Below, piece after piece: positions 1-64,000 of a stretch of 64,000 bases of DNA. Source of the DNA: Actinomycetota bacterium (lineage in GTDB: Bacteria > Actinomycetota > Thermoleophilia > Solirubrobacterales > 70-9); NCBI GenBank assembly GCA_018268675.1, contig JAFDWB010000074.1:1-64000 (forward strand), in the 5' to 3' direction. How positions within the stretch are numbered: the first letter of the stretch is position 1; the number at the start of each line of letters is the position of its first letter. The notes below the pieces were generated by a model that saw only the letters and a list, made by a program, of their open reading frames with translations, made no database searches and was not told where the DNA came from. The position numbers and the translations under genes are program-made.

Positions 1-77
1 CCAGGGAGTCGATCGCCCTGGTCCTCGAGGACCAGGGCGATGCCCACGAAGGCGAGGTGGCGGCCCTGGAGGGATGA
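1..77 (+). CDS. possible 3' end of a gene entering from the left (partial)
   Basis: An open frame runs from the left edge and ends with TGA at 75-77. The visible residues, RESIALVLEDQGDAHEGEVA and a few more, are helix-forming and read like the end of a TPR-type repeat. The opposite strand is also open across the left edge, because a perfect 30-bp palindrome lies here and gives the same peptide on both strands. Only about 24 residues are visible, so neither strand nor function is secure. Confidence 0.25.
   Translation, partial: RESIALVLEDQGDAHEGEVAALEG
12..41. repeat. 30-bp perfect palindrome centred on CTCGAG
   Basis: The left half ATCGCCCTGGTCCTC is followed at once by its exact reverse complement, with no spacer. 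In the + frame used by the partial gene it encodes IALVLEDQGD, and the opposite strand encodes the same peptide. It may be a coincidence of codon choice or a recombination or regulatory site. There is no T-run for a terminator. Confidence 0.6.
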
Positions 78-143
78 GAGGCGTGCCCGACGAGTCTGGT
101 TACACCACAACTCGCGACTTGACTACCGTTTGCGGGATCTAGA

Positions 144-695
144 TCACAGAGGGCACGATGCTGCCTGCGTCAGCCACACAGGCTTGGAGCTGCGAAATGC
201 GAACACGTTTTCCCGAACAGGAATCGTCACACAGCCCCGCGTGCCAACTTTGAGAACAGCGCGCTTGACCTTGTCTTGCAGGGCACCAAAGATCACGAAG
301 TACCTCGACGACTTGCTTCCTGGATTGATTACCAGCCCTAGAGTCAGACCCTGATGCAGGGCGATTGCCGTTGGGGCGCAAGCGTAGCCAGAGTGAAATT
401 GAGTGAAGAGACATAACCCGTGATGGACCGACGCCAGCCATAGGTGGCCATACTTAGTGTCGGCGCGGTGGGCGTCCTCCGCCAGGGCATGCTGAGTGAC
501 GTGCAACGCGTGAGAGTTCGTGCGCAGGACGGATCGGGACATCCCATGCCTAGCATTCGACAGCAGCGCTATCGGCAGCCTAGCGCCACCCGATATCGCG
601 GATTGACGCGAGTGGGTGACGCTAGAGCAGCCGATCAACGCCGACGCGATGCAGACACCAAGGGCCATCCAAGAATATGAACGGATCTTGCCCAT
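144..695 (-). CDS. putative lipoprotein, function unknown
   Basis: A 183-residue protein begins with a type II signal sequence: basic MGKIRSYS, a hydrophobic stretch, then the lipobox LIGC with the acceptor cysteine near residue 23. The remainder is predicted to be outside the membrane. It has no domain I recognise. It ends CVTIPVRENVFAFRSS and a short tail containing another Cys, so a disulfide is possible. The gene lies 16 nt downstream of another exported-protein gene on the same strand, and the two probably share a transcript. Base composition is less GC-rich than the rest of the window, which fits acquired DNA. Confidence 0.6.
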   Translation of the reverse strand: MGKIRSYSWMALGVCIASALIGCSSVTHSRQSAISGGARLPIALLSNARHGMSRSVLRTNSHALHVTQHALAEDAHRADTKYGHLWLASVHHGLCLFTQFHSGYACAPTAIALHQGLTLGLVINPGSKSSRYFVIFGALQDKVKRAVLKVGTRGCVTIPVRENVFAFRSSKPVWLTQAASCPL

Positions 696-711
696 GGCGC
701 CTTGTGGTGGG

Positions 712-1083
712 CTAGTGGGTTAGCGCGATACCGTGGACTAGCTGAGTGGCACTGTAATTGTTAAAGATCACTGGTTCTGACAAGACATTTGCCCCGACGT
801 TGGCGGAGTAGACGCCGGTCATGGCTGCGCTGGTACATCCCGTGGTTTCTGGATTGGTTACCGCAACACATACACCGCCACTTTCGCCCCAACCGTAGGT
901 CTGATACTCCCAGCGCGCAGCGCCAACGCAGAAGCGGCCAGAAACCAGATAGCCACCACAGTATGGACTGGTGCTTGCTGAAGCTGAGGCGACCCCGAAC
1001 TGCAGGGCAAAGACAGCCGCGAGCGCGGATGCGGTTGCGACCAAGGCGAACAGCCGTCGCCCGAATCTGGATCGACTTCTCAT
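712..1083 (-). CDS. small secreted protein, function unknown
   Basis: A 123-residue protein starts MRSRSRFGRRLFALVATASA, a classic Sec signal peptide, with likely cleavage after an Ala-Ser-Ala stretch near residues 35-38. The mature part has four cysteines (YCGGY, RFCVG, VCVAV, GCTSA), consistent with two disulfides, and is rich in Gly, Ser and aromatic residues. No family was recognised. It is the first gene of a probable two-gene operon with the lipoprotein gene that follows. Start ATG 1083 puts the positively charged n-region immediately after initiation. Confidence 0.65.
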   Translation of the reverse strand: MRSRSRFGRRLFALVATASALAAVFALQFGVASASASTSPYCGGYLVSGRFCVGAARWEYQTYGWGESGGVCVAVTNPETTGCTSAAMTGVYSANVGANVLSEPVIFNNYSATQLVHGIALTH

Positions 1084-1383
1084 ATTTGTGCCTCCATTAC
1101 GTTGACGATCCTGCTTGGTCGGAAGTCAGGTGATTTCCGACGGTGTACAGTCCCGCCCTCGCGTGGGGAATGCAACGGAAAGGTGTACCGCTCGCACCGT
1201 GTCGTTATGACAATGTGTCAAGATCGCAAACGACCGGGTCGGCCATCCGAATCCAATGTGAAGTTGACTCGGGGGCGGGTTAGGGAGCCGTTCCTGCCGC
1301 GTTGTCGACGCGACCCCAATATTAGCTAGATATTCGTCCGGTCGGGTATCGGTACAGAGAAGGCATTCCTAGACTACCGCTGG
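1084..1383. other. intergenic region, divergent promoters expected
   Basis: This 300-nt gap separates the divergent secreted-protein gene and the PucR-type regulator. It is more AT-rich than its surroundings, for example around AATATTAGCTAGATATTCG near 1318-1336, so promoters are likely. I could not pick a convincing -35/-10 pair, and no RNA gene or repeat is visible. Confidence 0.4.
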
Positions 1384-2538
1384 ATGTTGCCTGCGGAGCG
1401 CGATGCGTTGGGAGAGAGCCTTCGGACCAGCGCGCCGCAGTGTGTGGATAGGGCGGTGGTCAGAGCCCGCCGTGTGGCCCGGCTTCCGTCGCCCACCTAC
1501 GCGAGCGATGAAGCGAGGGTCATCGAGGACGTATACGAGCATCTGATCGAGATGTTGGAAGTTGGGTGGCGACCAGCTGCGGAAGTTCCTCTTGCCGTCC
1601 TTGGTCAGGCTCGATTGGCAGCGGCGGCCGATGTGCGGATTGACGTCTATATCCGGCGGTGGGTTGCGGTCACGTCACATATCTCTCTGCACGTCACGAT
1701 TGCCGTGAGCCAGCTTGCCCTGTCGAAAGATGCGCGGGTCGAGGTGGCCCGCACGCAGGCACGAGTATTCGATCGTCTCGTCGAGTCGGCCGTAGAGGAG
1801 TTCGTTCGCGCGGAAGGGAGCCGAGGCACGAACGCCGGGGCCCGACTGGAACTCGTCAGGGGGCTGCTCGCGGGAGAGGCGGTCGATCCGGCGGCTTTGG
1901 GCTATGAGTTCGATCGTCACCACCTGGCGTTGATCGCCGAAGGGCTGGAGGACCGACGACTGAAGGAGCTTGCCGCGGCGTTGTCGGCCAACATCCTTCT
2001 GGTCAGCCCGGGGACCTCGGTCCGGTGGGCATGGATGGCGACCGTCGATGAGTTGGAGACGGATGCGATCCGGTCTGCCGTTCAGAAGGCCCTGCCGTCC
2101 GAGTGTAAAGTGGGCTTCGGGAGGAGCGAATCTGGAGAGGATGGTTGGCGCGCAAGCCATTCGCAGGCGGCCTCAGCCCTTTCAGTGGCGCTGCGAACGG
2201 GAGGTGCCGCCTATTACGAGGACGTGATGCTCGTCGCCTCTGTGTCGTCGGACCGTGTGCCCGAGTCCTTCTTGCGCCGCCACTACCTGAATCCGATCAA
2301 CGATCCACCACGGGGCAGTGCCACGCTGTTGGAAACCCTCCGCGCTTATCTCGGGGCAGATCGAAATGGCTCTTCGGCAGCGGCTGCACTGAAGGTCAGT
2401 CGGCAGACCGTAGGGACACGCCTACAGGCCGCCGAGCATCGCCTGGGCCGCACTTTGAACTCCTGCTGGCTGGAGCTCGAGATCGCTCTGAGGCTGGACG
2501 AACTCGATCGGATGGTGCCGCACAGGCAACCCAACTAA
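1384..2538 (+). CDS. PucR/CdaR-type transcriptional regulator
   Basis: A 384-residue protein. The C-terminal ~70 residues (TLLETLRAYLGADRN onward, then SAAAALKVSRQTVGTRLQ) are the PucR-type helix-turn-helix, a fold that reads tandem half-sites. The central part (about 150-290) resembles the GGDEF-like sensor found in CdaR/PucR proteins, and the N-terminal part is helical. Members often control purine, sugar-acid or amine catabolism, usually of neighbouring genes. Here the immediate neighbours are secreted proteins and toxin-antitoxin-like genes, so no target is obvious. ATG 1384 gives the full expected length. Confidence 0.8.
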   Translation: MLPAERDALGESLRTSAPQCVDRAVVRARRVARLPSPTYASDEARVIEDVYEHLIEMLEVGWRPAAEVPLAVLGQARLAAAADVRIDVYIRRWVAVTSHISLHVTIAVSQLALSKDARVEVARTQARVFDRLVESAVEEFVRAEGSRGTNAGARLELVRGLLAGEAVDPAALGYEFDRHHLALIAEGLEDRRLKELAAALSANILLVSPGTSVRWAWMATVDELETDAIRSAVQKALPSECKVGFGRSESGEDGWRASHSQAASALSVALRTGGAAYYEDVMLVASVSSDRVPESFLRRHYLNPINDPPRGSATLLETLRAYLGADRNGSSAAAALKVSRQTVGTRLQAAEHRLGRTLNSCWLELEIALRLDELDRMVPHRQPN

Positions 2539-2612
2539 CTCTCGGGCGGGTGCTGCGGCTACTACCTCGCTGAGCCCTCGTCCTTGATCAGAGACCTGTT
2601 ACCAAGCGGTCC

Positions 2613-3101
2613 CTAACCTCCCCGCGCCTCGCGGAGCCGCTTCAGATCGGCCAGATCCTCGGGCCGGCCGGCGAGTTCCTTCAGCTTCACAAGATCGTCG
2701 TAGCTGGCGATCTTGATGAGGAGCCCGGCGATCTCGTCCTCGATGGCGTCGGCGGCCATCTCTTCCCAGAGCGGGTGGTCCCCGATCCATTGCATGATGT
2801 CGAGGCGCCCGAGCCGGGTCGTCAATACCCAGTTCCCGCCCGTGGCTAGCGCCTCCGGGTCCCGAGGATCGGGGAGCTCGGCCGGGTCGAAATCCGCCGC
2901 ACCGTCCACCTGCGCGTCCAGCCGAGTCAGCGCTGCGGCCAGTCGCTGCAGGTTGCCCTGCGCGGGAGATGGCACCACGTCGACGTCCTTCGTCGCCCTC
3001 ACGTGGCCGTGGTAACCGACGGCTACACCACCGATCAGAAAGAAGTCGACGCCTCCGTCGGTCAGCTCCCGCAGGATCCCTGCGATATCCAGGTCAGCCA
3101 A
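2613..3101 (-). CDS. nucleotidyltransferase-fold protein of a two-gene module
   Basis: A 162-residue protein with the minimal nucleotidyltransferase signature: FFLIGGVAVGYHG (residues ~20-32), then RATKDVDVVP with paired aspartates that would bind metal. The fold is shared by AbiEii/MNT-type toxins and related nucleotide-transfer enzymes. It starts at TTG 3101, inside the last codons of the 57-residue gene upstream (8-nt overlap), so the two are translationally coupled. The pairing with a tiny helical partner suggests a toxin-antitoxin or similar regulatory module. That role is inference; the fold assignment rests on the GG...DxD pattern. Confidence 0.75.
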   Translation of the reverse strand: MADLDIAGILRELTDGGVDFFLIGGVAVGYHGHVRATKDVDVVPSPAQGNLQRLAAALTRLDAQVDGAADFDPAELPDPRDPEALATGGNWVLTTRLGRLDIMQWIGDHPLWEEMAADAIEDEIAGLLIKIASYDDLVKLKELAGRPEDLADLKRLREARGG

Positions 3102-3267
3102 GGCGGCGCCGCTGTCCGGCCTGGGCCACCTGGGACATGAATCGCGACAACTCGAAGACTTGTTCGGCGCGTTCTGCCGGGGACCGTTCGCGAAATTCGC
3201 GTCGGGCGATGGCTCTCTCCGCGCGCCCGTCCGGATCCCAGTTTCCGACTTTCGCCGCCTTCTTCAT
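3094..3267 (-). CDS. 57-residue partner of the nucleotidyltransferase
   Basis: A short frame encodes a charged, helical protein, beginning MKKAAKVGNWDPDGRAERAI and continuing through SPAERAEQVFELSRFMSQ to RRRLG. Its stop overlaps the TTG start of the nucleotidyltransferase gene, the usual sign of a coupled pair. Small proteins with this RAER...SPAER..QVFELS layout next to nucleotidyltransferase genes are familiar to me from other actinobacteria, but I cannot name the family. An antitoxin or adaptor role is inferred from size, order and overlap. Confidence 0.65.
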   Translation of the reverse strand: MKKAAKVGNWDPDGRAERAIARREFRERSPAERAEQVFELSRFMSQVAQAGQRRRLG

Positions 3268-3349
3268 CGCTCAAAAAGTAGCGGAGCCTCTGCCAGAGAT
3301 GGAGGGGAATCCTCCCTGGATGGCTGGATCGTGGTGGCGAGCGTACGGT

Positions 3350-3601
3350 ATGCACATGCTTGACCAGCGGTTGCAAGTCTTCCTCGATGACGAGCTGCAC
3401 TCGCGCCTGAACACGGTTGCCCAGGAACGCGGTGTTTCGGTCGCCACTGTGGTCCGCGAGGCGATCGACCAGTGGGTGGCCGATTCCGACGGCCGCGGGC
3501 GCGCTGCGGGTCGGCGGCTGCTGGATGCCACGCCGATGGCGGTCCCCGATGTTGGAGACCTTCGTCAAGAGCTCGAGCACCTCCGCGGCCGAAGGGCATG
3601 A
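3350..3601 (+). CDS. vapB: ribbon-helix-helix antitoxin (VapB-like)
   Basis: An 83-residue protein has an N-terminal ribbon-helix-helix: [18 protein letters not shown], then [16 protein letters not shown] (residues ~6-45). It is followed by a tail that would wrap the toxin. Such proteins bind the operon promoter as dimers and neutralise a PIN-domain RNase. Its stop codon overlaps the start of the PIN gene (ATGA at 3598-3601). ATG 3350 and ATG 3356 are both possible; either leaves the fold intact. A longer upstream reading frame is not needed. Confidence 0.8.
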
Positions 3602-4046
3602 TCGTCCTCGACGCGACCGTCCTCGTCTACGCGGTGGGGGCGGACCATCCGTTTCGAGCGCCGTGCAGGGACCCGGTGCAGGCGATCGACGACCGCCGGA
3701 TCGAGACGACCACGACCGTGGAGGTCATCCAGGAGCTCGTTCACGTTCGCGGGAGGCGGCAGGCGCGAGACGATGCAGCAGCCGTAGGTCGGGACTACGC
3801 CGACTTGCTGGCGCCTCTCCTCACGGTCTCGGGTGATGATCTGGCGGAAGGCTGGCGCCGTATGCACGCGTTGAGCGACTCGGCGCCTTCGACGCAGTTC
3901 TCGCAGCGGCGTCCGCGCGACATGGTGCAAGCGCTTTGGTCTCGGCTGACAAGGCGTTCTCCGACGCCGAAATCCGCCACGTCGTACCCGACGTGGCGGG
4001 GGTCGCTGCCCTCCTCGTAGGACGCCTTGTGTCGGAGTGGCCCTGA
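3598..4046 (+). pseudogene. vapC: PIN-domain toxin (VapC-like) with an apparent frameshift
   Basis: The frame starts [20 protein letters not shown], with the first catalytic Asp at residue 5, and continues with [15 protein letters not shown], which holds the second acidic residue. After about 3875 the homology leaves this frame. The adjacent frame (codons starting at 3876) reads [20 protein letters not shown] and then [20 protein letters not shown], the missing C-terminal PIN half with its aspartates, ending at TGA 4044-4046. One lost base near 3871-3876 explains it. As written, translation yields a product with a scrambled C-terminus ending at 4020. It may be an inactivated toxin beside an intact antitoxin, or a sequencing error. 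Confidence 0.75.
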
Positions 4047-4048
4047 CC

Positions 4049-4618
4049 TCAGGCCCGCTCGTACGTGACCAGCTGGATCCCGGCGCCGATCGTCCGGGCG
4101 TCGCTGAGGGTCAACGGGACCTTGCGGCCGTCCTTGGGGAAGAGCTTCTTGCCGCCGCCGAGCAGCACTGGGAAGACCATCAGGCGGAGCTCGTCGAGGA
4201 GGTCTGCGGCGATCAGGCCCTGGACGAGGCTGGCGGAGCCGGCGACGAGGATGTCGCCGTCGATTTCGTCCTTGACCTCGCCGATCGACTCGGCGAAGTC
4301 GCCGGAGAGGATCGTCGAGTTCTGCCAGTCGGCCGCGGTGAGGGTGGTCGAGTAGACGTACTTGGGCATCGAGTTCATCTTCTCGGCGAAGCCGACGTCG
4401 TCTTCCATCGACGGCCAGGCGGCGGCGAAGCCTTCGTAGGTGACGCGGCCGAGCAGCTGGGCCTCGGCCTCCTCCAGCTCGCCGAGCTTGAACTTGTCCC
4501 CCTCCTCGCCGCGGTCGATCTCGAACGTCCAGCCCCCGTGCGCGAAGTCCTCGGCCCCGCCCGGATCCTCGATCACCCCGTCCAGCGAGATGAACTCGGT
4601 GGCGACGATCTTCCCCAT
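4049..4618 (-). CDS. dihydrofolate reductase family protein (RibD C-terminal-like)
   Basis: A 189-residue protein with the family pattern MGKIVATEFISLDGVIEDPG at the N-terminus, QLLGRVTYEGFAAAWP in the middle, and GDILVAGSASLVQGLIAADL followed by ELRLMVFPVLLGGGKKLFP near the C-terminus. These form the NADPH-binding alpha/beta fold of RibD-type reductases. Substrates of this branch are usually unknown; it is neither folA nor the riboflavin enzyme. It stands alone, convergent with the VapBC remnant. Start ATG 4618 fits the family beginning exactly. Confidence 0.85.
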   Translation of the reverse strand: MGKIVATEFISLDGVIEDPGGAEDFAHGGWTFEIDRGEEGDKFKLGELEEAEAQLLGRVTYEGFAAAWPSMEDDVGFAEKMNSMPKYVYSTTLTAADWQNSTILSGDFAESIGEVKDEIDGDILVAGSASLVQGLIAADLLDELRLMVFPVLLGGGKKLFPKDGRKVPLTLSDARTIGAGIQLVTYERA

Positions 4619-4706
4619 GATGCCCTCCTTGTGGTCGTGCGGACGAAGCTTGTCCTCGCCCTTCTACCCCAAGGACGAACTCAGCGCGCGGAAATCGACA
4701 GCGATC

Positions 4707-4937
4707 TCAGCGACTTGGCGGCGGGGCCTTCCAGACGAGGCGCAGATCCTCGGTGGCAACGGTCGGCAGATAGTCGAGCATGTCGTCCCCGGACTCCTCG
4801 ATCCCGACAATCTCGACGGTCTTGTAGGCGGGGTGATTACTGACGACCGTGCCTTCGGTCCCGGCGGGCCAGCGCTCGACGGGGTTGATCAAGGCGACCA
4901 CATCGTGTTCGCCGATCACAGCTCGAGTAGTGCTCAC
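4707..4937 (-). CDS. DUF4926-like small protein
   Basis: A 76-residue protein with a beta-rich layout: EHDVVALINPVERWPAGTEG, then TVVSNHPAYKTVEIV and a C-terminal strand. This matches DUF4926, whose members are short and commonly paired with an unrelated small domain. It overlaps the stop of the upstream gene by ATGA at 4934-4937, so the two are co-translated. The role is unknown; partner or immunity-like function is a guess from the pairing. Confidence 0.65.
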   Translation of the reverse strand: MSTTRAVIGEHDVVALINPVERWPAGTEGTVVSNHPAYKTVEIVGIEESGDDMLDYLPTVATEDLRLVWKAPPPSR

Positions 4938-5320
4938 CGGTGCTCCTTTCCCCGCAGGAAGGCAGTAGTCAGTCGCGGTCGCTCCATCGGCCCGGTCAGT
5001 TCCCAGCCCGTTCTCAGAGAAGCCGCGCGATCACTGTATCGGCCGGGTCCTGCTATCTGAAATTGAACCGTGCAGCGAACGGCGCCCGGTGCTCCCGGCC
5101 TGATCATTGAAATTGGCGCGGCTGCGATACCGGCACGGATCTGCCGTTCCAAATAGTCGACGGAGTCGAGGCCGATGCCGAGCATGACCAAGAATCCGTT
5201 CGCCTTCGGGCCACCGTCACTGTGGCCGAGCGCAAGCGAGTAGTTCCGCAGCTTGTACTCGATGCCCACCGGTTCATCGCATCGCGGAAGCAGTTCGCCG
5301 ACTTGGGGTGGCCAGGGCAT
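4934..5320 (-). CDS. DUF6883-like protein paired with DUF4926
   Basis: About 128 residues from ATG 5320 (an in-frame start at 5362 is also possible). The pattern YKLRNYSLALGHSDGGPKAN, then LGIGLDSVDYLERQIRA and a closing WELTGPMERPRLTTAFL, matches the DUF6883 layout of KLR.YLL...G..KA..F followed by a 'T.W.....PRLVTAYP' end. Such domains occur alone beside DUF4926 or at the C-terminus of polymorphic toxins, from memory of the family. It sits in a cluster of small two-gene modules, which supports a conflict or regulatory role. No catalytic residue is proposed. Confidence 0.55.
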   Translation of the reverse strand: MPWPPQVGELLPRCDEPVGIEYKLRNYSLALGHSDGGPKANGFLVMLGIGLDSVDYLERQIRAGIAAAPISMIRPGAPGAVRCTVQFQIAGPGRYSDRAASLRTGWELTGPMERPRLTTAFLRGKEHR

Positions 5321-5405
5321 GGCCGCGACGCTAGGTCGCAAGTGCGCACACGTGGCGCGCACGATGTCAATTTTGTGGGGACGCTCTCGTGCGGAAGCGT
5401 GACGA

Positions 5406-6710
5406 TCAGTCCGTCGACCGCACCGTGCGCTCGATCAGGTCCGCGGCGAGCACGGTGCCGGGGGCGGCCTGGAGGCGGCGGGAGGTCTGGGCGAGGCGGT
5501 CGGCCAGGGAGGCGTCGTCGAGGAGGCGGGCGATCGCCCCGCGGAGGTCGTCGGGGTCGTGGGCGTAGGTGTCTATGCGGACGCCGAAGCCGGTCTCGGC
5601 GATGCGCTGGGCGTTGTCGTGTTGGTCCCAGAAGATGGGGAGGAGGACCATCGGCTTGCCGAAGTAGAGGGACTCGGTGACGGTGTTGTTGCCGCCGTGG
5701 GTGATGACCAGGTCGACCTGGGGGAGGACGGAGGTCTGGGGGAGGAACTCGGCGCCGGCCATGTTCGGGGCGAGGTCGAACTCGCTCGCCTGCGGGCCCT
5801 TGGAGACGATGAAGCGGTAGGGCGCCTCGGCGAGCTCCGCCACCAGGGTCCGCATCAGCTCCACGTCGGCGGAGCCGAGCGAGCCGAGGCTCAGGTAGAC
5901 GAGTGGCTCATCGGCGTCGGCGAACTCCTCGGGCAGCCGCCAGTCGGGATCGGTCGCGCGGACGCTGGCGCCGAGGTTGTGCCAGGTCGGCCCGAGCGGC
6001 TCGCGGCGTGGGTAGTCGACCTCGTCGGGGTAGAGGTAGAGGTTCAGCGACGGGCTCGCGTGGATGAAGTCGTCGGCCGGGAGCGGCGGCGCGCCGTGCT
6101 CGCGACAGAACGCGTCGAACTCCGCGTGCATCTCGGCGTGGGCGGCGCGGTAGGCGTCCCAGAACTCGGCCCAGCCGGAGCGGTCCGCGGTCGGCAGGCC
6201 GGAGAAGACCGGCGGCAGGTCGGGGTCCTTGATCTCCAGCGGGTTGCAGGAGTCGATCCGCGCCCAGGGGCGGCCGCTCGCGAACAGCGCCGGGAAGGTG
6301 ACGACGTTGTCCTCGACCACGAGGTCGGGCTCGAGCTCGCCGATGATCTCGAGCAGCCGCGCGTCGACGTATTTGGCGCCGTCGATCAGCGCCTGGAAGG
6401 TCGGCGCGATGAACTCGGAGAGCTGCTCGATCGTCGGCTTGCGGAAGACCGGCGCGGTGTCGCGGATGAAGTCCTTCCAGAACTGACCCGGCGCTTCCTC
6501 GGTCTCCGGCGGCGGATTCAGCCGCATCGTCCGCTCCTCGAAGCCCTGCGCCTCGAGCGTCCCGGCGAAGGACTCCTCGACGATGAAGACGACCCGGTGT
6601 CCGCGCCGCCGCAACACGTCGCCGATGCCGACGCAGTTGTTGGTCGGCCCGAACGCACCCTCGGGGAAGAAGACGATCGTCGCGGCGCGCTCCGGCACGT
6701 CGCTAAACAT
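5406..6710 (-). CDS. UGT/MGT-family glycosyltransferase
   Basis: About 434 residues in the GT-B fold. The N-terminal Rossmann half starts ATIVFFPEGAFGPTNN and binds the acceptor. The C-terminal half carries the UGT signature LVITHGGNNTVTESLYFGKP, then MVLLPIFWDQHDNAQR, which binds a nucleotide sugar. Relatives glycosylate macrolides, sterols or other lipophilic compounds. It is a single-gene unit with no biosynthetic genes adjacent, so detoxification or lipid modification is as likely as natural-product decoration. ATG 6710 is preferred; an in-frame GTG at 6731 would add seven residues. Confidence 0.85.
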   Translation of the reverse strand: MFSDVPERAATIVFFPEGAFGPTNNCVGIGDVLRRRGHRVVFIVEESFAGTLEAQGFEERTMRLNPPPETEEAPGQFWKDFIRDTAPVFRKPTIEQLSEFIAPTFQALIDGAKYVDARLLEIIGELEPDLVVEDNVVTFPALFASGRPWARIDSCNPLEIKDPDLPPVFSGLPTADRSGWAEFWDAYRAAHAEMHAEFDAFCREHGAPPLPADDFIHASPSLNLYLYPDEVDYPRREPLGPTWHNLGASVRATDPDWRLPEEFADADEPLVYLSLGSLGSADVELMRTLVAELAEAPYRFIVSKGPQASEFDLAPNMAGAEFLPQTSVLPQVDLVITHGGNNTVTESLYFGKPMVLLPIFWDQHDNAQRIAETGFGVRIDTYAHDPDDLRGAIARLLDDASLADRLAQTSRRLQAAPGTVLAADLIERTVRSTD

Positions 6711-6797
6711 ACGCGGGCAGGCTTCTGACACAAAGTTGGAGCTGAATCCTTACTTTCCGCGCATCACTCACGCGAATTTCAGCGTCACACTGACCCC

Positions 6798-7187
6798 ATG
6801 CCGCTGGGCCTCTGGAAGAGCAAGTGGGAGATCCACCGCGAGGACATGGACCGCTACCGCGAGGACATGGACCGCTACCGAGAAGATGTGGAGCGCTACC
6901 GCGAGGAAGCGCGCGAAGACCGCGCCCGGTCGGACAGGCGCTGGGTGGAGCTGCGGGAGGAGACGCGCGAGCTCCGGGCCGACTACGACCGGGAGCTCGC
7001 CGAGACCAGGCTCTTCAACCGAGAGGTGCTGATCCGGATGGAGAAGACGTACTCGAACCTTGGCGCGACGTTGGAACTGGTCGGCGAAGAGCTGCACGAA
7101 CTGAAGGCGGCGGTCAAGGCGCAGACCGAGGCGATCATGAAGCTGGTCGACCGCTTCGAAGAACCCGGCGGGCAGCAGCCGGTCTGA
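6798..7187 (+). CDS. coiled-coil protein with N-terminal heptad repeats
   Basis: A 129-residue, highly charged, almost wholly helical protein. Residues ~15-35 are three near-identical heptads (EDMDRYR, EDMDRYR, EDVERYR). Further coiled coil follows through ELREETRELRADYDRELAET, then a more hydrophobic C-terminal helix pair (ATLELVGEELHELKAAVKAQ). There is no signal peptide or membrane segment. It looks like an oligomeric structural or adaptor protein. I recognise the style from Thermoleophilia genomes but know no function. It is convergent with the tetR gene. Confidence 0.7.
   Translation: MPLGLWKSKWEIHREDMDRYREDMDRYREDVERYREEAREDRARSDRRWVELREETRELRADYDRELAETRLFNREVLIRMEKTYSNLGATLELVGEELHELKAAVKAQTEAIMKLVDRFEEPGGQQPV
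6840..6902 (+). repeat. three tandem 21-bp units encoding heptads
   Basis: Units at 6840-6860, 6861-6881 and 6882-6902 begin GAGGACATGGACCGCTACCG or a close variant. The first two are identical except the last base; the third has drifted at several sites. Each encodes one coiled-coil heptad, so copy-number change would lengthen or shorten the coil in frame. Confidence 0.9.
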
Positions 7188-7198
7188 GGACGACGGGC

Positions 7199-7939
7199 TC
7201 AGTCGGACGACGAGCGCTCGCCGCCGACCTCCGCTTCGATCCCGGCCAGCAACCACTCGAGGCCGACCTCGAACTTCTCGGCCTTGACCCCGAGGCTCAT
7301 GTCCTGGCCGACGAACTCGGCCAGGTGGGGGTACTCGCCGCTCGCGGCCTGGGCGGCGATGTAGGCGTCGATCTCGGCGGCGTTCGGGCCGCCGTCGACA
7401 TTGCCGATGCAGGTCCCGTCGCCCTTCTTCGTCGACATGACCTCCCAGCGGACGAAGCCGAGCGTGTAGGTGTCGACGGCGAGGAGGACGGCCCGCTTGC
7501 GCTCCGGGGTTAGCGGCAGGGAGGAGACCGCGGCGAGCGACTGGTCGATGTGGCGGAGGGAGTTGGGGCCGAGGAAGGGCCGGGCGAAGGCGGCGGCGAT
7601 CATCCACGGGTGGGCGCGGGTCGACTCGCGGGTCCGCTGGGCGATCTGGCGGAGCGCCTCGCGCCAGTCGTCGGTCGGCGGGCCGCCCGGGATGATCGCG
7701 CCGGCCATCACCTCGTCCACCATCAGGTCGATCAGGTCGCCCTTGCGCCCGATGTGTGAGTAAAGGCTCATCGGGCGCGCGCCGAGCCTGGTGGCCAGTC
7801 TCCTGATGGACACGGCAGTCAGCCCATCGGCGTCGGCGATCTCGATCGCGGCCGCGACGATCGCCTCCCGCGACAGCGGCTGCGGCCCGGCCGCCTCCTC
7901 GTCGTCGCGGGTCCACACGGTGTCGATCCCAGTTGCCAT
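7199..7939 (-). CDS. TetR-family repressor of the adjacent efflux pump
   Basis: A 246-residue protein. The N-terminal HTH is SREAIVAAAIEIADADGLTA, then SIRRLATRLGARPMSLYSHI, residues ~24-65. A long C-terminal ligand-binding domain of the TetR_C_1 type (tetracycline-repressor-like) follows. It is divergent from an MFS drug transporter across a 54-nt gap holding two operator-like sites. It probably represses both genes until a drug-like ligand binds. The start at ATG 7939 gives the usual ~22 residues ahead of the HTH; upstream in-frame DNA is antisense to the transporter. Confidence 0.88.
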   Translation of the reverse strand: MATGIDTVWTRDDEEAAGPQPLSREAIVAAAIEIADADGLTAVSIRRLATRLGARPMSLYSHIGRKGDLIDLMVDEVMAGAIIPGGPPTDDWREALRQIAQRTRESTRAHPWMIAAAFARPFLGPNSLRHIDQSLAAVSSLPLTPERKRAVLLAVDTYTLGFVRWEVMSTKKGDGTCIGNVDGGPNAAEIDAYIAAQAASGEYPHLAEFVGQDMSLGVKAEKFEVGLEWLLAGIEAEVGGERSSSD

Positions 7940-7958
7940 CGGGAAAGCATACCGAGCC

Positions 7959-7990
7959 GATACAGCGTACGAGCATTTGATACGGTGTAC
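7959..7990. promoter_or_regulatory. tandem TetR operator-like sites
   Basis: Two copies of GATACRGYGTAC lie at 7959-7970 and 7979-7990, exactly 20 bp apart (two helical turns). Each has a TACnnnGTA palindromic core. They fill the gap between the divergent tetR and MFS genes, and the second reaches the possible early start of the MFS gene, so they are good candidates for repressor binding. Confidence 0.7.
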
Positions 7991-7993
7991 GGC

Positions 7994-9535
7994 GTGAGTC
8001 AGCCGGACGCTGCAGCCGCACCCGCCGATCCCAACGCGCTCGATCGCGAGACGCTGGTCGTCGCGGCCGTGGTGCTGCTCGGCGCGATCATGTCGGTCCT
8101 CGACACGACGATCGTCAACGTCGCGATCGACCGCCTCTCGATCGACTTCAACGCCTCGCTGACGACGATCCAGTGGGTGGTGACCGGCTACACGCTGGCC
8201 CTCGCCGCGGTGATCCCCGCCACCGGCTGGGCCGCCGACCGCTTCGGCACCAAGCGCATCTACATCGCCTCGCTGCTCCTCTTCATGCTCGGCTCGGCCC
8301 TCTGCGCCGCCGCCTGGAGCGCCGGCTCGCTGATCGCCTTCCGGGTCCTCCAGGGCGTCGGCGGCGGCATGATCATGCCCTCGGTCATGACGATCATGAC
8401 CAAGAAGGCCGGCCCGCACCGGATGGGCCGGGTGATGGGCATCCTCGGCGTGCCGATGCTGATCGCGCCGATCGTCGGCCCGATCCTCGGCGGCTGGCTG
8501 GTCGACGACGTCTCCTGGCGCTGGATCTTCCTGATCAACGTGCCGATCGGCGTGATCGCCGTGATCCTCGCCCAGATGGTGCTCGAGCCCGACAGGCCCG
8601 AGCCCTCCCAGCGCCTCGACTGGCTCGGGATGGCGCTGCTCTCGCCCGGGCTGACGCTCTTCATCTTCGGCCTTGCCGAGTCGGCCAACGGCGGCTTCGG
8701 CCAGTTCAAGGCGTGGGCGCCGATCGTCGCCGGCGTCGTCCTCATCAGCGCCTTTTTCCTGCACAGCTGGCGGAAGGGCGGCGGCGCGCTGATCGACATC
8801 AAGACCTTCACCCACACCCGCGCGGGAGCCGCGGCCGGCACCTTCCTGCTCTTCGCGATCGCCTTCTTCGGCGCCCTGCTCCTGATCCCGCTCTACTTCC
8901 AGACCGTGCGCGGCGCCTCGGCCCTCCAAGCCGGCCTGCTGCTCGCCCCGCAGGGGATCGGCGCGATGCTGACGATGTCACTGGCGGGCAAACTGACCGA
9001 TCGCTACGGCCCGAACCCCTGGCCGGCCTGCGGCATCCCGCTGCTGGTGATCGGGATCGCCCCGTTCGCCTTCGTCACCGCCCACACCTCCTACGTGCTG
9101 CTCTGCAGCTTCAGCTTCGTCCTCGGCCTCGGGATGGGCTTCTCGATGATGCCGACGATGACCGCGGCGATGCAGGCGGTGCCCGCGGCGGCGATCGCCC
9201 GCACCTCGACCGCGATGAACATCATCCGCCAGGGCGGCGCCTCGATCGGCACCGCGATCCTCTCGGTGATCCTCACCGCCGAGATCACCGCCAGCCTCGG
9301 CCACCACTCCTCCGGCGGCAGCGGCTTCGAAGCGATCCGCCAGCTGCCCCCCGCCCAGCAGGTGGCGATCAAAGAACCGCTGGCGAGCGCCTTCGCCTCG
9401 AGCTTCGTCTGGGCCATGATCATGCTCGCGATCGCCTTCATCCCCGCCCTGGCGATGGCCCTCGGCAAGTGGAAGACGGCCGAATCGGGCGGCGAGCGAC
9501 GCGCGGCCGACGGCGCGCACGTCGTCCTCGAGTAG
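7994..9535 (+). CDS. MFS drug efflux transporter, DHA2 (14-TM) family
   Basis: About 513 residues with 14 predicted membrane helices. DHA2 features are visible: motif C-like LGVPMLIAPIVGPILGGWLV in helix 5, the D-x-T-I-V-N-V-A motif (LDTTIVNVAIDRL) in helix 1, and WAADRFGTKRIY in the loop between helices 2 and 3. The family exports hydrophobic drugs and dyes by proton antiport. Start GTG 7994 is preferred over GTG 7985 because the latter sits within a predicted operator. Control by the divergent TetR is likely. Confidence 0.9.
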   Translation: MSQPDAAAAPADPNALDRETLVVAAVVLLGAIMSVLDTTIVNVAIDRLSIDFNASLTTIQWVVTGYTLALAAVIPATGWAADRFGTKRIYIASLLLFMLGSALCAAAWSAGSLIAFRVLQGVGGGMIMPSVMTIMTKKAGPHRMGRVMGILGVPMLIAPIVGPILGGWLVDDVSWRWIFLINVPIGVIAVILAQMVLEPDRPEPSQRLDWLGMALLSPGLTLFIFGLAESANGGFGQFKAWAPIVAGVVLISAFFLHSWRKGGGALIDIKTFTHTRAGAAAGTFLLFAIAFFGALLLIPLYFQTVRGASALQAGLLLAPQGIGAMLTMSLAGKLTDRYGPNPWPACGIPLLVIGIAPFAFVTAHTSYVLLCSFSFVLGLGMGFSMMPTMTAAMQAVPAAAIARTSTAMNIIRQGGASIGTAILSVILTAEITASLGHHSSGGSGFEAIRQLPPAQQVAIKEPLASAFASSFVWAMIMLAIAFIPALAMALGKWKTAESGGERRAADGAHVVLE

Positions 9536-9590
9536 CCCTCCCGAGGCGCCTTCGCCCACCGATCCCGCCGGCGGGAGTACCGTTCCTCGC

Positions 9591-10334
9591 ATGGAGCAGG
9601 ATGCCGCCCTGCGAGCGGTCTTCATGCCGGTCCAGCCGCCGACCACCTTCGAGGAGACGGTGGAGCGCCTCGGCACGGCGATCCGGCTGGGGCTCCTGGT
9701 GCCGGGCAGCCGGCTGCCGCCGGAGCGCGACCTGGCCAAGCAGCTGCGGATCTCCCGCTCGACCCTGCGCCAGGCGCTCACCACCCTGGTCCAGAGCGGC
9801 CACCTGGTGGCGCTGCGCGGTCGCAAGGGCGGCACCTTCGTCGCCGACGAGCCGCCGCTGGTCGACCCGACCGGCGAGCCGCTCGGCGGCGGGGCCTGGG
9901 AGGTGCTCGACCAGCGCGTCGCGATCGAGGCGGGCTCGGTCCTGCTCGCCGCCGAGCGGGCCCGGCCGCCGCGCCTCGAGCGCCTCGAGCAGCTGATCGC
10001 GGCGATGTCGGCGCAGACCGAGGACTTCGAGGAGTACCGCCGCACCGACCTGCGCTTCCACATCGGCCTCGCCGAGGCGGCCGGCTCGCCCGGCCTGGTC
10101 GCCGCGATGACCGACGTGCAGGCGCAGATGACCGACCTGATCGCGTTGATCCCGCACCCGCCCGAGGTCCTCGCCAACTCGAACGAGCAGCACGCGCGCA
10201 TCGTCAAGGCCCTGCGCCGCGGCGACGGCCCGCGCGCGGTGCGGCTGATGCGCGAGCACACCGAGGGCACCGAGCACATCCTCGCCGGCCTGCTGCCGGC
10301 GCCCGCTCAGGACCTGATCCGCTCGCCGGCCTGA
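9591..10334 (+). CDS. GntR/FadR-family regulator (FCD domain)
   Basis: A 247-residue protein. The winged helix at residues ~20-85 contains LLVPGSRLPPERDLAKQLRI and SRSTLRQALTTLVQSGHLVA, the GntR consensus. The C-terminal FCD domain is all-helical, with metal-binding type positions (DLRFHIGLAEAAGS, later EQHARIVKALRRGD). FCD regulators respond to small carboxylates or amine breakdown products. It ends within the convergent dehydrogenase gene (28-nt overlap) and is the only regulator in the amine island, so it is the likely controller of that cluster. Confidence 0.88.
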   Translation: MEQDAALRAVFMPVQPPTTFEETVERLGTAIRLGLLVPGSRLPPERDLAKQLRISRSTLRQALTTLVQSGHLVALRGRKGGTFVADEPPLVDPTGEPLGGGAWEVLDQRVAIEAGSVLLAAERARPPRLERLEQLIAAMSAQTEDFEEYRRTDLRFHIGLAEAAGSPGLVAAMTDVQAQMTDLIALIPHPPEVLANSNEQHARIVKALRRGDGPRAVRLMREHTEGTEHILAGLLPAPAQDLIRSPA

Positions 10335-12793
10335 TCGAAGAGCGGCTCGGCGGCGACCTCGCCCTCGATCCAGCTGCCGAAGATCTCGACCGCGACGTCG
10401 GTGCCCGGCACGGCGAGCGCCGCCGGGAGGTAGGCGTAGGCGATCGAGCGGCCGACCGTATAGCCGTAGCCGCCGGTGGTCACCCGGCCGACCACCTCGC
10501 CGTCGACCCGCACCGGCTCGTTGCCGAGCGCGACCCGCCGCGGCTCCGCCAGCACGATGCAGACGAGCCGCCGCCGCGGGCCCTCCTCGCCCGCCGCGAC
10601 GAGCGCCTCGCGGCCGACGAACTCGCCCTTGTCGAGCTTCACGCTGAAGCCGACGCCGCCTTCGTAGGGGTTCTCGTCGGGGGTGATGTCGGCGCCCCAC
10701 ACCCGGTAGCCCTTCTCCAGCCGCATCGAGTCGATCGCCCGGTAGCCGCCCGCGACGATGCCGTGCTCCTGTCCCGCCTCCCAGATCGCCCGCCACAGCC
10801 CGAGCCCGTACTCGGTCGGGCAGTAGAGCTCCCAGCCGAGCTCGCCGACGTAGGTGACGCGGAGCGCCCGCAGCGGCACGTCGCCGATCGTGATCTCGCG
10901 CAGGTTCATGTAGGGGAAGGCCTCGTTCCCGAGGTCGGATGGGGTCAGCGGCTGGAGCACGTCGCGGGCGCGCGGTCCCCAGACCCCGAAGCACGCCCAT
11001 TGCGAGGTGACGTCGGCGATCCGCGCGCTCCCGTCCTCCGGCAGGTGCTTGCGCATCCACTCGCGGTCGTGGTTACCGAAGGCAGTCCCGGTGACGATCC
11101 CGAAGCGCTCCTCGCCGAGCCGCGAGACGGTGAAGTCGCACTCGATCCCGCCGCGCCGGTTCAGCATCTGCGTGTAGGTGATCTGCCCGACCCCGCGGGC
11201 GACGCGGTTGTCGCAGAGGCCTTCGAGGAAGTCGGCCGCGCCCGGCCCCTCGATCTCGAGCTTGGCGAAGGAGGACTCGTCGAAGATCGCCACCCGCTCG
11301 CGGCAGGCGCGGTGCTCGGCGCCGATCGCCGGGGACCAGTTCTGTCCCGCCCAGCCACGCGGCCGCAGGTCCTCGTCGCCCGCCGCCGCGTTGGTCTCGT
11401 ACCAGTTGACCCGCTCCCAGCCCGACTTCTCGCCGAAGGCGGCGCCGTGCTCGCGGTGCCAACCGTTGGCGGGGGAGACGCGGAGCGGCCGCCCGGCGCG
11501 GCGCTCGTGGTTGGGATAGCGGATGTCGTAGTAGGTCTCGTAGGTCTCGCGGATCCGCTTGTGGGTGTAGGAGGGCGAGCGGTAGGCGGCGCCGAAGCGG
11601 CGAATGTCCATGTGCCAGAGGTCGAGACTCGGTTCGCCCTCGGCGATCCACTCGGCGACGACTTTGCCGATCCCGCCCGCCCCGGCCAGCCCGTGGGCGC
11701 AGAAGCCGGCGCAGACGAAGAAGCCCGCCACCTCGGACTCGCCGAGGCAGAACTCGTTGTCGGGCGTGAACGCCTCGGGGCCGTTGATCAGCTTCGTCAC
11801 CTTGATCTCCGACATCGCCGGCACGCGGCGCTCGGAGTTGCGGGTGATCTCCTCGAAGCGGTCCCAATCCTCTTCCAGCAGGCGGCCGTTGAAGTCGGGC
11901 GGGATCGCCTCGAAGTCCCCGGTCCCGTTCGGCATGAAGGCGGGCCGGCTCTGGCGCTCGTAGCCGCCCATCACCAGGCCGTCGCCGTCCTCGCGGTAGT
12001 AGACGAGCAGGTCGGGATCGCGCAGCGTCGGCAGGCTGCGCCGCTCCGCGTCCGCGCCGCGAACCTCGCGCACCGCGTCGAGCGGCTGCGTCACCAGGTA
12101 CTGGTGGGACATCGGCAGGAGCGGCACGCGGACGCCCGCCAGGCGGCCGATCTCGGCGGCGAACATGCCGCCCGCGTCGACCACCACCTCGGCGGCGATG
12201 TCGCCGCGCTCGGTCCGCACCCCGCGCACGCGGCCGCCCTTCACCTCGATCCCGGTGACCCGCGTGTCGGTGAAGATGCGACAGCCGCCACGGCGCGCGC
12301 CGTCGGCCAGCGCGTAGGTCAGCTGCGAGGGGTCGATGTAGCCGTCGGTCGGCAGCCAGGCGCCGCCGAGCACCCCCTCGGTCGACATCAGCGGGAAGAG
12401 CTCCTGGGCCTCGGCCGCCGAGATCAGCTCCAGCGGCAGCCCGAACGTCTTCGCCCACCCCGCCTGGCGGCGCAGCTCCTCCATCCGCTCCTCGGTCGAG
12501 GCGAGCCGGATCCCGCCGCACTCGGTCCAGCCCGGGTCGAAGTCCGACTCCTGCCCGATCCGCCGGTAGAGGTCCACCGAGTGCATCATCATCTTGGTCA
12601 GCGAGACCGACCCGCGTAGCTGCCCCACCAGCCCGGCGGAGTGGAAGGTCGAGCCGGAGGTGAGCTGGTTGCGGTCGAGGAGGACGACGTCGTCCCAGCC
12701 CAGCTCGGCGAGGTGGTAGGCGAGCGAGGTGCCGCCGACGCCGCCGCCGACGATCACGCAGCGGGCCGCGTCGGGGAGCTCAGCGCGGGGCAT
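10307..12793 (-). CDS. dimethylglycine/sarcosine dehydrogenase-like FAD-folate enzyme
   Basis: An 828-residue two-part enzyme. The N-terminal half is a DAO-type FAD domain: CVIVGGGVGGTSLAYHLAEL, then STFHSAGLVGQL with the histidine that carries covalent FAD in dimethylglycine and sarcosine dehydrogenases. The C-terminal half (~430-828) is a GcvT-like aminomethyltransferase domain that passes the released C1 unit to tetrahydrofolate. It would demethylate an N-methylated amine. It shares 14 nt with the kinase-like gene upstream and faces the gamma-glutamylation operon. Its true amine could be the operon's substrate; that link is inference. Confidence 0.85.
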   Translation of the reverse strand: MPRAELPDAARCVIVGGGVGGTSLAYHLAELGWDDVVLLDRNQLTSGSTFHSAGLVGQLRGSVSLTKMMMHSVDLYRRIGQESDFDPGWTECGGIRLASTEERMEELRRQAGWAKTFGLPLELISAAEAQELFPLMSTEGVLGGAWLPTDGYIDPSQLTYALADGARRGGCRIFTDTRVTGIEVKGGRVRGVRTERGDIAAEVVVDAGGMFAAEIGRLAGVRVPLLPMSHQYLVTQPLDAVREVRGADAERRSLPTLRDPDLLVYYREDGDGLVMGGYERQSRPAFMPNGTGDFEAIPPDFNGRLLEEDWDRFEEITRNSERRVPAMSEIKVTKLINGPEAFTPDNEFCLGESEVAGFFVCAGFCAHGLAGAGGIGKVVAEWIAEGEPSLDLWHMDIRRFGAAYRSPSYTHKRIRETYETYYDIRYPNHERRAGRPLRVSPANGWHREHGAAFGEKSGWERVNWYETNAAAGDEDLRPRGWAGQNWSPAIGAEHRACRERVAIFDESSFAKLEIEGPGAADFLEGLCDNRVARGVGQITYTQMLNRRGGIECDFTVSRLGEERFGIVTGTAFGNHDREWMRKHLPEDGSARIADVTSQWACFGVWGPRARDVLQPLTPSDLGNEAFPYMNLREITIGDVPLRALRVTYVGELGWELYCPTEYGLGLWRAIWEAGQEHGIVAGGYRAIDSMRLEKGYRVWGADITPDENPYEGGVGFSVKLDKGEFVGREALVAAGEEGPRRRLVCIVLAEPRRVALGNEPVRVDGEVVGRVTTGGYGYTVGRSIAYAYLPAALAVPGTDVAVEIFGSWIEGEVAAEPLFDQAGERIRS

Positions 12794-13706
12794 GGGCGTC
12801 CTCCAGCAGCGCCTCGAACGCCGGCCCCTCGGCGGCGGCCAGCAGGCGGTCGAAGTGCTTGGTCGCGTAGGCGGCGAAGTCGAAGTCGAGGTCGGAGATC
12901 GCGGTCTGCACGACCCCCCACATCGCCTCGCGGAAGTCGGACATCAGCCGCATCAGTCGCAGCGCGGCGAGGTCGGCGCGGGAGGGCGCCGCGCCCTGGT
13001 CCGCCGTCCCTAGGTATGCGGTCAAGAAAGCCTCCTCCTCGGCCGGGCCGAGCTCGTTGTTGACGGCGAAGTTGCCGAGGTCGAACCAGCGGTTGCCCAT
13101 TCCGGCGTACTCCCAGTCGACGATCCGGATGCCGTCCGGGGAGGCGATGAAGTTGGCGGCGAGGAGGTCGTCGTGGCAGAGGACCGGGGCGCCGCCCGCG
13201 AGCGCGGGTGCGGCCTCGATCCGCGCCGCGACCGCGTGGGCGCGCTCGTAGGCCTCCGGCACCGCGCCGCCCCGCGAACGCGTCGCTGCGGCATAGTCCT
13301 CGACCAGGCGGAAGGCGTCGAAGCGGGCCTCGATTGCGCCGCTGGCGTGGACCCGGCGGAGCGCCGCCGCGGCCTCGGCCAGCGCCTCCGGCTCGCGCAG
13401 GCCCGCCGACTCCATCGTTGGCCCCTCGACGAAGGCGGTCACCAGCACGACCGGGTCCTCGAGCGCCGCCAGGACCTCCGGTGCGACCCCGGCCGCCGCC
13501 GCGAGCGCGTTGGCCTCGCGCTCCCCCGAGCGGTCGGAGCCGAGCAGCTCGGTGTCGTTCCCGGGCAGCCGCACCACCACCTCGCGCCCGCCGAACCGCG
13601 CCCGGAAGTTGTGATTGGTGATCCCGCCGCCGAGCGCCGCCGGCTCGCCTTCGGCCGGGCCGAGCTGCGCTTCCAATCTCTCCACGGTGTCTGCCGCCAG
13701 GGCCAA
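12780..13706 (-). CDS. choline/aminoglycoside-kinase-fold phosphotransferase
   Basis: About 308 residues with kinase-fold motifs: the nucleotide loop GGGITNHNFRARFGGREVVV, catalytic VLCHDDLLAANFI (Brenner motif HxDxxxxN), and the metal-binding IVDWEYAGMGNRWFDLGNFA. These match choline/ethanolamine kinase relatives. It would phosphorylate an amino-alcohol or related compound and is coupled to the dehydrogenase gene downstream. The start is uncertain. TTG 13730 would run through a palindrome, so TTG 13706 or GTG 13685 is more likely. Confidence 0.8.
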   Translation of the reverse strand: MALAADTVERLEAQLGPAEGEPAALGGGITNHNFRARFGGREVVVRLPGNDTELLGSDRSGEREANALAAAAGVAPEVLAALEDPVVLVTAFVEGPTMESAGLREPEALAEAAAALRRVHASGAIEARFDAFRLVEDYAAATRSRGGAVPEAYERAHAVAARIEAAPALAGGAPVLCHDDLLAANFIASPDGIRIVDWEYAGMGNRWFDLGNFAVNNELGPAEEEAFLTAYLGTADQGAAPSRADLAALRLMRLMSDFREAMWGVVQTAISDLDFDFAAYATKHFDRLLAAAEGPAFEALLEDAHAPR

Positions 13707-13714
13707 AGGTGTCA

Positions 13715-13728
13715 GGAGAAAATTCTCC
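13715..13728. promoter_or_regulatory. 14-bp palindrome in the divergent control region
   Basis: GGAGAAAATTCTCC is a perfect palindrome between the kinase-like gene and the permease operon, 10 bp upstream of a TTGACA -35-like box. Position and symmetry suit an operator, perhaps for the GntR regulator at 9591. No second copy was noticed. Confidence 0.4.
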
Positions 13729-13737
13729 AAGTTGGCA

Positions 13738-13767
13738 TTGACACGATCCCGAACGCAAGACTAGTCT
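13738..13767 (+). promoter_or_regulatory. candidate promoter of the permease operon
   Basis: TTGACA at 13738-13743 and TAGTCT at 13762-13767 are separated by 18 nt. They stand 75-104 nt upstream of the permease ATG. AGAGAGG at 13831-13837 would be the ribosome binding site. The match is by eye to a housekeeping-type promoter. Confidence 0.4.
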
Positions 13768-13841
13768 CGCCCGTAGCCGTTAGGTCGGCTCGCCACACCT
13801 TTTACCGCAACGGGCGGAAGCCCAGGGAAGAGAGAGGGTTC

Positions 13842-15440
13842 ATGGAGAGCACCAGCGTCCCGGTCCACGACAGTGACGAGCAACGCCTCGCCGAACTCGG
13901 CTACAAACAAACGCTGAACCGCGCCTGGAGTGGGTTCTCCAACTTCGCGATCTCGTTCACGATCATCTCGATCCTGGCCGGCTGCTTCACCACCTACGGC
14001 CAGGCCTGGAACAATGGCGGCCCGATCGCGATCTCGATCGGCTGGCCGCTGATCTCGATCCCGATCCTGATCATCGGCTTCTGCATGTCGGAGCTGGTCT
14101 CGGCGTATCCGACCGCGGGCGGGATCTACTGGTGGGCGGGCCGCCTCGGTGGGCCGGTCTGGGCCTGGTTCACCGGCTGGTTCAACCTGATCGGGCTGAT
14201 CGCCGTGGTCGCCTCGGTCGACTACGCGGCCGCGACCTTCCTCAACGTCGTCCTCGGGCTCTACGAAGTGGACATCTTCGGGATCAACTTCGCCGACGAA
14301 TCGCACGTCCTGGCCGAGGTGTTCCTGCTCTTCGTGCTGATCCTGCTCGTCCACGCGTTCATCAACATCCGCAACACGCACCTGCTCGCCCGCATCAACA
14401 GCGTCTCGGTCTGGTGGCACGTCCTCGGCGTCGCCGCCATCGTCCTCGTCCTGATCTTCGTCCCCAGCGGCCACCAGAGCTTCAGCTTCGTCTTCAGCCA
14501 CCGGATCAACCAGAGCGGATTCAGCGAAGGCATGTACTGGTTCTACGTGCTGCCGCTCGGGTTCCTGCTGACCCAGTACACGATCACCGGCTTCGACGCC
14601 TCGGCCCACATCTCCGAGGAGACGCACGGCGCCTCGACGGCGGCGGCGAAGGGCGTCTGGCGCTCGATCTTCTACTCGGCGGTGATCGGCTGGATCGTGC
14701 TGCTGGCGATCACCTTCGCGGTCACCAACGTCAAAGGGGCGAACGAAGCGTTCGGCTTCGCCCCCACCCTCCTGGTCGAAGCGCTCGGGACCGGCTGGGG
14801 CAAGTTCGTCCTGATCATCTCCACCGTCGGGCAGCTCTTCTGCGGCGCCGCCTGTCTGACCAGCGCCTCGCGGATGTGCTTCGCCTTCTCGCGCGACAAC
14901 GGCTTCGGCAGACGTCCCTCCTCGGTGCTGCGGCGCGTGAACAGCAAACGGGTGCCGGTCTACGCGGTGCTGATGATGGCGGCGCTGGCGCTGATCATCA
15001 CCCTGCCGGCGCTGAAGGGGAAGGCGAATGGCGAAGCGGTGCCGTTCGCCTTCTTCGCGGTCGTCTCGATCACCGTGATCGGCCTCTACATCGCCTACGT
15101 GATCCCGATCTTCCTGCGCTGGCGCAAAGGTGACGAGTTCAGCGCGGGACCGTGGACCAATGGTCGCAAGTACAGGTGGATGAACCCGTTCGCGACGGTC
15201 TGGGTCGGGATCATCACGATCATCTTCTGTCTGCCGTTCACTCCGGAAGCGGTGCCGTGGAACAGTAACTTCAGCTGGGAGGCGTTCAACTACGCGCCCC
15301 TGACGGTGGGAGTGGTGATCGTCGGCGCCGGGATCACCTGGTTCGCGACGGCCCGCAAGCACTTCACCGGGCAGGTGCGGGAGATCGAAATCGAGGAAGC
15401 GATCGGCCCCGACCCCGACCCGCAGACCTCGGCGCCGTAG
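13842..15440 (+). CDS. amino acid/amine permease (APC superfamily)
   Basis: A 532-residue protein with about 12 membrane helices. The APC-typical first helices are visible: AWSGFSNFAISFTIISILAG, then ELVSAYPTAGGIYWWAGRLG (the conserved Y-P-x-x-G-G-x-Y element). ITGFDASAHISEETHGAS holds the conserved E-E-T of the GABA/polyamine branch. It is the first gene of an operon whose enzymes act on amines, so uptake of a polyamine, ethanolamine or GABA-like compound is probable. A long in-frame extension upstream of ATG 13842 is antisense to the kinase gene and is rejected. Confidence 0.88.
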   Translation: MESTSVPVHDSDEQRLAELGYKQTLNRAWSGFSNFAISFTIISILAGCFTTYGQAWNNGGPIAISIGWPLISIPILIIGFCMSELVSAYPTAGGIYWWAGRLGGPVWAWFTGWFNLIGLIAVVASVDYAAATFLNVVLGLYEVDIFGINFADESHVLAEVFLLFVLILLVHAFINIRNTHLLARINSVSVWWHVLGVAAIVLVLIFVPSGHQSFSFVFSHRINQSGFSEGMYWFYVLPLGFLLTQYTITGFDASAHISEETHGASTAAAKGVWRSIFYSAVIGWIVLLAITFAVTNVKGANEAFGFAPTLLVEALGTGWGKFVLIISTVGQLFCGAACLTSASRMCFAFSRDNGFGRRPSSVLRRVNSKRVPVYAVLMMAALALIITLPALKGKANGEAVPFAFFAVVSITVIGLYIAYVIPIFLRWRKGDEFSAGPWTNGRKYRWMNPFATVWVGIITIIFCLPFTPEAVPWNSNFSWEAFNYAPLTVGVVIVGAGITWFATARKHFTGQVREIEIEEAIGPDPDPQTSAP

Positions 15441-15450
15441 CGTTCTTGAC

Positions 15451-16779
15451 GTGACGGTCGAGGAGCTCGAGAAGGCGGTCGCCGACGGCGCGGTCGACAC
15501 CGTGCTGCTGGCGATCGCCGATATGGAGGGGCGCCTGCAGGGCAAGCGCCTGACCGCGCGCCACTTCCTCGATGAGGTGCGCGAGCACGGCGCCGAGGGC
15601 TGCAACTACCTGCTCGCGGTCGACGTCGACATGGAAACCGTGGGCGGCTACGCGATGTCCTCCTGGGATACGGGCTACGGCGACTTCGAGATGGTCCCCG
15701 ACCTCTCGACCCTGCGGATGGTGCCCTGGCAGCCGGGCACGGCGATGGTGCTCGCCGACATCCGCTGGGGCGACGGGGCGGAAGTCGCCGCCTCGCCGCG
15801 GCAGATCCTGCGCCGCCAGCTGGATCGGCTGGAGAGGCGGGCGATGAGCGCCAACGCCGCCACCGAGCTCGAGTTCATCGTCTTCCGCGACACCTACGAG
15901 GAGGCCTGGAAGAAGGGCTTCCACGACCTCGAGCCGGCCAACCTCTACAACATCGACTACTCGCTGCTGGGGAGCGCCCGGGTCGAGCCGCTGATCCGGC
16001 GGATCCGCAACGAGATGGGCGGCGCCGGGATGACGGTGGAGAACTCGAAGGGCGAGTGCAACCTCGGCCAGCACGAGATCAACTTCCGCTACGAGACCGC
16101 GCTGCGGAGCGCCGACAACCACGCGATCTACAAGAACGGCGCCAAGGAGATCGCCGCCCAGGAGGCGATGGCGATCACCTTCATGGCGAAGTTCAACGAG
16201 CGCGAGGGGAACTCGTGCCACATCCACTGCTCGCTGGCGAACGCCGACGGGTCCAACGCGTTTGCCGCCGACCAGGCGCTGTTCGAGAGTTTCGTCGCGG
16301 GCCAGATCGCCTGCATGCGGGAGATGACCCTGCTCTACGCGCCCCACGTCAACTCCTACAAACGCTTCGCCGCCGGTTCCTTCGCGCCGACCGCGATCGC
16401 CTGGGGGCGGGACAACCGCACCTGCTCGCTGCGGGTGGTCGGCCACGGCGAGGGGCTGCGGGTGGAGAACCGGCTGCCGGGCGCCGACGTCAATCCCTAC
16501 CTGGCGCTGAGCGCGCTGATCGCCGCCGGCCTGCACGGGATCGACAACAAGCTGGCGCTCGAGCCCGCCTTCGAGGGCGATGCCTACAAATCGGACAAGC
16601 CGCGCGTCCCCCACAACATCTACGAAGCGCGCGAGGCGTTCGCGGCGAGCGAGGTCGCGGCCGAGGCCTTCGGCGCCGAGGTCGTGGAGCATTACCTGAA
16701 CCGGGCCAGGGTGGAGATCGAGAACTTCGAGGCGGCGGTGACCGACTGGGAGCGCTTCCGCGGATTCGAGCGGCTGTGA
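15451..16779 (+). CDS. glutamine-synthetase-like gamma-glutamyl-amine ligase
   Basis: A 442-residue protein in the GS fold. Visible are the N-terminal TVLLAIADMEGRLQGKRLTA strand, ATP/metal residues in NAATELEFIVF and KGECNLGQHEINFRY, and the substrate histidine region GNSCHIHCSLANADGS. It ends with the R-loop-like NRLPGADVNPYLALSALIAA. It lacks the adenylylation-type GlnA context. Relatives GlnA3/GlnA4/PuuA join glutamate to a polyamine or ethanolamine, the first step of their breakdown. The following hydrolase and aldehyde dehydrogenase support this. Which amine is used cannot be read from sequence. Confidence 0.85.
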   Translation: MTVEELEKAVADGAVDTVLLAIADMEGRLQGKRLTARHFLDEVREHGAEGCNYLLAVDVDMETVGGYAMSSWDTGYGDFEMVPDLSTLRMVPWQPGTAMVLADIRWGDGAEVAASPRQILRRQLDRLERRAMSANAATELEFIVFRDTYEEAWKKGFHDLEPANLYNIDYSLLGSARVEPLIRRIRNEMGGAGMTVENSKGECNLGQHEINFRYETALRSADNHAIYKNGAKEIAAQEAMAITFMAKFNEREGNSCHIHCSLANADGSNAFAADQALFESFVAGQIACMREMTLLYAPHVNSYKRFAAGSFAPTAIAWGRDNRTCSLRVVGHGEGLRVENRLPGADVNPYLALSALIAAGLHGIDNKLALEPAFEGDAYKSDKPRVPHNIYEAREAFAASEVAAEAFGAEVVEHYLNRARVEIENFEAAVTDWERFRGFERL

Positions 16780-17531
16780 GCGCTCCCGTGGTGGGGATCT
16801 GCGCCGCGGTCGAGCGCGTCTCCTGGGGAGTGTGGGACGGCTACGAAGTCACGCTGGCGCCGCGCAGCTATGTGCGGGCGGTGCAGCGGGCCGGGGGGAT
16901 CGCGCTGGTCCTGCCGCCCGACGAGGCCGCGGTGCGCGAGCCCGACCTGCTGCTCGACCGGATCGACGCGCTGCTGCTCGCGGGCGGCGCCGACATCGAC
17001 CCGGCGAGCTACGGCGCCGAGCCCCACCCGGAGACGGCGGGGACCTGGCCGGAGCGCGACGCCTTCGAGCTGGCGCTGACGCGGCGGGCGCTGGAGCGCG
17101 ACATGCCGGTGCTCGGGATCTGCCGCGGAATGCAGTTGCTCAACGTGGCGCTGGGCGGGACGCTCGACCAGCACCTTCCCGAGTCGCTCGGCGGCGACGC
17201 GCACCGCTCCATCCCAGGCAGCTTCGGCACCCACGAGGTGCGGCTGTCGCCGGGAACGCTCGCCTGCGGCGGGGCGGGGAGCGAGGGCCTCCTCGTCATG
17301 TCGCACCACCACCAGGGCGTCGACCGGCTCGGGGAGGGGCTCGAGGTCAGCGGCCGGTCGGTCGGCGACGACGTGGTCGAGGCGATCGAGCTTCCCGACC
17401 GCCGCTTCGCCCTCGGCGTCGTCTGGCACCCCGAGGAGGACGAGGCGAGCGCCGTCATCCCGGCGCTGGTCGAGGCGGCGCGGTCAGCTGTTCCTTTTGC
17501 CGGAGAGGTCGAAGAAAGGAACAGCCAGTGA
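16776..17531 (+). CDS. gamma-glutamyl-GABA-type hydrolase (PuuD family, class I amidotransferase fold)
   Basis: A 251-residue protein beginning GTG 16776, which overlaps the ligase stop (GTGA). The nucleophile elbow VLGICRGMQLLNVALGGTLD places Cys at ~116. The His-Glu of the triad are in VVWHPEED at ~218 and 220. LLLAGGADIDPASYG forms the oxyanion loop. It would release glutamate from the oxidised gamma-glutamyl product, closing the pathway begun by the upstream ligase. The order ligase-hydrolase-aldehyde dehydrogenase is that of polyamine or ethanolamine utilisation operons. Confidence 0.88.
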   Translation: MSAPVVGICAAVERVSWGVWDGYEVTLAPRSYVRAVQRAGGIALVLPPDEAAVREPDLLLDRIDALLLAGGADIDPASYGAEPHPETAGTWPERDAFELALTRRALERDMPVLGICRGMQLLNVALGGTLDQHLPESLGGDAHRSIPGSFGTHEVRLSPGTLACGGAGSEGLLVMSHHHQGVDRLGEGLEVSGRSVGDDVVEAIELPDRRFALGVVWHPEEDEASAVIPALVEAARSAVPFAGEVEERNSQ

Positions 17532-18898
17532 GTTCGCTGACGGTGATCGAGCCCGCCACCGCGCTGCCGATGGCGGAGGTGCCGCGGGCCGGGGTGGAGG
17601 AGACCGACGCCGCGGTGGCCCGCGCAAGGGCCGCGTTCCCGGCCTGGCGCGACGTGGCGCCCGCCGATCGCGCGGCGCTGATCCGCCGGCTCGCCGACGC
17701 CCTGGAGGCCGAGCACGAGGGCCTCGCGCGGCTCGAGGCGCGCAACGCCGGCAAGCCGATCGGCTCGGCTCGCGGCGAGATCGGGATGGCGATCGAGACC
17801 TTCCGCTACTACGCGGGCGCGCCGGAGCGCCTCGTCGGCAAGACGATCCCGGTCGCGGGCGGCATCGACATGATCTTCCGCGAGCCGCTCGGGGTGGTCG
17901 CGCTGATCGTGCCCTGGAACTTCCCGCTGAACATCGCGTCCTGGAAGGTCGCCCCGGCGCTCGCCGCCGGCAACACGGTGGTCCTCAAGCCCGCCGAGTT
18001 GACCCCGCTGACGGCGATCGAGCTGGAGCGGATCGCGCTCGAGGCGGGCCTCCCGGAGGGCGTGCTGAACGTGGTCGTCGGCCCGGGGAGCGTCTGCGGC
18101 TCGCGCCTGGTCGAGCATCCCGACGTCGCCAAGGTCGCCTTCACCGGCTCGACCGAGGTCGGGCGCGGGATCGCGGCGGGCGCGGCGGCGACGATCAAGC
18201 GGGTGACGCTCGAGCTCGGCGGCAAGTCGGCCAACGTCGTCTTCGCCGACGCGGACGTCGAGGCGGCGGCGGTCGCGGCGCCGTGGGCGGTCTTCGACAA
18301 CGCCGGGCAGGACTGCTGCGCGCGGTCGCGGATCCTGGTCGAGGAGGGGGTGGTCGACGATTTCCTCGCCGCGATGGCGCCGGTGGTCGAGGGGATCAGG
18401 GTCGGCGACCCGCTCGACGAGGCCACCCAGATGGGGCCGCTGATCTCCGCCGGCCAGCGCGAGTCGGTCGCCTCCTTCGTCCCCGAGGATGCGCCGGTCG
18501 CGGTCCGCGGCAGCGCTCCCGAGGGCGACGGCTACTGGTTCGCGCCGGTCGTCCTCTCGCCGGTCTCCAACGAGGACCGCGCCGCCCGGGAGGAGATCTT
18601 CGGCCCGGTCGTCAGCGTCATCCCGTTCCGCGGCGAGGCGGAAGCGATCGCCCTCGCCAACGCGACCATCTACGGCCTCTCCGGCTCGATCTGGACGCGC
18701 GACGGTGCCCGTGCGCTGCGCGTCGCCCGGGCGATCGAGACCGGCGTGATCTCGATCAACTCGAACAGCTCGGTGCGCGTCTCGACCCCGTTCGGGGGCT
18801 TCAAGCAGTCGGGGATCGGCCGCGAGCTCGGCCCCGACGCGCTCGAGCACTACACCGAGCTGAAGAACGTCTACTACGCGACCGCGGAGGGCCGATGA
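17528..18898 (+). CDS. aldehyde dehydrogenase (gamma-glutamyl-aminoaldehyde type likely)
   Basis: A 456-residue protein from GTG 17528, overlapping the hydrolase stop. Motifs: VPWNFPLNIASWKVAPALAA for NAD binding, FTGSTEVGRGIA, the general base Glu ~229 in TLELGGKSANVVFADAD, and the nucleophile in NAGQDCCARSRI (Cys ~263/264). It is a little short at the N-terminus compared with the usual ~480 residues. It should oxidise the aldehyde formed from the gamma-glutamylated amine, as PuuC does. No dedicated PuuB-type amine oxidase is in this operon. Confidence 0.9.
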   Translation: MSSLTVIEPATALPMAEVPRAGVEETDAAVARARAAFPAWRDVAPADRAALIRRLADALEAEHEGLARLEARNAGKPIGSARGEIGMAIETFRYYAGAPERLVGKTIPVAGGIDMIFREPLGVVALIVPWNFPLNIASWKVAPALAAGNTVVLKPAELTPLTAIELERIALEAGLPEGVLNVVVGPGSVCGSRLVEHPDVAKVAFTGSTEVGRGIAAGAAATIKRVTLELGGKSANVVFADADVEAAAVAAPWAVFDNAGQDCCARSRILVEEGVVDDFLAAMAPVVEGIRVGDPLDEATQMGPLISAGQRESVASFVPEDAPVAVRGSAPEGDGYWFAPVVLSPVSNEDRAAREEIFGPVVSVIPFRGEAEAIALANATIYGLSGSIWTRDGARALRVARAIETGVISINSNSSVRVSTPFGGFKQSGIGRELGPDALEHYTELKNVYYATAEGR

Positions 18899-19670
18899 CC
18901 AGCGACAGGAGCACGGCGGGAAGGTTGGCGGGCAAGGTCTGCGTGATCACCGGGACGGCGAGCGGGATCGGCGCCGAGTCGGCGCGGCTCTTCGAGCACG
19001 AGGGCGCGACCGTGGTGGGATCGACCTCGACGCCGAGCAGGCGGTGGGCGCCCTGACGATCGCCGCCGACGTCACCGACGAGGAGCAGGTGCGCGCGGCG
19101 ATGGCGCTGGCGGTCGAGGAGTACGGCCGCATCGACGTGCTGATGAACAACGCCGGGATCAACCCGACCGACGACGGCTCGGTGCTGGAGACGAGCCTCG
19201 AGTCCTGGCAGCGGGTCCAGGACGTGAACCTGCGCGGCGTCTTTCTCTGCTGCAAGCACGGCATCCCCCACCTGCTCGCGGCGGGGGGCGGTTCGGTGAT
19301 CAACGTCGCCTCCTTCGTCGCGGTGATGGGGGCGGCGGTCTCCCAAGGCTCCTACACGGCCTCGAAGGGGGCGGTGCTGGCGCTCTCGCGGGAGCTCGGG
19401 GTCGAGTTCGCCGCCCGCGGCGTCCGCGTCAACGCCCTCTGCCCGGGCCCGGTCAACACCCCGCTGCTGAAGGACCTCTTCGCCAAGGACCCCGAGCGCG
19501 CCGCGAAGCGCCTCGTCCACATCCCGATGGGCCGCTTCGGCGAGCCGGGCGAGATCGCCGCCGCCGCGCTCTTTCTCGCGAGCGACGAGTCGAGCTTCGT
19601 CACCGCGTCCACCTTCATGGCCGACGGCGGCCTCAGCTCCGCCTACGTCACCCCCGGTCAGCTCGGCTGA
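18895..19670 (+). pseudogene. short-chain dehydrogenase/reductase interrupted by a frameshift
   Basis: The frame starts at ATG 18895, overlapping the aldehyde dehydrogenase stop. It gives the cofactor-binding KVCVITGTASGIGAESARLF, then runs into TGA at 19054. The rest of a normal SDR continues in the next frame from ~19020: DLDAEQAVGALTIAADVTDE, NNAG, and the catalytic SYTASKGAV with its Tyr and Lys, ending ADGGLSSAYVTPG at 19670. Adding one base in the glycine codon at ~19018-19020 restores one ~258-residue protein. It may be a real lesion in an otherwise intact operon or a base-calling error in a G-run (GTGGTGGGA). Confidence 0.82.
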
Positions 19671-19737
19671 GCCGGCCCGTGGCGTCCCCGTGGCAGTTGC
19701 CAACGGACGGCGCGCGCCTTCCGCCCTCGCCCCCGGT

Positions 19738-19780
19738 GCGTTCGCAGTTATCCACGCTATGTGTGGGTAACTGCGAACGC
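19738..19780. repeat. 43-bp dispersed palindrome, copy 1
   Basis: Arms GCGTTCGCAGTTA (19738-19750) and TAACTGCGAACGC (19768-19780) match perfectly. An inner CCAC/GTGG pair extends the stem to about 18 bp with one T-G pair, leaving a 7-nt loop. TTATCCACG and, on the other strand, TTACCCACA resemble DnaA boxes. Copy 2 is at 60021-60063, the same length with 32 of 43 positions identical. It lies between the SDR gene and the amidotransferase gene, and the rest of that gap holds nothing I can name. Confidence 0.85.
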
Positions 19781-19835
19781 GATCTCGGGCGCGCTGTCGG
19801 GCGTCAGTCCGCGCCCCTCACCAGGAACCGACGAC

Positions 19836-20576
19836 CTACCCCCGCGCCGCCGCGACGTCCAGCCAGCGGCCGCATAGCGCGCGACCGAGCTCGTTGAAGG
19901 CGCCGATCTTGGCTTCGATCTCGAGCGCCAGGGCGGTCGGGTCGATGCCGATGCGGACCGCGTCGGGGTCGGTCTCGAAGTCGGCGGTCCAGCGAAGGGC
20001 GTCGGCGGCGCTGACCTCGGGGTGGAACTGGAGCGCCCAGGCGACCTCGCCGATCCGCGCCGCCTGGAGGCATACCTCGCTGCGGGCGAGGGCCACCGCG
20101 CCGGGTGGCAGCGGGAACTCGTAGCTGTGCCACTGGAAGGCCTCGAAGCTCGGGGCGAGCGGTCCGAGTACGGGGTCCTCGGCACCCGCCTCGGTCAGCT
20201 CGACCTGGTGCCAGCCGATCTCCGGCCGGGACGCCCGCCGCGGCACCGCACCAGCCGCTGCCGCGACCAACTGGCCGCCGAGACAGAGCCCCATCAACGG
20301 CACCCGGTGCTCGAGCAACAGGCCGAGCAGTCGCCGCTCCGGGCCGATCCACGCGTGCCCGTCCTCTTCATCGACGTTCATCGCCCCGCCGAGCGTGAAC
20401 ACCGCGTCGTAACCGAGCGGATCGGCCGGCGGCTCCGCCGACTCGGGCAATAGCCACTCGTCCAAGGCCGCCCCGCGCGCCCTGATCTCGTCGCCGAAGA
20501 CCCCCGGCCCGGTGTCGCCCTGGTGGGAAATCGCAAGCACCCTCACCCCGCCAGTCTCTCGCAACACGTCGGTCAC
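19836..20576 (-). CDS. class I glutamine amidotransferase-like protein
   Basis: About 246 residues. GLCLGGQLVAAAAGAVPRRA holds the nucleophilic Cys, WHSYEFPLPPGAVALARS follows, and ALQFHPEVSAADAL supplies His and Glu. This arrangement is that of stand-alone GMP-synthase-like amidotransferases, which hydrolyse glutamine or gamma-glutamyl bonds. It could help the neighbouring gamma-glutamyl pathway but is on the opposite strand and beyond a repeat. GTG 20576 is chosen; GTG 20546 is also possible, and further upstream the frame is antisense to the next gene. Confidence 0.82.
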   Translation of the reverse strand: MTDVLRETGGVRVLAISHQGDTGPGVFGDEIRARGAALDEWLLPESAEPPADPLGYDAVFTLGGAMNVDEEDGHAWIGPERRLLGLLLEHRVPLMGLCLGGQLVAAAAGAVPRRASRPEIGWHQVELTEAGAEDPVLGPLAPSFEAFQWHSYEFPLPPGAVALARSEVCLQAARIGEVAWALQFHPEVSAADALRWTADFETDPDAVRIGIDPTALALEIEAKIGAFNELGRALCGRWLDVAAARG

Positions 20577-20632
20577 GAAGTTGGCCCACCCACGTCTTGT
20601 TCGGTGCGCTCTTCCCCCGTTGGCTCCGGGGC

Positions 20633-21229
20633 ATGGCAAAGGGATCGAATCGCAGGGTCCGCGGAAGGCGCCACCTCGGGCTCAGGCCGGACTGGCGACC
20701 GCTGCTGGAGCTCGCGCCCGACGAGGTCCCCGAGTTCATGTGGATGTTCCGGGTGAGACTCACCGATGGCACCGCGGTCGAGGCTTACAAGCACGCCGCG
20801 ACCCGGCGATACCTTCACCTTGACGCCGCAGGCCGCGCCTATGCGCTCGTCGGCGATACGACCTACGAACAGGGCGACCCAGGGGTGCTCCTCGCAGAGG
20901 CGACCGAGGGCCGCGGGTCTGTTAATATTGTCCGACACAATGAGTGGCTCGACGGCAAGAAGATCACCTGGGCGAGGTCGGCGACGCGGCACCGGATACC
21001 GCGTGCGCAGACTCTCTTCGCGATCAGGCACGCGGGGATCTGCTTCGTCGACGGGAAAGGTCGGGACGGCGAACCGCGCCTCTACTTTTTCGGTGACGAC
21101 GAGCAGGGCCGACCGCTTGAGATCGCTGCGTTCGATCACGAGATCTTCGGCCTGCTCGCCGTCCATTCCATGTTGCTGCGGCGACGATTCGAAGAGCGAT
21201 ACCGGGAGGCTTTGAAATGGCGGAAGTAG
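20633..21229 (+). CDS. unknown protein coupled to an RHH-type small protein
   Basis: About 198 residues from ATG 20633 (an in-frame ATG at 20597 is the alternative). The N-terminus is very basic (MAKGSNRRVRGRRHLGLRPD), then a mixed alpha/beta body with strands such as EFMWMFRVRLTDGTAVEAYK, RYLHLDAAGRAYALV and PRLYFFGDD, ending in a charged helix. I recognise no domain. It overlaps the next gene by 13 nt. A larger protein directly before a ribbon-helix-helix protein is the toxin-antitoxin order of BrnT/BrnA-like systems, but the sequence is not BrnT-like. Confidence 0.65.
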   Translation: MAKGSNRRVRGRRHLGLRPDWRPLLELAPDEVPEFMWMFRVRLTDGTAVEAYKHAATRRYLHLDAAGRAYALVGDTTYEQGDPGVLLAEATEGRGSVNIVRHNEWLDGKKITWARSATRHRIPRAQTLFAIRHAGICFVDGKGRDGEPRLYFFGDDEQGRPLEIAAFDHEIFGLLAVHSMLLRRRFEERYREALKWRK

Positions 21230-21498
21230 AGGGGTTCCGGCTCGCGTCCGGGAAGGTCCTCACCGAAGAGGATGTCGAGAAGATTGCCGACGAGATCGAA
21301 TCGGATAAGCCCGTCGTGTTCAGCGGGATACGGTTGGTCGGCCGCCCCTCGCTCGATGGCAGCGGGACGTCGCCGCGGGTCAGCTTCCGCGTTCCGCGAG
21401 ATCTCTACAGGGCGGCGCTCGAGCGGGCCGTCGAGGAAGACCGCACGGTGAGTGCCATTGCGCGCGAGGCGTTGGAGAAGTTCCTGGCCGCACCTTAG
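21217..21498 (+). CDS. ribbon-helix-helix protein, candidate antitoxin
   Basis: A 93-residue protein. The N-terminal half is acidic (LTEEDVEKIADEIESDKPVV). The C-terminal half holds an RHH-like unit: PRVSFRVPRDLYRAALERAV then DRTVSAIAREALEKFLA. Placing the DNA-binding unit at the C-terminus is typical of antitoxins that follow their toxin, as with BrnA. It starts inside the upstream gene, so the two are coupled and probably autoregulated. Confidence 0.72.
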   Translation: MAEVEGFRLASGKVLTEEDVEKIADEIESDKPVVFSGIRLVGRPSLDGSGTSPRVSFRVPRDLYRAALERAVEEDRTVSAIAREALEKFLAAP

Positions 21499-21515
21499 GA
21501 CCTTAGGATCACCGG

Positions 21516-22892
21516 GTGCTAATCGTCTCCCCGGCGCGACGCGCCACCTCCGTCCTCGCCTTGGTCACCGCGCTCGTCTTCGCGGCCGCGGCGCCCGGCG
21601 CTCCGGCCCCCGAGCACCCAGCCGAACCGTTCTTCCCCCGCGGCGGCAACCGCGGCTACGAGGTCAGCCACTACGGCGTCAGCCTCGACTACCAGCCGCG
21701 CAGCGGGCTGCTTGACGCGCGGGACGTGATCGAAGCGCGGGCGACGACGGGGCTGCGGCGCTTCTCCCTCGACCTCTACGGCCTGAAGGTGACCGCGGTC
21801 AGCGTCGACGGCGAACCCGCGCAGTACAGCCGCGGCCGGGGGAAGGTGAAGGTAGTGCCGGCGACTCCGATCCTCGCCGGCGAACCATTTTCCGTCGCGC
21901 TGCGCTACCACGGCGTGCCGCGCAAGGTCATCGACCCCGACGGCTCGACCGAGGGTTGGTACCGGACCAGCGACGGCGCGGTCGCGGTCGGCGAGCCGGT
22001 CGGCACCGCCGCCTGGCTGGCCTGCGACAACGTCCCCCGCGACAAGGCGGGCTTCGACATCGAGATCACCGTCCCGGCCGGGGTGAAGGCGGTCTCGAAC
22101 GGCAGGCTCGTCTCCCGCCACACGCTCAAGAGCGGTCAGGTCCGCTGGTCGTGGTCGGAACCCCACCCGATGGCCACCTACCTCGCCCTCGTCGACATCG
22201 GCGCCGGCAAGCTCGTCCAGGGCCACGTCGGCAAGCTGCCGACCTGGACGCTGGTCGACCCGCGCCTGGTCAAGGCCTCACGCGCGGCGATCGATTCGCT
22301 GCCGGAGATCATCCGCTGGGAGTCGCGCATCTACGGCCCATACCCGTTCTCGGCGGCGGGCTCGGTGGTTGATGTCGCCAACCTCCAGTACGCGCTCGAG
22401 ACGCAGTCGCGCCCGATCTACGCCTTCGCTCCCAACCGGACCACGGTCGTCCACGAGACCGCCCACCAGTGGTTCGGAGACTCCGTCAGCCTCGAGCGTT
22501 GGCCCAACATCTGGCTGAACGAGGGGTTCGCGACCTGGACCCAGTGGTACTTCGCCGAACAGCACGGCGGCCGCAGCGCCCAGCAGGTCTTCGCCGAGCT
22601 CTACCGCCGCCCCGCCTCGCAGACCGGGTTCTGGAACCCGCCCCCCGGCCACCCGGGCCAGGCGAAAAACCTCTTCGCGGTCTCCACCTACGTCCGCGGG
22701 GCGATGACCCTGCAGGCGCTCCGCGACAAGATCGGCACCCCCGACCTGCTCCGCATCCTGCGCACCTGGGCGACCGAACACCGCTACGGCAACGCCGACA
22801 TCGAAGAGTTCATCGCGCTCGCGAACCGCGTCTCCGGCGAGCCCCTCCGCGGCTTCTTCCACCGCTGGCTGTTCGAGCGCGGCAAGCCTTAG
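21516..22892 (+). CDS. M1-family zinc metallopeptidase, exported
   Basis: A 458-residue protein starting GTG 21516 with a signal peptide (ATSVLALVTALVFAAAAPGA). A beta-sandwich N-domain is followed by the gluzincin domain. ALETQSRP is the aminopeptidase substrate loop (GAMEN equivalent). HETAHQWFGD provides two zinc ligands and the catalytic Glu, and NEGFATW provides the third ligand. It is shorter than full aminopeptidase N (~850 residues), lacking the C-terminal helical domain, as in compact actinobacterial M1 proteins. Likely role: peptide trimming outside the membrane. Confidence 0.9.
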   Translation: MLIVSPARRATSVLALVTALVFAAAAPGAPAPEHPAEPFFPRGGNRGYEVSHYGVSLDYQPRSGLLDARDVIEARATTGLRRFSLDLYGLKVTAVSVDGEPAQYSRGRGKVKVVPATPILAGEPFSVALRYHGVPRKVIDPDGSTEGWYRTSDGAVAVGEPVGTAAWLACDNVPRDKAGFDIEITVPAGVKAVSNGRLVSRHTLKSGQVRWSWSEPHPMATYLALVDIGAGKLVQGHVGKLPTWTLVDPRLVKASRAAIDSLPEIIRWESRIYGPYPFSAAGSVVDVANLQYALETQSRPIYAFAPNRTTVVHETAHQWFGDSVSLERWPNIWLNEGFATWTQWYFAEQHGGRSAQQVFAELYRRPASQTGFWNPPPGHPGQAKNLFAVSTYVRGAMTLQALRDKIGTPDLLRILRTWATEHRYGNADIEEFIALANRVSGEPLRGFFHRWLFERGKP

Positions 22893-22911
22893 CGCCGCGC
22901 TCAGGCGCGCC

Positions 22912-23058
22912 TCAGTACCACTTGCCACGCGCGAAGCCTCCGAACGCGATCAGCCCGACGAGCGGGACGATCAGCCCGACCCAGAAGCTCCAGACGATCA
23001 TCAGCACGATGCCGACGATGACCAGGATCCCACCCAGCGAGATCCCGCCGATTCCACC
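22912..23058 (-). CDS. small hydrophobic membrane protein, start unresolved
   Basis: A frame ending TGA 22912 encodes GGIGGISLGGILVIVGIVLM, IVWSFWVGLIVPLVGLIAFG and the ending GFARGKWY, that is, two close membrane segments. The sequence style is common to tiny membrane proteins of this lineage. No ATG or GTG lies at the expected N-terminus; ATG 23001 would keep only 29 residues. A non-standard start or a one-base error near 23060 is possible. Confidence 0.4.
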   Translation of the reverse strand, partial: GGIGGISLGGILVIVGIVLMIVWSFWVGLIVPLVGLIAFGGFARGKWY

Positions 23059-23167
23059 GAGACGCGCTTGCGGTACCCCGGATCGAGTTCGTCAACCAGT
23101 CGGCGGCGACCGGCGCGCGTTGAAGGATTCGCGACCTCCTCGATTGGCTCTGCGGACATCCCAGGTC

Positions 23168-23182
23168 GATCACGCCGTGATC
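23168..23182. promoter_or_regulatory. palindrome just upstream of the NUDIX gene
   Basis: GATCACGCCGTGATC is a 6-bp inverted repeat with a 3-bp spacer, 12 nt before the NUDIX start. It could be an operator or occlude the ribosome binding site. No regulator gene is adjacent. Confidence 0.35.
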
Positions 23183-23194
23183 TAGGGTGCGCGG

Positions 23195-23731
23195 ATGGAA
23201 CTGCTCGATCGCAAGCTCGCCTACGCGGGCTACGGCGTCGACGTCGAGATCCGGCGGTATCGGCGCCGCGACGGGACCGAGGTCGAGCGGCAGGTGATCG
23301 ACCACCCCGGGTCGGTGGCGATCCTCGCCCACGACGAGGAGGTCGTCTACCTGGTCGCCCAGCCGCGCGAGGCGGTCGAGGAGGACGCGCTGCTCGAGAT
23401 CCCCGCGGGGACGCTCGACCGGGCGGGGGAGAGCGAGCTCGAGTGCGCGCGGCGCGAGCTCGCCGAGGAGGCGCGCCTCGCCGCCGCCGAGTGGACCGAG
23501 CTGGCGCAGGTCTACCCGAGCCCCGGCTACATCTCCGAGGTCGTGACGATCTTCCTTGCCACCGGCCTCTCCGCGGCGCGCGGCGAGCGCGACGCCGACG
23601 AGGCGATCGACATCGTCCGCCTTCCACTCGCCGACTTGGACGAGGCTCTCCCGCGGATCCGCGACGCCGCCACGCTGATCGCCCTGACGGCGCTCCGCGA
23701 CCGCCTCGCCCGCGCCGCGCCCACCGGCTAA
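23195..23731 (+). CDS. NUDIX hydrolase, ADP-ribose pyrophosphatase-like
   Basis: A 178-residue protein. The N-terminal strand region ends GTEVERQVIDHPGSVAILAH. The NUDIX box is GTLDRAGESELECARRELAE followed by E, in a form where the last Gly is replaced (EEARL instead of EExGU). VYPSPGYISEVVTIFLATGL matches the ADP-ribose pyrophosphatase group, including the Y-P-S-P-G-Y-x-x-E segment. It would hydrolyse ADP-ribose or similar nucleoside diphosphates. The stop overlaps that of the convergent membrane protein by 4 nt. Confidence 0.88.
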   Translation: MELLDRKLAYAGYGVDVEIRRYRRRDGTEVERQVIDHPGSVAILAHDEEVVYLVAQPREAVEEDALLEIPAGTLDRAGESELECARRELAEEARLAAAEWTELAQVYPSPGYISEVVTIFLATGLSAARGERDADEAIDIVRLPLADLDEALPRIRDAATLIALTALRDRLARAAPTG

Positions 23732-23988
23732 CCCCGCTTCTCGAGCTCCTGGCCCGCCCGCTTTTCTTCGCGCCGGTGTCGCCGGTAGACCGGGCCGATG
23801 TAGCCGATCAGCATCCCGATCAGGGTGAAGACGGCGAGCACGATGATCAACGGCGCGTTGAAAGTCGCGAACAGAACTTCGACCTCGACCTTCGCCGAGT
23901 TCTGCAGGCAGACCACGACCACCAGCGCGATCAGGATCCCCGTGATCCACGCCCGCCAGTTCGTCGGCTTCTTCTCGTGCGGCCCCAC
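23728..23988 (-). CDS. LapA-domain (DUF1049) membrane protein
   Basis: An 86-residue protein with two membrane helices: WITGILIALVVVVCLQNSAK and NAPLIIVLAVFTLIGMLIGY. Between them is the strand VEVEVLFATF, and a charged C-terminal tail follows. This is the LapA layout (Q-N...V...F.F...P...-L...GxLiG). In proteobacteria LapA works with LapB in LPS control; in Gram-positives its job is unknown. Confidence 0.85.
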   Translation of the reverse strand: MGPHEKKPTNWRAWITGILIALVVVVCLQNSAKVEVEVLFATFNAPLIIVLAVFTLIGMLIGYIGPVYRRHRREEKRAGQELEKRG

Positions 23989-24040
23989 GCCCAGATCCTA
24001 GATCCGCGCCAGGTCTGAACGGCGCGGGCGAGCGGGCGCG

Positions 24041-24424
24041 CTACGGAGCCGGCCAGCGGCCGGGGTCGCGGACCCCGTCGCCGCCCTCGGGCTTGTGCCC
24101 GCCGACCGCGATCACCTCGAGGCCCTCCGGCCCGGCCTCGAACCCCCGCACCACGTGCGGCGCGACCCGTACCACGTCGAACTGCCGGAGCTCGACCACG
24201 TCGTCGTCCAACCGGATCCTCCCGGATCCCCCGACGACCACATAAGCCTCCTCCTGTTCCTTGTGGTGGTGCCCATCCGTGGCCGCCACATTCGGCGCAT
24301 ACCGGAACAAGCTCACCCCAAGCTCCTCCGAGTCCAGATACTTCCGCGAAAACCGCGCCTCGATCTCCGCCCCCCCGAACACGTCATCGATCTCCAACAA
24401 ATTCTTGACCGCATAGTCGCTCAT
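24041..24424 (-). CDS. cupin-domain protein
   Basis: A 127-residue single-cupin protein. The metal motif is DGHHHKEQEEAYVVVGGSG (His, His, Glu of motif 1), with APHVVRGFEAGPEGLEVIAV giving the second-motif His. These small cupins bind metal and often act as isomerases or dioxygenases on small acids, but this one has no context. An in-frame extension upstream belongs to the next gene remnant and is not part of it. ATG 24424 sets the start. Confidence 0.85.
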   Translation of the reverse strand: MSDYAVKNLLEIDDVFGGAEIEARFSRKYLDSEELGVSLFRYAPNVAATDGHHHKEQEEAYVVVGGSGRIRLDDDVVELRQFDVVRVAPHVVRGFEAGPEGLEVIAVGGHKPEGGDGVRDPGRWPAP

Positions 24425-24526
24425 CCAAGCGAGTCTAGGGAGGCGGGCTACCGGGCCCGACCGATCGTGCAAACTGCCTGAGTACGTTGACGACTTCGAT
24501 TGAATCGAATACTCTTGATCGACGGG

Positions 24527-24790
24527 ATGGGGTCTGGTGCAGAACAACGGGAGAGAGTCACGCTGCTGACGCTCGGGCCGACGGGGACCTGCCACGAGCG
24601 GGCCGCGATCGAGTACATGGCGTTCCAGGGCGTCGATGATTTTGAGGTCGAGCTGATCGACGACTTCTTCGACGGCCTGGAGCGGATCCGCGGGAGGGAC
24701 AGGGCCTTCCTGATCCAATGCAGCGCACACCCGAAGGTGCACGAGGTCACCGAGCGCCACCACACGGAGGTGTTCGTCGTCGACACGTTC
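24527..24790 (+). pseudogene. 5' part of a prephenate-dehydratase-like (BacA-like) gene
   Basis: From ATG 24527 the frame reads VTLLTLGPTGTCHERAAIEY, then VDDFEVELIDDFFDGLERIR, FLIQCSAHPKVHEVTERHHT and EVFVVDTF. This is the start of a periplasmic-binding/prephenate dehydratase-type fold similar to BacA of bacilysin synthesis, by my reading. Family resemblance stops at ~24790. The frame stays open to 25288 but is then antisense to a second gene fragment. Roughly the first 90 of an expected ~250 residues remain. Confidence 0.6.
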
Positions 24791-25231
24791 GGTCTCCAGC
24801 GGCTCGAGCTCGACGATCTCGAGCGGGCCCGGCGCCACCGGGGTCGGCTCCATCCCCGGATGGACGAAGCGGCGGAGGATCCCGCCTCGCTCGTAGCCGC
24901 GCGACACGAGCCAGGCTTCGGCGGCCTCCGTCCCCGGGCGATCGGTGGCGACCGAGACCAGATAGTCGACCTCCCGCAGGCGGATCCATTCGATCGCCGC
25001 GGAGAGGTGACCGCCGTCGACCGCGCCCGGCTCCGCCGCTCCCTGCACCAGGTTCATCAGGGTCACGTGCGGCAGGTCGCCGAAGACGGTCGCCAGGACC
25101 GGCCCGAAATGGCGGCGCCGGACATCCGCCTCCTCGACGGCGTCGTGCGGCGCGGCTCGCCACAGATCCTCCCTGAAGCGATGCTCGGCCGCGGCGACCG
25201 CGGCCCCGTCGTAAATACAGGTGCCACCCAT
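24791..25231 (-). pseudogene. 5' part of a GNAT-like acetyltransferase gene
   Basis: Starting ATG 25231, the frame reads AAAEHRFREDLWRAAPHDAV, then FGPVLATVFGDLPHVTLMNL, GGHLSAAIEWIRLREVDYLV and AAEAWLVSRGYERGGILRRF. I recognise this as the N-terminal, non-catalytic half of a two-lobed GNAT family common in this lineage. Just after IVELEPLETE the frame crosses into antisense of the prephenate-dehydratase-like fragment, so the catalytic C-terminal GNAT lobe is missing. Both fragments lose their 3' ends at the same point. Confidence 0.6.
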
Positions 25232-25341
25232 GGGCGTCCCTCCCTGTGCGCGCGTTTTTACCCCTGTCGGCGCTCCTCACCACTATAGGAAGAGAGAACT
25301 TGCGCATCAAGCGGCATTTCCTGTAACGGCCGCATGGACGA

Positions 25342-25369
25342 CGAAGGGCGGCCCGGAGGCCGCCCTTCG
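25342..25369. terminator. strong hairpin, probable bidirectional terminator
   Basis: CGAAGGGCGGCC and GGCCGCCCTTCG form a perfect 12-bp stem with a CGGA tetraloop. It lies downstream of the secreted-protein gene (stop 25407) and upstream of the truncated GNAT gene. There is no U-tract, as is usual for high-GC actinobacterial terminators. Confidence 0.65.
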
Positions 25370-25406
25370 GTACTGCGCTCTCGTCAGGAGAGCTTTGCCT
25401 TGAAGC

Positions 25407-26180
25407 TCAGGGCTTCGGCGTGCAGGCGCGGATGATTTCCGTCTGCGCCTGGGTCCCGTCTTCGAACTTGCCGAGCACGTGGACTTTCAGCTTCCCGTCC
25501 TGACAGGTGGAGCTGATCGGGTTCTTGCCCGCCACGTTCTTCTTGATCTTCAGGTTGAATTTCGTGATCGAGCCGCTGCCGCCGACGAGCTGCGGGATCT
25601 TCGCCACCGCGAGGGTGCCGAAGCGGCCGTGGTGGATCTTCGAGATGGTGACCGTGGTCACGATCGCGCCGGAGATCGGGTTGGAGAAGAAGGCGTGGAT
25701 GTACATCGTCGCCTTGCCGCCCTTTTCGCCGCCGCTGAAGACGAGGATCTTCGAGTTGACGTTGATCGGCCGCTGTTCGGCCAGGGCCACTTCGGCGGTC
25801 GCCTGACCGGTCCCGATCAGGGCCGACTTACAGGCCTTTTCGGCGGCGGCCGTGTCGGTCGCCTGCAGCTTGCCGAGCTTGCAGGTCGGGATGCCCTTCA
25901 GGTGCACCTGGCCCGCCTTGTCGGCTTCGAGGATCACTTCGCGGACCGCGGGCGGATGGGACCCGTCGGCCTCTTTGATTTCGCCCGAGGCCTTGAGTTC
26001 GATCGGCGTCTGCTTGGTCTTCGACAGCGCCGTCGGGCTGAAGCCGCCGTTCGCCGTCAGTTCGAGGTTGCCGACTTTCACCGTGACCGGGGTTTCGCCG
26101 CCCGCCGCGGTCGCGATCCCGACGACCGAGACGGCGATCAACGCCCCCAACGCGAGAACCATCAGCACGTGTTTGCGCAT
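25407..26180 (-). CDS. secreted protein of a lineage-typical family
   Basis: 257 residues from ATG 26180. The signal peptide is MRKHVLMVLALGALIAVSVV ending near GIATAAGG. The mature protein is beta-rich and basic: VKVGNLELTANGGFSPTALS, then PIELKASGEIKEADGSHPPA, with an STCQDGKLKVHV strand near the end and a conserved-looking C-terminal RACTP. Four cysteines (PTCK, KACK, STCQ, RACT) could form two disulfides. Proteins with this opening recur in large paralogous sets in Solirubrobacterales, as I recall, and have no known function. The earlier in-frame start (26270) would precede the signal peptide and is rejected. Confidence 0.75.
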   Translation of the reverse strand: MRKHVLMVLALGALIAVSVVGIATAAGGETPVTVKVGNLELTANGGFSPTALSKTKQTPIELKASGEIKEADGSHPPAVREVILEADKAGQVHLKGIPTCKLGKLQATDTAAAEKACKSALIGTGQATAEVALAEQRPINVNSKILVFSGGEKGGKATMYIHAFFSNPISGAIVTTVTISKIHHGRFGTLAVAKIPQLVGGSGSITKFNLKIKKNVAGKNPISSTCQDGKLKVHVLGKFEDGTQAQTEIIRACTPKP

Positions 26181-26390
26181 ATCCCTATATCTCTCCTTTG
26201 CGGTCTGCCCATCTGGGGTCGACCGTCGAAACTTTGCGTGAAACCGTGGAACGGTTCCTGCGCGGGTCAACCTATACCACCAGCCCGCACTGCATAAACA
26301 CGTCGGTCGGCTGAAAAGAGCGGTCCGCTTGCCGCTTTCGGTACGCGCCTTATCCGATCGGGCGCCGCCGCGCCGCGTCCCGTGAGGCCG

Positions 26391-27803
<1,413 letters not shown>

Positions 27804-27839
27804 TCAGGAGCAGGTGCAGCACGGTGTTACACTCGCCTC

Positions 27840-28130
27840 GTGCCGACCACCCGTCCCCGCCACACGATCACCGAGACGCCTTCTGTGCAGGCCGCGCTGG
27901 ACAAGCTGCGCACTCGACTGGGAGACGCCGAGCAGATCGACTTCGGTGAGCTGGTCATGCTCGGGGCCCAGGTCAAAGAGCGCCGGCTGGCCGGTCGAAG
28001 CGAGGCGGCGCGCCGGGCGCGCCGGGAGATGATCGACTGGATACTGAACGGCACCGGACCCAAAGTCGACGTCGATGCGGCAGACGAGGTCAAGCACCTC
28101 GGCCTGATCGCTCGATACGACGACGCGTAG
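27840..28130 (+). CDS. VapB-type antitoxin
   Basis: A 96-residue protein from GTG 27840. The N-terminal part RHTITETPSVQAALDKLRTR with IDFGELVMLGAQV is the pattern of antitoxins that precede PIN toxins in actinobacteria. The C-terminal part (MIDWILNGTGPKVDVDAADE) would contact the toxin. It is separated from the PIN gene by one base. Unlike the VapBC pair at 3.4-4.0 kb, both partners here look intact. Confidence 0.72.
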   Translation: MPTTRPRHTITETPSVQAALDKLRTRLGDAEQIDFGELVMLGAQVKERRLAGRSEAARRARREMIDWILNGTGPKVDVDAADEVKHLGLIARYDDA

Positions 28131-28131
28131 C

Positions 28132-28551
28132 GTGCTGCTGATCGACAACTCAGCCTGGTCGCGACTGCTCTCCGGCGCAGTGCCGCAAGTCCGCGCCAAC
28201 GTGGTGGTCGAAATGCTCGACGCCGATGAGGTCGCCACCTGTCTGCCGTTCTTGCTGGAGGCTGGCTACTCGGCGCGGTCGGCGGCAGACCATGAGCAGA
28301 GCATGGATCGACTCGGCACCTTGCCGTCCGTATCCATCGATTCCGAAATCGAGGCAACCGCGCGCAAAGCGCAACGCGAGCTCGCCGCGGTCGGACACCA
28401 CCGCCTCTCGCCGATCGACCTGATGATCGCCGCCTGCGCCCACGAGGCCGAATACGGGGTCCTTCACTACGACCGCGACTACGACGTGATCGCCGAGCAC
28501 ACCAGCCTCAACTTCGAGAGCCTCTGGGTCGCGCCGTCGGGAACGCTTTAG
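28132..28551 (+). CDS. vapC: VapC-type PIN-domain ribonuclease toxin
   Basis: A 139-residue PIN protein from GTG 28132. The four acidic positions are visible: Asp5 in MLLIDNSAWSRLL, Glu43 in FLLEAGYSA, Asp96 in RLSPIDLMIAACAHEA, and Asp114 or Asp116 in LHYDRDYDVIAE. Such enzymes cut tRNA or rRNA when the antitoxin is degraded. The gene directly follows its antitoxin and its stop overlaps that of the convergent dnaC-like gene by 4 nt. Confidence 0.88.
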   Translation: MLLIDNSAWSRLLSGAVPQVRANVVVEMLDADEVATCLPFLLEAGYSARSAADHEQSMDRLGTLPSVSIDSEIEATARKAQRELAAVGHHRLSPIDLMIAACAHEAEYGVLHYDRDYDVIAEHTSLNFESLWVAPSGTL

Positions 28552-29303
28552 GCGACCGTGGAATAGGTTGCGTAGCGTCGGTCGCCGCCTTCCAAACGCA
28601 GGGTGTGGCACATCTGGCTGAGACGCGAGACGGTGCGAGCGCCGATCTGCTCCTCAAGTTTCTCATGGTCGAGATTGGTGGTGATAAGCACCGAGCGCTC
28701 GGTCTCGTAGCGCTCGTTGACGAGGGCGTAGAGCTGCTCGAGCACCCAGTCGGAGCGTTTCTCGGCGCCGAGGTCATCGATGTGGAGGAGGTCGACCGAG
28801 GTGAGCTTGTCGAAGAGCGACAGATAGGAGTCGCCGCCCGGTTCGGAGTCGTAGGTGCGGCGAATGCGTGCGAGGAGTTTCGGCAGCGAGTAGATCGCGA
28901 CGCTCCTGCCCTCCTCCAGGGCCGCCTTCGAGATCAGCATCGCGAGCGTCGTCTTCCCGGTCCCGGTGTCGCCATATATCCACAGGCCGCGCCCATCGGC
29001 GAGCCGAGCATCGAGATCCTCGACGAAAGCACGTACTTCGTTGATGACCAACTTGGTCTGCAGGTCGCGAGCCATGTCGGAGACCGGCGGGCGGTCGAAG
29101 GAGACGCCGCGGTAGCGAGCCGGGATCACCGAGGAGATGCCGCGGTTGTGACCGCGCGCGAGCCGCTCGGCGCGGCAGTCGCAGGGGCGGGCGACGTCTT
29201 CGGGGCCGAGGATCCAGCCGGAGCCGTCGCAGATCCCCAGCGTGCAGACCTGGTCGCGGAAGGGTTCGGAGCGGGCGATCGCGGGCCCGCGGCGCTCGGC
29301 CAT
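28548..29303 (-). CDS. DnaC/DnaI-like helicase loader ATPase
   Basis: 251 residues. The N-terminal ~50 residues carry a Cys cluster (CTLGICDGSGW, then RPCDCRAERLARGH) that could bind zinc, as in DnaI. The AAA+ part has Walker A IYGDTGTGKTTLAMLISKAA, Walker B LLHIDDLGAEKRSDW, sensor 1 SVLITTNLDHEKL and the arginine-finger region ARTVSRLSQMC. It starts on the last base of the dnaB stop (TGATG), so loader and helicase are co-translated. This context favours a replicative loader over an IS21-type IstB. Confidence 0.86.
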   Translation of the reverse strand: MAERRGPAIARSEPFRDQVCTLGICDGSGWILGPEDVARPCDCRAERLARGHNRGISSVIPARYRGVSFDRPPVSDMARDLQTKLVINEVRAFVEDLDARLADGRGLWIYGDTGTGKTTLAMLISKAALEEGRSVAIYSLPKLLARIRRTYDSEPGGDSYLSLFDKLTSVDLLHIDDLGAEKRSDWVLEQLYALVNERYETERSVLITTNLDHEKLEEQIGARTVSRLSQMCHTLRLEGGDRRYATYSTVA

Positions 29304-30730
29304 CAGAATTCCGGCCCCGCCGCGGCGGCCTCGTCGTAGGGCGGCGGGTCTTCGCCGACCGGTTGTTCGATCGGCGCGTCCTGGCCGCTGTAGTCGGCGA
29401 ACTTCGGGTAGCGGTCGAGGAAGACCAGGTCTTTGGTCGCGATCGGGCCGTTCCTGTGCTTGGCGATGATCAGGTTGGCGAGGCCGTCCGGCTCCTCGTC
29501 GGGGTCGCGGTAGTAGTCGGCCCGGTAGAGGAACGCGACCAGGTCGGCGTCCTGCTCGATCTGCCCCGACTCGCGCAGGTCCGACAGCTGCGGCTTCGGC
29601 GGCGAGCGCTGCTCGGGGGCGCGGGAGAGCTGCGAGATCGCCATCACCGGCACCTGGAGCTCACGGGCGAGGATCTTGAGGCCGCGGCTGATCTGGCCGA
29701 CCTGCTCGACCCGGTTGGCGCGCGGGTCGTCGGAGCGCATCAGCTGCATGTAGTCGAGGATGATCAGGCCGAGCCCGCCGCGTTCCTGTTCCTGCGCGTG
29801 GAGGCGGCGCGCCTTCGCCCGCAGGTCGAGGATGCCGAGGTCGGAGGAGTCGTCGAACCAGAGCGGCGCGTTTTCGAGTTCGTTGGCCGCCCGCAGCACC
29901 TTCGGCCAGTCGCGCTGGTTGACCTGCCCTTTGCGCAGTTTGTCGCCAGGGATGCGCGCGCGGCAGGCGATGAAGCGCTGCGCGAGCTCGACCTCCGACA
30001 TCTCGAGCGAGAAGAAGGCGACCGGCTTGTTGCGCTTGACGGCGACGTTTTCGGCGATGTTGGCGACCAGCGCCGACTTTCCCATGGCCGGGCGTGCGGC
30101 GATGATGATCAGGTTGCCGGGCTGGAAGCCGCCCGTCACGGCGTCGATGTCGCGGAAGCCGGAGGGGGTGCCGGTCAGTTCCATCTCGCCGGTGGAGAGC
30201 TTCTCCAGGCGGTCGACCTCGTCGTGGAGGATGTCGCCGAGGATGCGGAAGTCGGAGGCCTGCTCTTTGTGGGCGACTTCGAAGAGGAGTTTCTCGGCCC
30301 GCTCGGAGAGTTCGCGCGGCTCGCCGTCGCGCTCGTTGACCCAGCCCTGGATTTCCTGGCCCGCGCCGAGGAGGCGGCGGAGGAGCGAGTTCTGCTGGAC
30401 GATCTCGGCGTAGTGCTTGGCGTTGCCGGCGGCGGGGACCTTGGCGGCGAGCTCGGAGACGTAGTGTTTGCCGCCCGCCTCGTCGATCCGGTTGCGCTGG
30501 GTGAGGGCCTCGGCGACGGAGAGCTCGTCGACCGGCTTCGAGGTGGCGTAGAGGTCATGGATCGCTTCGAAGATCGCCCGGTGGCGGTCGAGGTAGAAGT
30601 CGGCGGCGTTGAGCTTCACCTCGTCGATGACGCGGGTCAGGGTCGGCTCGGCGACCAGCATCGCGCCGAGGACGGACTCCTCGGCCTCGATGTTCTGCGG
30701 GGGGACGTGGGGCGCCGGGGACGGAGGCAT
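29303..30730 (-). CDS. dnaB: replicative DNA helicase DnaB
   Basis: 475 residues. The N-terminal domain starts PPQNIEAEESVLGAMLVAEP, the standard DnaB opening. The RecA-like motor domain has Walker A LIIIAARPAMGKSALVANIA, then FFSLEMSEVELAQRFIACRA, Walker B LGLIILDYMQLMR and MAISQLSRAPEQR. It unwinds DNA as a hexamer at the fork. No intein interrupts it. It follows rplI in the usual bacterial order and is coupled to the loader gene. The stretch 30731-30936 upstream has no gene. Confidence 0.97.
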   Translation of the reverse strand: MPPSPAPHVPPQNIEAEESVLGAMLVAEPTLTRVIDEVKLNAADFYLDRHRAIFEAIHDLYATSKPVDELSVAEALTQRNRIDEAGGKHYVSELAAKVPAAGNAKHYAEIVQQNSLLRRLLGAGQEIQGWVNERDGEPRELSERAEKLLFEVAHKEQASDFRILGDILHDEVDRLEKLSTGEMELTGTPSGFRDIDAVTGGFQPGNLIIIAARPAMGKSALVANIAENVAVKRNKPVAFFSLEMSEVELAQRFIACRARIPGDKLRKGQVNQRDWPKVLRAANELENAPLWFDDSSDLGILDLRAKARRLHAQEQERGGLGLIILDYMQLMRSDDPRANRVEQVGQISRGLKILARELQVPVMAISQLSRAPEQRSPPKPQLSDLRESGQIEQDADLVAFLYRADYYRDPDEEPDGLANLIIAKHRNGPIATKDLVFLDRYPKFADYSGQDAPIEQPVGEDPPPYDEAAAAGPEF

Positions 30731-30936
30731 CAGGGATTAGGGATAGACGGTGGGGCGGCGGCAAGCGGGGGGTGCCGGGGACGGGCACCGATCAAACCAA
30801 AGGCGGGACGCGGGTCGGGAGGCCGACGGTGCAAATACGTGAAAAAGAAGTCGACGCTTCGGTCACCGAACTGCGGCAGTTGCGACACGCGTCCAGGTGA
30901 GGCGATCCAGCCGGCGCCGCCACGCGGCGCGGCGGG

Positions 30937-31389
30937 CTATTTCTCCTCGCTGATGATCGTCTTGACCGCGGCGACGTTGCCGTCGCCGAGATCGATCTCG
31001 ACCATGAAGGTGCCGAGTTCGCGCAGCGGCTGCTCGAGCTTGACTTTGCGTTTGTCGATCCGTAGGTCGCGTGCCTCGCGCAGGGCGTCGACGATCTGCT
31101 GCGGGCCGACCGAGCCGAAGAGGTGACCGTCCTCGCCGGCGCGCTCGTGGATCGTGAGCACGGTTTTGGACAGCAGGCCGGCGGCTTCGGCTTCGCGGGC
31201 GACGCGGGCGGCGGCGGCACGCTCGGCGGCCTCCATCCGGCGCTGCGCTTCCTCGAGCGCGCCCGGGGTCGCCGGCTGCGCCAGCTTGCGTGGCATCAGG
31301 TAGTTGCGCAGGTATCCGGGGGCGACGTCGACGGCTTCGCCGCGCCCGCCGAGGTTCTCGACGTCGGCCAGCAGGATCGCCTGTGCCAT
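30937..31389 (-). CDS. rplI: 50S ribosomal protein bL9
   Basis: 150 residues. The N-terminal rRNA-binding domain is diagnostic: [20 protein letters not shown], then DVAPGYLRNYLMPRKLAQPA. A long connecting helix (residues ~45-75) leads to the C-terminal domain with HERAGEDGHLFGSVGPQQIV. It is encoded directly after rpsR with a TGATG overlap. Confidence 0.97.
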   Translation of the reverse strand: MAQAILLADVENLGGRGEAVDVAPGYLRNYLMPRKLAQPATPGALEEAQRRMEAAERAAAARVAREAEAAGLLSKTVLTIHERAGEDGHLFGSVGPQQIVDALREARDLRIDKRKVKLEQPLRELGTFMVEIDLGDGNVAAVKTIISEEK

Positions 31390-31658
31390 CAGCGCTCTCC
31401 GACGTAGGGCAGGAGCGCGATTTCGCGCGCCCGCTTCACGGCCACCGAGAGCTGACGCTGGTGGGCGCGGGAGAGGCCGGTGACCCGACGGCCGCGCGTC
31501 TTCCCCTTGTCGGAGAGGAAGCGGCGCAGGAGGTTCAGGTCCTTGTAATCGACGACTTCGGAGTTGACCCGCGTGTATTTGCGGGGACGGGCGCGATCGG
31601 CGCCGCGGCGGCCACGGCGGGCGCCTCCGGTCGAAGAAGTCTCACGGGCACGGGGCAT
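31389..31658 (-). CDS. rpsR: 30S ribosomal protein bS18
   Basis: 89 residues. The core is [20 protein letters not shown], then [20 protein letters not shown] and the ending [12 protein letters not shown], the standard S18 sequence. The N-terminus is an Arg/Gly-rich extension of about 25 residues. There is no zinc-binding Cys pair, so it is the Cys-minus form, often zinc-independent. It lies between ssb and rplI. Confidence 0.96.
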
Positions 31659-31743
31659 AAGCGACGGCGAAGACTACAGGTAAGCGACGGCCGGCGCCTT
31701 CGCGCCGACCGATTGACTTGCTACGTGTGCCTGGGGACCGACC

Positions 31744-32241
31744 TCAGAACGGGATGTCGTCTTCTTGCCCGCCGCCGGTCGACACCGGGCCGAAGTCCGA
31801 TTCGTCGGCGGGCACGTCGCTGGGCGGGGGGTTGTATGGCTGCTGCGGCTGTTGCTGCTGGGGCTGGCCGCCGCCGTTCGGGGCGCCGCCACCGCCGTCG
31901 CGCGAGCCGAGGAATTGGACGGTGTTGGCGATGATCTGGACCGCCTGGCGTTTGCCGCCACCCTCCTTGGCCTCCCATTCGCGCCAGTCGAGCCGGCCTT
32001 CGATCGCCACCGGCCGCCCGCGTGACAGGTAGGTGGCGCAGTTGTCGGCCTGGGCGCCGAAGACGACGACGTTGAAGAAGTTGGCCTTGTCCTCCCACTG
32101 CCCGGTCTGAGCATTTTTGCGCCGGCCGTTGACAGCCACGCGCAACTCGCAAACGGAGGTCCCGCCGCCGGTGCTGCGCAGTTCAGGATCCTGCGTGAGG
32201 TTCCCGGTGATGACCACCACGTTCACGTTCGAAGCTGCCAA
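31744..32241 (-). CDS. ssb: single-stranded DNA-binding protein
   Basis: 165 residues from TTG 32241, with GGAGTGAA as ribosome binding site. The OB-fold occupies residues 1-105: NVNVVVITGNLTQDPELRST, then FFNVVVFGAQADNCATYLSR and GRPVAIEGRLDWREWEAKEG. A flexible Gly/Gln/Pro linker follows, and the acidic tip EDDIPF that recruits partner proteins. It coats single-stranded DNA in replication and repair. Confidence 0.96.
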   Translation of the reverse strand: MAASNVNVVVITGNLTQDPELRSTGGGTSVCELRVAVNGRRKNAQTGQWEDKANFFNVVVFGAQADNCATYLSRGRPVAIEGRLDWREWEAKEGGGKRQAVQIIANTVQFLGSRDGGGGAPNGGGQPQQQQPQQPYNPPPSDVPADESDFGPVSTGGGQEDDIPF

Positions 32242-32383
32242 GAGAGTTCACTCCTCTGGATTCGTTGTTGACTTCCAGTCTAGGCGCGGGGACGGCGCGA
32301 CTCTCCCCCCTGGCGGGGAGGGATATTGCGGAAAGAGCGGGAGCGGCGGTGACGCGACGGGAGTGATGCGAACGAGGGGGGCG
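32242..32383. other. rpsF-ssb gap with G-rich hairpin
   Basis: The gap holds CTCCCCCC/GGGGAGG at about 32313-32332, a small stable hairpin that could attenuate read-through from rpsF. Nearer ssb the minus strand reads TAGACT, a plausible -10 box, without a clear -35. ssb may thus have its own promoter. Confidence 0.35.
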
Positions 32384-32800
32384 CTACTCGCCGGCGGGCT
32401 CGACGGCCTCGGCCGGGCGATCCTCGCGGGCGCCGGGGCCGGTAGGGGCGCCGGTCCGCTCGCGCGGGCCGGGAGCGGCGACCGCGGGCGGCACGATCGT
32501 CGGCGTGCCCGGCTCGACTTTGAAGATGCGGAAGCGCAGGACGCCGTCGGCGATCTTCAGTTCGTGGTCGAGCGTGTCGAGCAGGTCGGTCGGCGCCTCG
32601 AAGCGGAACCAACGGTAGTCGGCCTCGGTGCGGCGGTTGATCTCGTAGGCCATCTTGCGCAGCCCCCAGGTGTTCTCCTGCTGGAGGTTGCCGGCGGCCT
32701 CGATCTGGCCGCGCGCCTGCTGCGCCAGGGCATCCCTGGCGGGCGCGTCCAGCTGGGGATCCAGCATCAGCACAAGCTCGTATTCACGTGGTGCGGCCAA
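32384..32800 (-). CDS. rpsF: 30S ribosomal protein bS6
   Basis: 138 residues. REYELVLMLDPQLDAPARDA opens the S6 ferredoxin-like fold. WGLRKMAYEINRRTEADYRW and ADGVLRFRIFKVEPGTPTIV complete it by residue ~100. A 35-residue Pro/Gly/acidic tail follows. It is the first gene of the rpsF-ssb-rpsR-rplI-dnaB-loader series on this strand. Confidence 0.95.
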   Translation of the reverse strand: MAAPREYELVLMLDPQLDAPARDALAQQARGQIEAAGNLQQENTWGLRKMAYEINRRTEADYRWFRFEAPTDLLDTLDHELKIADGVLRFRIFKVEPGTPTIVPPAVAAPGPRERTGAPTGPGAREDRPAEAVEPAGE

Positions 32801-32823
32801 AGCGACGGAGGACTATAGCGGGG

Positions 32824-33279
32824 TCAGTGCGGAGTGAACTCCTCGCTCCCGTCCCCAGGCACGGATGGGGGCGCCGGCGGGGGTTCCGGAAGCGGTGTCG
32901 GTGGCGGTTCGGGCGGCGGTGGCGGGACGTATTCCGGGACCCGGGGAGGAGGCGATTCGACCGCCTTCGGGCGCCGTCGGCGCGCTCGGGAACCGATCGT
33001 CGCGGTCGCGGCCGGGGCGTCCTGGACGACGGCTCGCCGCCGCGCCTTCGGCTTCTCCCGCCGCGGGCGTGGAGCTCGCTTCGCGGTGACCGGCGCCGGC
33101 ACTCGCTCCACCTGCACCGCCTCTCGCCTCACCGTCCGCGGCAGCCCGACGTCGGCGCCGAGCGGCGGCGGCTCCGGCGCCCGCACCAGGCCCGGCAGCA
33201 GCCGGAGGGCGACCGCCGCGACCGCGACGATCGCCGCCGCCCGCGCCACCCCGCGCCACCTGATCCGCACGCCGTCCAT
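32824..33279 (-). CDS. membrane-anchored proline-rich protein, function unknown
   Basis: 151 residues. One N-terminal membrane helix (ARAAAIVAVAAVALRLLPGL, residues ~12-32) is followed by a basic stretch (APRPRREKPKARRRAV). A long Pro-rich tail (YVPPPPPEPPPTPLPEPPP) then ends GDGSEEFTPH. The layout suggests a wall-spanning or periplasmic spacer. It lies just upstream of rpsF but is separated by a different product type. Low-complexity composition makes homology assignment unsafe. Confidence 0.6.
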   Translation of the reverse strand: MDGVRIRWRGVARAAAIVAVAAVALRLLPGLVRAPEPPPLGADVGLPRTVRREAVQVERVPAPVTAKRAPRPRREKPKARRRAVVQDAPAATATIGSRARRRRPKAVESPPPRVPEYVPPPPPEPPPTPLPEPPPAPPSVPGDGSEEFTPH

Positions 33280-33321
33280 CCCCGCCCAAGGGGTCGGAGA
33301 CCGGGATCTCTCCCCCCGTCG

Positions 33322-34791
33322 CTAGGAAGACGCCCGCGCGGCGCGGGCCTTTTCGATGTCGGCGAGCTGGTCGTCGACCCAGTCGCCGGGGTTGCGGGAG
33401 AAGATGATCCTGCGCAGGCCCTCCGCCCATTCGGCCTTCCGCTCCGGGTCCATGGTCAGGGCGCGGTAGATCGCGTCGGACTGCTCCTGGATGTCGAACG
33501 GGTTGACCGTGATCACCCAGTCCCAGAGCTCCTGGTGGGAGCCGGTGTTCTCGGAGAGCATGAGGACGCCGTCGCGGGTGTTGACCGCGGGCGCCTCCTT
33601 GGCGACCAGGTTCATCCCGTCGAAGATCGCGTTCACCATCAGCAGGTCGTAGTGCTTGTAGCGGGCGACCGCGTCGGCGAAGTTCTCGTAGATGCGGAGG
33701 TCGATCGGCATCCAGTCGGTGGTCCCGTGGCGGTGGTTGACGACGGCGACGAGCGCTTCGATCCGCTCGCGGTACTCCGCGTACTCCGGCACGTCCTGGC
33801 GCGACGGTTGCAGGTGGGCGATGAAGGTCACCTGTTCGCGGAACTCCGGGTGCTGGGTGAGGAAGGTGTCGAAGGCGGTGAAGCCGCGCAGCACGTTCTT
33901 CGAGAGGTCGGCGCGGTCGACGCGGATGATCAGGTAGCGCCGCCGCCGCTCCAGCACCTCGCGCTCGGCCTCCGCCACCGCGCTCGAGGCCGCCGCCCGC
34001 TGCAGTCGCTCGGCGTCGATCCCCAGCGGGTAGGCGCGGGTCAGCGTGGTGTGGCCGCGGTAGGTGACCTCGCCCGCGGCGTAGTCGACATGGGTGCCGT
34101 CGAGCAGTTCGTCGCAGCAGCGCAGGAAGTTGATCGAGTAGGCGTGGGTGTGGAAGCCGACGATGTCGTTGGCGAGCATCCCCTCGAAGAGCGCTTCGCG
34201 GATCCGTCCCGGCAGCACCCGCCAGCTGTCGGGCTGGGACCAGGGGATGTGGACGAAATGGTGGAGGAAGACGTCGGGACGCTCGGCGCGGATCATCCCC
34301 GGCGCCGTGTAGAGGTGGTAGTCGTGGAGCATCACCAGGGGTTCGTCCTGGCCCTCGATCTGCCCCACCACGGCGCGCGCGATGTCGCCGTTGACCTGCT
34401 GGTAGCCGTGGTCCCAGGCGTCGAGCTCCTCCTGGCGGATGTCCGGCGCGTTGGAGAGGTCCCAGAGGTAGTGCTGGATGAACCAGAGGATCGGGTTGGC
34501 GATCACGTTGTAGAAGCGGTCGTAGGCGCGCGGTTCGGACTCGACCATCAGCACCCGGTAGTCGATCCCGTCGATCTCGATGTCGACCGGGCCGCCCTCC
34601 TCTTCGGAGACGATCACGTCCTCTTCGGTCATCGCCGAGGCGATCCAGAGGGCGTTGCGGTGGGAGACGAGGCCCGAGAGCGCGGTCACCAGGCCGCCGC
34701 CGCCGCGGCGCACCGTGCGGTTGCCGTCCCCGTCGCGCTCGAAGTGGGCGGGACCGCGGTTGGAGACGATGATCAACGGCGCGTCGCTCAT
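33322..34791 (-). CDS. otsA: alpha,alpha-trehalose-phosphate synthase (GT20)
   Basis: 489 residues, GT-B fold. LIIVSNRGPAHFERDGDGNR and GGGGLVTALSGLVSHRNALW form the glucose-6-phosphate site. LVMLHDYHLYTAPGMIRAER and FVHIPWSQPDSWRVLPGRIR, then NDIVGFHTHAYSINFLRCC are family landmarks. Near the C-terminus KEAPAVNTRDGVLMLSENTG corresponds to the nucleotide-sugar site. It makes trehalose-6-phosphate from a nucleotide-glucose and glucose-6-phosphate. No otsB phosphatase is next to it; the upstream gene is TreT. Both probably serve desiccation or osmotic tolerance. Confidence 0.9.
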   Translation of the reverse strand: MSDAPLIIVSNRGPAHFERDGDGNRTVRRGGGGLVTALSGLVSHRNALWIASAMTEEDVIVSEEEGGPVDIEIDGIDYRVLMVESEPRAYDRFYNVIANPILWFIQHYLWDLSNAPDIRQEELDAWDHGYQQVNGDIARAVVGQIEGQDEPLVMLHDYHLYTAPGMIRAERPDVFLHHFVHIPWSQPDSWRVLPGRIREALFEGMLANDIVGFHTHAYSINFLRCCDELLDGTHVDYAAGEVTYRGHTTLTRAYPLGIDAERLQRAAASSAVAEAEREVLERRRRYLIIRVDRADLSKNVLRGFTAFDTFLTQHPEFREQVTFIAHLQPSRQDVPEYAEYRERIEALVAVVNHRHGTTDWMPIDLRIYENFADAVARYKHYDLLMVNAIFDGMNLVAKEAPAVNTRDGVLMLSENTGSHQELWDWVITVNPFDIQEQSDAIYRALTMDPERKAEWAEGLRRIIFSRNPGDWVDDQLADIEKARAARASS

Positions 34792-34828
34792 CGCCCGGGA
34801 AGGTTACGGGAGCGGTGGCGGAGGCGGC

Positions 34829-36070
34829 TCAGGTGTCGAGCCTGGTGATCAGGTCGAGCCAGTCGCGCAGCAGGCGCGGGGAGAGGAACTCGCGGCGGGC
34901 GTGCTCCTTGCCCTCGCGGCCGAGCGTTTTGCCGAGGCCCGGGTCGCGGAGGATCTCGAGGCTGCGCGCCGCGCACTCCTCGGCCGAGTTGACGAGGAAG
35001 CCCGAGACGCCGTCCTCGATCTGCAGCGGGATCCCGCCGACGTTGCCGCCGATCGTCGGCCGCCCCTTCCAGAGGGCCTCGGTGACGGTCAGCCCGAACC
35101 CCTCGCGGATCGACTTCTGCAGGCAGATGTCGGACTGAGACTGGAAGGCGTTGACCTCGATCGCGCCGACGTTGTTGAGGTTGGAGAGGATCTTGATGTC
35201 GGGGTCGTTATCCGCGTATTCGTAGGTTTTCTGGAAGTACTCGCGCCCCTCGGGATCGTCGGTGGCCATCGAGCCGACCATCGCCAGCTGCGTCTCCGGC
35301 ACCTGCTCGGTCACCTGGCGGTAGGCGTCGATCACGCCGATCGGGTCCTTCCACGGGTCGAAGCGGCTGACCTGGGTGATCAGGGGCCGCTCCGGGTCGA
35401 TCCCGAACTGCCGGCAGATGAAGGCGGCGTCCTCGCGCGAGAAGGCCATGTTCTTCGGCGAGAGCGGGTCGATCGCGGGCGGGATTATGTTCACCGCGTC
35501 GCGGTGGGCGCCCATGTTCGCGGGCACGTACTGGTCCATGTGCCAGACGCTCGCGTCGTACTCTTCGATCAGCGGCAGGAGGCGGGCGATCGGGGCCGGG
35601 TTCGGCGTCGAGAGGTCGATGTGGCAGCGCCAGATCCAGTGCTTGCCCTTGGCCCCCGCGCCGCGGCGCAGGCCGATCGGCTGCGGGTCGTGGACGATCA
35701 CCACGTCCCACTCGCCTTCCAGCCCCTCGGCGTTGATCTGGTTGATCTCGTCGAAGATCGCCCACTGCTCGTCGGTGAGCGTCTCCGGCGCCCCTTGCAG
35801 CGAGTTGTGGAGGAGCTTGGTCGCTTCGAAGTACTCCTCCTTGCCGAAGATCACGTGCCAGTGCGCGTCGAGGCCGACGTCCCGCATCAGCGGCACGATC
35901 GTGTAGAGGATCTCCGACACGCCGCCGCCGAACGCGGTCGCGCTCACGTGCAGGACGCGCTTGCCCTTGAGCGGCTCGGCGAGCTCGAGGATGCGCTCCG
36001 TCGTCTCCCTGCCGACGATGCTCGCGTAGTCGGCGAGCGACTTCTGCCCGATGGCGACTTCCTGAAGCAA
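34829..36070 (-). CDS. treT: trehalose synthase TreT-like GT4 glycosyltransferase
   Basis: 413 residues. KRVLHVSATAFGGGVSEILY is the TreT opening, then HWIWRCHIDLSTPNPAPIAR and ITQVSRFDPWKDPIGVIDAY. The GT4 E-x7-E element is in IREGFGLTVTEALWKGRPTI. TreT joins a nucleotide-glucose to free glucose in a reversible step to give trehalose directly. It lies 37 nt upstream of otsA on the same strand, so the operon encodes two independent ways to bind glucose into trehalose. Confidence 0.88.
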   Translation of the reverse strand: MLQEVAIGQKSLADYASIVGRETTERILELAEPLKGKRVLHVSATAFGGGVSEILYTIVPLMRDVGLDAHWHVIFGKEEYFEATKLLHNSLQGAPETLTDEQWAIFDEINQINAEGLEGEWDVVIVHDPQPIGLRRGAGAKGKHWIWRCHIDLSTPNPAPIARLLPLIEEYDASVWHMDQYVPANMGAHRDAVNIIPPAIDPLSPKNMAFSREDAAFICRQFGIDPERPLITQVSRFDPWKDPIGVIDAYRQVTEQVPETQLAMVGSMATDDPEGREYFQKTYEYADNDPDIKILSNLNNVGAIEVNAFQSQSDICLQKSIREGFGLTVTEALWKGRPTIGGNVGGIPLQIEDGVSGFLVNSAEECAARSLEILRDPGLGKTLGREGKEHARREFLSPRLLRDWLDLITRLDT

Positions 36071-36142
36071 GGCCGGAGTTCTACAGGTCGAGACGGTTGA
36101 GTTCTCCGAACCGGACGCCTATGTGACGAATCCGTGGTTCGC

Positions 36143-37345
36143 CTATTCCGGTTCGACCTGGTCGGGGCGCTTGCCGAGGGTCACTTCGATCGTCTTGCGC
36201 TGGTTTTCGCGCAGGATCGTCAGCTTGAGCTTTTCGCCGGGCTTCTTCGCGGCGACCGCCTGGACCAGGGCGTCGGGCTGGATCATCTTGCGGCCTTCGA
36301 CTTCGACGATCACGTCGCCGCCGGTTTCGTATTCGGCGGCCTGGAAGCGGAGGGTGCCGGTGGCGCCGCGGAGGCCCGCCTTGGCGGCGGGGCCGCCGGG
36401 GACGACGCCGGCGACGAGGGCGCCGAATTCGGTGTTCAGGCCGAGCTTGCGGGCCAGCTGGGGGTAGAGGGGCTGGCTGCTGACGCCGATGTAGGCGTAT
36501 TCGACGGTGCCGGTTTCGCGCAGCATCGCCACCGAGCGTTCGATCGCCGTGGTCGGGACGGCGAAGCCGACGCCGTCGTTGGCGCCGGAGTTGGTCTCGA
36601 TCTGCTGGTTGATGCCGACCACCTTGCCCTGGCCTTCGAGCAGCGGGCCGCCGGAGTTGCCGGGATTGATCGAGGCGTCGGTCTGGATCGCGCCGGAGAT
36701 CTCGAACTGGGTCAGCGATTTGACCGCGCGGTCGGTCGCCGAGACGACCCCGACGGTAAGCGAGCGCTGCTCGCCGAAGGGGCTGCCGATCGCCGCCACC
36801 GGCTCGCCGACTTCGAGTTCGGCGTCGTTGCCGAGTTCCAGCGGGTGGAGGGGGAAGCCTTCCGGTTCGACCTTCAGCAGGGCGACGTCGGCGAACGGGT
36901 CGAAGCCGAGGATCTTCGCTTCGAGCACGTTGCGGTTGGAGAATTCGACGAAGACTTCCTTCGCGGGCGTGCGCCCGCCACCGCTCGCTTCTTCGGTGAC
37001 GACGTGGGCGTTGGTGACGATTTCGCCGTTCGCGTCGAGCACGAAGCCGGAGCCCTCGGCGCCCCCCGCGCCGCCGAAGACGGAGCGGATCGTCACCACG
37101 CCGGGGGAGACCGCGCGGTAGATCGCGGTCGCGTCGAAGCCCGGCGAGCCGGTCTCGATCGCCAGTTCGGAGGGGACCCGGGGAGCGGTTTCGGTCCCGG
37201 GCGCGGCTTCGCTCGGGGTCGTCGATTCGCCCTTGCCCTTGAAGATCACGGTCGAGCTGCCGCTGCCGCAACCGGCGAGCAGGGCGAGCGCGAGCACCGC
37301 CGCCAGCGCGAGGCACGCCGCGGTCGCGGTCCGACGCCCGCTCAC
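36143..37345 (-). CDS. HtrA/DegP-type serine protease, lipoprotein-like
   Basis: 400 residues. A lipobox LLAGC (Cys26) anchors it outside the membrane. The trypsin-fold triad is visible: His114 in IVTNAHVV, Asp153 in FADVALLKVEP, and Ser231 in INPGNSGGPLLEG. One PDZ domain (about 300-395) follows. It would degrade or sense misfolded envelope proteins. Its ATG overlaps the histidine kinase stop (ATGA), so the protease is in the same operon as the two-component system, a layout like MprAB-PepD of mycobacteria. Confidence 0.93.
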   Translation of the reverse strand: MSGRRTATAACLALAAVLALALLAGCGSGSSTVIFKGKGESTTPSEAAPGTETAPRVPSELAIETGSPGFDATAIYRAVSPGVVTIRSVFGGAGGAEGSGFVLDANGEIVTNAHVVTEEASGGGRTPAKEVFVEFSNRNVLEAKILGFDPFADVALLKVEPEGFPLHPLELGNDAELEVGEPVAAIGSPFGEQRSLTVGVVSATDRAVKSLTQFEISGAIQTDASINPGNSGGPLLEGQGKVVGINQQIETNSGANDGVGFAVPTTAIERSVAMLRETGTVEYAYIGVSSQPLYPQLARKLGLNTEFGALVAGVVPGGPAAKAGLRGATGTLRFQAAEYETGGDVIVEVEGRKMIQPDALVQAVAAKKPGEKLKLTILRENQRKTIEVTLGKRPDQVEPE

Positions 37346-38418
37346 TGCGGTGCCCTGACGAGGGCCCGCCCGGGTGCCGGCGCGTCGGCCGCGCGGGCCT
37401 GCGGCAGCTCCAGGGTGAACGCGGTGAAGCGGCGGCTCGAGCTGATCGTGATCCGGCCGCCCATCCGCTGGGCGAGCTCCGAGGCGATCGCCAGCCCGAG
37501 CCCCGAGCCGCCCGCCGAATCGCCGGTGTAGAAGCGCTCGAAGATCCGCCCCTGGACGCGCTGGGGGATGCCGGGGCCCTGATCGGAGACGATCAGCTCG
37601 GCGCGGCGGCGGCTGGAGGAGTTGGCGGTCACGGATACCTCGGTGCCCTCGGGGGTGTGGGTGAGGGCGTTGTCCAGGAGGATACGAATGATCTGGCGGA
37701 CCCGATCGCGGTCGGCCAGCGCGATCACCGGCCGTTCGGCCGTGCGCAGCCGCAGGCGCGAGCCGTGGGCCTCGGCGCGCGGGCCGAACTCGCGGGCCGC
37801 CTCGCGGGCGAGGTCGCCGAGGTCGACGCTCGCGGCCGCCATCACCATCGCCCCGGCGTCGAGCTGGGAGAGGTCGAGCAGGTCGGTGGTCAGCTTGGTC
37901 AGTCGGTCGATCTGCTGGCGCATCTGGCGCACGAACTCCTCCCGGTCGGCCGGGCTCGGGTCCTCCTCTTCGAGCAGCTCGACGAAGCCGCTGAGGCTGA
38001 AGATCGGCGTGCGCAGCTCGTGCGAGGCGTTGGCAATGAAGACTTTGCGGGCGATGTCGAGCTCGGCCAGGCGCCGCTGCATCTCGTTGAAGGTGCGGGC
38101 GAGCGGGGCGAGCTGGCCGACCGAGGCGACCGGGATCGTCGTCTCGAAGTTGCCGTCGGCGACCTTGCGGGCGGCGTTCTGGAGGCGGCGCACGTTGGTC
38201 GCGGCGACGTTCGCGTAGTAGATGCCGGCGACGAGTGCCAGCGCCGCCGCGATCAGGCCGCCGACCACGATGTCCCGCTTGACCGCCGCGTTGCCGGAGC
38301 CGGCGCCGGCGATCGCGACGACGTAGATGTAGACGACTGCGGCGGCGGCGAGCGCGATCCCGACCGCGGTGAGGGCGATGCGCCCGCCGAACCGACTCGG
38401 TCGCAGGCGCCGTCTCAT
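37342..38418 (-). CDS. sensor histidine kinase
   Basis: 358 residues. Two membrane helices (~14-38 and ~50-70) enclose only a short external loop, so it may sense the membrane itself. A HAMP domain (~70-122) leads to the HisKA box FIANASHELRTPIFSLSGFV with phospho-acceptor His133. ATP-binding boxes follow: N-box ILLDNALTHTPEGTE, G1 SDQGPGIP and G2 GGSGLGLAIA. It sits between its response regulator (directly abutting) and the HtrA protease (overlapping). Confidence 0.93.
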   Translation of the reverse strand: MRRRLRPSRFGGRIALTAVGIALAAAAVVYIYVVAIAGAGSGNAAVKRDIVVGGLIAAALALVAGIYYANVAATNVRRLQNAARKVADGNFETTIPVASVGQLAPLARTFNEMQRRLAELDIARKVFIANASHELRTPIFSLSGFVELLEEEDPSPADREEFVRQMRQQIDRLTKLTTDLLDLSQLDAGAMVMAAASVDLGDLAREAAREFGPRAEAHGSRLRLRTAERPVIALADRDRVRQIIRILLDNALTHTPEGTEVSVTANSSSRRRAELIVSDQGPGIPQRVQGRIFERFYTGDSAGGSGLGLAIASELAQRMGGRITISSSRRFTAFTLELPQARAADAPAPGRALVRAPQ

Positions 38419-39123
38419 CTACTCGACGAAGCGGTAGCCGACGCCGCGCACGGTGAAGAGGAACTCGGGCTCCTTCGGGTCCCGCTCGATCTTCTCGCGC
38501 AGGTGGCGGATGTGGACGTCGACGGTGCGCGGGTCGCGGTACTCGGAGTCGCCCCAGACGTGCTCGAGCAGCGTCTCGCGGGTGAGCACCCGGCCGGGCG
38601 AGCGGGCCAGCGCGCCGAGGATCTCGAACTCGACGTAGGTGACGCGGATCTCCTCGCCCGCGAGGGTGACGAGGCGGCGGCCGAAGTCGATCGTCAGCTC
38701 GCCGTGGACGATCGGCGCGTCGTCGCCGCGCTCGGCCGCGGCACCGGCCATGCGGGAGCGCCGCAGCGCCGCTTTGACGCGGCTGCGGAACTCGCGCATC
38801 GAGAACGGCTTGGTGATGTAGTCGTCGGCGCCGACCTCGAGCCCGGCGACCTTGTCGGACTCCGAGCCCTTCGCGGTCAGCATGATGATCGGCACCTGGC
38901 TGCGGGCGCGGAGCTCGCGGCAGACTTCGACCCCGTCGCGGCGCGGCAGCATCAGGTCCAGCACGACGAGGTCGAAGCGGCCTTCGTCGAAGCGCTGCAG
39001 GGCCTCGGAGCCGTCGAGCGCGGAGGTCACGTGGTAGCCCTCTTTGCGCAGCGGGTAGCTGAGCAGCGTCTGTATCGACTGCTCGTCGTCGACGAGGAGG
39101 ATGCGGGCCGACCCATTTGCCAC
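38419..39123 (-). CDS. OmpR/PhoB-family response regulator
   Basis: 234 residues from GTG 39123. The receiver domain has ILLVDDEQS with the acidic pocket, phospho-acceptor Asp56 in LVVLDLMLPRRDG, Thr in IIMLTAKGSE and Lys in YITKPFS. The winged-helix effector ends RTVDVHIRHLREKIERDPKE, then FTVRGVGYRFVE. It is the first gene of the regulator-kinase-HtrA operon. The longer upstream frame lacks domain content and reads across the promoter. Confidence 0.94.
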   Translation of the reverse strand: MANGSARILLVDDEQSIQTLLSYPLRKEGYHVTSALDGSEALQRFDEGRFDLVVLDLMLPRRDGVEVCRELRARSQVPIIMLTAKGSESDKVAGLEVGADDYITKPFSMREFRSRVKAALRRSRMAGAAAERGDDAPIVHGELTIDFGRRLVTLAGEEIRVTYVEFEILGALARSPGRVLTRETLLEHVWGDSEYRDPRTVDVHIRHLREKIERDPKEPEFLFTVRGVGYRFVE

Positions 39124-39257
39124 GCTTAGAAGGGTAATCCGTGCCTTACCGCGAACGTACCTGGAGTCCCCCGTGGATCTCCGGACATACGTCGGGACTA
39201 CCAAATGGACGCATGTAGGACTACCTGAAACTAAGGATCCAAATTGGTGAGCCGATA

Positions 39258-39443
39258 ATGGAATCGATGAAGGCAACCGAACTGAAGAACCTCGTCGAGT
39301 CCGGCAGCTATAAGCCGGATCCGTCCCGGGTCGCGAGCGCGATGCTGCGCCGCCGGGGCGTGCGCGAGCTGCTCACCGGTGCCTATGCGGGCGCAACTGA
39401 TCGAAGCCGCGTGCCGGTATCGCTGCGCCATCACGTCGCCTGA
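39258..39443 (+). CDS. FlgM-like small protein, possible anti-sigma factor
   Basis: 61 residues from ATG 39258 (ATG 39267 also possible). ELKNLVESGSYKPDPSRVAS followed by AMLRRRGVRELL matches the C-terminal FlgM pattern (I..G.Y.VDP..VA..ML). The last ~20 residues lie in DNA that also encodes the C-terminus of ThiL on the other strand, and they do not resemble the family. The gene is divergent from the envelope-stress regulator. There are no flagellar genes in the window. Confidence 0.5.
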   Translation: MESMKATELKNLVESGSYKPDPSRVASAMLRRRGVRELLTGAYAGATDRSRVPVSLRHHVA

Positions 39444-40398
39444 TCTCGGCGCGCGGCGGGGTGCCGGCGGTGCTCTCGACCTTGCCGATGGTGGTGAGCG
39501 GCGTGCCGATCGCGGCGAGCGCCTGGCGGGCGGCGGCGACGGCGGTGGGCGGGAGCGCGGCGAGGAGCTCGTAGTCCTCACCGCCTGAGGCGGCGAGCTC
39601 GAGCGGGTCGCGGCCGGCGGCGCGAGCGACCGCGGCGAGGCCGGGCGCGAGCGGGATCGCCTCGGCGTCGACGAGGAGGAGCGCGTCGCTTGCCGCGGCG
39701 ACGTGGCGCGCGTCGCCCGCGAGCCCGTCGGAGATGTCGATCATCGCCGTCGCGCCGACCGCGGCCAGCGCCCGGCCGGCGGCGAGGCGCGGCGTCGGGT
39801 CGAGCTGGCGGGCGCGGAGGGCGTCGGCGAGGGCGGTGCCGGGACCATCTTCGGGGCCGAACGCGTCGGCGGTGAGCGGGTCCTCGAGCAGCAGCAGGCC
39901 CGCCGCGGCGCCGCCGAGCGCTCCGGTCACCACGAGCGCGTCGCCGGGGCGCGCGCCGGCGCGGGTGACGAAGTCCTCGGGGCGGGGCGCGTGTCCGGTC
40001 ACGGTCACGGCGAGGCTGAGGGCCGGCGCCCGGGTGAGGTCGCCGCCGGTGATCGTCGTCCCGGTCTCGCCCGCGACGGCGGCGAGGCCCTCGCCGACCT
40101 CGAGCAGCTCCGCCTCGCCGATCTCCGCGGGCGCGCCGAGCCAGACGTAGGCCTCGCCGGCCGCCGCGCCCATCGCCGCCAGGTCCGACAGCGCGGTCGA
40201 CAGCGCCTTGCGGCCGATCTGGCGCAGCGAGGCGGTCTCGCGGCGGAAGTGGACGCCCTCGACGAGCGCGTCGACCGAGGTCGCGACGGCGCCGCCGGGC
40301 ACCGTCACGGCCGCGTCGTCGCCGCTCCCGAGCCGCACCTGCGGGCCCGCCGCGGGCAGCCGCCCGCGGAGCAGCGCCAACAGCTCGAACTCGCCCAT
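39373..40398 (-). CDS. thiL: thiamine-monophosphate kinase
   Basis: 341 residues from ATG 40398. VRLGSGDDAAVTVPGGAVAT gives the Asp pair that binds magnesium-ATP. VHFRRETASLRQIGRKALST, then LSDLAAMGAAAGEAYVWLGA and AMIDISDGLAGDARHVA are ThiL/PurM-fold hallmarks; SGGEDYELLAALPP is the C-terminal lobe. It phosphorylates thiamine monophosphate to the active pyrophosphate. Its 3' end overlaps the convergent FlgM-like frame by 71 nt. The frame extending to 40455 adds only antisense of the next gene. Confidence 0.93.
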   Translation of the reverse strand: MGEFELLALLRGRLPAAGPQVRLGSGDDAAVTVPGGAVATSVDALVEGVHFRRETASLRQIGRKALSTALSDLAAMGAAAGEAYVWLGAPAEIGEAELLEVGEGLAAVAGETGTTITGGDLTRAPALSLAVTVTGHAPRPEDFVTRAGARPGDALVVTGALGGAAAGLLLLEDPLTADAFGPEDGPGTALADALRARQLDPTPRLAAGRALAAVGATAMIDISDGLAGDARHVAAASDALLLVDAEAIPLAPGLAAVARAAGRDPLELAASGGEDYELLAALPPTAVAAARQALAAIGTPLTTIGKVESTAGTPPRAEIRRRDGAAIPARGFDQLRPHRHR

Positions 40399-40436
40399 CC
40401 GCGGACTATCCCAGAACGTCACTAACCTCCACCGGA

Positions 40437-41510
40437 GTGGAGCGACGCCAACCACTCCTCCACCGGATCGGCGAAGCAGGGGCTCGATTCGGGACCAAAC
40501 CCCCTCGCAGCAAGGGCGTGCGCCTTGCTTTGCAGGTCGGCCTCGCGGTCGTCGTCTTCGGCTTCCTCGTCCTGACCGTCATCAGCCAGTGGTCGGAGAT
40601 CCAGAGGGAAGGCGTCCACTTCCACGTCCTCTGGCTGATCCCGGCGCTGATCATCCTCGTCTTCTACTACGTGCTCGCCGCCTTCGGCTGGGACCTCGTG
40701 CTGCGGAGCCTCGGCTACCGGATCGGCTTCGGACGCGCCCAGGTCGCCTGGGGCCAGCCGCTGCTGGCGCGCTACGTGCCGGGCAGCGTGCTCTACGTGC
40801 TCGGGCGGGTGCTGCTGTCGGAGAAAGCCGGGGTGCCGCGGCGGATCTCGCTCGCCTCGATCGTCTACGAACAGGCGATCTCGGCCACCTCGGCGATCGT
40901 CGTCGCCGCCTACTTCATCATCAAGCACCCGGATCTCCAGGGGGACACCTGGCGCTGGGGGGTCCTGCTGCTGATCCCGCTCGCGGTCCTCGTCCTCCAC
41001 CCGAAGGTGTTCGGGCGCCTGTCGAAGAAATTGCTCGGCGCCTTCGGCCGCGACCCGCTGCCGGTGGTGATGGGTCTGCGCGACGTGATCGCGCTGATCG
41101 TCTACTACTCGCTGATCTGGATCGTGGTCGCGTTCGGCATCTACAGCGTCGCCCGCTCGGTCACCTACATCCCCTACGAAGACATCCTGCTGGTCGGCTC
41201 GGCACAGGCGATCGGCTACTTCGCGGCGCTGGTGACCCTGGTGGCGCCCGCCGGCCTCGGCGTGCGCGACGCCGCCTTCGCCTGGGCGGTGAAGGCGGCG
41301 CTGCCGGGGCGCAGCTTCGCGGTCGGCTCGCTGATCTCGATCGCGGTGCGCGGCGTGATGACGGTCGGCGAATTGATCTACGTGGCGCTGGTCACGGCGA
41401 TGGGCCGCCGCGAGGGTTGGGCGATCCACACCGGCATCCTCCACCCGTCCCGGGAGGAGGCCGAAGCGAGCACCGAGGAAACGGCCGCCCACGCGCCGGA
41501 AATCCTCTGA
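40437..41510 (+). CDS. lysylphosphatidylglycerol synthase TM-region/flippase-like protein
   Basis: 357 residues with about eight membrane helices. After a basic N-terminus come LALQVGLAVVVFGFLVLTVI and WLIPALIILVFYYVLAAFGW, RYVPGSVLYVLGRVLLSEKA, and the strongly conserved VTLVAPAGLGVRDAAFAWAV. This is the PF03706-type domain found in MprF flippases and UPF0104 proteins, which move or modify lipids. It has no aminoacyl-transferase domain. It is a single-gene unit between thiL and a convergent transferase. Confidence 0.82.
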   Translation: MERRQPLLHRIGEAGARFGTKPPRSKGVRLALQVGLAVVVFGFLVLTVISQWSEIQREGVHFHVLWLIPALIILVFYYVLAAFGWDLVLRSLGYRIGFGRAQVAWGQPLLARYVPGSVLYVLGRVLLSEKAGVPRRISLASIVYEQAISATSAIVVAAYFIIKHPDLQGDTWRWGVLLLIPLAVLVLHPKVFGRLSKKLLGAFGRDPLPVVMGLRDVIALIVYYSLIWIVVAFGIYSVARSVTYIPYEDILLVGSAQAIGYFAALVTLVAPAGLGVRDAAFAWAVKAALPGRSFAVGSLISIAVRGVMTVGELIYVALVTAMGRREGWAIHTGILHPSREEAEASTEETAAHAPEIL

Positions 41511-41610
41511 GGGCGCCGCGGCTCTGCGGGGCCCTCTGCGCTGATCGTCACCGGATTCGCATGGGGCGCGGCGACGGGCGCAAGCCGGCGATGTCCATCT
41601 GGGACCGCCT

Positions 41611-42720
41611 TCAGATCGGGATGCGGGCGCCCAGTTGGAAGGCGGTCAGGGCCAGGAGGAGGACGACGAGGGGGCGGTCGCGGGCGACGGCGGCGAAGGG
41701 GAGGGGCCAGAGGAGGTACCAGGGCAGGAGCCAGGAGGTGGCGAGGAGGAGGCCGAAGCCGGCCCAGGCGGTGGCGCGGATCCAGTCGAAGCCGTGCCAG
41801 GTTCGGACCAGGAGCCAGAGGACCGCGGCGGCGAAGATGACGAGCGCGGCAGCCCGGGCGGCGCCTTGGTCGAGGCCGGAGATGCGGGCGAAGGTGGTCG
41901 GGATCGAGAGGTGGCTCGTCTTCCCCTGGTGCTCCCCGGCGAGTTCGAAGGCGCGCAGCCAGTCCCAGCCGAACGCGAGGTAGGCGCCGACGCCGATCGC
42001 GAGCGCCCCGCCCATCACTCCAGCCGCAAGCCGGTTGATGGGCCGAAAACCCGTCGTATAGGCGGGTTTTCGGCCCATCAACATTTGGTCCCGGAGGATG
42101 GCGAGGACGGCGAAGGGGGCGACGAAGAGGGTCGAGGACTTGATCGCGGCGCCGGCGAGGAGCGATGCGCCGGCGCTCGCCTCGCGGCGGACGACCAGGG
42201 CGGCGACGCCGAGGGTCGCGAGAAGCATCGCGAGGCCGTCGTTGTGGGCGCCGCCGACGACGTGGACGAGGACCAGGGGGTTGAGGGCGACGAAGGCGGC
42301 GGCGCGGGCCGGGTCGACGCCGCGCCACGCGGCGAGGCGCGCGACGACCCAGGCGAGGCCGAGCACCGAGATCGCCGCGACCGCCTTCAGGACCGCGACC
42401 GCGAGCCCTACCGGCAGCCACGCCAGCGGGTAGGTGAGGAGCGTGAACAGCGGGCCGTAGGCGCTCGCGGTATCGGTCCAGGTGACCTGGGCGAAGGCGG
42501 GGTCGCCGGGTGCGGCGGCGGGCGCGTGCACGTAGGGGTCGAGGCCGTGGCGCACCCCGAGGCGCGCGTAGTCGACGTAGCTGAAGACATCGTGGGAGAG
42601 GAGGACCGGGGCGCAGGCGAAGGCGACGACGGCGACCACGATCAGCGCGCCGACGAGCCGCCCGCCCAACCGCGGCGCCGTGGCGAGCACGCCGAGGTAG
42701 GCGAGGAACCCCGCCCACAT
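41611..42720 (-). CDS. GT87/DUF2029-like polyprenol-dependent mannosyltransferase, with repeat insertion
   Basis: 369 residues or slightly more, with ~10 membrane helices. Early Asp in VLLSHDVFSYVDYARLGVRH and the loop GLDPYVHAPAAAPGDPAFAQ with WTDTASAYGPLFTLL fit GT-C mannosyltransferases using polyprenol-phosphate sugars at the outer face. NPLVLVHVVGGAHNDGLAML is also typical. Residues ~213-229 (QMLMGRKPAYTTGFRPIN) are encoded by a palindromic repeat inserted in frame in a cytoplasmic or inter-helix position. The frame is open upstream of ATG 42720, so the true start may be earlier. Confidence 0.8.
   Translation of the reverse strand: MWAGFLAYLGVLATAPRLGGRLVGALIVVAVVAFACAPVLLSHDVFSYVDYARLGVRHGLDPYVHAPAAAPGDPAFAQVTWTDTASAYGPLFTLLTYPLAWLPVGLAVAVLKAVAAISVLGLAWVVARLAAWRGVDPARAAAFVALNPLVLVHVVGGAHNDGLAMLLATLGVAALVVRREASAGASLLAGAAIKSSTLFVAPFAVLAILRDQMLMGRKPAYTTGFRPINRLAAGVMGGALAIGVGAYLAFGWDWLRAFELAGEHQGKTSHLSIPTTFARISGLDQGAARAAALVIFAAAVLWLLVRTWHGFDWIRATAWAGFGLLLATSWLLPWYLLWPLPFAAVARDRPLVVLLLALTAFQLGARIPI
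42034..42082. repeat. 49-bp dispersed palindrome, intragenic copy
   Basis: Arms GTTGATGGGCCGAAAAC (42034-42050) and GTTTTCGGCCCATCAAC (42066-42082) are exact reverse complements. Three more base pairs (CCG/CGG) extend the stem to 20 bp around a 9-nt loop TCGTATAGG. The same arms and the TATAGG loop core recur at 51190-51239, and both copies are followed by ATTT. Here the repeat is translated in frame within the GT87-like gene without stopping it. Confidence 0.9.
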
Positions 42721-42801
42721 CAGGCCATAGGCGATCCCCGCGTCGATGCGCCCGCTACCCGTCGCTCGCCTGTGGGGCCGCGCCCGCGCGGGCGGCGCGG
42801 C

Positions 42802-44967
42802 TCATTCGCCCGCTTCCTTGCCCGCGCCGACGCCCGGCTTGGGCCCGCCGTACTTCGGCGGCAGCGGCGGCGGCAGCGGGGCCGGTTCCTGGCCCACGCC
42901 CGGGGCGTAGGCGTTCGGGTTGTAGCCGCCGACCGCGCCCTGGCCGGGCAGTGGTTCTTCGCCCGCGCCACCGCCGGTCCCACCGCCGCCGTGGCCTTTC
43001 TTCAGCTTCGCCGCCTCGGTCCCCGGCGCGGGCGCGGTGAAGCGCCCGTACCCCGGGCCCCATTCGATCTGTTCCGTCGGTTCGTGGAATTCGTCGCAGC
43101 GGACGCCCGCGTCGGCGTAGAGGGAGTGCCAGATTTCCGCCGGGAAGGTGCCGCCGAAGACGGTGATCCCGTTGACGTCGGTCATCGAGATCGCGTTCGA
43201 TTCCGGATAGCCGACCCAGACCGCGGTGGCGAGGTTCGGCTGGTACCCCGAGAACCAGGCATCGGTGTATTCGTCGGTGGTCCCGGTCTTGCCCGCCTGC
43301 CCGACGCAGCCGGTGTAGGCGGCGGTGCCGGTCCCTTCGGTGATGTTGTCGCGCAGCAGGCGCGTCACCTGCCAGGCGACCGCCGGGCTCAGCACCCGCG
43401 TCGGCTGCGGGCCCTGTGGGTGGTCGACCTTGCCGCCGGGGAAGACGACCTTGGCGATCGCCACCGGCCGGTGGCGCACCCCGCCCGAGGCGAGCGTCGC
43501 GTAGGCGTCGCTCAGTTCGAGCGGGCTGACCCCGTACTTGAGCCCGCCGATCCCTTCCGCCGGCAGCCCCTGCAGGTGCGTGGTGATCCCCATCGACTTC
43601 GCCGTCGCGGCGACGTTCTGCGGCCCGACATCGAGGTCGAGCTGCGCGAACACGGTGTTGTCGGAGGTGACCGTCGCCTGCTTCAGGTTGATCGTCCCCT
43701 GGTACCCCAGGTCGGCGGTGTGGACTTCCCAGTGTCCCCACTGCGGCAGGTTCAGGTTGAGCGGCTTCGATTCGTAGTAGGTGGTGTAGGGGTCGATGCC
43801 CTGCTTGATCGCGGTGGTGAGGACGAAGGCCTTGAAGGTCGAGCCGGGCTGCCGGTGTCCCTGGGCCGCCAGGTTGAACTGGTTCTGCGCGTAGGAGGTG
43901 CTGTTCACCATCGCCCGGATGTCACCGTTGCGGGGGTCGATCGACACCAGCGCCGCGGCCGGGTCGGTCGAGTACGGCAGCGCCGCGCGCATCGCCGCCC
44001 GCCCGACCCGCTGCAGCTCCGGGCTCAGCGTGGTGTGGACCTGGAGCCCGCCGTCCCTCACCTCGGCGGCGCCGTAGTGCTGGATCAGCAGGTGTTCGAC
44101 ATAGTCGAAGAAGTAGGGCTCGCGGTGGGCGAAGTAGCCGCGGCGGGAAGGACTCAGTCCCAGACCCCGCGCTTCGAGCGCCCGCGCCCGCCGCGGCGCC
44201 AGGAAGCCGAGCGACGCCATCTTCTGCAGCACCTCGTCGCGCCGCGCCTTCGCCGCGCGGGGGTTGAGCAGAGGGTTGTATTCGGAGGGCGCCTGGGGGA
44301 GCCCGGCGAGCAGCGCCATCTGGCCGACGTCGAGCTTCCACACCGGCCGCGAGAAGTAGATCTGCGACGCCGCCCCGACCCCCACCGCGGTCGCCCCTTC
44401 GACGGTCCCGTAGGTCGCCGTGTTCAGGTACTGACCGAGGATCTGGTTCTTCGAGTGGTGTTCGGAGTACTCGAGCGCCAGCTTCGCTTCCTCGATCTTC
44501 CGTTCGAGCGTCTTCTGCGGGTGGGCGATGCAGAGGCTGCGGACCAGCTGCTGGGTGATCGTCGAGCCGCCCTCGACCGCTTCGCCCGCTTCCAGGTCGG
44601 TGACCGCGGCGCGCAGGATGCCGAGCGTGTCGAGCCCGCCGTGCTGGTAGAAGCGCTGGTCCTCGATCGCCACCGTCGCCAGCTCGAGCTTGCGCGGCAG
44701 CTTCGCCGCCGGCACCGGTTCGCTCGCTTCCGGCGAGGCGATCGCCCCCAGCCGCTCCCCGTTGGCCGCCCAGATCACCGAGTTGCCGTGCCGCTGCGCG
44801 TGCTCGCAGCTGGCGAGCGAGGGCGCGTCGGCGGCGACGTTCAGCACCCAGCTGGTGACGCCGATCACGGCGACCGCGACCAGCGCGACGACCACCCCGG
44901 CGGCGATCGCCACCTTGCCGCCCAGACTCCCGCGGCGCCGCTGCCGACGCCGACCCCGCTGCGTCAT
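42802..44967 (-). CDS. bifunctional penicillin-binding protein (class A PBP)
   Basis: 721 residues. A basic cytoplasmic start and one membrane helix (VAIAAGVVVALVAVAVIGVT) lead to a GT51 transglycosylase domain: ATVAIEDQRFYQHGGLDTLG, GGSTITQQLVRSL and KNQILGQYLNTATYG. The transpeptidase domain has SxxK in QPGSTFKAFVLTTA, SDN in TVTSDNTVFAQLDLD and KTGT in GQAGKTGTTDEYTDAWFSGY. A Gly/Pro-rich tail ends the protein. It polymerises and crosslinks peptidoglycan outside the membrane and lies upstream of the mannosyltransferase on the same strand. Confidence 0.95.
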   Translation of the reverse strand: MTQRGRRRQRRRGSLGGKVAIAAGVVVALVAVAVIGVTSWVLNVAADAPSLASCEHAQRHGNSVIWAANGERLGAIASPEASEPVPAAKLPRKLELATVAIEDQRFYQHGGLDTLGILRAAVTDLEAGEAVEGGSTITQQLVRSLCIAHPQKTLERKIEEAKLALEYSEHHSKNQILGQYLNTATYGTVEGATAVGVGAASQIYFSRPVWKLDVGQMALLAGLPQAPSEYNPLLNPRAAKARRDEVLQKMASLGFLAPRRARALEARGLGLSPSRRGYFAHREPYFFDYVEHLLIQHYGAAEVRDGGLQVHTTLSPELQRVGRAAMRAALPYSTDPAAALVSIDPRNGDIRAMVNSTSYAQNQFNLAAQGHRQPGSTFKAFVLTTAIKQGIDPYTTYYESKPLNLNLPQWGHWEVHTADLGYQGTINLKQATVTSDNTVFAQLDLDVGPQNVAATAKSMGITTHLQGLPAEGIGGLKYGVSPLELSDAYATLASGGVRHRPVAIAKVVFPGGKVDHPQGPQPTRVLSPAVAWQVTRLLRDNITEGTGTAAYTGCVGQAGKTGTTDEYTDAWFSGYQPNLATAVWVGYPESNAISMTDVNGITVFGGTFPAEIWHSLYADAGVRCDEFHEPTEQIEWGPGYGRFTAPAPGTEAAKLKKGHGGGGTGGGAGEEPLPGQGAVGGYNPNAYAPGVGQEPAPLPPPLPPKYGGPKPGVGAGKEAGE

Positions 44968-44990
44968 GTCCGCAGCCTAAGCGACCGTCG

Positions 44991-45416
44991 CTAAGCGGTC
45001 GTGTCGGTCCCCGAATGGTTGTGGACGATCCCCTGGACCAACAGCTGGTTGGGGATGACGAAGCGGCTGCCGTCGCCGGGGTCGATGAAGGTGTAGGAGA
45101 GCGTGATGTCGGAGACGCGGCCCTCGCGTTCTTCGAAGTCGACCCGGTCGCCGATCCTGATCGGCTGGGTGATCGCGATCAGCACCCCGGCGATCACGTT
45201 GGCGATCGTGTTCTGGGCGGCGAAGCCGATGATCAGGCCGAGCACCGCGGTCGAGGCGAAGATCCCCGCCGCGAGCTTGCCCAGCGAGGTGAACTGGGCG
45301 AGCACGATCGCCGCCACCACCAGCACCGCGGCAAGCACCAGCACCCGCCGCAGGATCGTCAGCCGGGTCCTGGTCGAGCGGGATACCTGTGAGACTGCGC
45401 GATCCATGCAGGCCAA
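44991..45416 (-). CDS. MscS-type mechanosensitive channel, short form
   Basis: 141 residues. Two hydrophobic segments (RVLVLAAVLVVAAIVLAQF and GLIIGFAAQNTIANVIAGVL, the pore-lining type helix) precede the beta domain IGDRVDFEEREGRVSDITLS with FVIPNQLLVQGIV. Full MscS is about 280 residues, so the sensor helices and the C-terminal alpha/beta domain are reduced. Starts ATG 45416 and ATG 45407 are possible. The latter overlaps the ATG of the divergent protease gene on the shared CATG at 45405-45408, leaving no separate promoter space. Confidence 0.82.
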   Translation of the reverse strand: MACMDRAVSQVSRSTRTRLTILRRVLVLAAVLVVAAIVLAQFTSLGKLAAGIFASTAVLGLIIGFAAQNTIANVIAGVLIAITQPIRIGDRVDFEEREGRVSDITLSYTFIDPGDGSRFVIPNQLLVQGIVHNHSGTDTTA

Positions 45417-46944
45417 CCTAGTCGGCGGTGAAGTCGCAAAACCGGAGCCGAAGTTCCCCTACGCGAACTGGGGGCCGTGGGCGGCGATCCTGGGCGTCTT
45501 CGCGGCGCTCGCGATCGGCCTCTTCCTCTCCGTCCCGGCCCTGCTCGTGGGCAGCCAGGAAGGCAAGATCGAAGCGCTCTTCCCGCCGGCCTACACGAGC
45601 GGCGCGAGCTTCGACCACGGCGACAGCACGGCGATCGCCGTCGACGACCTCACCAACCGCCTCTTCGCCGACCACGAAGAAGAAGTGCGCGTCTTCGGCG
45701 CTCGCGGCCAGGAAATCGGCGCCGACGCGATCACCGGGATCGAAGAATCGCAGGGCCTCGCGTTCGACCCCCTGCGGCGCACGCTGTTCGTGGCCGAAAA
45801 GGGACCGGGCCGGATCGTCTCCTACGCGATCGGGCGGGAGGAGCCGCGCAAGATCGGCGCGGTGGAAGCGAAGGAACTGCCGCCGAACCTGCGCGGCTTC
45901 GAACCCGAAAGCCTCGCCACCGCGCCCGGCGTCCTCGGCTTCTACGCGATCGACGCCGCCGACGGCGCGGTGCTCGTCTTCGACGGCAAAGGCGAATACC
46001 GACGCCGGCTCGAAGTGCCCGGCTCGACGTCCCCGCGCACCTTCGAATTGGGCTCGGAAGACAACGGGATCGCCGTCGACACCTCCCCCGGGCCGGGGCG
46101 CGGCGACGTGTATGTCCTCTCCGGCAAGGGCGACGGCACGGTCTGGGCCTTCGGGCCGAACGGGCGCTTCCTCTGGGAGCTGACCCCTGAATCGGGGGAC
46201 GAATTCGCCGCCCTCACCGTCGACTCCCGCGGCGTCCTGTGGATCGCCGAACCGGACGGCGACACCTTCGGGTACAAGACATCGGGGGGCGCCGGGGCCG
46301 CGCCGGAACTGACCGGCGCCGAGATCAAGGTCGGCTCTCGGCCGAGCTCGCTCGAGTTCGCCGGCTCCGGCCACCTCTTCGTCGCCCGCGAACTCGACGG
46401 CACGCTCACCACCCTCGGCAGCATCATCTCCCAGGTCGCCACCGAGCTGGGCTTCCTGCTGGTGCCGCTGGCGCTCGCCTCGATGTTCGGCGCCAGGGGC
46501 CGGGAGATGCTCGAGCGGCTCGGCTTCCGCCGCTTCAAGGCATCGGCGTTCGGCTGGATGGCGCTCGCCTTCGTCCTCTACCTCGCCTTCACCGTCTTCT
46601 ACTCGGTGGTGATCACCGAACCGAGGCAGAAGGACATCGCCGAAAGCTTCGGCCCGACCGTCGTCCAGGTCCTCCTGATCGTGATCGCGGCGCCGATCGC
46701 CGAGGAGACGTGCTTCCGCGGCATGCTCTTCGGCGGGCTGCGGGAGAAGCTGCCGCGGCTGGCGGCGGCGCTGGTCACCGGGGTGATCTTCGGCGGCCTG
46801 CACGCGCTGACCGGGGTGAGCGCGGTGCCGCCGCTGATCGTCTTCGGCTTCATCCTGGCGCTGCTCTACGAGCGCACCGGCTCGATCCTGCCGGGCATCT
46901 TGCTGCACATGCTGAACAACTCGATCGCCCTGCTCGGGCAGTAG
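45406..46944 (+). CDS. CPBP/Abi intramembrane protease with inserted beta-propeller
   Basis: 512 residues. The protein starts like a CPBP protease (FPYANWGPWAAILGVFAALA, helix 1, residues ~20-48). Residues ~55-345 are then a repeat-rich beta-propeller of NHL/SMP-30 type: STAIAVDDLTNRLFADHEEE, QGLAFDPLRRTLFVAEKGPG, ESLATAPGVLGFYAIDAADG, NGIAVDTS, AALTVDSRGVLWIAEPDGDT and SSLEFAGSGHLFVARELDGT. The protease continues with ATELGFLLVPLALASMFGAR. Its three motifs are present: EE-x3-R in AEETCFRGMLFG, F-x3-H in FGGLHALTG and H-x3-N in LLHMLNNS. The propeller lies in the first extramembrane loop. Confidence 0.86.
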   Translation: MQANLVGGEVAKPEPKFPYANWGPWAAILGVFAALAIGLFLSVPALLVGSQEGKIEALFPPAYTSGASFDHGDSTAIAVDDLTNRLFADHEEEVRVFGARGQEIGADAITGIEESQGLAFDPLRRTLFVAEKGPGRIVSYAIGREEPRKIGAVEAKELPPNLRGFEPESLATAPGVLGFYAIDAADGAVLVFDGKGEYRRRLEVPGSTSPRTFELGSEDNGIAVDTSPGPGRGDVYVLSGKGDGTVWAFGPNGRFLWELTPESGDEFAALTVDSRGVLWIAEPDGDTFGYKTSGGAGAAPELTGAEIKVGSRPSSLEFAGSGHLFVARELDGTLTTLGSIISQVATELGFLLVPLALASMFGARGREMLERLGFRRFKASAFGWMALAFVLYLAFTVFYSVVITEPRQKDIAESFGPTVVQVLLIVIAAPIAEETCFRGMLFGGLREKLPRLAAALVTGVIFGGLHALTGVSAVPPLIVFGFILALLYERTGSILPGILLHMLNNSIALLGQ

Positions 46945-46954
46945 GATTCCGCCC

Positions 46955-47914
46955 GTGATCCGCCGCCTCGCCCTCACCGTCGGAGCCGCCGCGCTCCTGG
47001 CGGCGCCCACCACCGCCGCGGCCGCCGCGCCGCCGCCCAAGCCCGCGGTGCCGAAGGCGACCGTCACGGTCGAAGTCGGCGGCCTCGAAGGCGGCAAGGC
47101 GACGATCCTCGACACGGTGCCGGTCACCGGGACGCTGAAGCCCTTCGTCCCCGGGCAGCGGGTCGAAGTGACCTTCTACCGCAACGGCCAGGAAGTGGTG
47201 AGCCACAAGATCGCCGTGCAGCCGGGCGCGGAAGAAACCGGGACCTTCGAATCGAGCGTGGTGATGCGGGAAGGCGGCAAGTACGCGGTGTCGGCCAAGC
47301 ACGCGGCGACCGCCACGCTCGGCGCCGACTCCACCGTGCGCAAGAGCTGGACGGTCAGCTTCCCGCAGCTGAACCCGGGCGAATGCAACGAAGTGGTGGG
47401 GGTGTTCAAGTCCCACCTTGCGAAGATGGGGTACGTCAGCGGCGGCGGCAAGTGCTTCACCGCGCGGCTCGGGCGCGAGGTGCTCGCCTACCGCAAAGTC
47501 AACGGCATGGCGCGCACCCAGAAGGCCGGCGCGGGGCTGGTCAGGCTGGCTTTCGAAGGCAAGGGCGGCTACCACGTCAAGTACCCGAACGCGGGCGAAC
47601 ACGCCGAGGTGCCGCTCGCCCTCCAGGTGCTGGTGCTGGTGAAACAGGGCAAGCCGTTCGCGATCTACCCGGTGTCGACCGGCAAGCCCTCGACCCCGAC
47701 GATCACCGGTCACTACCAGTTCTACCGCCAGGAACCGGGCTACAACTCGGAGGGGATGTACTACAGCTTCTACTGGTACAACGGGTACGCCGTCCACGGC
47801 TACGCCGAAGTGCCGAACTACGCCGCGAGCCATGGCTGCGTGCGCACCTTCATCGCCGACCAGCCGCGGATCTACGAACAGCTGCACTTCGGCGAGTCCA
47901 TCTACGTGTTCTGA
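46955..47914 (+). CDS. L,D-transpeptidase (YkuD domain), exported
   Basis: 319 residues. The signal peptide MIRRLALTVGAAALLAAPTT ends near TAAAAA. A beta-sandwich Ig-like domain (~38-135) and a small helical peptidoglycan-binding-like region (~140-190) follow. The YkuD catalytic motif is YAVHGYAEVPNYAASHGCVR with the nucleophilic Cys at ~298. It would form 3-3 crosslinks or attach proteins to peptidoglycan. It starts 10 nt after the CPBP protease, so the two are probably co-transcribed. It complements the class A PBP nearby. Confidence 0.92.
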   Translation: MIRRLALTVGAAALLAAPTTAAAAAPPPKPAVPKATVTVEVGGLEGGKATILDTVPVTGTLKPFVPGQRVEVTFYRNGQEVVSHKIAVQPGAEETGTFESSVVMREGGKYAVSAKHAATATLGADSTVRKSWTVSFPQLNPGECNEVVGVFKSHLAKMGYVSGGGKCFTARLGREVLAYRKVNGMARTQKAGAGLVRLAFEGKGGYHVKYPNAGEHAEVPLALQVLVLVKQGKPFAIYPVSTGKPSTPTITGHYQFYRQEPGYNSEGMYYSFYWYNGYAVHGYAEVPNYAASHGCVRTFIADQPRIYEQLHFGESIYVF

Positions 47915-47949
47915 GGGTGTTCCTTGATCTGCTTGGTCACACGCCCTCA
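47912..47949. terminator. stem-loop after the L,D-transpeptidase gene
   Basis: TGAGGGTGT (47912-47920, containing the stop codon) can pair with ACGCCCTCA (47941-47949), with one mismatch. It would weaken transcription before pyrE. There is no U-tract. Confidence 0.35.
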
Positions 47950-47957
47950 GGCCGCCC

Positions 47958-48524
47958 GTGGCTGATCTTGAGGCCGCCAAGCGCACCCTGCTCGGGGAGC
48001 TGCGCGAGCACTCGCTGGTGATCGGTGAGGTGACGCTGGCGAGCGGGGCGGTCGCCCAGTACTACGTCGACGCGCGACGGGCGCTGATGCGCCCGGTGGG
48101 CTTCCGGGCGGCGGGCGAGCTGATCGCGGCGGCTGCGCACGAGCTCGGCGCGACGGCGGTCGGCGGGCCGGCGACGGCGGCGATCCCGCCCGCCTGCGCG
48201 CCGCTCGCGGTCGCCGGCGGCGAGGACCTGGTCGCCTTCTTCGTCCGCGGCGAGCGCAAGGAGCACGGGCTGCAGCGCTGGGTCGAGGGGCCGGTCGAGC
48301 CGGGTGCCCGGTGCCTGGTGGTCGAGGACACGGTGACGACCGGCGGCTCGACCGCGAAGGCGATCGAGCGTTGCCGCGAGGAGGGCCTCGAGGTCACCGG
48401 TGTGGTCGCCGTGGTGGACCGGCTGGCGGGCGGGGCGGAGCGGATCGAAGCCGCCGCCGAGGCTCCCTACCGGGCGCTGGTCACCATCGACGAGATCTAC
48501 CCGGAGCGGCCCGACCGCGCCTAG
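47958..48524 (+). CDS. pyrE: orotate phosphoribosyltransferase
   Basis: 188 residues. HSLVIGEVTLASGAVAQYYV is the orotate-binding start (usually G.F.LsSGr.s.yYiD.r). The PRPP motif is CLVVEDTVTTGGSTAKAIER, and VGGPATAAIPPACA contributes the phosphate loop. It makes OMP from orotate and PRPP in pyrimidine synthesis. Other pyr genes are not adjacent. The usual ALK/RKe loop appears as VRGERKEHG. Confidence 0.93.
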   Translation: MADLEAAKRTLLGELREHSLVIGEVTLASGAVAQYYVDARRALMRPVGFRAAGELIAAAAHELGATAVGGPATAAIPPACAPLAVAGGEDLVAFFVRGERKEHGLQRWVEGPVEPGARCLVVEDTVTTGGSTAKAIERCREEGLEVTGVVAVVDRLAGGAERIEAAAEAPYRALVTIDEIYPERPDRA

Positions 48525-48545
48525 GGCAAGGCGGCGAGGAGAGCG

Positions 48546-49181
48546 ATGCCGAGCGAGCCCGACGCCGTCGAGATCCGCGTCGTCGCCTGCCTGGTCGAGA
48601 AGCAGCGGACGACGCCGGACGTCTACCCGCTGTCGCTGAACGCCCTGCGCCTCGCCTGCAACCAGTCGACCAACCGCGACCCGGTGGTCGACTACGACGA
48701 GCCGACGGTCTCCGACGCCCTGCGGCGGACGGCGCTGCGCGGCTGGACGCGGCTGACGAGCGGCGCCGGCTCGCGGGCGCGCAAGTATCGCCACCTGCTG
48801 CCCGAGGCGCTCGGCGTCGACGGCGGCGAGCTGGCGCTGCTCGCGGTGCTGATGCTGCGCGGCGCCCAGACGCCGGGCGAGCTGAAGCAGCGGACCGAGC
48901 GGATGGAGGGGTTCGCCGACCTCGCCGCCGTCGGCGAGGCGCTCGACCGGCTGATCGAGCGCGGCTACGTCGTCCGCCACCGGCGCCGCCCGGGCCAGAA
49001 GGAGGAGCGCTACGAGCAGGTGCTGGGCGGGGAGGCGAGCGCCGAGGAGTTCCTCAGCGTCGCCGACTCCCCGACCCCCGCCGAGGCCGCCGACGAAGTC
49101 ACCCGTCTCGACCGCCTCGAAGGCGAACTGCTGGAGCTGAAGGGCGAGATCGCGCGCCTGCGCGAGGCGCTCGGCGAGTAG
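48546..49181 (+). CDS. YceH-family protein (DUF480)
   Basis: 211 residues in two winged-helix domains. The family opening is VRVVACLVEKQRTTPDVYPL-like (here IRVVACLVEKQRTTPDVYPL), then SLNALRLACNQSTNRDPVVD. The second domain has ALLAVLMLRGAQTPGELKQR. It ends in a Glu/Leu-rich coiled coil (LDRLEGELLELKGEIARLRE). The family is widespread and of unproven function. It lies 21 nt downstream of pyrE and is probably co-transcribed. Confidence 0.92.
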   Translation: MPSEPDAVEIRVVACLVEKQRTTPDVYPLSLNALRLACNQSTNRDPVVDYDEPTVSDALRRTALRGWTRLTSGAGSRARKYRHLLPEALGVDGGELALLAVLMLRGAQTPGELKQRTERMEGFADLAAVGEALDRLIERGYVVRHRRRPGQKEERYEQVLGGEASAEEFLSVADSPTPAEAADEVTRLDRLEGELLELKGEIARLREALGE

Positions 49182-49203
49182 TAGTCCTCGGGCGGGCCGG
49201 TCG

Positions 49204-51012
49204 CTACCCGCGCGGCGCGGAGGATTCGAGCGGCAGGCCGGCGCCGCGGCTCCCGCCGGGGATCGCGGCGATGACCTGGGCGCGAAGCTTGCCGCGTTCG
49301 CGCAGGAGTTGGCGCGCGCCGGTGGTCAACGGCACGTAGAAGGTGTGCCACTGGCCGCCGGTGAGGAGGAAGGTCCGCGAGCCGAGCGAGCGGGTGACGG
49401 TGCGGACGAGCGGGCTGCGGTGCCGGCGCGGCGTCGTCACCCTGATGCTGGTGCGCAGGCCGAGGTGCCCGGGGCAGGCGGTGCCGACCGGCCACTGGCA
49501 GGCGAGCGTGACCTTGACCCCGTTGCGCATCGCCTTCAGGCGGGAGAAGGTGACCGCGACCGGGATCGTCGTCGTCTTGCAGCCGAGCAGGCGGTCGCCG
49601 CCGAGCGCCACGTTGAGCGCGTAGACGCAGACCGGCTGGCGACCGGACTTGAGCGTGACGATGTTGGTGTCGAACCCATGCGCCGGGCCGGCGACGATGT
49701 GGGACGCGGCGACGTCGGGGCGGGAGAGGTTCGCGATCGCCCCCAGTTCGTAGGTTTCGACGCCTTCCTGGCCTTCGCGGCCGCCGACGAGGACCTTGAT
49801 CGAGAGCGCTTCGGTGGGCGCGCTCGGGTCGAGGGCCCAGCCTTTGACCCGCACCTGCCCGGCCGCCGGCGACCCGGTCAGTTCGAGCGAGCCGATCGGG
49901 TCGTCGACGCCGACCGCGGGCGTGCCGTTGCCGACCGTCGCCCCGTCGATGTAATTGCTGTCGATGTTGATCGTGGCGCCGCCCCAGGTCTCGTTGTGGC
50001 CGCCGCGGAACTGGTGGATCCGCTGGTGGTTGGCCCAGGCGCCGGCGGGCACGACGGCGTCTTCGGTGTTTTCGAGGTTGTTCCAGTTGGCGATCCAGAT
50101 GTCGTCGGGGAGGACGGCGCCGGTGCCGATCTGGGCGGCGAGGTCGGCGATCCCGGAGCCGCTGGAGGAATAGACGCCCGACTGGTAGCCGAGCTGGTGG
50201 AGCTTTTCCGTCCAGGCGGCGAGGAAGGTGAGCACGGCCTTGGTCGCGCTGGTGGTCCGCGTGTAGGACTCCATGTCGAAGTAGATCGGGCTGCCCGGCC
50301 CGATCCCGATCGCGGCGGCGTGGCTGACCGCGTCTTCGGCCGCCGCCGTCCCTTGGGTCGCCGCGGTCAGCGTGGACATCTTGGCGCAGCTGCTGCAGCT
50401 CGAGGTGGTCGCCTGGAGGCCGACGTAGGTTGGGATCAGGTGCCAGCCCGCGGCGGTCTCGGCGCTCACCCAGGCGGCGGTGAGGTTGGGTTGGGAGCAG
50501 GCGCTGTTTTCGCCGCCGATGTAGATGCCGACGCCGCGGAAGGGCGATTCGGCCCAGGCCGCCAGCGCCTTGGTGGAGGGGGCGCTGCAGGTGTCGAAGC
50601 CGAGGCCGGTGAAGACGGAGCCCGCGGCCGAGCCGGTGGCGGGCGCGACACTGGCGCGGGCGGTGGCCCGGCGCTGGACGCGCGACCGGGCGGCGGCGCG
50701 CTGGTGGTGGGGGGTGACGACGATCGCCTGGCGCCTGCCGAGGAGCGGGCCGGCCGGGCACCGCTGTTCCTTCGAGGGGGCGCCGAGGTAGACGACGCGG
50801 CGGTCGAGCCGCACGCAGGTGTGCGAGCCCGGCGCCACCCGGACGACCCCGAACCCGGCCGGGACATGCACGGCGCGCCCGGCGAAGTGAACGGTGCGGG
50901 CGCCGGTCCCGGCGGCCGAGGCCGACCCGACCGCCGCGGCGAGCGCTACGAGCAGCACGAGGCCGCCGAACAGAAGCCGGGCGGGAAGGCGCTTGCCGGG
51001 TCCGGAGGTCAC
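49204..51012 (-). CDS. secreted DUF1906 (glycoside-hydrolase-like) protein
   Basis: 602 residues from GTG 51012. The signal peptide is LLFGGLVLLVALAAAVGSAS. A basic Ala-rich linker leads to the DUF1906 TIM-barrel-like domain (~145-370). Landmarks are GLGFDTCSAPSTKALAAW, GVGIYIGGENSACS, HLIPTYVGLQA, SPIYFDMESYTR with acidic residues of the putative active site, and LGYQSGVYSSSGSGI. The C-terminal ~230 residues form beta-rich domains. Relatives such as Rv2525c are thought to act on cell-wall glycans. Frames before 51012 run into the repeat region and lack a signal peptide, so are rejected. Confidence 0.85.
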   Translation of the reverse strand: MTSGPGKRLPARLLFGGLVLLVALAAAVGSASAAGTGARTVHFAGRAVHVPAGFGVVRVAPGSHTCVRLDRRVVYLGAPSKEQRCPAGPLLGRRQAIVVTPHHQRAAARSRVQRRATARASVAPATGSAAGSVFTGLGFDTCSAPSTKALAAWAESPFRGVGIYIGGENSACSQPNLTAAWVSAETAAGWHLIPTYVGLQATTSSCSSCAKMSTLTAATQGTAAAEDAVSHAAAIGIGPGSPIYFDMESYTRTTSATKAVLTFLAAWTEKLHQLGYQSGVYSSSGSGIADLAAQIGTGAVLPDDIWIANWNNLENTEDAVVPAGAWANHQRIHQFRGGHNETWGGATINIDSNYIDGATVGNGTPAVGVDDPIGSLELTGSPAAGQVRVKGWALDPSAPTEALSIKVLVGGREGQEGVETYELGAIANLSRPDVAASHIVAGPAHGFDTNIVTLKSGRQPVCVYALNVALGGDRLLGCKTTTIPVAVTFSRLKAMRNGVKVTLACQWPVGTACPGHLGLRTSIRVTTPRRHRSPLVRTVTRSLGSRTFLLTGGQWHTFYVPLTTGARQLLRERGKLRAQVIAAIPGGSRGAGLPLESSAPRG

Positions 51013-51104
51013 AGGCCTCAGGGGATTAAACGGGTCGGAGGCCCAGAAGTTGCTGCGTTGCCATGACCGGCAAGCGTGCTTGCCGCCTTCCGGAGGCGCC
51101 CGAG

Positions 51105-51272
51105 GGAGTCCCGCCACAGAGATGCCAAGGGACGGTGCGCGTCCCGCCGACACCTGCGCGCACCCCGTGCGCCTTCCTGGGTCCGGGAGGTTGATGGGCC
51201 GAAAACCTGCCCTATAGGAGGTGTTTTCGGCCCATCAACATTTAGGGGCCCACGGGAGTGTGTCGGGACTCC
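51105..51272. repeat. inverted-repeat-bounded spacer between DUF1906 and DyP genes
   Basis: GGAGTCCCGCCACA (51105-51118) and TGTGTCGGGACTCC (51259-51272) are inverted copies with one mismatch, enclosing about 140 bp. The 50-bp palindrome lies inside. No gene is visible in 51013-51303. GGCAAGCGTGCTTGCC at about 51069-51084 is a further short hairpin. It may be the footprint of a small mobile element. Confidence 0.5.
51190..51239. repeat. 50-bp dispersed palindrome, intergenic copy
   Basis: Arms GTTGATGGGCCGAAAAC (51190-51206) and GTTTTCGGCCCATCAAC (51223-51239) are identical to those of the copy at 42034-42082. The 16-nt centre includes CTATAGG, where the other copy has GTATAGG, and ATTT follows in both. 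The two copies therefore share one ancestor, with changes confined to the loop. Confidence 0.9.
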
Positions 51273-51303
51273 GTGCGGATGCCGTTCCCGCCGGCGACGG
51301 ATC

Positions 51304-51339
51304 TCAGCCGGCGCCGATGCCGCCGATGCCGAGGGAGCC
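51304..51339 (-). other. encapsulin targeting peptide coding segment
   Basis: This segment encodes the C-terminal GSLGIGGIGAG and the stop of the DyP peroxidase. Known cargo tags carry a hydrophobic LGIGSL-like core at the extreme C-terminus after a flexible linker, as here. The Ser-Leu of the usual GSL is replaced by Gly-Ile. Confidence 0.7.
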
Positions 51340-52344
51340 TTCGGGGGCGGCCGGGGGGTCGTCGGGATCGGGCTGGTCGTCGACGTCGGGCTCGGCCGGG
51401 GCGGGGGCTTCCGGGCCGGGTGGGTCGTCGAGGAAGTCGGCGCTGGGGACGAAGTAGAGATTGCCGGTGGTGGCGGTGGAGAAGTCGAGGATGCGGTCGT
51501 GGGTCGCCTCGCCCTTGCCGAGGAACATGTTGTCGAGCATCTGCTCGGTCACCGCGGGGGTGGCGGCGTAGGCCACGTAGTAGGTGCCGAACTCGTTGCC
51601 GCCGACGCGGCCGAAGGGCATGTTGAAGCGCATGATCTGAAGCTGTTCGCCCTCCTCGTCTTCGATCACGTTGAGGGTGAGGTGGGCGTCCGGGGCCTTG
51701 TCCTCGTCGGCGAACTCGACGTCGTCGAGCTTGGTGCGGCCGAACGCCGCCTCCTGTTCCTCGACGGTCAGGACGTTCCAGCCGGCGAGGTCGTGGAGGT
51801 ACTTCTGCACGATCAGGTAGCTGCCACCGGCGAAGTCGGGCTCCTCGTCGCCGATCACGACCGCCGCCTCGGCGGCGCGCCCCTCCGGGTTCTCGGTGCC
51901 GTCGACGAAGCCGAGCAGGTCGCGCTCGTCGAAGGACTTGAAGCCGTGGATCTCCTCGACGATCCGCACTCCGGGGTGGAGCCGGTCGACGATCAGGTGG
52001 GCAAGCTCGAAGCACATGTCGAGGCGTTCGGCACGGAGGTGGAAGAAGAGGTCGCCGGGGGTGGCGGGCGCCGTGTGGACGGGACCGCGCAGTTCGCGGA
52101 ACGGGTGAAGCCCGGCCGGTCGCGGGGCGCCGAACAGGCGGTCCCAGAGCTCTGCCCCGATCCCCACCACGCTGCTGAGCCGCGCCTCCTGGTACCGGAA
52201 GCCGACCGAGCGCCGCAGGCCCGCCAGATCCGGCAACAGGTCGAGGACCGCCGCCTCGCCACCGGGATCGACGCAGGCGGTGAGGAAGATGGCGTCCTCG
52301 GTGAGCGGCGTGAGGATGTCCTGCGGCTCCGCTTCGGGCATCAC
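51304..52344 (-). CDS. DyP-type haem peroxidase with encapsulin-type cargo tail
   Basis: 346 residues. GFVDGTENPEGRAAEAAVVI contains the DyP GxxDG motif with the distal Asp. QIMRFNMPFGRVGGNEFGTY contributes the conserved Arg and the R-x-N-MPFG segment. ATHDRILDFSTATTGNLYFV is the C-terminal haem-side region. The last ~35 residues form an acidic, Pro-rich linker ending APEGSLGIGGIGAG. This matches the SLGIGSL-type signal that loads cargo into encapsulin shells. The enzyme oxidises dyes, lignin-like phenols or haem with peroxide. No encapsulin gene is adjacent. Confidence 0.9.
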   Translation of the reverse strand: MMPEAEPQDILTPLTEDAIFLTACVDPGGEAAVLDLLPDLAGLRRSVGFRYQEARLSSVVGIGAELWDRLFGAPRPAGLHPFRELRGPVHTAPATPGDLFFHLRAERLDMCFELAHLIVDRLHPGVRIVEEIHGFKSFDERDLLGFVDGTENPEGRAAEAAVVIGDEEPDFAGGSYLIVQKYLHDLAGWNVLTVEEQEAAFGRTKLDDVEFADEDKAPDAHLTLNVIEDEEGEQLQIMRFNMPFGRVGGNEFGTYYVAYAATPAVTEQMLDNMFLGKGEATHDRILDFSTATTGNLYFVPSADFLDDPPGPEAPAPAEPDVDDQPDPDDPPAAPEGSLGIGGIGAG

Positions 52345-52674
52345 CGAACCCTAGACGGTCGGTTCTGGCTCGGGGTGCGGGGAGGGATGGGGCGCTCTGA
52401 AGCCGGCGCCCGGGGGACAAGGGACGGGTCGGGTCGCTGGGGAGAGGGGGAAGGGACCTGGTGAGGACGATGCCGGGCACGTCACCCTTCCTTCCGTCTT
52501 CCTCATTGGTCAGAAAGACGCGCGCTTCCCGGGGGCTCCGATTTCGGCCTCCCGAGGGCCGGGAGGAGTGGGGTTCCCGGACCTTCGTCACGACCCTGTG
52601 TCGCCTCCCCATGAACCCCTCACGCCACTCGGATGGCGCAAGCCCCCCGAACCGCCGCCCGACCCTCCCCGCCC
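52345..52674. other. 330-nt gap upstream of the DyP gene
   Basis: It should hold the DyP promoter on the minus strand. I see no convincing -35/-10 pair, no repeat of either dispersed family, and no coding frame with recognisable content. Open frames crossing it are GC-driven. Confidence 0.4.
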
Positions 52675-53139
52675 TCAACCCGCAAGCGCCGCGCCGAGCA
52701 CCACGAGGGCGAGGGTGAGGGCGGCGATCGCGCCGCGCAGGACCCCGGCGAGGGCCGCGCCGCGCCGGACGCCGTCCGCGAGCTCGGGCGAGTCGATCGC
52801 GCGTCGGCGCAGGCGGGTCATCGCGCGCGCCTGGGCCATGCCGACCGCGAGCGCGAGGAGGAGGGCGGCGGCGACGATCGCGGTGGCGAGGAGGAGAGCG
52901 TCCCAGGGGTGGCCGGCGAGCAGGATCGCGCCGCTGGCGAGGGCCACCAGCAGCGCGATCGTGCCGACGATCCCGTAGGTGCGGCCGAGCACGCGGAAGA
53001 AGGCGATCCGCTGCGGCGGGTCGAGCGTCGCCGAGGCGGCGCGGGCGACGACGAAGATCGCCACCAGGCCACCGATCCAGATCGCCGCCGAGAGGGCGTT
53101 GACGACGAGCAGGATGACCGACGTGCCGAGCGGGACCAT
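52675..53139 (-). CDS. four-helix membrane protein (DUF2269/CopD-like)
   Basis: 154 residues with four membrane helices: SVILLVVNALSAAIWIGGLV, GIVGTIALLVALASGAILLA, LLLATAIVAAALLLALAVGM and a last Ala/Leu-rich helix. The N-terminal A-x-W-x-G-G and R-x-x-x-Y-G-x-V resemble CopD/DUF2269 proteins. It begins 16 nt after the ferredoxin gene and is likely in its operon. Confidence 0.65.
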   Translation of the reverse strand: MVPLGTSVILLVVNALSAAIWIGGLVAIFVVARAASATLDPPQRIAFFRVLGRTYGIVGTIALLVALASGAILLAGHPWDALLLATAIVAAALLLALAVGMAQARAMTRLRRRAIDSPELADGVRRGAALAGVLRGAIAALTLALVVLGAALAG

Positions 53140-53155
53140 CGCGGGGCCGGGCGGA

Positions 53156-53419
53156 CTAGGACTGCTTGTAGTAGGCGGCGTTCCGCTCGATGTAGTGCGC
53201 CCACTCGGGCGGCACCGCGTCCTGGGGGTAGATCGCGTCCACGGGGCAGGCCTCGACGCAGGCGTCGCAGTCGATGCACTCGTCGGGGTCGATGTAGAGC
53301 ATCTCCTGGTTCTCGTAGTCGGCCTCGTCCGGGGTCGGGTGGATGCAGTCGACCGGGCAGACCTCGACGCACGAGTTGTCCTTGGTGCCGATGCACGGCT
53401 CGGTGATCACGTAGGCCAT
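53156..53419 (-). CDS. 7Fe/8Fe-type ferredoxin
   Basis: 87 residues. The first cluster motif is [18 protein letters not shown] and the second [16 protein letters not shown], the actinobacterial FdxA-like layout where the first site usually holds a 3Fe-4S and the second a 4Fe-4S cluster. It carries electrons to P450s or other oxidoreductases. A strong palindrome precedes it, and a hemerythrin gene lies just upstream on the same strand. Confidence 0.93.
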
Positions 53420-53439
53420 CGGGTCGGTCCTCCTGGGTC

Positions 53440-53474
53440 TGATCTTTTAAACACTAGAGGTGTGAAAAATATCA
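53440..53474. promoter_or_regulatory. 35-bp imperfect palindrome upstream of the ferredoxin gene
   Basis: TGATCTTTTAAACAC (53440-53454) and GTGTGAAAAATATCA (53460-53474) match as inverted arms at 12 of 15 positions around TAGAG. Its TGATnTTTT element recurs at 55920 and, as GATATTT, at 59967. It is very AT-rich for this genome and suits a regulator site in the ferredoxin promoter. The right arm ends at the hemerythrin stop. Confidence 0.6.
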
Positions 53475-53903
53475 GCCCGCGGCCTCGGCCGCCTCGATCG
53501 CGACCGCCAGGCGCGCGAGGGCGGTTGGGCCGAGCGCCGCTTCGGCGGCGACGAACAGCTCGCGCTCCTCGAAGCGCACGTGATCGTGGAGGAGGTCGCC
53601 GAGCGCGTGGAGCTCCGGCAGGGTGAGCTCGCCCTCCCGCGCGCGCACGGCTTCGCGGCGGATCGCGAGGTGCTCCTCGAGCATCCGCGCCACCCCCGGC
53701 CGGTCAAGCTCCGCCGCGGCCGCCCAGCCCGGCAGGAGCACCTCCTCCTCGACCCGGAAGTGGTGCCGGCCGTGCTCCTCCCAGAAGGAGAGGAACTCTC
53801 GCCCCGCGGCCGCCGGATCGTCCGCCTGGCGCAGCTTGCGCGCCGCGAGCAGGGCGACGAGGTGTTCGCGGGAGAGGGGCTTGAGGGCCTTGGCGCGCTT
53901 CAT
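53472..53903 (-). CDS. hemerythrin-like (HHE) domain protein
   Basis: 143 residues, a four-helix bundle. The diiron ligand pattern is visible: LSREHLVALLAARKL, then EEHGRHHFRVEEEVLLPGW, EEHLAIRREA and LHDHVRFEERELFVAAEA. Members bind oxygen, nitric oxide or sense oxidants. It lies 9 nt downstream of the haem-copper-like membrane protein gene and precedes the ferredoxin, consistent with an oxygen- or NO-handling operon. Confidence 0.88.
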   Translation of the reverse strand: MKRAKALKPLSREHLVALLAARKLRQADDPAAAGREFLSFWEEHGRHHFRVEEEVLLPGWAAAAELDRPGVARMLEEHLAIRREAVRAREGELTLPELHALGDLLHDHVRFEERELFVAAEAALGPTALARLAVAIEAAEAAG

Positions 53904-53912
53904 CGGGTCTGC

Positions 53913-55214
53913 TCAGACGCTCGGCCGGGCGTGGAGGAGGACGCGGCCGGCGAGCTGCGCGACGCGGGCGGCGAGCACGGCGTAGACGGCGACGAGGAGC
54001 CACTTGGCGGGGGTGTGCAGGGGCCCCGGGCCGCCTTCCTGGGCGAGCGCGAGGGCCGCCACCGCCACCACCGCGAGCGCCGCGACGACGGCATCAAGGC
54101 GCGGCCGCGGATCGGGCATGCGCGCGGCGAAGCCGCCGCGGACGCGCACCACCACGGCGAGCAGGTGGAGCAGCGAGCCGAGCACGGTGAGCCCGATCCA
54201 GCCCGCGACCAGGAGCGTGCCGACGGCGGTTCGCGTGCCGCCGACGAGAGCGCCCTCGGGCCCCTGCTCGAGCACCGCGGCGCTCGCCACCACCAGCGCC
54301 GCGAGCAGGAAGGGCTGCGCCGCCCCGACCAGCCGGGCGGGCAGCGAGAGCGGCCGCGCCGCCGCCCGCAGCGAGGCGAGCACGTTCACGAGCAGCAGGA
54401 GCGCGCCGAGGCAGAGCGCGAGCCAGCCCGCGACCGCGACCGGGTCGAGCCCCCAGGCATAGCCGACCGCCAGCGCGACGACGCCGCCCGTCCAGGCGCC
54501 GAAGGCGAGCGGCTGCAGGCGCGGGTGGCGCAGCTGGGTCTGGGTCAGGGACGGGTAGAAGGTGTGCAGCGTGCCGACGATCGCGCCGCCGAACCAGCCG
54601 GCCAGGTTGAGCGACATGTGGGCGCCGAGGAGATCGCCGGCGCTCCAGAGGACGCCGTGGGCAAGGAGCGAGCCGGCGACCACGCCGAGGCCGAGGAAGA
54701 GCGCCCCGGCGCAATACCAGGCGACGGCCCAGAGCGAGCGGCGCAGGGAACGACGCCACATCGTCGCGACCGCGAGCCCCCACAGCGCGAGCGCCGCGAG
54801 GAGGAGCCCGACCGCGATCCAGACCGCGGCGCTCGCGGCGAGGGGGATCGCGACTGCGAGCCCGATCGCGCCGAGGTTCCAGGCCGCCAGCTGAGCGCGG
54901 ACCAGGCGGCGCGGCGGCGGGTCGGTGGCGAGGAAGGCGCCGACGAAGAACTGGGCGGTGCCGAGGACGAGCTGGGAGACGCCGCCGACGAAGGCGAGGT
55001 GCAGGGCGAGCCAGCGTCCCCAGTCCCAGGGGGCGAGCGCCTGGACTACCGCGGCGATCGCGGCGGCGGCGAGGAAGGCGATGCCGCAGACGAAGAAGGC
55101 GCCGACGACGTCGGTAGGCCGCAGGTCTCCGGGGCGCCGCGGGATCGGCCCGCGGCGGCACCGGCCCGCCCGGGACGGCGCGCCCGCCGCGGGCGCGGGC
55201 GGCTCAGTCGCCAC
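53913..55214 (-). CDS. NnrS-like or haem-copper-oxidase-like multi-helix membrane protein
   Basis: 433 residues, about 12 membrane helices. Histidines sit in helices in a haem-protein style: LALHLAFVGGVSQLVLGTAQ, then GAHMSLNLAGWFGGAIVGTL and HTFYPSLTQTQLRHPRLQPL. The H-x-x-L-N-L-x-GW-x-G...GTL-x-T-x-x-P segment is that of membrane proteins found beside copper nitrite reductases and of NnrS relatives. A role in nitrogen-oxide metabolism is inferred. It overlaps the upstream regulator gene by 11 nt. Confidence 0.65.
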   Translation of the reverse strand: MATEPPAPAAGAPSRAGRCRRGPIPRRPGDLRPTDVVGAFFVCGIAFLAAAAIAAVVQALAPWDWGRWLALHLAFVGGVSQLVLGTAQFFVGAFLATDPPPRRLVRAQLAAWNLGAIGLAVAIPLAASAAVWIAVGLLLAALALWGLAVATMWRRSLRRSLWAVAWYCAGALFLGLGVVAGSLLAHGVLWSAGDLLGAHMSLNLAGWFGGAIVGTLHTFYPSLTQTQLRHPRLQPLAFGAWTGGVVALAVGYAWGLDPVAVAGWLALCLGALLLLVNVLASLRAAARPLSLPARLVGAAQPFLLAALVVASAAVLEQGPEGALVGGTRTAVGTLLVAGWIGLTVLGSLLHLLAVVVRVRGGFAARMPDPRPRLDAVVAALAVVAVAALALAQEGGPGPLHTPAKWLLVAVYAVLAARVAQLAGRVLLHARPSV

Positions 55215-55863
55215 CGTCGATGGACCCCGAGACGCCGACCACGCAGCCCGCGAGCTCCGGGTCGTGCGGCTCCCAGCGGGTGAGCCTGGTGCGCGGCAGC
55301 AGCTCGGCCAGCAGGCCGTCGGTGATCCCCTTGTGGAGCGCGCAGACCACTTCCTTGTTCTCCATCACCGAGGCGCGGTAGGGGCAGTTCTCGAGCCGGC
55401 AGACGAAGCCGGCGGAGCCGCGCTCCTCGAGCTCGGGGGAGAAGCCCAGCGAGGCGACGACCTGGCGGAAGCTTTCGACCGGGTCCGCGGCGGCCGCGTC
55501 CGGAGCCAGCTCGCGGCCGATGTCCCGGCCCGTCTTCTCGACCTCGCGCAGACGGTTACGGCCAGCCGGGATCGCCCGCGCCAGCCAGCCGGCGAGGGCG
55601 GCGTAGCCGGTCGGCGGCCCTCCGCCGGGCTCGGCGCCGGGGGCGACGGCCCAGAGATCGCCGGGCCGGCCGCGGCGGCCCTTGCTGCGGCTGCGCTCGA
55701 CCAGCCCCGCCTCGCGCAGCCGCTCCAGATGGCGGCGGACGCCGTTCGGGTGCAGCTCGAGCGCCGTCGCCAGCGCCTCGGTGCCCACCGGGGCGCGTTG
55801 CTCGACCAGCCAGGCGAAGATCTTCGCCCGCGTCCGCTGGGAGAGGACGTCATCGGTGTCCAT
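55204..55863 (-). CDS. HTH regulator with C-terminal Cys cluster, probable Fe-S or redox sensor
   Basis: 219 residues from ATG 55863. The N-terminal winged helix is SQRTRAKIFAWLVEQRAPVG, then ALELHPNGVRRHLERLREAG. The C-terminal part has FVCRLENCPYRASVMENKEV followed by VCALHKG and a later GCVVG: a C-x4-CPY...C..H arrangement resembling SufR-like Fe-S regulators. It is divergent from the oxidase gene and heads the operon of the membrane protein, hemerythrin and perhaps ferredoxin. Control of both directions from the shared 108-nt region is likely. Confidence 0.78.
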   Translation of the reverse strand: MDTDDVLSQRTRAKIFAWLVEQRAPVGTEALATALELHPNGVRRHLERLREAGLVERSRSKGRRGRPGDLWAVAPGAEPGGGPPTGYAALAGWLARAIPAGRNRLREVEKTGRDIGRELAPDAAAADPVESFRQVVASLGFSPELEERGSAGFVCRLENCPYRASVMENKEVVCALHKGITDGLLAELLPRTRLTRWEPHDPELAGCVVGVSGSIDGGD

Positions 55864-55886
55864 GGGCAGGTCCAAGGTGGCGATTT

Positions 55887-55907
55887 TTGCACATCGAGAC
55901 TGTGCAA
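55887..55907. promoter_or_regulatory. inverted repeat next to the Cys-cluster regulator start
   Basis: TTGCACA (55887-55893) and TGTGCAA (55901-55907) are exact inverted copies separated by 7 nt, with GGCGA-like flanks on both sides. The site is 24 nt from the regulator start, so autoregulation is likely. Confidence 0.6.
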
Positions 55908-55919
55908 TTCGCCGCGCGG

Positions 55920-55950
55920 TGATATTTTCCCACCAATGATGTGAAAATGA
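55920..55950. promoter_or_regulatory. GATATTTT-type site before the oxidase gene
   Basis: TGATATTTTCCCAC (55920-55933) faces TGTGAAAATGA (55940-55950), sharing an ATTTTC/GAAAAT inverted core. It resembles the palindrome at 53440 (TGATnTTTT...ACAC) in both sequence and arrangement. It lies 22-52 nt upstream of the oxidase ATG, which has GGAGG at 55961-55965 as its ribosome site. Confidence 0.5.
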
Positions 55951-55971
55951 GGTCTGAGCGACGGAGGACCG

Positions 55972-57948
55972 ATGGCGAGCAGAACCCTCCAGGCGGAGGC
56001 AACCGCAGGCGGACGGCGCGACCGGGCGGCCGACTTCGGCATCTCGGGGGAGGGACTGCTGTGGAATTGGCTCCGGGGACTCGCGGGCACGATCGGCGGG
56101 GCGGCGCTCGGCTTCGGGCTGGTCGTCGCCCTGCGGGCCGCCTCCGGCCTGCCGATCTGGCAGACCGAGCAGACCGGCTACCCGCACATAGTCGTCCCCC
56201 TGATCACCGGCGCGCTCGGGTTCCTGCTCGGCTTCGGCGCCTTCGACTACTGGATCCGCTGGGGGTTCGGGGTGCCGACCAGGCCCGAGGACCACGCCGA
56301 CCACGGGGCGGCCACCTGGCGCGACTACTTCACCTTCAACACCGACCACAAGGTGATCGGCATCCAGTACATGGTCACCACCTTCTTCTTCTTTTTCGTC
56401 GGCGGACTGCTGGCGATGCTGATCCGCGCCGAGCTGGCGCAGCCGGGGACCCAGATCGTCGGCGCGAGCACCTACGACAGCCTCTTCTCCACCCACGCGG
56501 TGGTGATGATCTTCCTCTTCCTGATCCCTGTCTTCGCCGGGATCGCCAACTACGTGCTGCCGCTGATGATCGGCGCGCCCGACATGGCGTTCCCGCGCCT
56601 GAACGCGCTCAGCTTCTGGCTGCTCCCGGTGGCGGGTGTCATCTTCATCTCCAGCTTCCTGGTCCCCGGCGGCGCCTTCGACGCCGGCTGGACCGGGTAC
56701 GCGCCGCTCTCCACCGGGGCTCCGCTCGGCCAGTCGTTCTTCAACGTCGGCATCCAGTTCGCCGGCTTCTCCTCGATCCTCGCCGGGCTGAACTTCCTGG
56801 TCACGATCATCACCATGCGCGCGCCGGGAATGAGCTTCTGGCGCATGCCGCTGCTGGTCTGGGCCAACCTCGCGACCTCGATGCTGGTGATCGCCGCCAC
56901 CCCGTTTGTCGCCGGCGCCCAGATGATGGTCCTCTTCGACCGCATCCTGCACACCAACTTCTTCCAGTTCGGCGGTGGCGGCGACGTGGTCAGCTACCAA
57001 CACATCTTCTGGTTCTACTCACACCCGGCGGTGTACATCATGATCATCCCCGGCTTCGGGATGATCAGCGAGGTGATCTCCACCTTCTCGCGCAAAGCGA
57101 TCTTCGGCTACCGGCTGATGTCACTGTCGCTGATCGCGATCATCGTCCTCAGCTACTCGGTCTGGGCGCACCACATGTTCGTGTCGGGCATGTTCAGCTG
57201 GCTGCGGGTGCCGATGATGCTCACCTCGATGCTGATCGCGGTGCCGACCGGGATCAAGATCTTCTCCTGGCTCGGCACTCTCTTCTTCGGCAAGATCCAC
57301 GCCGACTCGACCGCGATGCTCTTCGCCCTCGGCTTCGTCGTCACCTTCATCATCGGCGGGATCAGCGGAGTGATGGTGGCGATCGTGCCGATCGACATCC
57401 ACGTCACCCAGACCTACTTCATCGTCGCCCACATCCACTTCGTACTGTTCGGCGGCTCGGTGTTCACCGTGTTCGCCGGGATCTACTACTGGTTCCCGAA
57501 GATCACCGGGCGGATGTACGACGAGCGGCTCGGCCGCATCCACTTCTGGCTGACGCTGATCGGCACCTGGGGGACCTTCGTGCCGATGTTCTGGCTCGGG
57601 ATGGACGGCATGCCGCGGCGGGTCGCCGACTACGCGAGCCAGTTCGGCGACTGGAACCTGCTGATCAGCTGCTTCGCCTTTCTGCTCGGCGCCGCCCAGC
57701 TCCTCTTCCTCTACAACATGGTCGTCTCCTGGCGGTTCGGACCGCGGGCCGGCGCGAACCCGTGGCACGCCCGCTCGATCGAGTGGCTGGTCTCCTCGCC
57801 GCCGCCCCGCTTCAACTTCGAGGAGATCCCGCGCGTGGTCGCCGGCCCCTACGAGTACGGCGTGCCCGGCGCCGTGCACGCGCTGATGACCTCGAAGGAG
57901 GGCTCAGCCCGCGGGCGGCGGACCGAGAAGCGGCGCCAGCCGGCGTAG
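55972..57948 (+). CDS. haem-copper oxidase subunit I, A2 (YSHP) type, solitary
   Basis: 658 residues. An extra pair of N-terminal helices (~35-110) precedes the 12-helix core. Haem and copper ligands are visible: STHAVVMIFLFLIP, WFYSHPAVYIMIIPGFGMIS with the Cu-ligating His and the crosslinked Tyr, YSVWAHHMFVSGMF, and HVTQTYFIVAHIHFVLFGGS. The usual HPEVY glutamate is Ala, with Tyr-Ser before the His, as in A2-type oxidases. No subunit II, III or cytochrome c gene is adjacent. Terminal oxygen reduction is the default reading; nitric oxide reduction cannot be excluded given the neighbours. Confidence 0.88.
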   Translation: MASRTLQAEATAGGRRDRAADFGISGEGLLWNWLRGLAGTIGGAALGFGLVVALRAASGLPIWQTEQTGYPHIVVPLITGALGFLLGFGAFDYWIRWGFGVPTRPEDHADHGAATWRDYFTFNTDHKVIGIQYMVTTFFFFFVGGLLAMLIRAELAQPGTQIVGASTYDSLFSTHAVVMIFLFLIPVFAGIANYVLPLMIGAPDMAFPRLNALSFWLLPVAGVIFISSFLVPGGAFDAGWTGYAPLSTGAPLGQSFFNVGIQFAGFSSILAGLNFLVTIITMRAPGMSFWRMPLLVWANLATSMLVIAATPFVAGAQMMVLFDRILHTNFFQFGGGGDVVSYQHIFWFYSHPAVYIMIIPGFGMISEVISTFSRKAIFGYRLMSLSLIAIIVLSYSVWAHHMFVSGMFSWLRVPMMLTSMLIAVPTGIKIFSWLGTLFFGKIHADSTAMLFALGFVVTFIIGGISGVMVAIVPIDIHVTQTYFIVAHIHFVLFGGSVFTVFAGIYYWFPKITGRMYDERLGRIHFWLTLIGTWGTFVPMFWLGMDGMPRRVADYASQFGDWNLLISCFAFLLGAAQLLFLYNMVVSWRFGPRAGANPWHARSIEWLVSSPPPRFNFEEIPRVVAGPYEYGVPGAVHALMTSKEGSARGRRTEKRRQPA

Positions 57949-58311
57949 CTCTTCGCGGTGGAGCTGGGAGAGCTCCTCGATCCGCTCCTCGCCGAGCGGC
58001 GTCAACAGCAGGTGGACGAGCCGGTGATCGGCGGCGTCGCGACGTCGCTCGACCAGGCCGCCGTCGACGGCGCGGTCGATCAGCTCGACCACGCTGTGGT
58101 GCCGCGAGACGAGATAGTCGGCCAGCTCGCCGACCGTCGGCGCCGCCTCGCCGGGGTGCCCCTTGATCGCCAGCAACAGTTGGTGCTGGGCCGGGGTGAG
58201 GCCGACGGCGCGCGCCTGGTCCTCGCTCCAGCGCAGGAAGTGGCGCAGCGCGGTGCGGAAGCGGAGCAGCTCCTCGTAGTCGCGCGCGGTCGGGCGGCGG
58301 GCGGGGGTCAT
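57904..58311 (-). CDS. MarR-family regulator
   Basis: 135 residues. The winged helix is LTPAQHQLLLAIKGHPGEAA, then TVGELADYLVSRHHSVVELI and VERRRDAADHRLVHLLLTPL with the conserved D-x-R of the wing. It starts inside the ClC stop (ATGA overlap) and so is co-expressed with the channel. The palindrome at 59967 ahead of that operon is a candidate autoregulatory site. Its 3' end overlaps the oxidase gene by 45 nt, convergently. Confidence 0.88.
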   Translation of the reverse strand: MTPARRPTARDYEELLRFRTALRHFLRWSEDQARAVGLTPAQHQLLLAIKGHPGEAAPTVGELADYLVSRHHSVVELIDRAVDGGLVERRRDAADHRLVHLLLTPLGEERIEELSQLHREELRRLAPLLGPPPAG

Positions 58312-59948
58312 CGGCCACCGCCGGCGGTCGCGCCGCGGCCGGCGCCGAGCAGCTCCAGCGGTCGCAGCTCGCGGGTGCGGTGGCGCTCCTCGTTCAGGTC
58401 ACGCAGGCGGCCCTCGAGGAGCTGTTCCAGGCGCACGGTCCCGACCGCCACCCCGGGGAGCGAGCGCGCGGCGACCGGCAGCTCGGTCCGCCCCGACTCG
58501 GCCATCGCGTAGGCGACGTGGCGGAGCGTGTCGTCGGTGAAGACGAAGGGGGCGCCGATGGGCCCCCCGGGCGCGTCGCGGTCGCTCATCACGTCGGCGA
58601 CGAATAACACCTCGAGCGGGTCGACGCTGTATTCGCGGGTCAGGTGGACGCCGCGGCGGGCGATCTTCTCGGTGAGGACGGAGCGGCGCAGGATCAGGAT
58701 CGAGATCGCGTAGGCGGCGGTGGCGCCGATCAGGAGCGGCAGCAGCGCTTCGTAGCGGTGGGTGAGCTCGAGCGCGAAGACGACGCCGGTGAGCGGCGAG
58801 CGCATCAGCCCACCGAGCACCCCCGCGAGCCCGACCAGCGGCCAGAACCCGGGCGCCACGTGGGGGAAGATCTGCGCCTCGAGGCCGCCGAGCGCGCCGC
58901 CGATCATCAGCATCGGCGCCAGCACGCCGCCGGAGGTCCCCGAGCCGAGCGAGAGGGACCAGATCAGCGTCTTCACGATCAGGATGCCGACGATCAGGTT
59001 GAGGGCGATGGTGCCGTTCAGCTCCGACCCGATCACGTCGTAGCCGACCCCGAGGGCCTGCGGCACGACCAGGCCGCCGAGGCCGATGACGAGGCCGCCG
59101 ATCGCGGGCCACCACATCCAGTGGATCGGCAGGCGGGCGAAGGTGTCCTCGGAGAGGTAGACGAGCGAGGTGGCGAGGAGGGCGAGCAGGCCGGCGAGGA
59201 TGCCGGAGACGACGCAGAGCGCGTAGGAGGCGGCGTCGAGGTGGAGGGCGCCGGTCGGGGTCGGGAAGATCGGGCCGCTGCCGAGGAGCGGGACGCGGAC
59301 GATGGTGGCGACGGCGACGGCGGCGGCGACCGGGACGAAGCTGCGCGGTCGCCACTCGAAGAGGAGCAGCTCGACCGCCAGCAGGACGGAGGCGAGCGGC
59401 GCGTCGAAGGTCGCCGCCATGCCTGCGGCGGCGCCGGCGACGAGGAGGGTCTTGCGCTCGTCGGCGCTCAGGTGCAGGAGCTGCGCCGAGATCGAGCCGA
59501 AGGCGCCGCCGGTCATGATGATCGGGCCCTCGGCGCCGAACGGGCCACCGGTGCCGATCGCGACCGCCGAGGCGAGCGGCTTCAACAGCGCCACCCGCGG
59601 TTGGACCTTGCTGCCGCCGGTGAGGATCGATTCGATCGCCTCGGGGATGCCGTGGCCGCGGATCTTCTCCGAGCCGAAGCGCGCGACGAGGCCGACGACG
59701 AGGCCGCCGCAGATCGGCGCCAGGAGGATCAGCAGCGGCGGGTGGGGGGCCGCGCCGGGGGCGACCAGCGCGGTGCCGAGCCGCTGGTAGAAGACGAGGT
59801 TCGTGATCAGCCCGATCAGCCGCAGCAGGCACCAGGCGACGCCGGCGCTGACCGCCCCGATCGGCAGCGCGAACGCGGTGATCGCGAGCAGCCGCGGGCC
59901 GACGTCGAAGTCGCCTAGGTGTCGGAGGTCGGTAGTGGCGGCGGGCAC
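58308..59948 (-). CDS. ClC-family chloride channel/antiporter with a C-terminal CBS-like region
   Basis: 546 residues from GTG 59948. ClC motifs: LTGGSKVQPRVALLKPLASA, TGGPFGAEGPIIMTGGAFGS (the GREGP-type filter, here GAEGP), GMAATFDAPLASVLLAVELL and GSGTSGGVLAPMLMIGGALG. VLGGLMRSPLTGVVFALELT follows. The C-terminal ~90 residues form a partial CBS region (VADVMSDRDAPGG, RHVAYAMAESGRTELPV). The Glu gate is in VVFALELT or GAEGP. ATG 59990 is the alternative start, but it would put a palindrome inside the coding sequence. Confidence 0.88.
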   Translation of the reverse strand: MPAATTDLRHLGDFDVGPRLLAITAFALPIGAVSAGVAWCLLRLIGLITNLVFYQRLGTALVAPGAAPHPPLLILLAPICGGLVVGLVARFGSEKIRGHGIPEAIESILTGGSKVQPRVALLKPLASAVAIGTGGPFGAEGPIIMTGGAFGSISAQLLHLSADERKTLLVAGAAAGMAATFDAPLASVLLAVELLLFEWRPRSFVPVAAAVAVATIVRVPLLGSGPIFPTPTGALHLDAASYALCVVSGILAGLLALLATSLVYLSEDTFARLPIHWMWWPAIGGLVIGLGGLVVPQALGVGYDVIGSELNGTIALNLIVGILIVKTLIWSLSLGSGTSGGVLAPMLMIGGALGGLEAQIFPHVAPGFWPLVGLAGVLGGLMRSPLTGVVFALELTHRYEALLPLLIGATAAYAISILILRRSVLTEKIARRGVHLTREYSVDPLEVLFVADVMSDRDAPGGPIGAPFVFTDDTLRHVAYAMAESGRTELPVAARSLPGVAVGTVRLEQLLEGRLRDLNEERHRTRELRPLELLGAGRGATAGGGR

Positions 59949-59966
59949 GGCGGAGGGTGCCGGAGA

Positions 59967-59987
59967 AAATATCGCATCACGATATTT
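59967..59987. promoter_or_regulatory. perfect AAATATCG palindrome before the ClC-marR operon
   Basis: AAATATCG (59967-59974) and CGATATTT (59980-59987) are exact inverted copies around CATCA. The site ends 19 nt upstream of the preferred GTG start of ClC. It is extremely AT-rich for the region and is the best candidate for MarR binding. Confidence 0.65.
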
Positions 59988-60020
59988 CATCCCCTGCGAT
60001 CCGAACGCGACCCCCTGGTC

Positions 60021-60063
60021 GCGTTCGCACTTATCGACAATAGTTGTGGCCAAGTGCGAACTC
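60021..60063. repeat. 43-bp dispersed palindrome, copy 2
   Basis: Arms GTTCGCACTT (60023-60032) and AAGTGCGAAC (60052-60061) pair perfectly within a 43-bp unit that matches copy 1 (19738-19780) at 32 positions. At position 10 and its partner 34 the G-C pair of copy 1 is a C-G pair here, so pairing is preserved. TTATCGACA and, on the other strand, TTGGCCACA occupy the DnaA-box-like positions. It covers the probable start codon of the next gene. Confidence 0.85.
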
Positions 60064-61967
60064 GCCCGCTTGACAAGCTCCTCGCGCCGCTCACGATCGG
60101 ACCGGTGACGCTGCCCTGCCGGATCGTCTCGACCTCCCACCAGACGGGGCTCGTGGCGGACCACCTGCCGACCGAGGACTTCGTCGCCTATCAGGGGGCG
60201 CGCGCCGCGGGCGGGGCGGGACTGATCGTGATGGAGGCGGTCGCGGTCGCGCCCTCGGGCCTGCTCACCGCCCACACCCTCGCCGGGTACTTCGACTCGA
60301 CCGTCGCCGGGTACCGGCGCGTCGCCGCGGCGGTGCAGCCGCGCGGGACCAAGCTCTTCGTCCAGCTCTTCCACGGCGGCCGCGAGGTGATCGCCGCGGC
60401 GCCGCGGCCGGAGGTGATCTCGGCGGCGGCGCGGCCGAGCCAGCGCTTCCAGACCGAGCCGCGGGCGCTGCGGACCGAGGAGGTGGATGAGCTGGTCGCC
60501 TCCTATGGCCGGTGCGCGGAGCTCGCCGCCGAGGCGGGGCTCGACGGGATCGAGGTGACCGGCGCGCACGGCTATCTGCTCGAGCAGTTCTTCAACCCGG
60601 AGTGGAACGATCGCGAGGACCGCTACGGCGACCCGGCGGCGTTCGCGACCGAGGTGCTCGGCGCGGTGCGCGCGGCGGCGCCGGGGTTGGCGCTCGGGAT
60701 CCGTCTCAGCGCCGACTCGGCGGCCGCGCGGGAGATCGCGCCGCGCCTCGCGCCGCTGGTCGACTACGTCCACCTGGCGATCGGCAACTCGGCGACCTTC
60801 GCCGCCAGCCCCGGGATCGCGCCGCCCCCGCCGGCGCCGCGCAACGCGGTGGCCGAGCTCACCGACCCGTTCAAGCTCGGTCTGCCGTTGCTGGCGACGA
60901 CGCGGATCGTCGAGCCGGCCGAGGCGGATGCGCTGATCGCGGCCGGCGTCGCCGACGCGGTGGGGATGACGCGGGCGCTGATCACCGACCCCGAGCTGCC
61001 GCGCAAGGTCCGCGGCGGGCGGGAGGACGAGGTGGTGCGCTGCATCGGCTGCAACGCCTGCATCGCCCACTACCACGCGGGGACGCCGATCCGCTGCGCG
61101 CAGAACCCGCGCGCGGGGCGCGAGCGGGAGCTCTCTCGGCCGAGGCTCGCGGGCGCGCCGCGCCGCGTCGTGGTGGTCGGGGCCGGGCCCGCGGGCCTGG
61201 CGGCGGCGGCCGAGGCGAGCGCTGCCGGCGACGAGGTGATCGTGCTCGAGCGGGCCGGGCGGATCGGCGGCCAGAGCCGCCTCTTCGGCGCCGCCCCCGG
61301 GCACGGGGAGACGGCGGCGGCGCTGGCGGCCAACTACGAGATGCTGCTCGGGCGCGACAAAGTCGAGGTGCGCCTCGGCACCGAGGCCGACCCGGCGCTC
61401 CTCGCCGAGCTGCGCCCGGACCTCGTCGTGCTCGCCACCGGCGCCCGTCCCTACGCCGAGGCCCCCGACCTCGGCGCGCTCCCGGTCCTCACCGCCTGGG
61501 AGGTCCTCGCCGGCGCCCGCCCCGCGGGCCGGGTCCTGGTCGCCGACTGGGGCGGGGACCCGACCGGCTTCGACACCGCCGAGCTGCTCGCCGCCGAGGG
61601 CGCCCACGTCACCCTCCTCACCGCCGCCCCGATGCCCGGGTACTCCGTCCACCAGTACGCCCGCCACCAGTACCTTGCCCGCCTCGAGCGCGCCGGCGTC
61701 ACCATCCTCTCCGGCCTCGAGCTCGACTCCGCCTCCTCCGGCGAGGTCCGCTGCCGCAGCATCTTCGCCCCCGAGCGCCTCACTCCCCTCGCCGCCGACG
61801 CCGTCGTCCTCGCCCTCGGCCGCGTCCCCGCAGACGACCTCCCCCGCGCCCTCTCCACCGCCGGCTTCCCCTTCACCACCGCCGGCGACTGCCGCTCCCC
61901 CCGCGGTCTCGAGGAGGCGATCCTCGAGGGCACGCTGGCCGTGCGGGCGGCCGTCCCGAGCCAGTAG
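60054..61967 (+). CDS. old-yellow-enzyme/2,4-dienoyl-CoA-reductase-like oxidoreductase
   Basis: About 637 residues from GTG 60054. The N-terminal TIM barrel binds FMN: LLAPLTIGPVTLPCRIVSTS, KLFVQLFHGGREVIAAAPRP and GIEVTGAHGYLLEQFFNPEW with the catalytic H-x-Y region, then NDREDRYGD. The Fe-S site is VRCIGCNACIAHYHAGTPIR and C in RCAQNP. The C-terminal half has the FAD/NAD fold RVVVVGAGPAGLAAAAEASA. The family reduces enoyl compounds or demethylates amines (trimethylamine dehydrogenase branch). The start codon lies in the palindromic repeat, so hairpin formation could limit translation. Confidence 0.88.
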   Translation: MRTRPLDKLLAPLTIGPVTLPCRIVSTSHQTGLVADHLPTEDFVAYQGARAAGGAGLIVMEAVAVAPSGLLTAHTLAGYFDSTVAGYRRVAAAVQPRGTKLFVQLFHGGREVIAAAPRPEVISAAARPSQRFQTEPRALRTEEVDELVASYGRCAELAAEAGLDGIEVTGAHGYLLEQFFNPEWNDREDRYGDPAAFATEVLGAVRAAAPGLALGIRLSADSAAAREIAPRLAPLVDYVHLAIGNSATFAASPGIAPPPPAPRNAVAELTDPFKLGLPLLATTRIVEPAEADALIAAGVADAVGMTRALITDPELPRKVRGGREDEVVRCIGCNACIAHYHAGTPIRCAQNPRAGRERELSRPRLAGAPRRVVVVGAGPAGLAAAAEASAAGDEVIVLERAGRIGGQSRLFGAAPGHGETAAALAANYEMLLGRDKVEVRLGTEADPALLAELRPDLVVLATGARPYAEAPDLGALPVLTAWEVLAGARPAGRVLVADWGGDPTGFDTAELLAAEGAHVTLLTAAPMPGYSVHQYARHQYLARLERAGVTILSGLELDSASSGEVRCRSIFAPERLTPLAADAVVLALGRVPADDLPRALSTAGFPFTTAGDCRSPRGLEEAILEGTLAVRAAVPSQ

Positions 61968-62003
61968 CGGACCGGTGCCGGCGGGCGCGGCGAGGATCGG
62001 GCG

Positions 62004-62384
62004 CTACCCCGGCCCCGCGAGGCCGACCTGGTTGCCCTCCGGATCGCTGAAGCGGCCGACGATCAGCTCGCCGGGGCGGCCGTCGGGGCCGAACTCGCGG
62101 CGGCCGCCGAGGGCCTCGGCCCTCGCCAGGGTCGCCTCGACGTCCTCGACGCCGACGTAGAAGAGGAGCCGAGGCTCGTGGTCGGGGCCGCCGGCGACGC
62201 CGCCGTTCGGTTGGGCGTCGCCGTTGGCCGTGCCGTCGATGTAGCCGTAGCGGCCGGGGGCGGAGACGGCGGGAGATACCGAGTCGCCGAGGGCGTACTC
62301 CCAGTCGAAGAGGTCGGCGTAGAAGCTCTGCAGGCGCTCTGGGTCGGCGCCGATGATCTCGAAGTGCACGACCGGTCGTCCCAT
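62004..62384 (-). CDS. VOC-family protein (glyoxalase/dioxygenase fold)
   Basis: 126 residues from ATG 62384. Two beta-alpha-beta-beta-beta modules: VVHFEIIGADPERLQSFYAD, LFDWEY, then RLLFYVGVEDVEATLARAEA and the closing GRFSDPEGNQVGLAG with the metal-ligand Glu. Small VOC proteins act in detoxification or antibiotic resistance, or bind ligands. ATG 62384 begins exactly at the family start. Confidence 0.88.
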   Translation of the reverse strand: MGRPVVHFEIIGADPERLQSFYADLFDWEYALGDSVSPAVSAPGRYGYIDGTANGDAQPNGGVAGGPDHEPRLLFYVGVEDVEATLARAEALGGRREFGPDGRPGELIVGRFSDPEGNQVGLAGPG

Positions 62385-62467
62385 CGATTCGTCCTTTCGT
62401 CGTGCCGGGCCTGCGGAGGCCCGGCGGTGAGACCTGGGACCGCGCGGGCGGCCCGAACTCATCGCGG

Positions 62468-63574
62468 CTACGCCGAGGCTCCCGCGCGGAACGCCTGGTC
62501 GAGCCCCGGGTGGTAGTGGTCGGCGAAGAGGGTCGCGGTCAGCTCGCCGCGGGAGGAGACGCCGACCTTCTCGAAGATCGCCTTGATGTGGTCGCGCACG
62601 GTGTGGGGGGAGAGGAAGAGCTGCGCCGCCATCTCGCTCGTCTTCGTCCCGCGGGCGATCATCCGGGTGACCTCGAGCTCGCGCGGGGTCAGGCCGTAGG
62701 CCTCGACGATCAGCGGCGCCACCTCGGAGGCCTTGGCGGGCTCGATCACCAGGGCCACCTGGTCGGAGTCGCCGAGGACCGAGGCGTGGGCGAGCAGCCA
62801 CATCCCGCCGATGGTGCGCATCCGCATCCGCGGCGGCCGCTCGCCGAGCTCGTGGCGGCGGCGCGCGGAGATCGCCAGCTGCGAGATCTCGTAAGGCGGC
62901 TCGGGCCCGCGGGCCCGCTCGCCGAGGTCGACCGTCGCCAGGTCGGCGAACCAGGCTTCGGCCTCGCCGGTCATCGAGACCAGCTCGCCGTCGCGGTCGA
63001 CGATCGCCATCCCCGGGCCGCGGTCCGCCACCGCGCCCGCGGCGGGCTCGCTGGTCAGCGCCGCGCGCAGGCCGCGCGCGAGGTGGGGGAGCAGCGAGTC
63101 GACCAGGTCGAGCTCGTCCCCGTCGAAGGCGCTCGCGCCGGTCGTGCGGTTCAGTTGGACGATGCCCCAGGTGAGGCCACCGTCGGTGAGCGTCGCCCGC
63201 AGCTCGGCGTCGATCCCCAGCAGCCCGGCGAACTCGCGCCAGCGCGGGCTGCGCTCGGGCCGACCGCCGGTCGCGGCATGGAGGTCGGCGACGTGGCGGC
63301 GCCCGTCCGCGAGCTCGGCGAACTTGGTGTAGTCGGGGACGAAGAACTCGTGGTCCCAGAAGGTGGAGCAGATCTCGTGCGGGAGCGTGGTCGTCCCGGC
63401 GCCCATCGCCAGGCCTGAGCCGGGGTCGGTGGCCGCGTAGAAGAAGGTGTCGCTGGGGACGGCGCCGGCGACGATCTCACGCGTGGCCTCGAGGAACCGC
63501 TGCGCCGGGAGCCCCGCGCGGGCGAGCTCCTCTGCCTTCGCCAGAGTGGCTTCCTTGGTGGTGGACGAGACCAC
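62468..63574 (-). CDS. LuxR-family transcriptional regulator
   Basis: 368 residues from GTG 63574. The C-terminal LuxR HTH is YGLTPRELEVTRMIARGTKT, then SEMAAQLFLSPHTVRDHIKA and IFEKVGVSSRGELTATLFAD. The N-terminal ~280 residues carry no receiver Asp. They resemble a GAF/PAS-like sensor with TWGIVQLNRTTGASAFDGDE and a PAS-like MAIVDRDGELVSMTGEAEAW. It is divergent from a FAD oxidase gene across 125 nt and may control it. Upstream in-frame residues to 63739 have no domain and cross the promoter. Confidence 0.85.
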   Translation of the reverse strand: MVSSTTKEATLAKAEELARAGLPAQRFLEATREIVAGAVPSDTFFYAATDPGSGLAMGAGTTTLPHEICSTFWDHEFFVPDYTKFAELADGRRHVADLHAATGGRPERSPRWREFAGLLGIDAELRATLTDGGLTWGIVQLNRTTGASAFDGDELDLVDSLLPHLARGLRAALTSEPAAGAVADRGPGMAIVDRDGELVSMTGEAEAWFADLATVDLGERARGPEPPYEISQLAISARRRHELGERPPRMRMRTIGGMWLLAHASVLGDSDQVALVIEPAKASEVAPLIVEAYGLTPRELEVTRMIARGTKTSEMAAQLFLSPHTVRDHIKAIFEKVGVSSRGELTATLFADHYHPGLDQAFRAGASA

Positions 63575-63699
63575 GGTCAGGCGAGGGTAGGACTTCGCCG
63601 CGGCGCCCGCAACCCCCTCAGATAAGGGATTTCGCGGGAGGAGGATCACCCCACGCCGGGGGATTGGAGCGGCGCCCGACGCCGGGCAGGGTGGCGGCC

Positions 63700-64000
63700 A
63701 TGAACTCGCTCGCCGCGTCACCCACCCGTCTCTGTCCAAACCTGACCGTCGTCATCCCGGAGAACACCGGCTACGAGGAGGCGCGGCGCGCCTGGAACCT
63801 GCACGCCGATCTGCGCCCGGCGGCGATCGTCGCCGCTCGCGACGAGGCGGAGGTCGGCGAAGCCGTGCGGCTGGCGCGAGCGCACGGCCTCCAGCTGGTC
63901 CCGTTCACCACGGGCCACCTGGCGACGGCGCTGCCGGACCTCTCCCGCGCGATCCTTCTGCGGCTCGAGTTCGGCCGCGCGGTCGAGGTCGACCCGCCCA
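63700..64000 (+). CDS. FAD-linked oxidase (BBE/FAD_binding_4 type), 3' end outside the window
   Basis: An ATG at 63700 opens a frame that runs off the right edge. It reads ENTGYEEARRAWNLHADLRP, then AAIVAARDEAEVGEAVRLAR and AHGLQLVPFTTGHLATALPD. This is the start of a p-cresol-methylhydroxylase-type FAD domain, as in berberine-bridge-like oxidases. In the usual loop R-G-G-G-H the first residues are replaced by TTGH, which may affect covalent FAD attachment. About 100 residues are visible. It is divergent from the luxR gene. Confidence 0.78.
   Translation, partial: MNSLAASPTRLCPNLTVVIPENTGYEEARRAWNLHADLRPAAIVAARDEAEVGEAVRLARAHGLQLVPFTTGHLATALPDLSRAILLRLEFGRAVEVDPP

What the first reader, a model, noticed from the sequence alone, without database searches (positions are those of the whole stretch)
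42034..51239. A 49-50 bp palindromic repeat occurs twice, once translated in frame inside a membrane glycosyltransferase
Copies at 42034-42082 and 51190-51239 share both 17-bp arms exactly, a TATAGG loop core and the following ATTT. The first sits inside the GT87-like gene and adds about 17 residues (QMLMGRKPAYTTGFRPIN) without breaking the frame; the second is intergenic. This is what is expected of a small mobile or amplified palindromic element that tolerates coding insertion, like Rickettsia palindromic elements. I know of no named family of this kind in this lineage. Mobility is inference; the identity of the copies is seen.
Basis: partly seen in the sequence, partly recalled or inferred. 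Interest (0 to 1): 0.8.

Follow-up and report, generated by a model that had tools for sequence, protein, structure and literature searches.

The report
Gene-invading DNA hairpins in soil bacteria
Soil bacteria of one genus carry dozens of copies of a roughly 49-letter DNA hairpin that sits at gene ends and even inside working genes, where it is translated into protein; its outer letters stay fixed across species while its centre is repeatedly overwritten to match the other copies in the same genome.

Summary
The arm occurs 98 times in the window's own genome (reversed control 0). 61 hairpins were read there and 161 in all over six congeners (Solirubrobacterales MAGs). Each is a 48-50 bp palindrome: a near-invariant arm, GTYGAYGGGCCGAAAA, around a variable but self-complementary centre. 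Copies lie after genes: convergent gaps 63 (35 expected), divergent gaps 3 (29 expected). They often supply the stop codon, and 26/161 are read inside genes, among them DnaE2, NuoG, PurQ, LeuRS, PabAB, TsaD and GT87. Outgroup orthologues lack the peptide, so these are insertions. The best reading is a REP/RPE-like palindromic repeat family, not reported from Actinomycetota in the literature I could search, with no GTAG/CGTC tag and no Y1 transposase. The surprise is at orthologous sites: arms are kept, yet centres match other copies in the same genome (mean 4.3 differences) far better than the same site in other species (9.9; permutation p=0.0002). Old insertions therefore seem to be rewritten from other copies. 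Mobility and its enzyme remain inferred; no precise empty site or target duplication could be shown.

The parts
42034..42082 (.). hairpin element copy 1 (49 bp), inside the GT87-like gene; arms 42034-42050 and 42066-42082, centre CCGTCGTATAGGCGG
   Evidence: member of a family of about 60 copies; covariance-model match E about 1e-16
41611..42720 (-). GT87-like membrane glycosyltransferase gene that carries copy 1 in frame (inserted peptide QMLMGRKPAYTTGFRPIN)
   Evidence: Pfam PF09594 E=3e-10. The peptide is present in G000, G003, G006, G008 and G011, absent from G007, G002, G009 and others. AlphaFold2 places it between helices 194-213 and 225-264
51190..51239 (.). hairpin element copy 2 (50 bp), intergenic; arms 51190-51206 and 51223-51239, centre CTGCCCTATAGGAGGT
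   Evidence: 64 nt from the 3' end of the gene 51304-52344 (-) and 177 nt upstream of the gene 49204-51012 (-). The orthologous gene in G003 also has a copy 143 nt past its 3' end
51304..52344 (-). gene whose 3' end lies next to copy 2
   Evidence: gene call by codon usage; ORF

Best explanation
The two palindromes belong to a dispersed family of REP/RPE-like DNA hairpins that spread in one clade of Solirubrobacterales. The unit is a 48-50 bp hairpin: a 16-17 bp arm GTYGAYGGGCCGAAAA(C) that is almost invariant, and a variable inner stem-loop. Many intergenic copies lie inside a longer repeat of roughly 100 bp. New copies survive where they do little harm: past gene ends, in convergent gaps, and in frame in surface or linker loops of proteins (two of the three frames are open; the third supplies a TGA stop). 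SHOWN: the copy number, the insertions relative to outgroup orthologues, the gene-end bias, the conserved arms, the covarying centres, and that centres at old shared sites match other copies in the same genome, not the same site in sister species. INFERRED: that the element is parasitic or neutral at DNA level, and that old copies are overwritten by copies from elsewhere in the genome, either by ectopic gene conversion across the invariant arms after hairpin breakage or by re-insertion into an existing copy. The enzyme is unknown.
For: Copy number: 98 arm hits in the own genome, 0 in the reversed control. Six congeners, which form one clade, carry many copies: the covariance model finds 43 or more each (capped at about 60), while genus g9 has 6-10 diverged copies per genome and most other genomes none. 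The perfect form is in 4 of 399 genomes of the class, all in this genus. Hairpin: 91.9% of cells pair; 152 two-sided changes against 74.5 in shuffles and at most 53 in slid controls. Insertions: PurQ, NuoG, DnaE2 and GT87 have species with and without the peptide, and G008 DnaE2 keeps a remnant (GATGTTGATGGGC then host sequence). Context: convergent 63 vs 35.2 expected, divergent 3 vs 29.1, p about 1e-10; 22 gene ends use the TGA in the arm. DNA-level rather than mRNA-level: arm codons stay TTT, GTT, CAT, CAA, AAA in nearly all 17 copies of that frame although the host uses TTT for 1.8% of Phe and GTT for 1.0% of Val; G.U and A.C mismatches on the transcribed strand are 13 vs 24; orientation to genes is 43 vs 34. 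Rewriting: same species, different site 4.34 differences; same site, different species 9.94; permutation p=0.0002. Imperfect centres such as CCGGACTATCTGACGGG recur exactly at PurQ and NuoG in G000 and at DnaE2 in G007. Shared left-flank residues (RLPHDPR, CLSSHPA, RLDHD, RLPNPD) at the DnaE2 site argue for one ancestral insertion.
Against: No transposase was found, and no precise empty site or target-site duplication: net size differences at genic sites vary from 11 to 22 codons. All comparisons are between species at 71-86% protein identity, so no recent hop is seen. Genes were called with a home-made codon-usage caller. The permutation test uses 14 sites, not all of equal age. The near-invariance of the arms could also reflect selection for an unknown function.
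Confidence: 0.66

Rival explanations
1. A functional 3'-end element, such as a bidirectional transcription terminator or mRNA-end stabiliser, kept by selection.
For: Strong bias to convergent gaps and gene ends, near absence from divergent gaps; very stable hairpin, -32 to -41 kcal/mol; GTTTT follows the inner stem.
Against: 26 of 161 copies sit inside genes, including essential ones, where a strong terminator would be harmful. The T run is only four bases and lies within the stem. There is no preference for G.U over A.C on the transcribed strand (13 vs 24). A terminator does not need 16 invariant bases. Only a small part of genes carry it, and the related small-genome species do without.
Confidence: 0.15
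2. A binding site for a dimeric chromosome-organising or regulatory protein.
For: Symmetric, near-invariant arms conserved across species in coding and non-coding copies; strand-neutral behaviour.
Against: Presence at a given site is patchy within the clade (NuoG, PurQ, GT87). Several unrelated but self-complementary centres coexist in one genome, which fits a hairpin better than one recognition sequence. Location follows harmlessness (gene ends, loops), not promoters or a chromosomal domain.
Confidence: 0.08
3. A MITE mobilised in trans by an ordinary DDE insertion sequence whose ends match the arms or the roughly 100-bp outer repeat.
For: Inverted-repeat ends; about 100-bp longer repeats at many intergenic copies (flank partner found for 51/74 vs 6/74 controls in G000 and 25/28 vs 0/28 in G003).
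Against: No arm occurs at the end of a longer element: nearly every arm has its partner about 29 nt away. No target-site duplication was seen; the flanks extend the palindrome instead. No transposase lies between neighbouring copies. IS copies can be lost at contig breaks in these MAGs.
Confidence: 0.2
4. Shared genic sites are insertion hotspots hit independently in each species by its own active subfamily; no rewriting takes place.
For: Would by itself give identical arms and species-specific centres; PurQ of the outgroup G010 has a diverged copy at the same turn.
Against: At DnaE2 the left-flank residues are homologous in G003, G006, G008 and G011, and G008 holds a deletion remnant. At GT87 the left flank (RDS, ACTCGATG) is shared. 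The occupied species form one clade. No common target sequence was seen at the empty sites.
Confidence: 0.25

Closest known systems
Rickettsia palindromic elements (RPE; reviewed in PMC10969869)
   Same: Palindromic repeats inserted in frame in many unrelated housekeeping genes and in intergenic DNA, with a conserved translated peptide; no known transposase.
   Different: RPEs are about 150 bp in that review, in ten families, in Rickettsia. Here the core is 49 bp, in Actinomycetota, with near-invariant arms and a centre that turns over in concert within a species. Two frames are used (VDGPKT..FSAHQ and MLMGRK..FRPIN).
CGTC-tagged REPs, including RPE-4 and RPE-6 (PMC3733652)
   Same: Short palindromes without a dedicated transposase, mostly within 20 bp of gene 3' ends in convergent gaps, some inside DNA replication and repair genes.
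   Different: Those have a CGTC tag at one end, 8-9 bp stems, 4-5 base loops and CCA tails, and were reported from five other phyla. Here there is no tag on the core, a stem of about 22 bp, and symmetric ends.
GTAG-tagged REPs and RAYT transposases (PMC2817692, PMC3733652)
   Same: Dispersed palindromes after genes; the end of the repeat often supplies a stop codon (TAG there, TGA here).
   Different: No GTAG end, and no Y1/RAYT transposase in 12 congeners.
MITEs
   Same: Small non-coding repeats with inverted ends and no gene of their own.
   Different: No target-site duplication and no cognate IS found.

Membership tests
Rickettsia palindromic elements | palindromic repeat inserted in frame in unrelated genes | tested here: met
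   26 of 161 copies lie within called genes; empty orthologues for PurQ, NuoG, DnaE2 and GT87
Rickettsia palindromic elements | RPE sequence family and a unit of about 150 bp | tested here: not met
   core of 48-50 bp; longer repeat about 100 bp. No RPE sequence was compared directly
GTAG REP | GTAG at one end | tested here: not met
   ends are GTYGAY on both sides
GTAG REP | RAYT (Y1 transposase) in the genome | tested here: not met
   PF01797: 0 of 12 congeners, while 5 of 14 control genomes ring
CGTC REP | CGTC at one end, stem 8-9 bp, loop 4-5 bases | tested here: not met
   the core has no tag and a stem of about 22 bp. CGTCAC occurs at the outer edge of some long-type copies in G003, so a distant link is not excluded
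CGTC REP | no dedicated transposase; location at gene 3' ends | tested here: met
MITE | target-site duplication | tested here: inconclusive
   no direct repeats at the core ends; no close strain pair to define an empty site
MITE | autonomous relative with the same ends | tested here: inconclusive
   none between neighbouring copies and no unpaired arms, but the genomes are MAGs in many contigs
intrinsic terminator | terminates transcription | not testable with these tools
   needs RNA-seq or a reporter

The most novel reading that the evidence does not exclude
The invariant arms act as recombination or homing sites and the centre as an exchangeable cassette: an unknown machinery copies a donor hairpin into existing copies, so that the whole genomic set is rewritten in concert while its genic positions are inherited. 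This would be a copy-templated overwriting system for 49-bp palindromes.
Probability: 0.22. Interest if true: 0.85.

Novelty: new variant of a known kind. Interest (0 to 1): 0.64.

Why it matters
In-frame palindromic elements in housekeeping genes have been treated as mainly a Rickettsia oddity. Here a free-living, GC-rich actinobacterial clade does the same in DnaE2, NuoG, PurQ, LeuRS, PabAB, TsaD and GT87, with a clear phylogeny of empty and filled sites. The concerted overwriting of centres at inherited sites makes an old question testable: how repeats of this kind, which lack a transposase, are maintained and spread. It also means that annotated proteins in this lineage carry about 17 residues of repeat-derived peptide that should not be read as conserved domains.

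Tried and rejected
RAYT/Y1 transposase: none in the genus. Rfam: no match in the window. Terminator or mRNA-structure selection: strand tests neutral. A transposase between neighbouring copies: only ordinary genes. Outer arms as an independent target palindrome: the outer motif does occur without the core, but in other repeat families, so the outer arms are described only as a longer repeat around many copies. Phage carriage: one IMG/VR contig carries a copy, but in host DNA at a provirus edge. Ogata et al. 2002 is not held in the library.
Full report
OBSERVATION. They share both 17-bp arms, TATAGG and the following ATTT. Copy 1 is 49 bp and in frame in a GT87-like gene on the minus strand (Pfam PF09594); copy 2 is 50 bp and intergenic. 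The window lies in a 4.2-Mb genome of 95 contigs. Named relatives found with the GT87 protein are Solirubrobacterales and other Thermoleophilia MAGs such as Solirubrobacterales bacterium 70-9 and RYN_247.

FAMILY. The 14-nt arm GATGGGCCGAAAAC occurs 48 times forward and 50 times reverse in the own genome, and never in the reversed control. Nearly all hits are inverted pairs about 29 nt apart. I fetched loci around copies in six congeners and read 161 hairpins: 61 in the own genome G000, 44 in G006, 32 in G003, 12 in G008, 6 in G007 and 6 in G011. These are samples of each genome, not totals. Arm positions 7-12 (GGGCCG) are unchanged in 158-161 of 161 copies; only positions 3 and 6 vary freely, between T and C. 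The centre of usually 17 nt varies but stays self-complementary: 91.9% of cells pair, with 152 two-sided changes against 74.5 in shuffles and at most 53 in slid controls. In other genera and outgroups the arms differ too, with matching changes on both sides (for example GGGCCTAAAAC..GTTTTAGGCCC in G019 and GCCGA..TCGGC in G010).

DISTRIBUTION. The six high-copy genomes are one clade in a five-protein tree and have larger genomes (3.8-4.7 Mb) than most congeners. The perfect form is in 4 of 399 sampled genomes of the class, all of this genus.

LOCATION. With genes called by a codon-usage caller trained on these loci (its limits apply to all counts here), 63 copies lie in convergent gaps (35.2 expected by intergenic length), 62 in co-directional gaps (63.8) and 3 in divergent gaps (29.1), p about 1e-10. 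In 22 cases the neighbouring gene's stop codon is the TGA inside the arm. 26 copies are inside genes: 17 in the frame VDGPKT..FSAHQ, 7 in the frame LMGRK..FRPIN, and 2 in the third frame, where the TGA is mutated. Host genes include error-prone DNA polymerase, NuoG, PurQ, LeuRS, PabAB, TsaD and a hydantoinase. In the GT87-like protein an AlphaFold2 model (mean pLDDT 79) puts the peptide in the loop between two long helices, a stretch of lower confidence.

INSERTION. Orthologue searches in 12 congeners show species with and without the peptide. GT87: present in G000, G003, G006, G008, G011; absent in G007 and outgroups, though G004 has a diverged palindrome there. NuoG: present in G000, G006, G011; absent in G003 and outgroups; G007 and G008 had no orthologue. 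PurQ: present in G000, G006, G011 and in diverged form in G010; absent elsewhere. DnaE2: present in G000, G003, G006, G007 and one of two G011 copies; G008 keeps a remnant, GATGTTGATGGGC, then host sequence. Net gains vary (NuoG 11-18 codons, PurQ 12-22), so the boundaries are not precise. 49 is not a multiple of three, so each in-frame copy must also have had a compensating indel or have entered as a longer unit. G006 PurQ and G003 DnaE2 do carry flanking sequence resembling the outer repeat (by eye).

LONGER UNIT. Copies more than about 20 nt from gene ends often share flanks with other copies: 51 of 74 flanks against 6 of 74 controls in G000, 25 of 28 against 0 of 28 in G003. Some of these flanks are mutually complementary, though pairing beyond the core is modest. 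The core alone is the common denominator of genic and gene-end copies.

DNA, NOT mRNA. On the transcribed strand, mismatched arm pairs are 13 G.U and 24 A.C; selection on mRNA pairing should favour G.U. Orientation by the asymmetric centre is 43 sense and 34 antisense. In 17 coding copies of one frame the arm codons are GTT, AAA, TTT, CAT, CAA in nearly all, although the host uses TTT for 1.8% of Phe, GTT for 1.0% of Val and CAA for 5.4% of Gln. The arms are held, or restored, at DNA level.

REWRITING. At 14 orthologous sites occupied in two to five species, centres of the same species at different sites differ by 4.34 on average, and centres at the same site in different species by 9.94; shuffling centres among species within sites gives p=0.0002. 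G011 has GCGCTGATATAGAGCGC (in one orientation or the other) at PurQ, NuoG and DnaE2 and nearly the same at GT87; G006 has CTC(A/C)AG-type centres at all of its sites; G000 has the imperfect CCGGACTATCTGACGGG at both PurQ and NuoG. Exact recurrence of imperfect centres speaks for copying rather than convergence. Shared left-flank residues at DnaE2 and GT87, the G008 remnant and the tree speak for ancestral insertions. I infer ectopic gene conversion, or re-insertion into existing copies. Independent insertion at hotspots remains the main rival to this part.

RELATION TO KNOWN THINGS. It works like Rickettsia palindromic elements and like CGTC-tagged REPs, which also lack a dedicated transposase, sit within 20 bp of gene 3' ends and enter DNA repair genes (PMC10969869; PMC3733652). 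It is not a member by sequence: no GTAG or CGTC tag on the core, a much longer stem, symmetric ends, and no Y1 transposase in the genus. Full-text searches for such elements in Solirubrobacterales or Thermoleophilia, and for concerted evolution of REPs, found nothing relevant; that library is partial.

VERDICT. A real, lineage-restricted, gene-invading palindromic repeat family; a new variant of the REP/RPE kind. Its concerted rewriting at inherited genic sites is the unusual part. Mobility, the enzyme and the exact insertion unit are not shown.

Noticed in passing
L031-L087 and L173-L203 (loci of G000 and G006): Other palindromic repeat families occur in the same genomes, with arms such as GGGCGCCTCATGGCGC and GCTGTTCCTTATGGTCC (about 16 copies each in the G006 loci) and TGAGTTGA. 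Some share a CGTCACACTTCC head with the flanks of the long-type hairpins.
   Followed up: partly
L323:37-81 (IMGVR_UViG_3300044692_000144): One viral contig carries a copy at its edge, in what looks like host DNA next to two tRNA-like stretches and an integrase gene, i.e. a provirus boundary rather than phage cargo.
   Followed up: partly
L119 and L147 (G004), GT87 gene: G004, which has almost no copies of this family, has a different palindrome at the same GT87 position, GTCGACGGGCCT..AGACCCGTCAAC, possibly a diverged member.
   Followed up: no
L299 and L295 (G011): G011 has two DnaE2-type genes, one with and one without the hairpin peptide.
   Followed up: no
L174:7594 (G006) and L224:8246 (G003): Two genic copies are read in the third frame, opened by mutation of the TGA in the arm; they may be decaying copies or gene-call errors.
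   Followed up: no

Follow-up and report, generated by a model that had tools for sequence, protein, structure and literature searches.

A single gene of the window, the stretch of 64,000 nucleotides analysed here, encodes a CPBP-family (Rce1-like) glutamic intramembrane protease in which a domain predicted to fold as a six-bladed NHL-type beta-propeller lies between the first and second membrane helices (TM1 and TM2). Both component families are already known, and what appears to be new, as judged from the sequences, is the occurrence of an NHL-type propeller inside a CPBP protease. The explanation that we put forward, plausible though still tentative, is that the propeller replaced the outer TM1-TM2 loop of the protease once, binds an extracytoplasmic ligand and would gate the protease through TM2.

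The protease gene and its catalytic core

The gene (45406-46944, + strand) is one open reading frame from ATG to stop, with no internal stops and a product of 512 residues, where an N-terminal membrane helix is followed by an insert of about 277 residues and then by the CPBP (Rce1-like) core. The first membrane helix was located at residues 24-49 (45475-45552, +) from an AF2 model of low confidence and from the charge pattern, this segment being free of charges in 12 of 13 orthologs and holding a single K/R in the other one (G019). The insert, which is missing from the insertless orthologs, takes up residues 52-328 (45559-46389, +), and TM2 was placed at residues 332-359 (46399-46482, +), again from an AF2 model with low confidence for the helix. 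Residues 418-506 (46657-46923, +) match the Pfam family PF02517 with an E value of 6.7e-23 and 81.2 bits against a gathering cut-off of 22.4. The EExxxR motif is found as EETCFR (residues 433-438; 46702-46719, +), FxxxH as FGGLH with the catalytic-type H466 (residues 462-466; 46789-46803, +) and HxxxN as HMLNN (residues 501-505; 46906-46920, +), and the residues E433, E434, R438, H466, H501 and N505 are invariant in the 13 aligned orthologs, five with the insert and eight without it. The profile match and the motifs bear out the CPBP/Abi core proposed in the initial annotation and indicate that the product is a CPBP-family glutamic intramembrane protease.

The full-length AF2 model has a mean pLDDT of 56.3, with most of the core below 50 and a poor membrane part; it shows seven helices at the expected places, at low pLDDT and with a compatible charge pattern. 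In this model the protein would resemble MrtX, described with about seven membrane helices, the fourth bearing EExxxR and the seventh HxxxN (PMC11980579). A core over the Pfam cut-off and the three motifs are likewise what it shares with the CPBP/Rce1-like proteases in general (PF02517; MmRce1, MrtX), from which it differs by the 277 extra residues between TM1 and TM2 that are predicted to form the propeller. The 13 NCBIfam models listed for the protein, CPBP equivalogs such as ABC_perm_CPBP, MrtS, MrtJ and MroQ, all stayed under their curated cut-offs. The best of these for the core was the ABC permease / CPBP fusion NF041647 (79.6 bits against a cut-off of 435), where a CPBP domain is also joined to a second domain, but the partner is a permease and not a propeller. 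No PDB sequence was matched by the core alone at E 10, no kinase domain of Pfam or NCBIfam was matched by the protein, and no PADLOC family of anti-phage defence was detected at E 0.1. This is the sole PF02517 protein of the window genome; one is found in 11 of the 12 genomes of the genus and two in the remaining one (G005).

A predicted propeller, probably on the outer face of the membrane

An AF2 model of the insert, built with four sequences, reached a pLDDT of 78.3 and a pTM of 0.82 and contains 21 strands, which we sorted into six blades, the last one having two or three strands and ending at residue 330. The propeller was recovered in the full-length model too, with block means mostly of 60-84 for residues 71-300. 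When a profile of six insert sequences was compared with the PDB, the designed Pizza6 propellers (E 7e-20) and the extracellular domain of PknD (1rwi, E 5e-10) were matched, and the structures of DFPase appeared from E 0.0055. Structural comparison of the insert model by VIA-align gave the NHL domains of TRIM71, Lin41 and Brat with Z scores of 25-27, and the PknD domain (1rwi_A) with a Z of 23.1 and an rmsd of 2.8 over 231 residues at 20% identity; Foldseek was consistent with these results. Among the Pfam propeller families, none exceeded its cut-off for the insert of the window: the NHL repeat (PF01436) gave no match in the window protein and a best E of 0.0026 among six members, and the SMP-30/gluconolactonase family (PF08450, SGL) came up in one of the six at E 0.032, also short of the cut-off. 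The insert is therefore best described as NHL-like, predicted to be a six-bladed NHL-type propeller and left unassigned to PF01436. The initial annotation had described about 290 residues of NHL/SMP-30-like blades; structure prediction did return a propeller (pTM 0.82), somewhat smaller than first thought at about 277 residues (52-328), and its NHL character, of the PknD kind, stands. The SMP-30 part does not: the PF08450 match (E 0.032 in one of six members) and those to DFPase (from E 0.0055) are weak, and we rejected an SMP-30 enzyme identity for the insert.

A propeller on the outer face had also been suggested, and the charges of the membrane loops agree with it. In the 13 orthologs (five with the insert and eight without), K/R outnumber D/E in the TM2-TM3 loop (4-7 against 0-2) and in the TM4-TM5 loop (3-4 against 0-1), while the TM3-TM4 loop has 0-2 K/R against 2-5 D/E, so that the net charge is positive for the first two and negative for the third in all 13; the N-terminal tail is neutral and uninformative on this point. 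Read by the positive-inside rule, these charges place the TM1-TM2 loop, and hence the propeller, most probably outside the cytoplasmic membrane, in agreement with the related NHL proteins described below, which look secreted. Such an arrangement would recall PknD of Mycobacterium tuberculosis, a membrane Ser/Thr kinase that carries a six-bladed NHL-type propeller on its outer side. This kinase has been described, under the name Mbk, as probably a receptor, its NHL repeats being extracellular (PMC1262709). The two differ in the effector, an intramembrane protease instead of a kinase, and in the position of the propeller, which lies within the chain in the window protein and at the chain end in PknD.

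The insert is constrained, yet in the closest pairs it changes more quickly than the core does. Among the five complete carriers, Nei-Gojobori dN/dS was 0.55-0.81 for the insert, 0.16-0.65 for the TM1 part and 0.27-1.07 for the core, the higher core values all involving G008 and resting on low dS in strongly GC-biased codons; among G000 (the window genome), G003, G006 and G007 the core stays at 0.27-0.33. This faster change of the insert gives no pointer to a tightly fixed ligand site. Neither did we find a conserved face on the propeller, with 14 of 61 positions invariant in the top loops against 12 of 58 in the bottom loops (p 0.83), and the idea of a conserved binding face was rejected.

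Distribution, gain and origin of the insert

The protease gene occurs in all 12 genomes of the genus, at the same chromosomal place with or without the insert. Six of them carry it (G000, G003, G006, G007, G008 and G011), and in the other six (G001, G002, G004, G005, G009 and G010) the protein has 235-237 residues, with about eight between TM1 and TM2. The G011 copy is broken by an N-run in its assembly, which leaves five complete carriers, and was placed in the core tree by a 140-residue tail. In this tree the six carriers make up one side of a single branch (support 99/98; 98% of 200 bootstrap trees), and a FastTree phylogeny of six neighbour genes gave the same split between carriers and insertless genomes (support 1.000). 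Because the carriers form one clade in both trees, a single gain of the propeller in the ancestor of one subclade of the genus accounts for the pattern, as far as the phylogenies indicate. As a side observation, the genomes of the six carriers (3.8-4.7 Mb) are larger than those of the six insertless species (2.4-3.4 Mb).

The window comes from an assembly of 95 contigs, where an assembly chimera or misjoined genes might have produced such a protein. Five other genomes, however, have the same architecture at the same locus, with 62-78% identity to the window protein and 55-70% between their inserts and that of the window protein, and three of the carriers were found again as public MAG contigs (L031-L033). 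The assembly artefact considered in the initial annotation was thus rejected, and we give it next to no probability.

Across the class, a search with a full-length profile matched 149 of 399 genomes. Among the matches listed, four span the whole model (G000, G006, G007 and G008; G003 and G011 do not figure there) and those outside the carriers cover the core alone. We examined 20 other CPBP loci, nearly all of them long-open-frame matches, of which 18 were readable and two had no motif match. By a hydropathy scan, about 12-24 residues separate TM1 from TM2 in 16 of the readable loci, and in the other two TM2 fell under the hydropathy threshold and the loop was short by eye, so no large TM1-TM2 insert was found among the 18 readable loci of the class. 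Three other genomes of the family (L020, L021 and L026) have the same CPBP core behind an RDD-like membrane domain, judged by eye, in one open frame. Among plasmid records, 50 gave a match and none covered 80% of the query. The literature, searched through titles and abstracts with subscription journals mostly outside, yielded no paper describing a CPBP protease with a propeller insert, which within that range is in keeping with the earlier remark that no such family had been described.

With regard to the origin of the insert, a profile search of 232 genomes of the order found the full insert in the six carriers alone and partial matches in 17 more genomes, and in a phylum sample the single genome matched at 1e-10, out of 396, was that of the window. 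The partial-match proteins that were read are NHL-like, one of them (L052) with a Pfam NHL match at E 1.7e-10 and several with signal-peptide-like N-termini as judged by eye; BLASTP of the insert against these loci gave 26-42% identity over 70-150 residues, and the NHL match of the window genome itself (G000:C74) is a separate open frame of 459 residues. As the sequences closest to the insert, the carriers aside, belong to NHL proteins of the same order, a secreted NHL protein of this order would be the likeliest type of donor; no actual donor sequence was found. Some of these NHL-like proteins (L052, L053, L041 and L056) are large, with fn3-like repeats and signal-peptide-like starts. Recent foreign DNA was rejected as a source, the GC content of the insert (0.67-0.72) and its GC3 (0.87-0.92) differing little from the remainder of the gene, with GC3 slightly under the core.

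A cell-wall neighbourhood older than the propeller

Upstream of the protease, and divergent from it, there are a short MscS-type channel gene (44991-45407, - strand) and a class A penicillin-binding protein (PBP; 42802-44967, -), whereas the next gene downstream, starting 10 nt past the protease stop as noted initially, is an L,D-transpeptidase of the YkuD type (46955-47914, +). The PBP is divergently upstream in all 20 related loci examined, the L,D-transpeptidase is matched downstream in 16 (it is absent in the four from genus g11) and MscS is matched in 15. All 12 genomes of the genus, that of the window included, have the L,D-transpeptidase behind the protease, regardless of the insert. 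This gene had been taken as a hint of cell-wall sensing, but it says nothing particular about the insert: because carriers and insertless genomes have the same gene order, the cell-wall setting is, by this comparison, a property of the protease family here that predates the propeller.

The ATGs of the MscS-type gene and the protease overlap in one CATG. In this start region (45386-45408), nine nt upstream of the protease ATG, there is a CCTGTGAGACT element that may act as a near-leaderless promoter. It is exact in 11 of 13 orthologs, with one substitution in G004 and two extra bases in G007, where MscS can no longer be read from the reverse strand. Further downstream, 49204-51153 encodes a Rv2525c-like glycoside-hydrolase-like protein (PF08924, E 5.2e-50), likely another envelope protein, that is present downstream in most of the genus loci examined. 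The L,D-transpeptidase and pyrE, just 43 nt apart in the window, are separated by one more gene in three insertless loci (L079 9370-10293, L077 5733-6677 and L088 5321-6265). By eye this gene resembles a NAD-dependent epimerase and not a propeller, on account of which we rejected the possibility of a free propeller gene of insertless genomes that was later fused.

A putative receptor protease and its alternatives

The most likely mechanism would start with the binding of an extracytoplasmic ligand by the propeller, be it a cell-wall fragment, an envelope protein or a peptide. In the AF2 models the last propeller strand (residues 324-330) runs into TM2 (from residue 332, low confidence for the helix) with almost no linker, and for this reason the binding state could be handed from the propeller to TM2; about 25 low-confidence residues lie on the N-terminal side of the propeller. 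Given the low confidence of the membrane part in the full-length model, this coupling is suggested by secondary structure alone. MmRce1 has an entrance between TM2 and TM4 that the substrate closes off with its farnesyl group (PMC12067869), and the myxosortase model has a lipid at the same place (PMC11980579). As these two helices frame the membrane entrance in MmRce1 and in the modelled myxosortase, a ligand could open or close the way of the substrate to the active site, with the propeller pulling on TM2. The MmRce1 cavity opens to the cytosol (PMC7248309), so that an external propeller could influence a protease of this type only from across the membrane. Myxosortase cleaves a tag composed of a motif, a membrane helix and then a cytoplasmic tail (PMC11980579). 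By analogy, the protein would work as PknD does, with a protease substituted for the kinase. With a class A PBP on one side of the gene and an L,D-transpeptidase on the other, the protein probably serves the maintenance of the envelope or of peptidoglycan. Taken in full, we would have a one-protein receptor protease, whose outside NHL propeller is mechanically joined to the gate helix TM2 so that a ligand switches proteolysis across the membrane, and which arose by one domain insertion while the plain form survived in sister species at the same locus; this complete picture is a tentative one, to be held with some doubt.

Propellers mostly bind proteins and peptides, and the domain could instead be a docking platform that holds a substrate or partner by the protease, such as a lipoprotein, the L,D-transpeptidase or the PBP, with cleavage itself unregulated. 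The conserved L,D-transpeptidase and PBP neighbours would suit this possibility, as would the fast evolution of the insert if it co-evolves with a changing partner. However, the same neighbours stay in place without the insert, and a propeller that is held by its two ends within the TM1-TM2 loop, and has a near-zero linker to TM2, exceeds what a docking arm needs, so that we regard simple docking as possible but rather unlikely. The protein might also do without proteolysis and regulate a kinase or an enzyme of the cell wall from the membrane, with the propeller as a sensor or contact surface. The precedents are SpdC and Abx1, CPBP/Abi membrane proteins linked to envelope regulation: for SpdC, which contains an Abi domain, binding to histidine kinases and effects on cell-wall phenotypes have been described, and the excerpts of that work on these regulators have them acting through kinase contacts and make no mention of a propeller (PMC5854430). 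The gene considered here does adjoin cell-wall genes, but its catalytic residues are invariant in all 13 orthologs, insert or not, which makes a purely regulatory role improbable. Still less probable in our opinion is a fused enzyme of the lactonase/SMP-30 type, or a tolerated passenger unconnected to the protease; the weak DFPase and SGL matches and an insert dN/dS above that of the core in the closest pairs could be adduced for it, but NHL binding propellers match better, and the insert has stayed open, in frame and stop-free in the five complete carriers, with 55-70% identity of the other five inserts to that of the window.

Coming back to a propeller that gates the protease through TM2, its interest lies in that the regulation of prokaryotic CPBP proteases, and the role of most of them, is a largely open field, these members having been called 'largely unexplored' (PMC11980579). 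The genus offers a natural before/after pair, where the sole CPBP protein of the genome has a propeller in one clade and lacks it in sister species with the same gene order, and this pair bears on the possible control of intramembrane glutamic proteases by an outside domain. If true, it would represent an unusual route for an outside signal to control a membrane protease.
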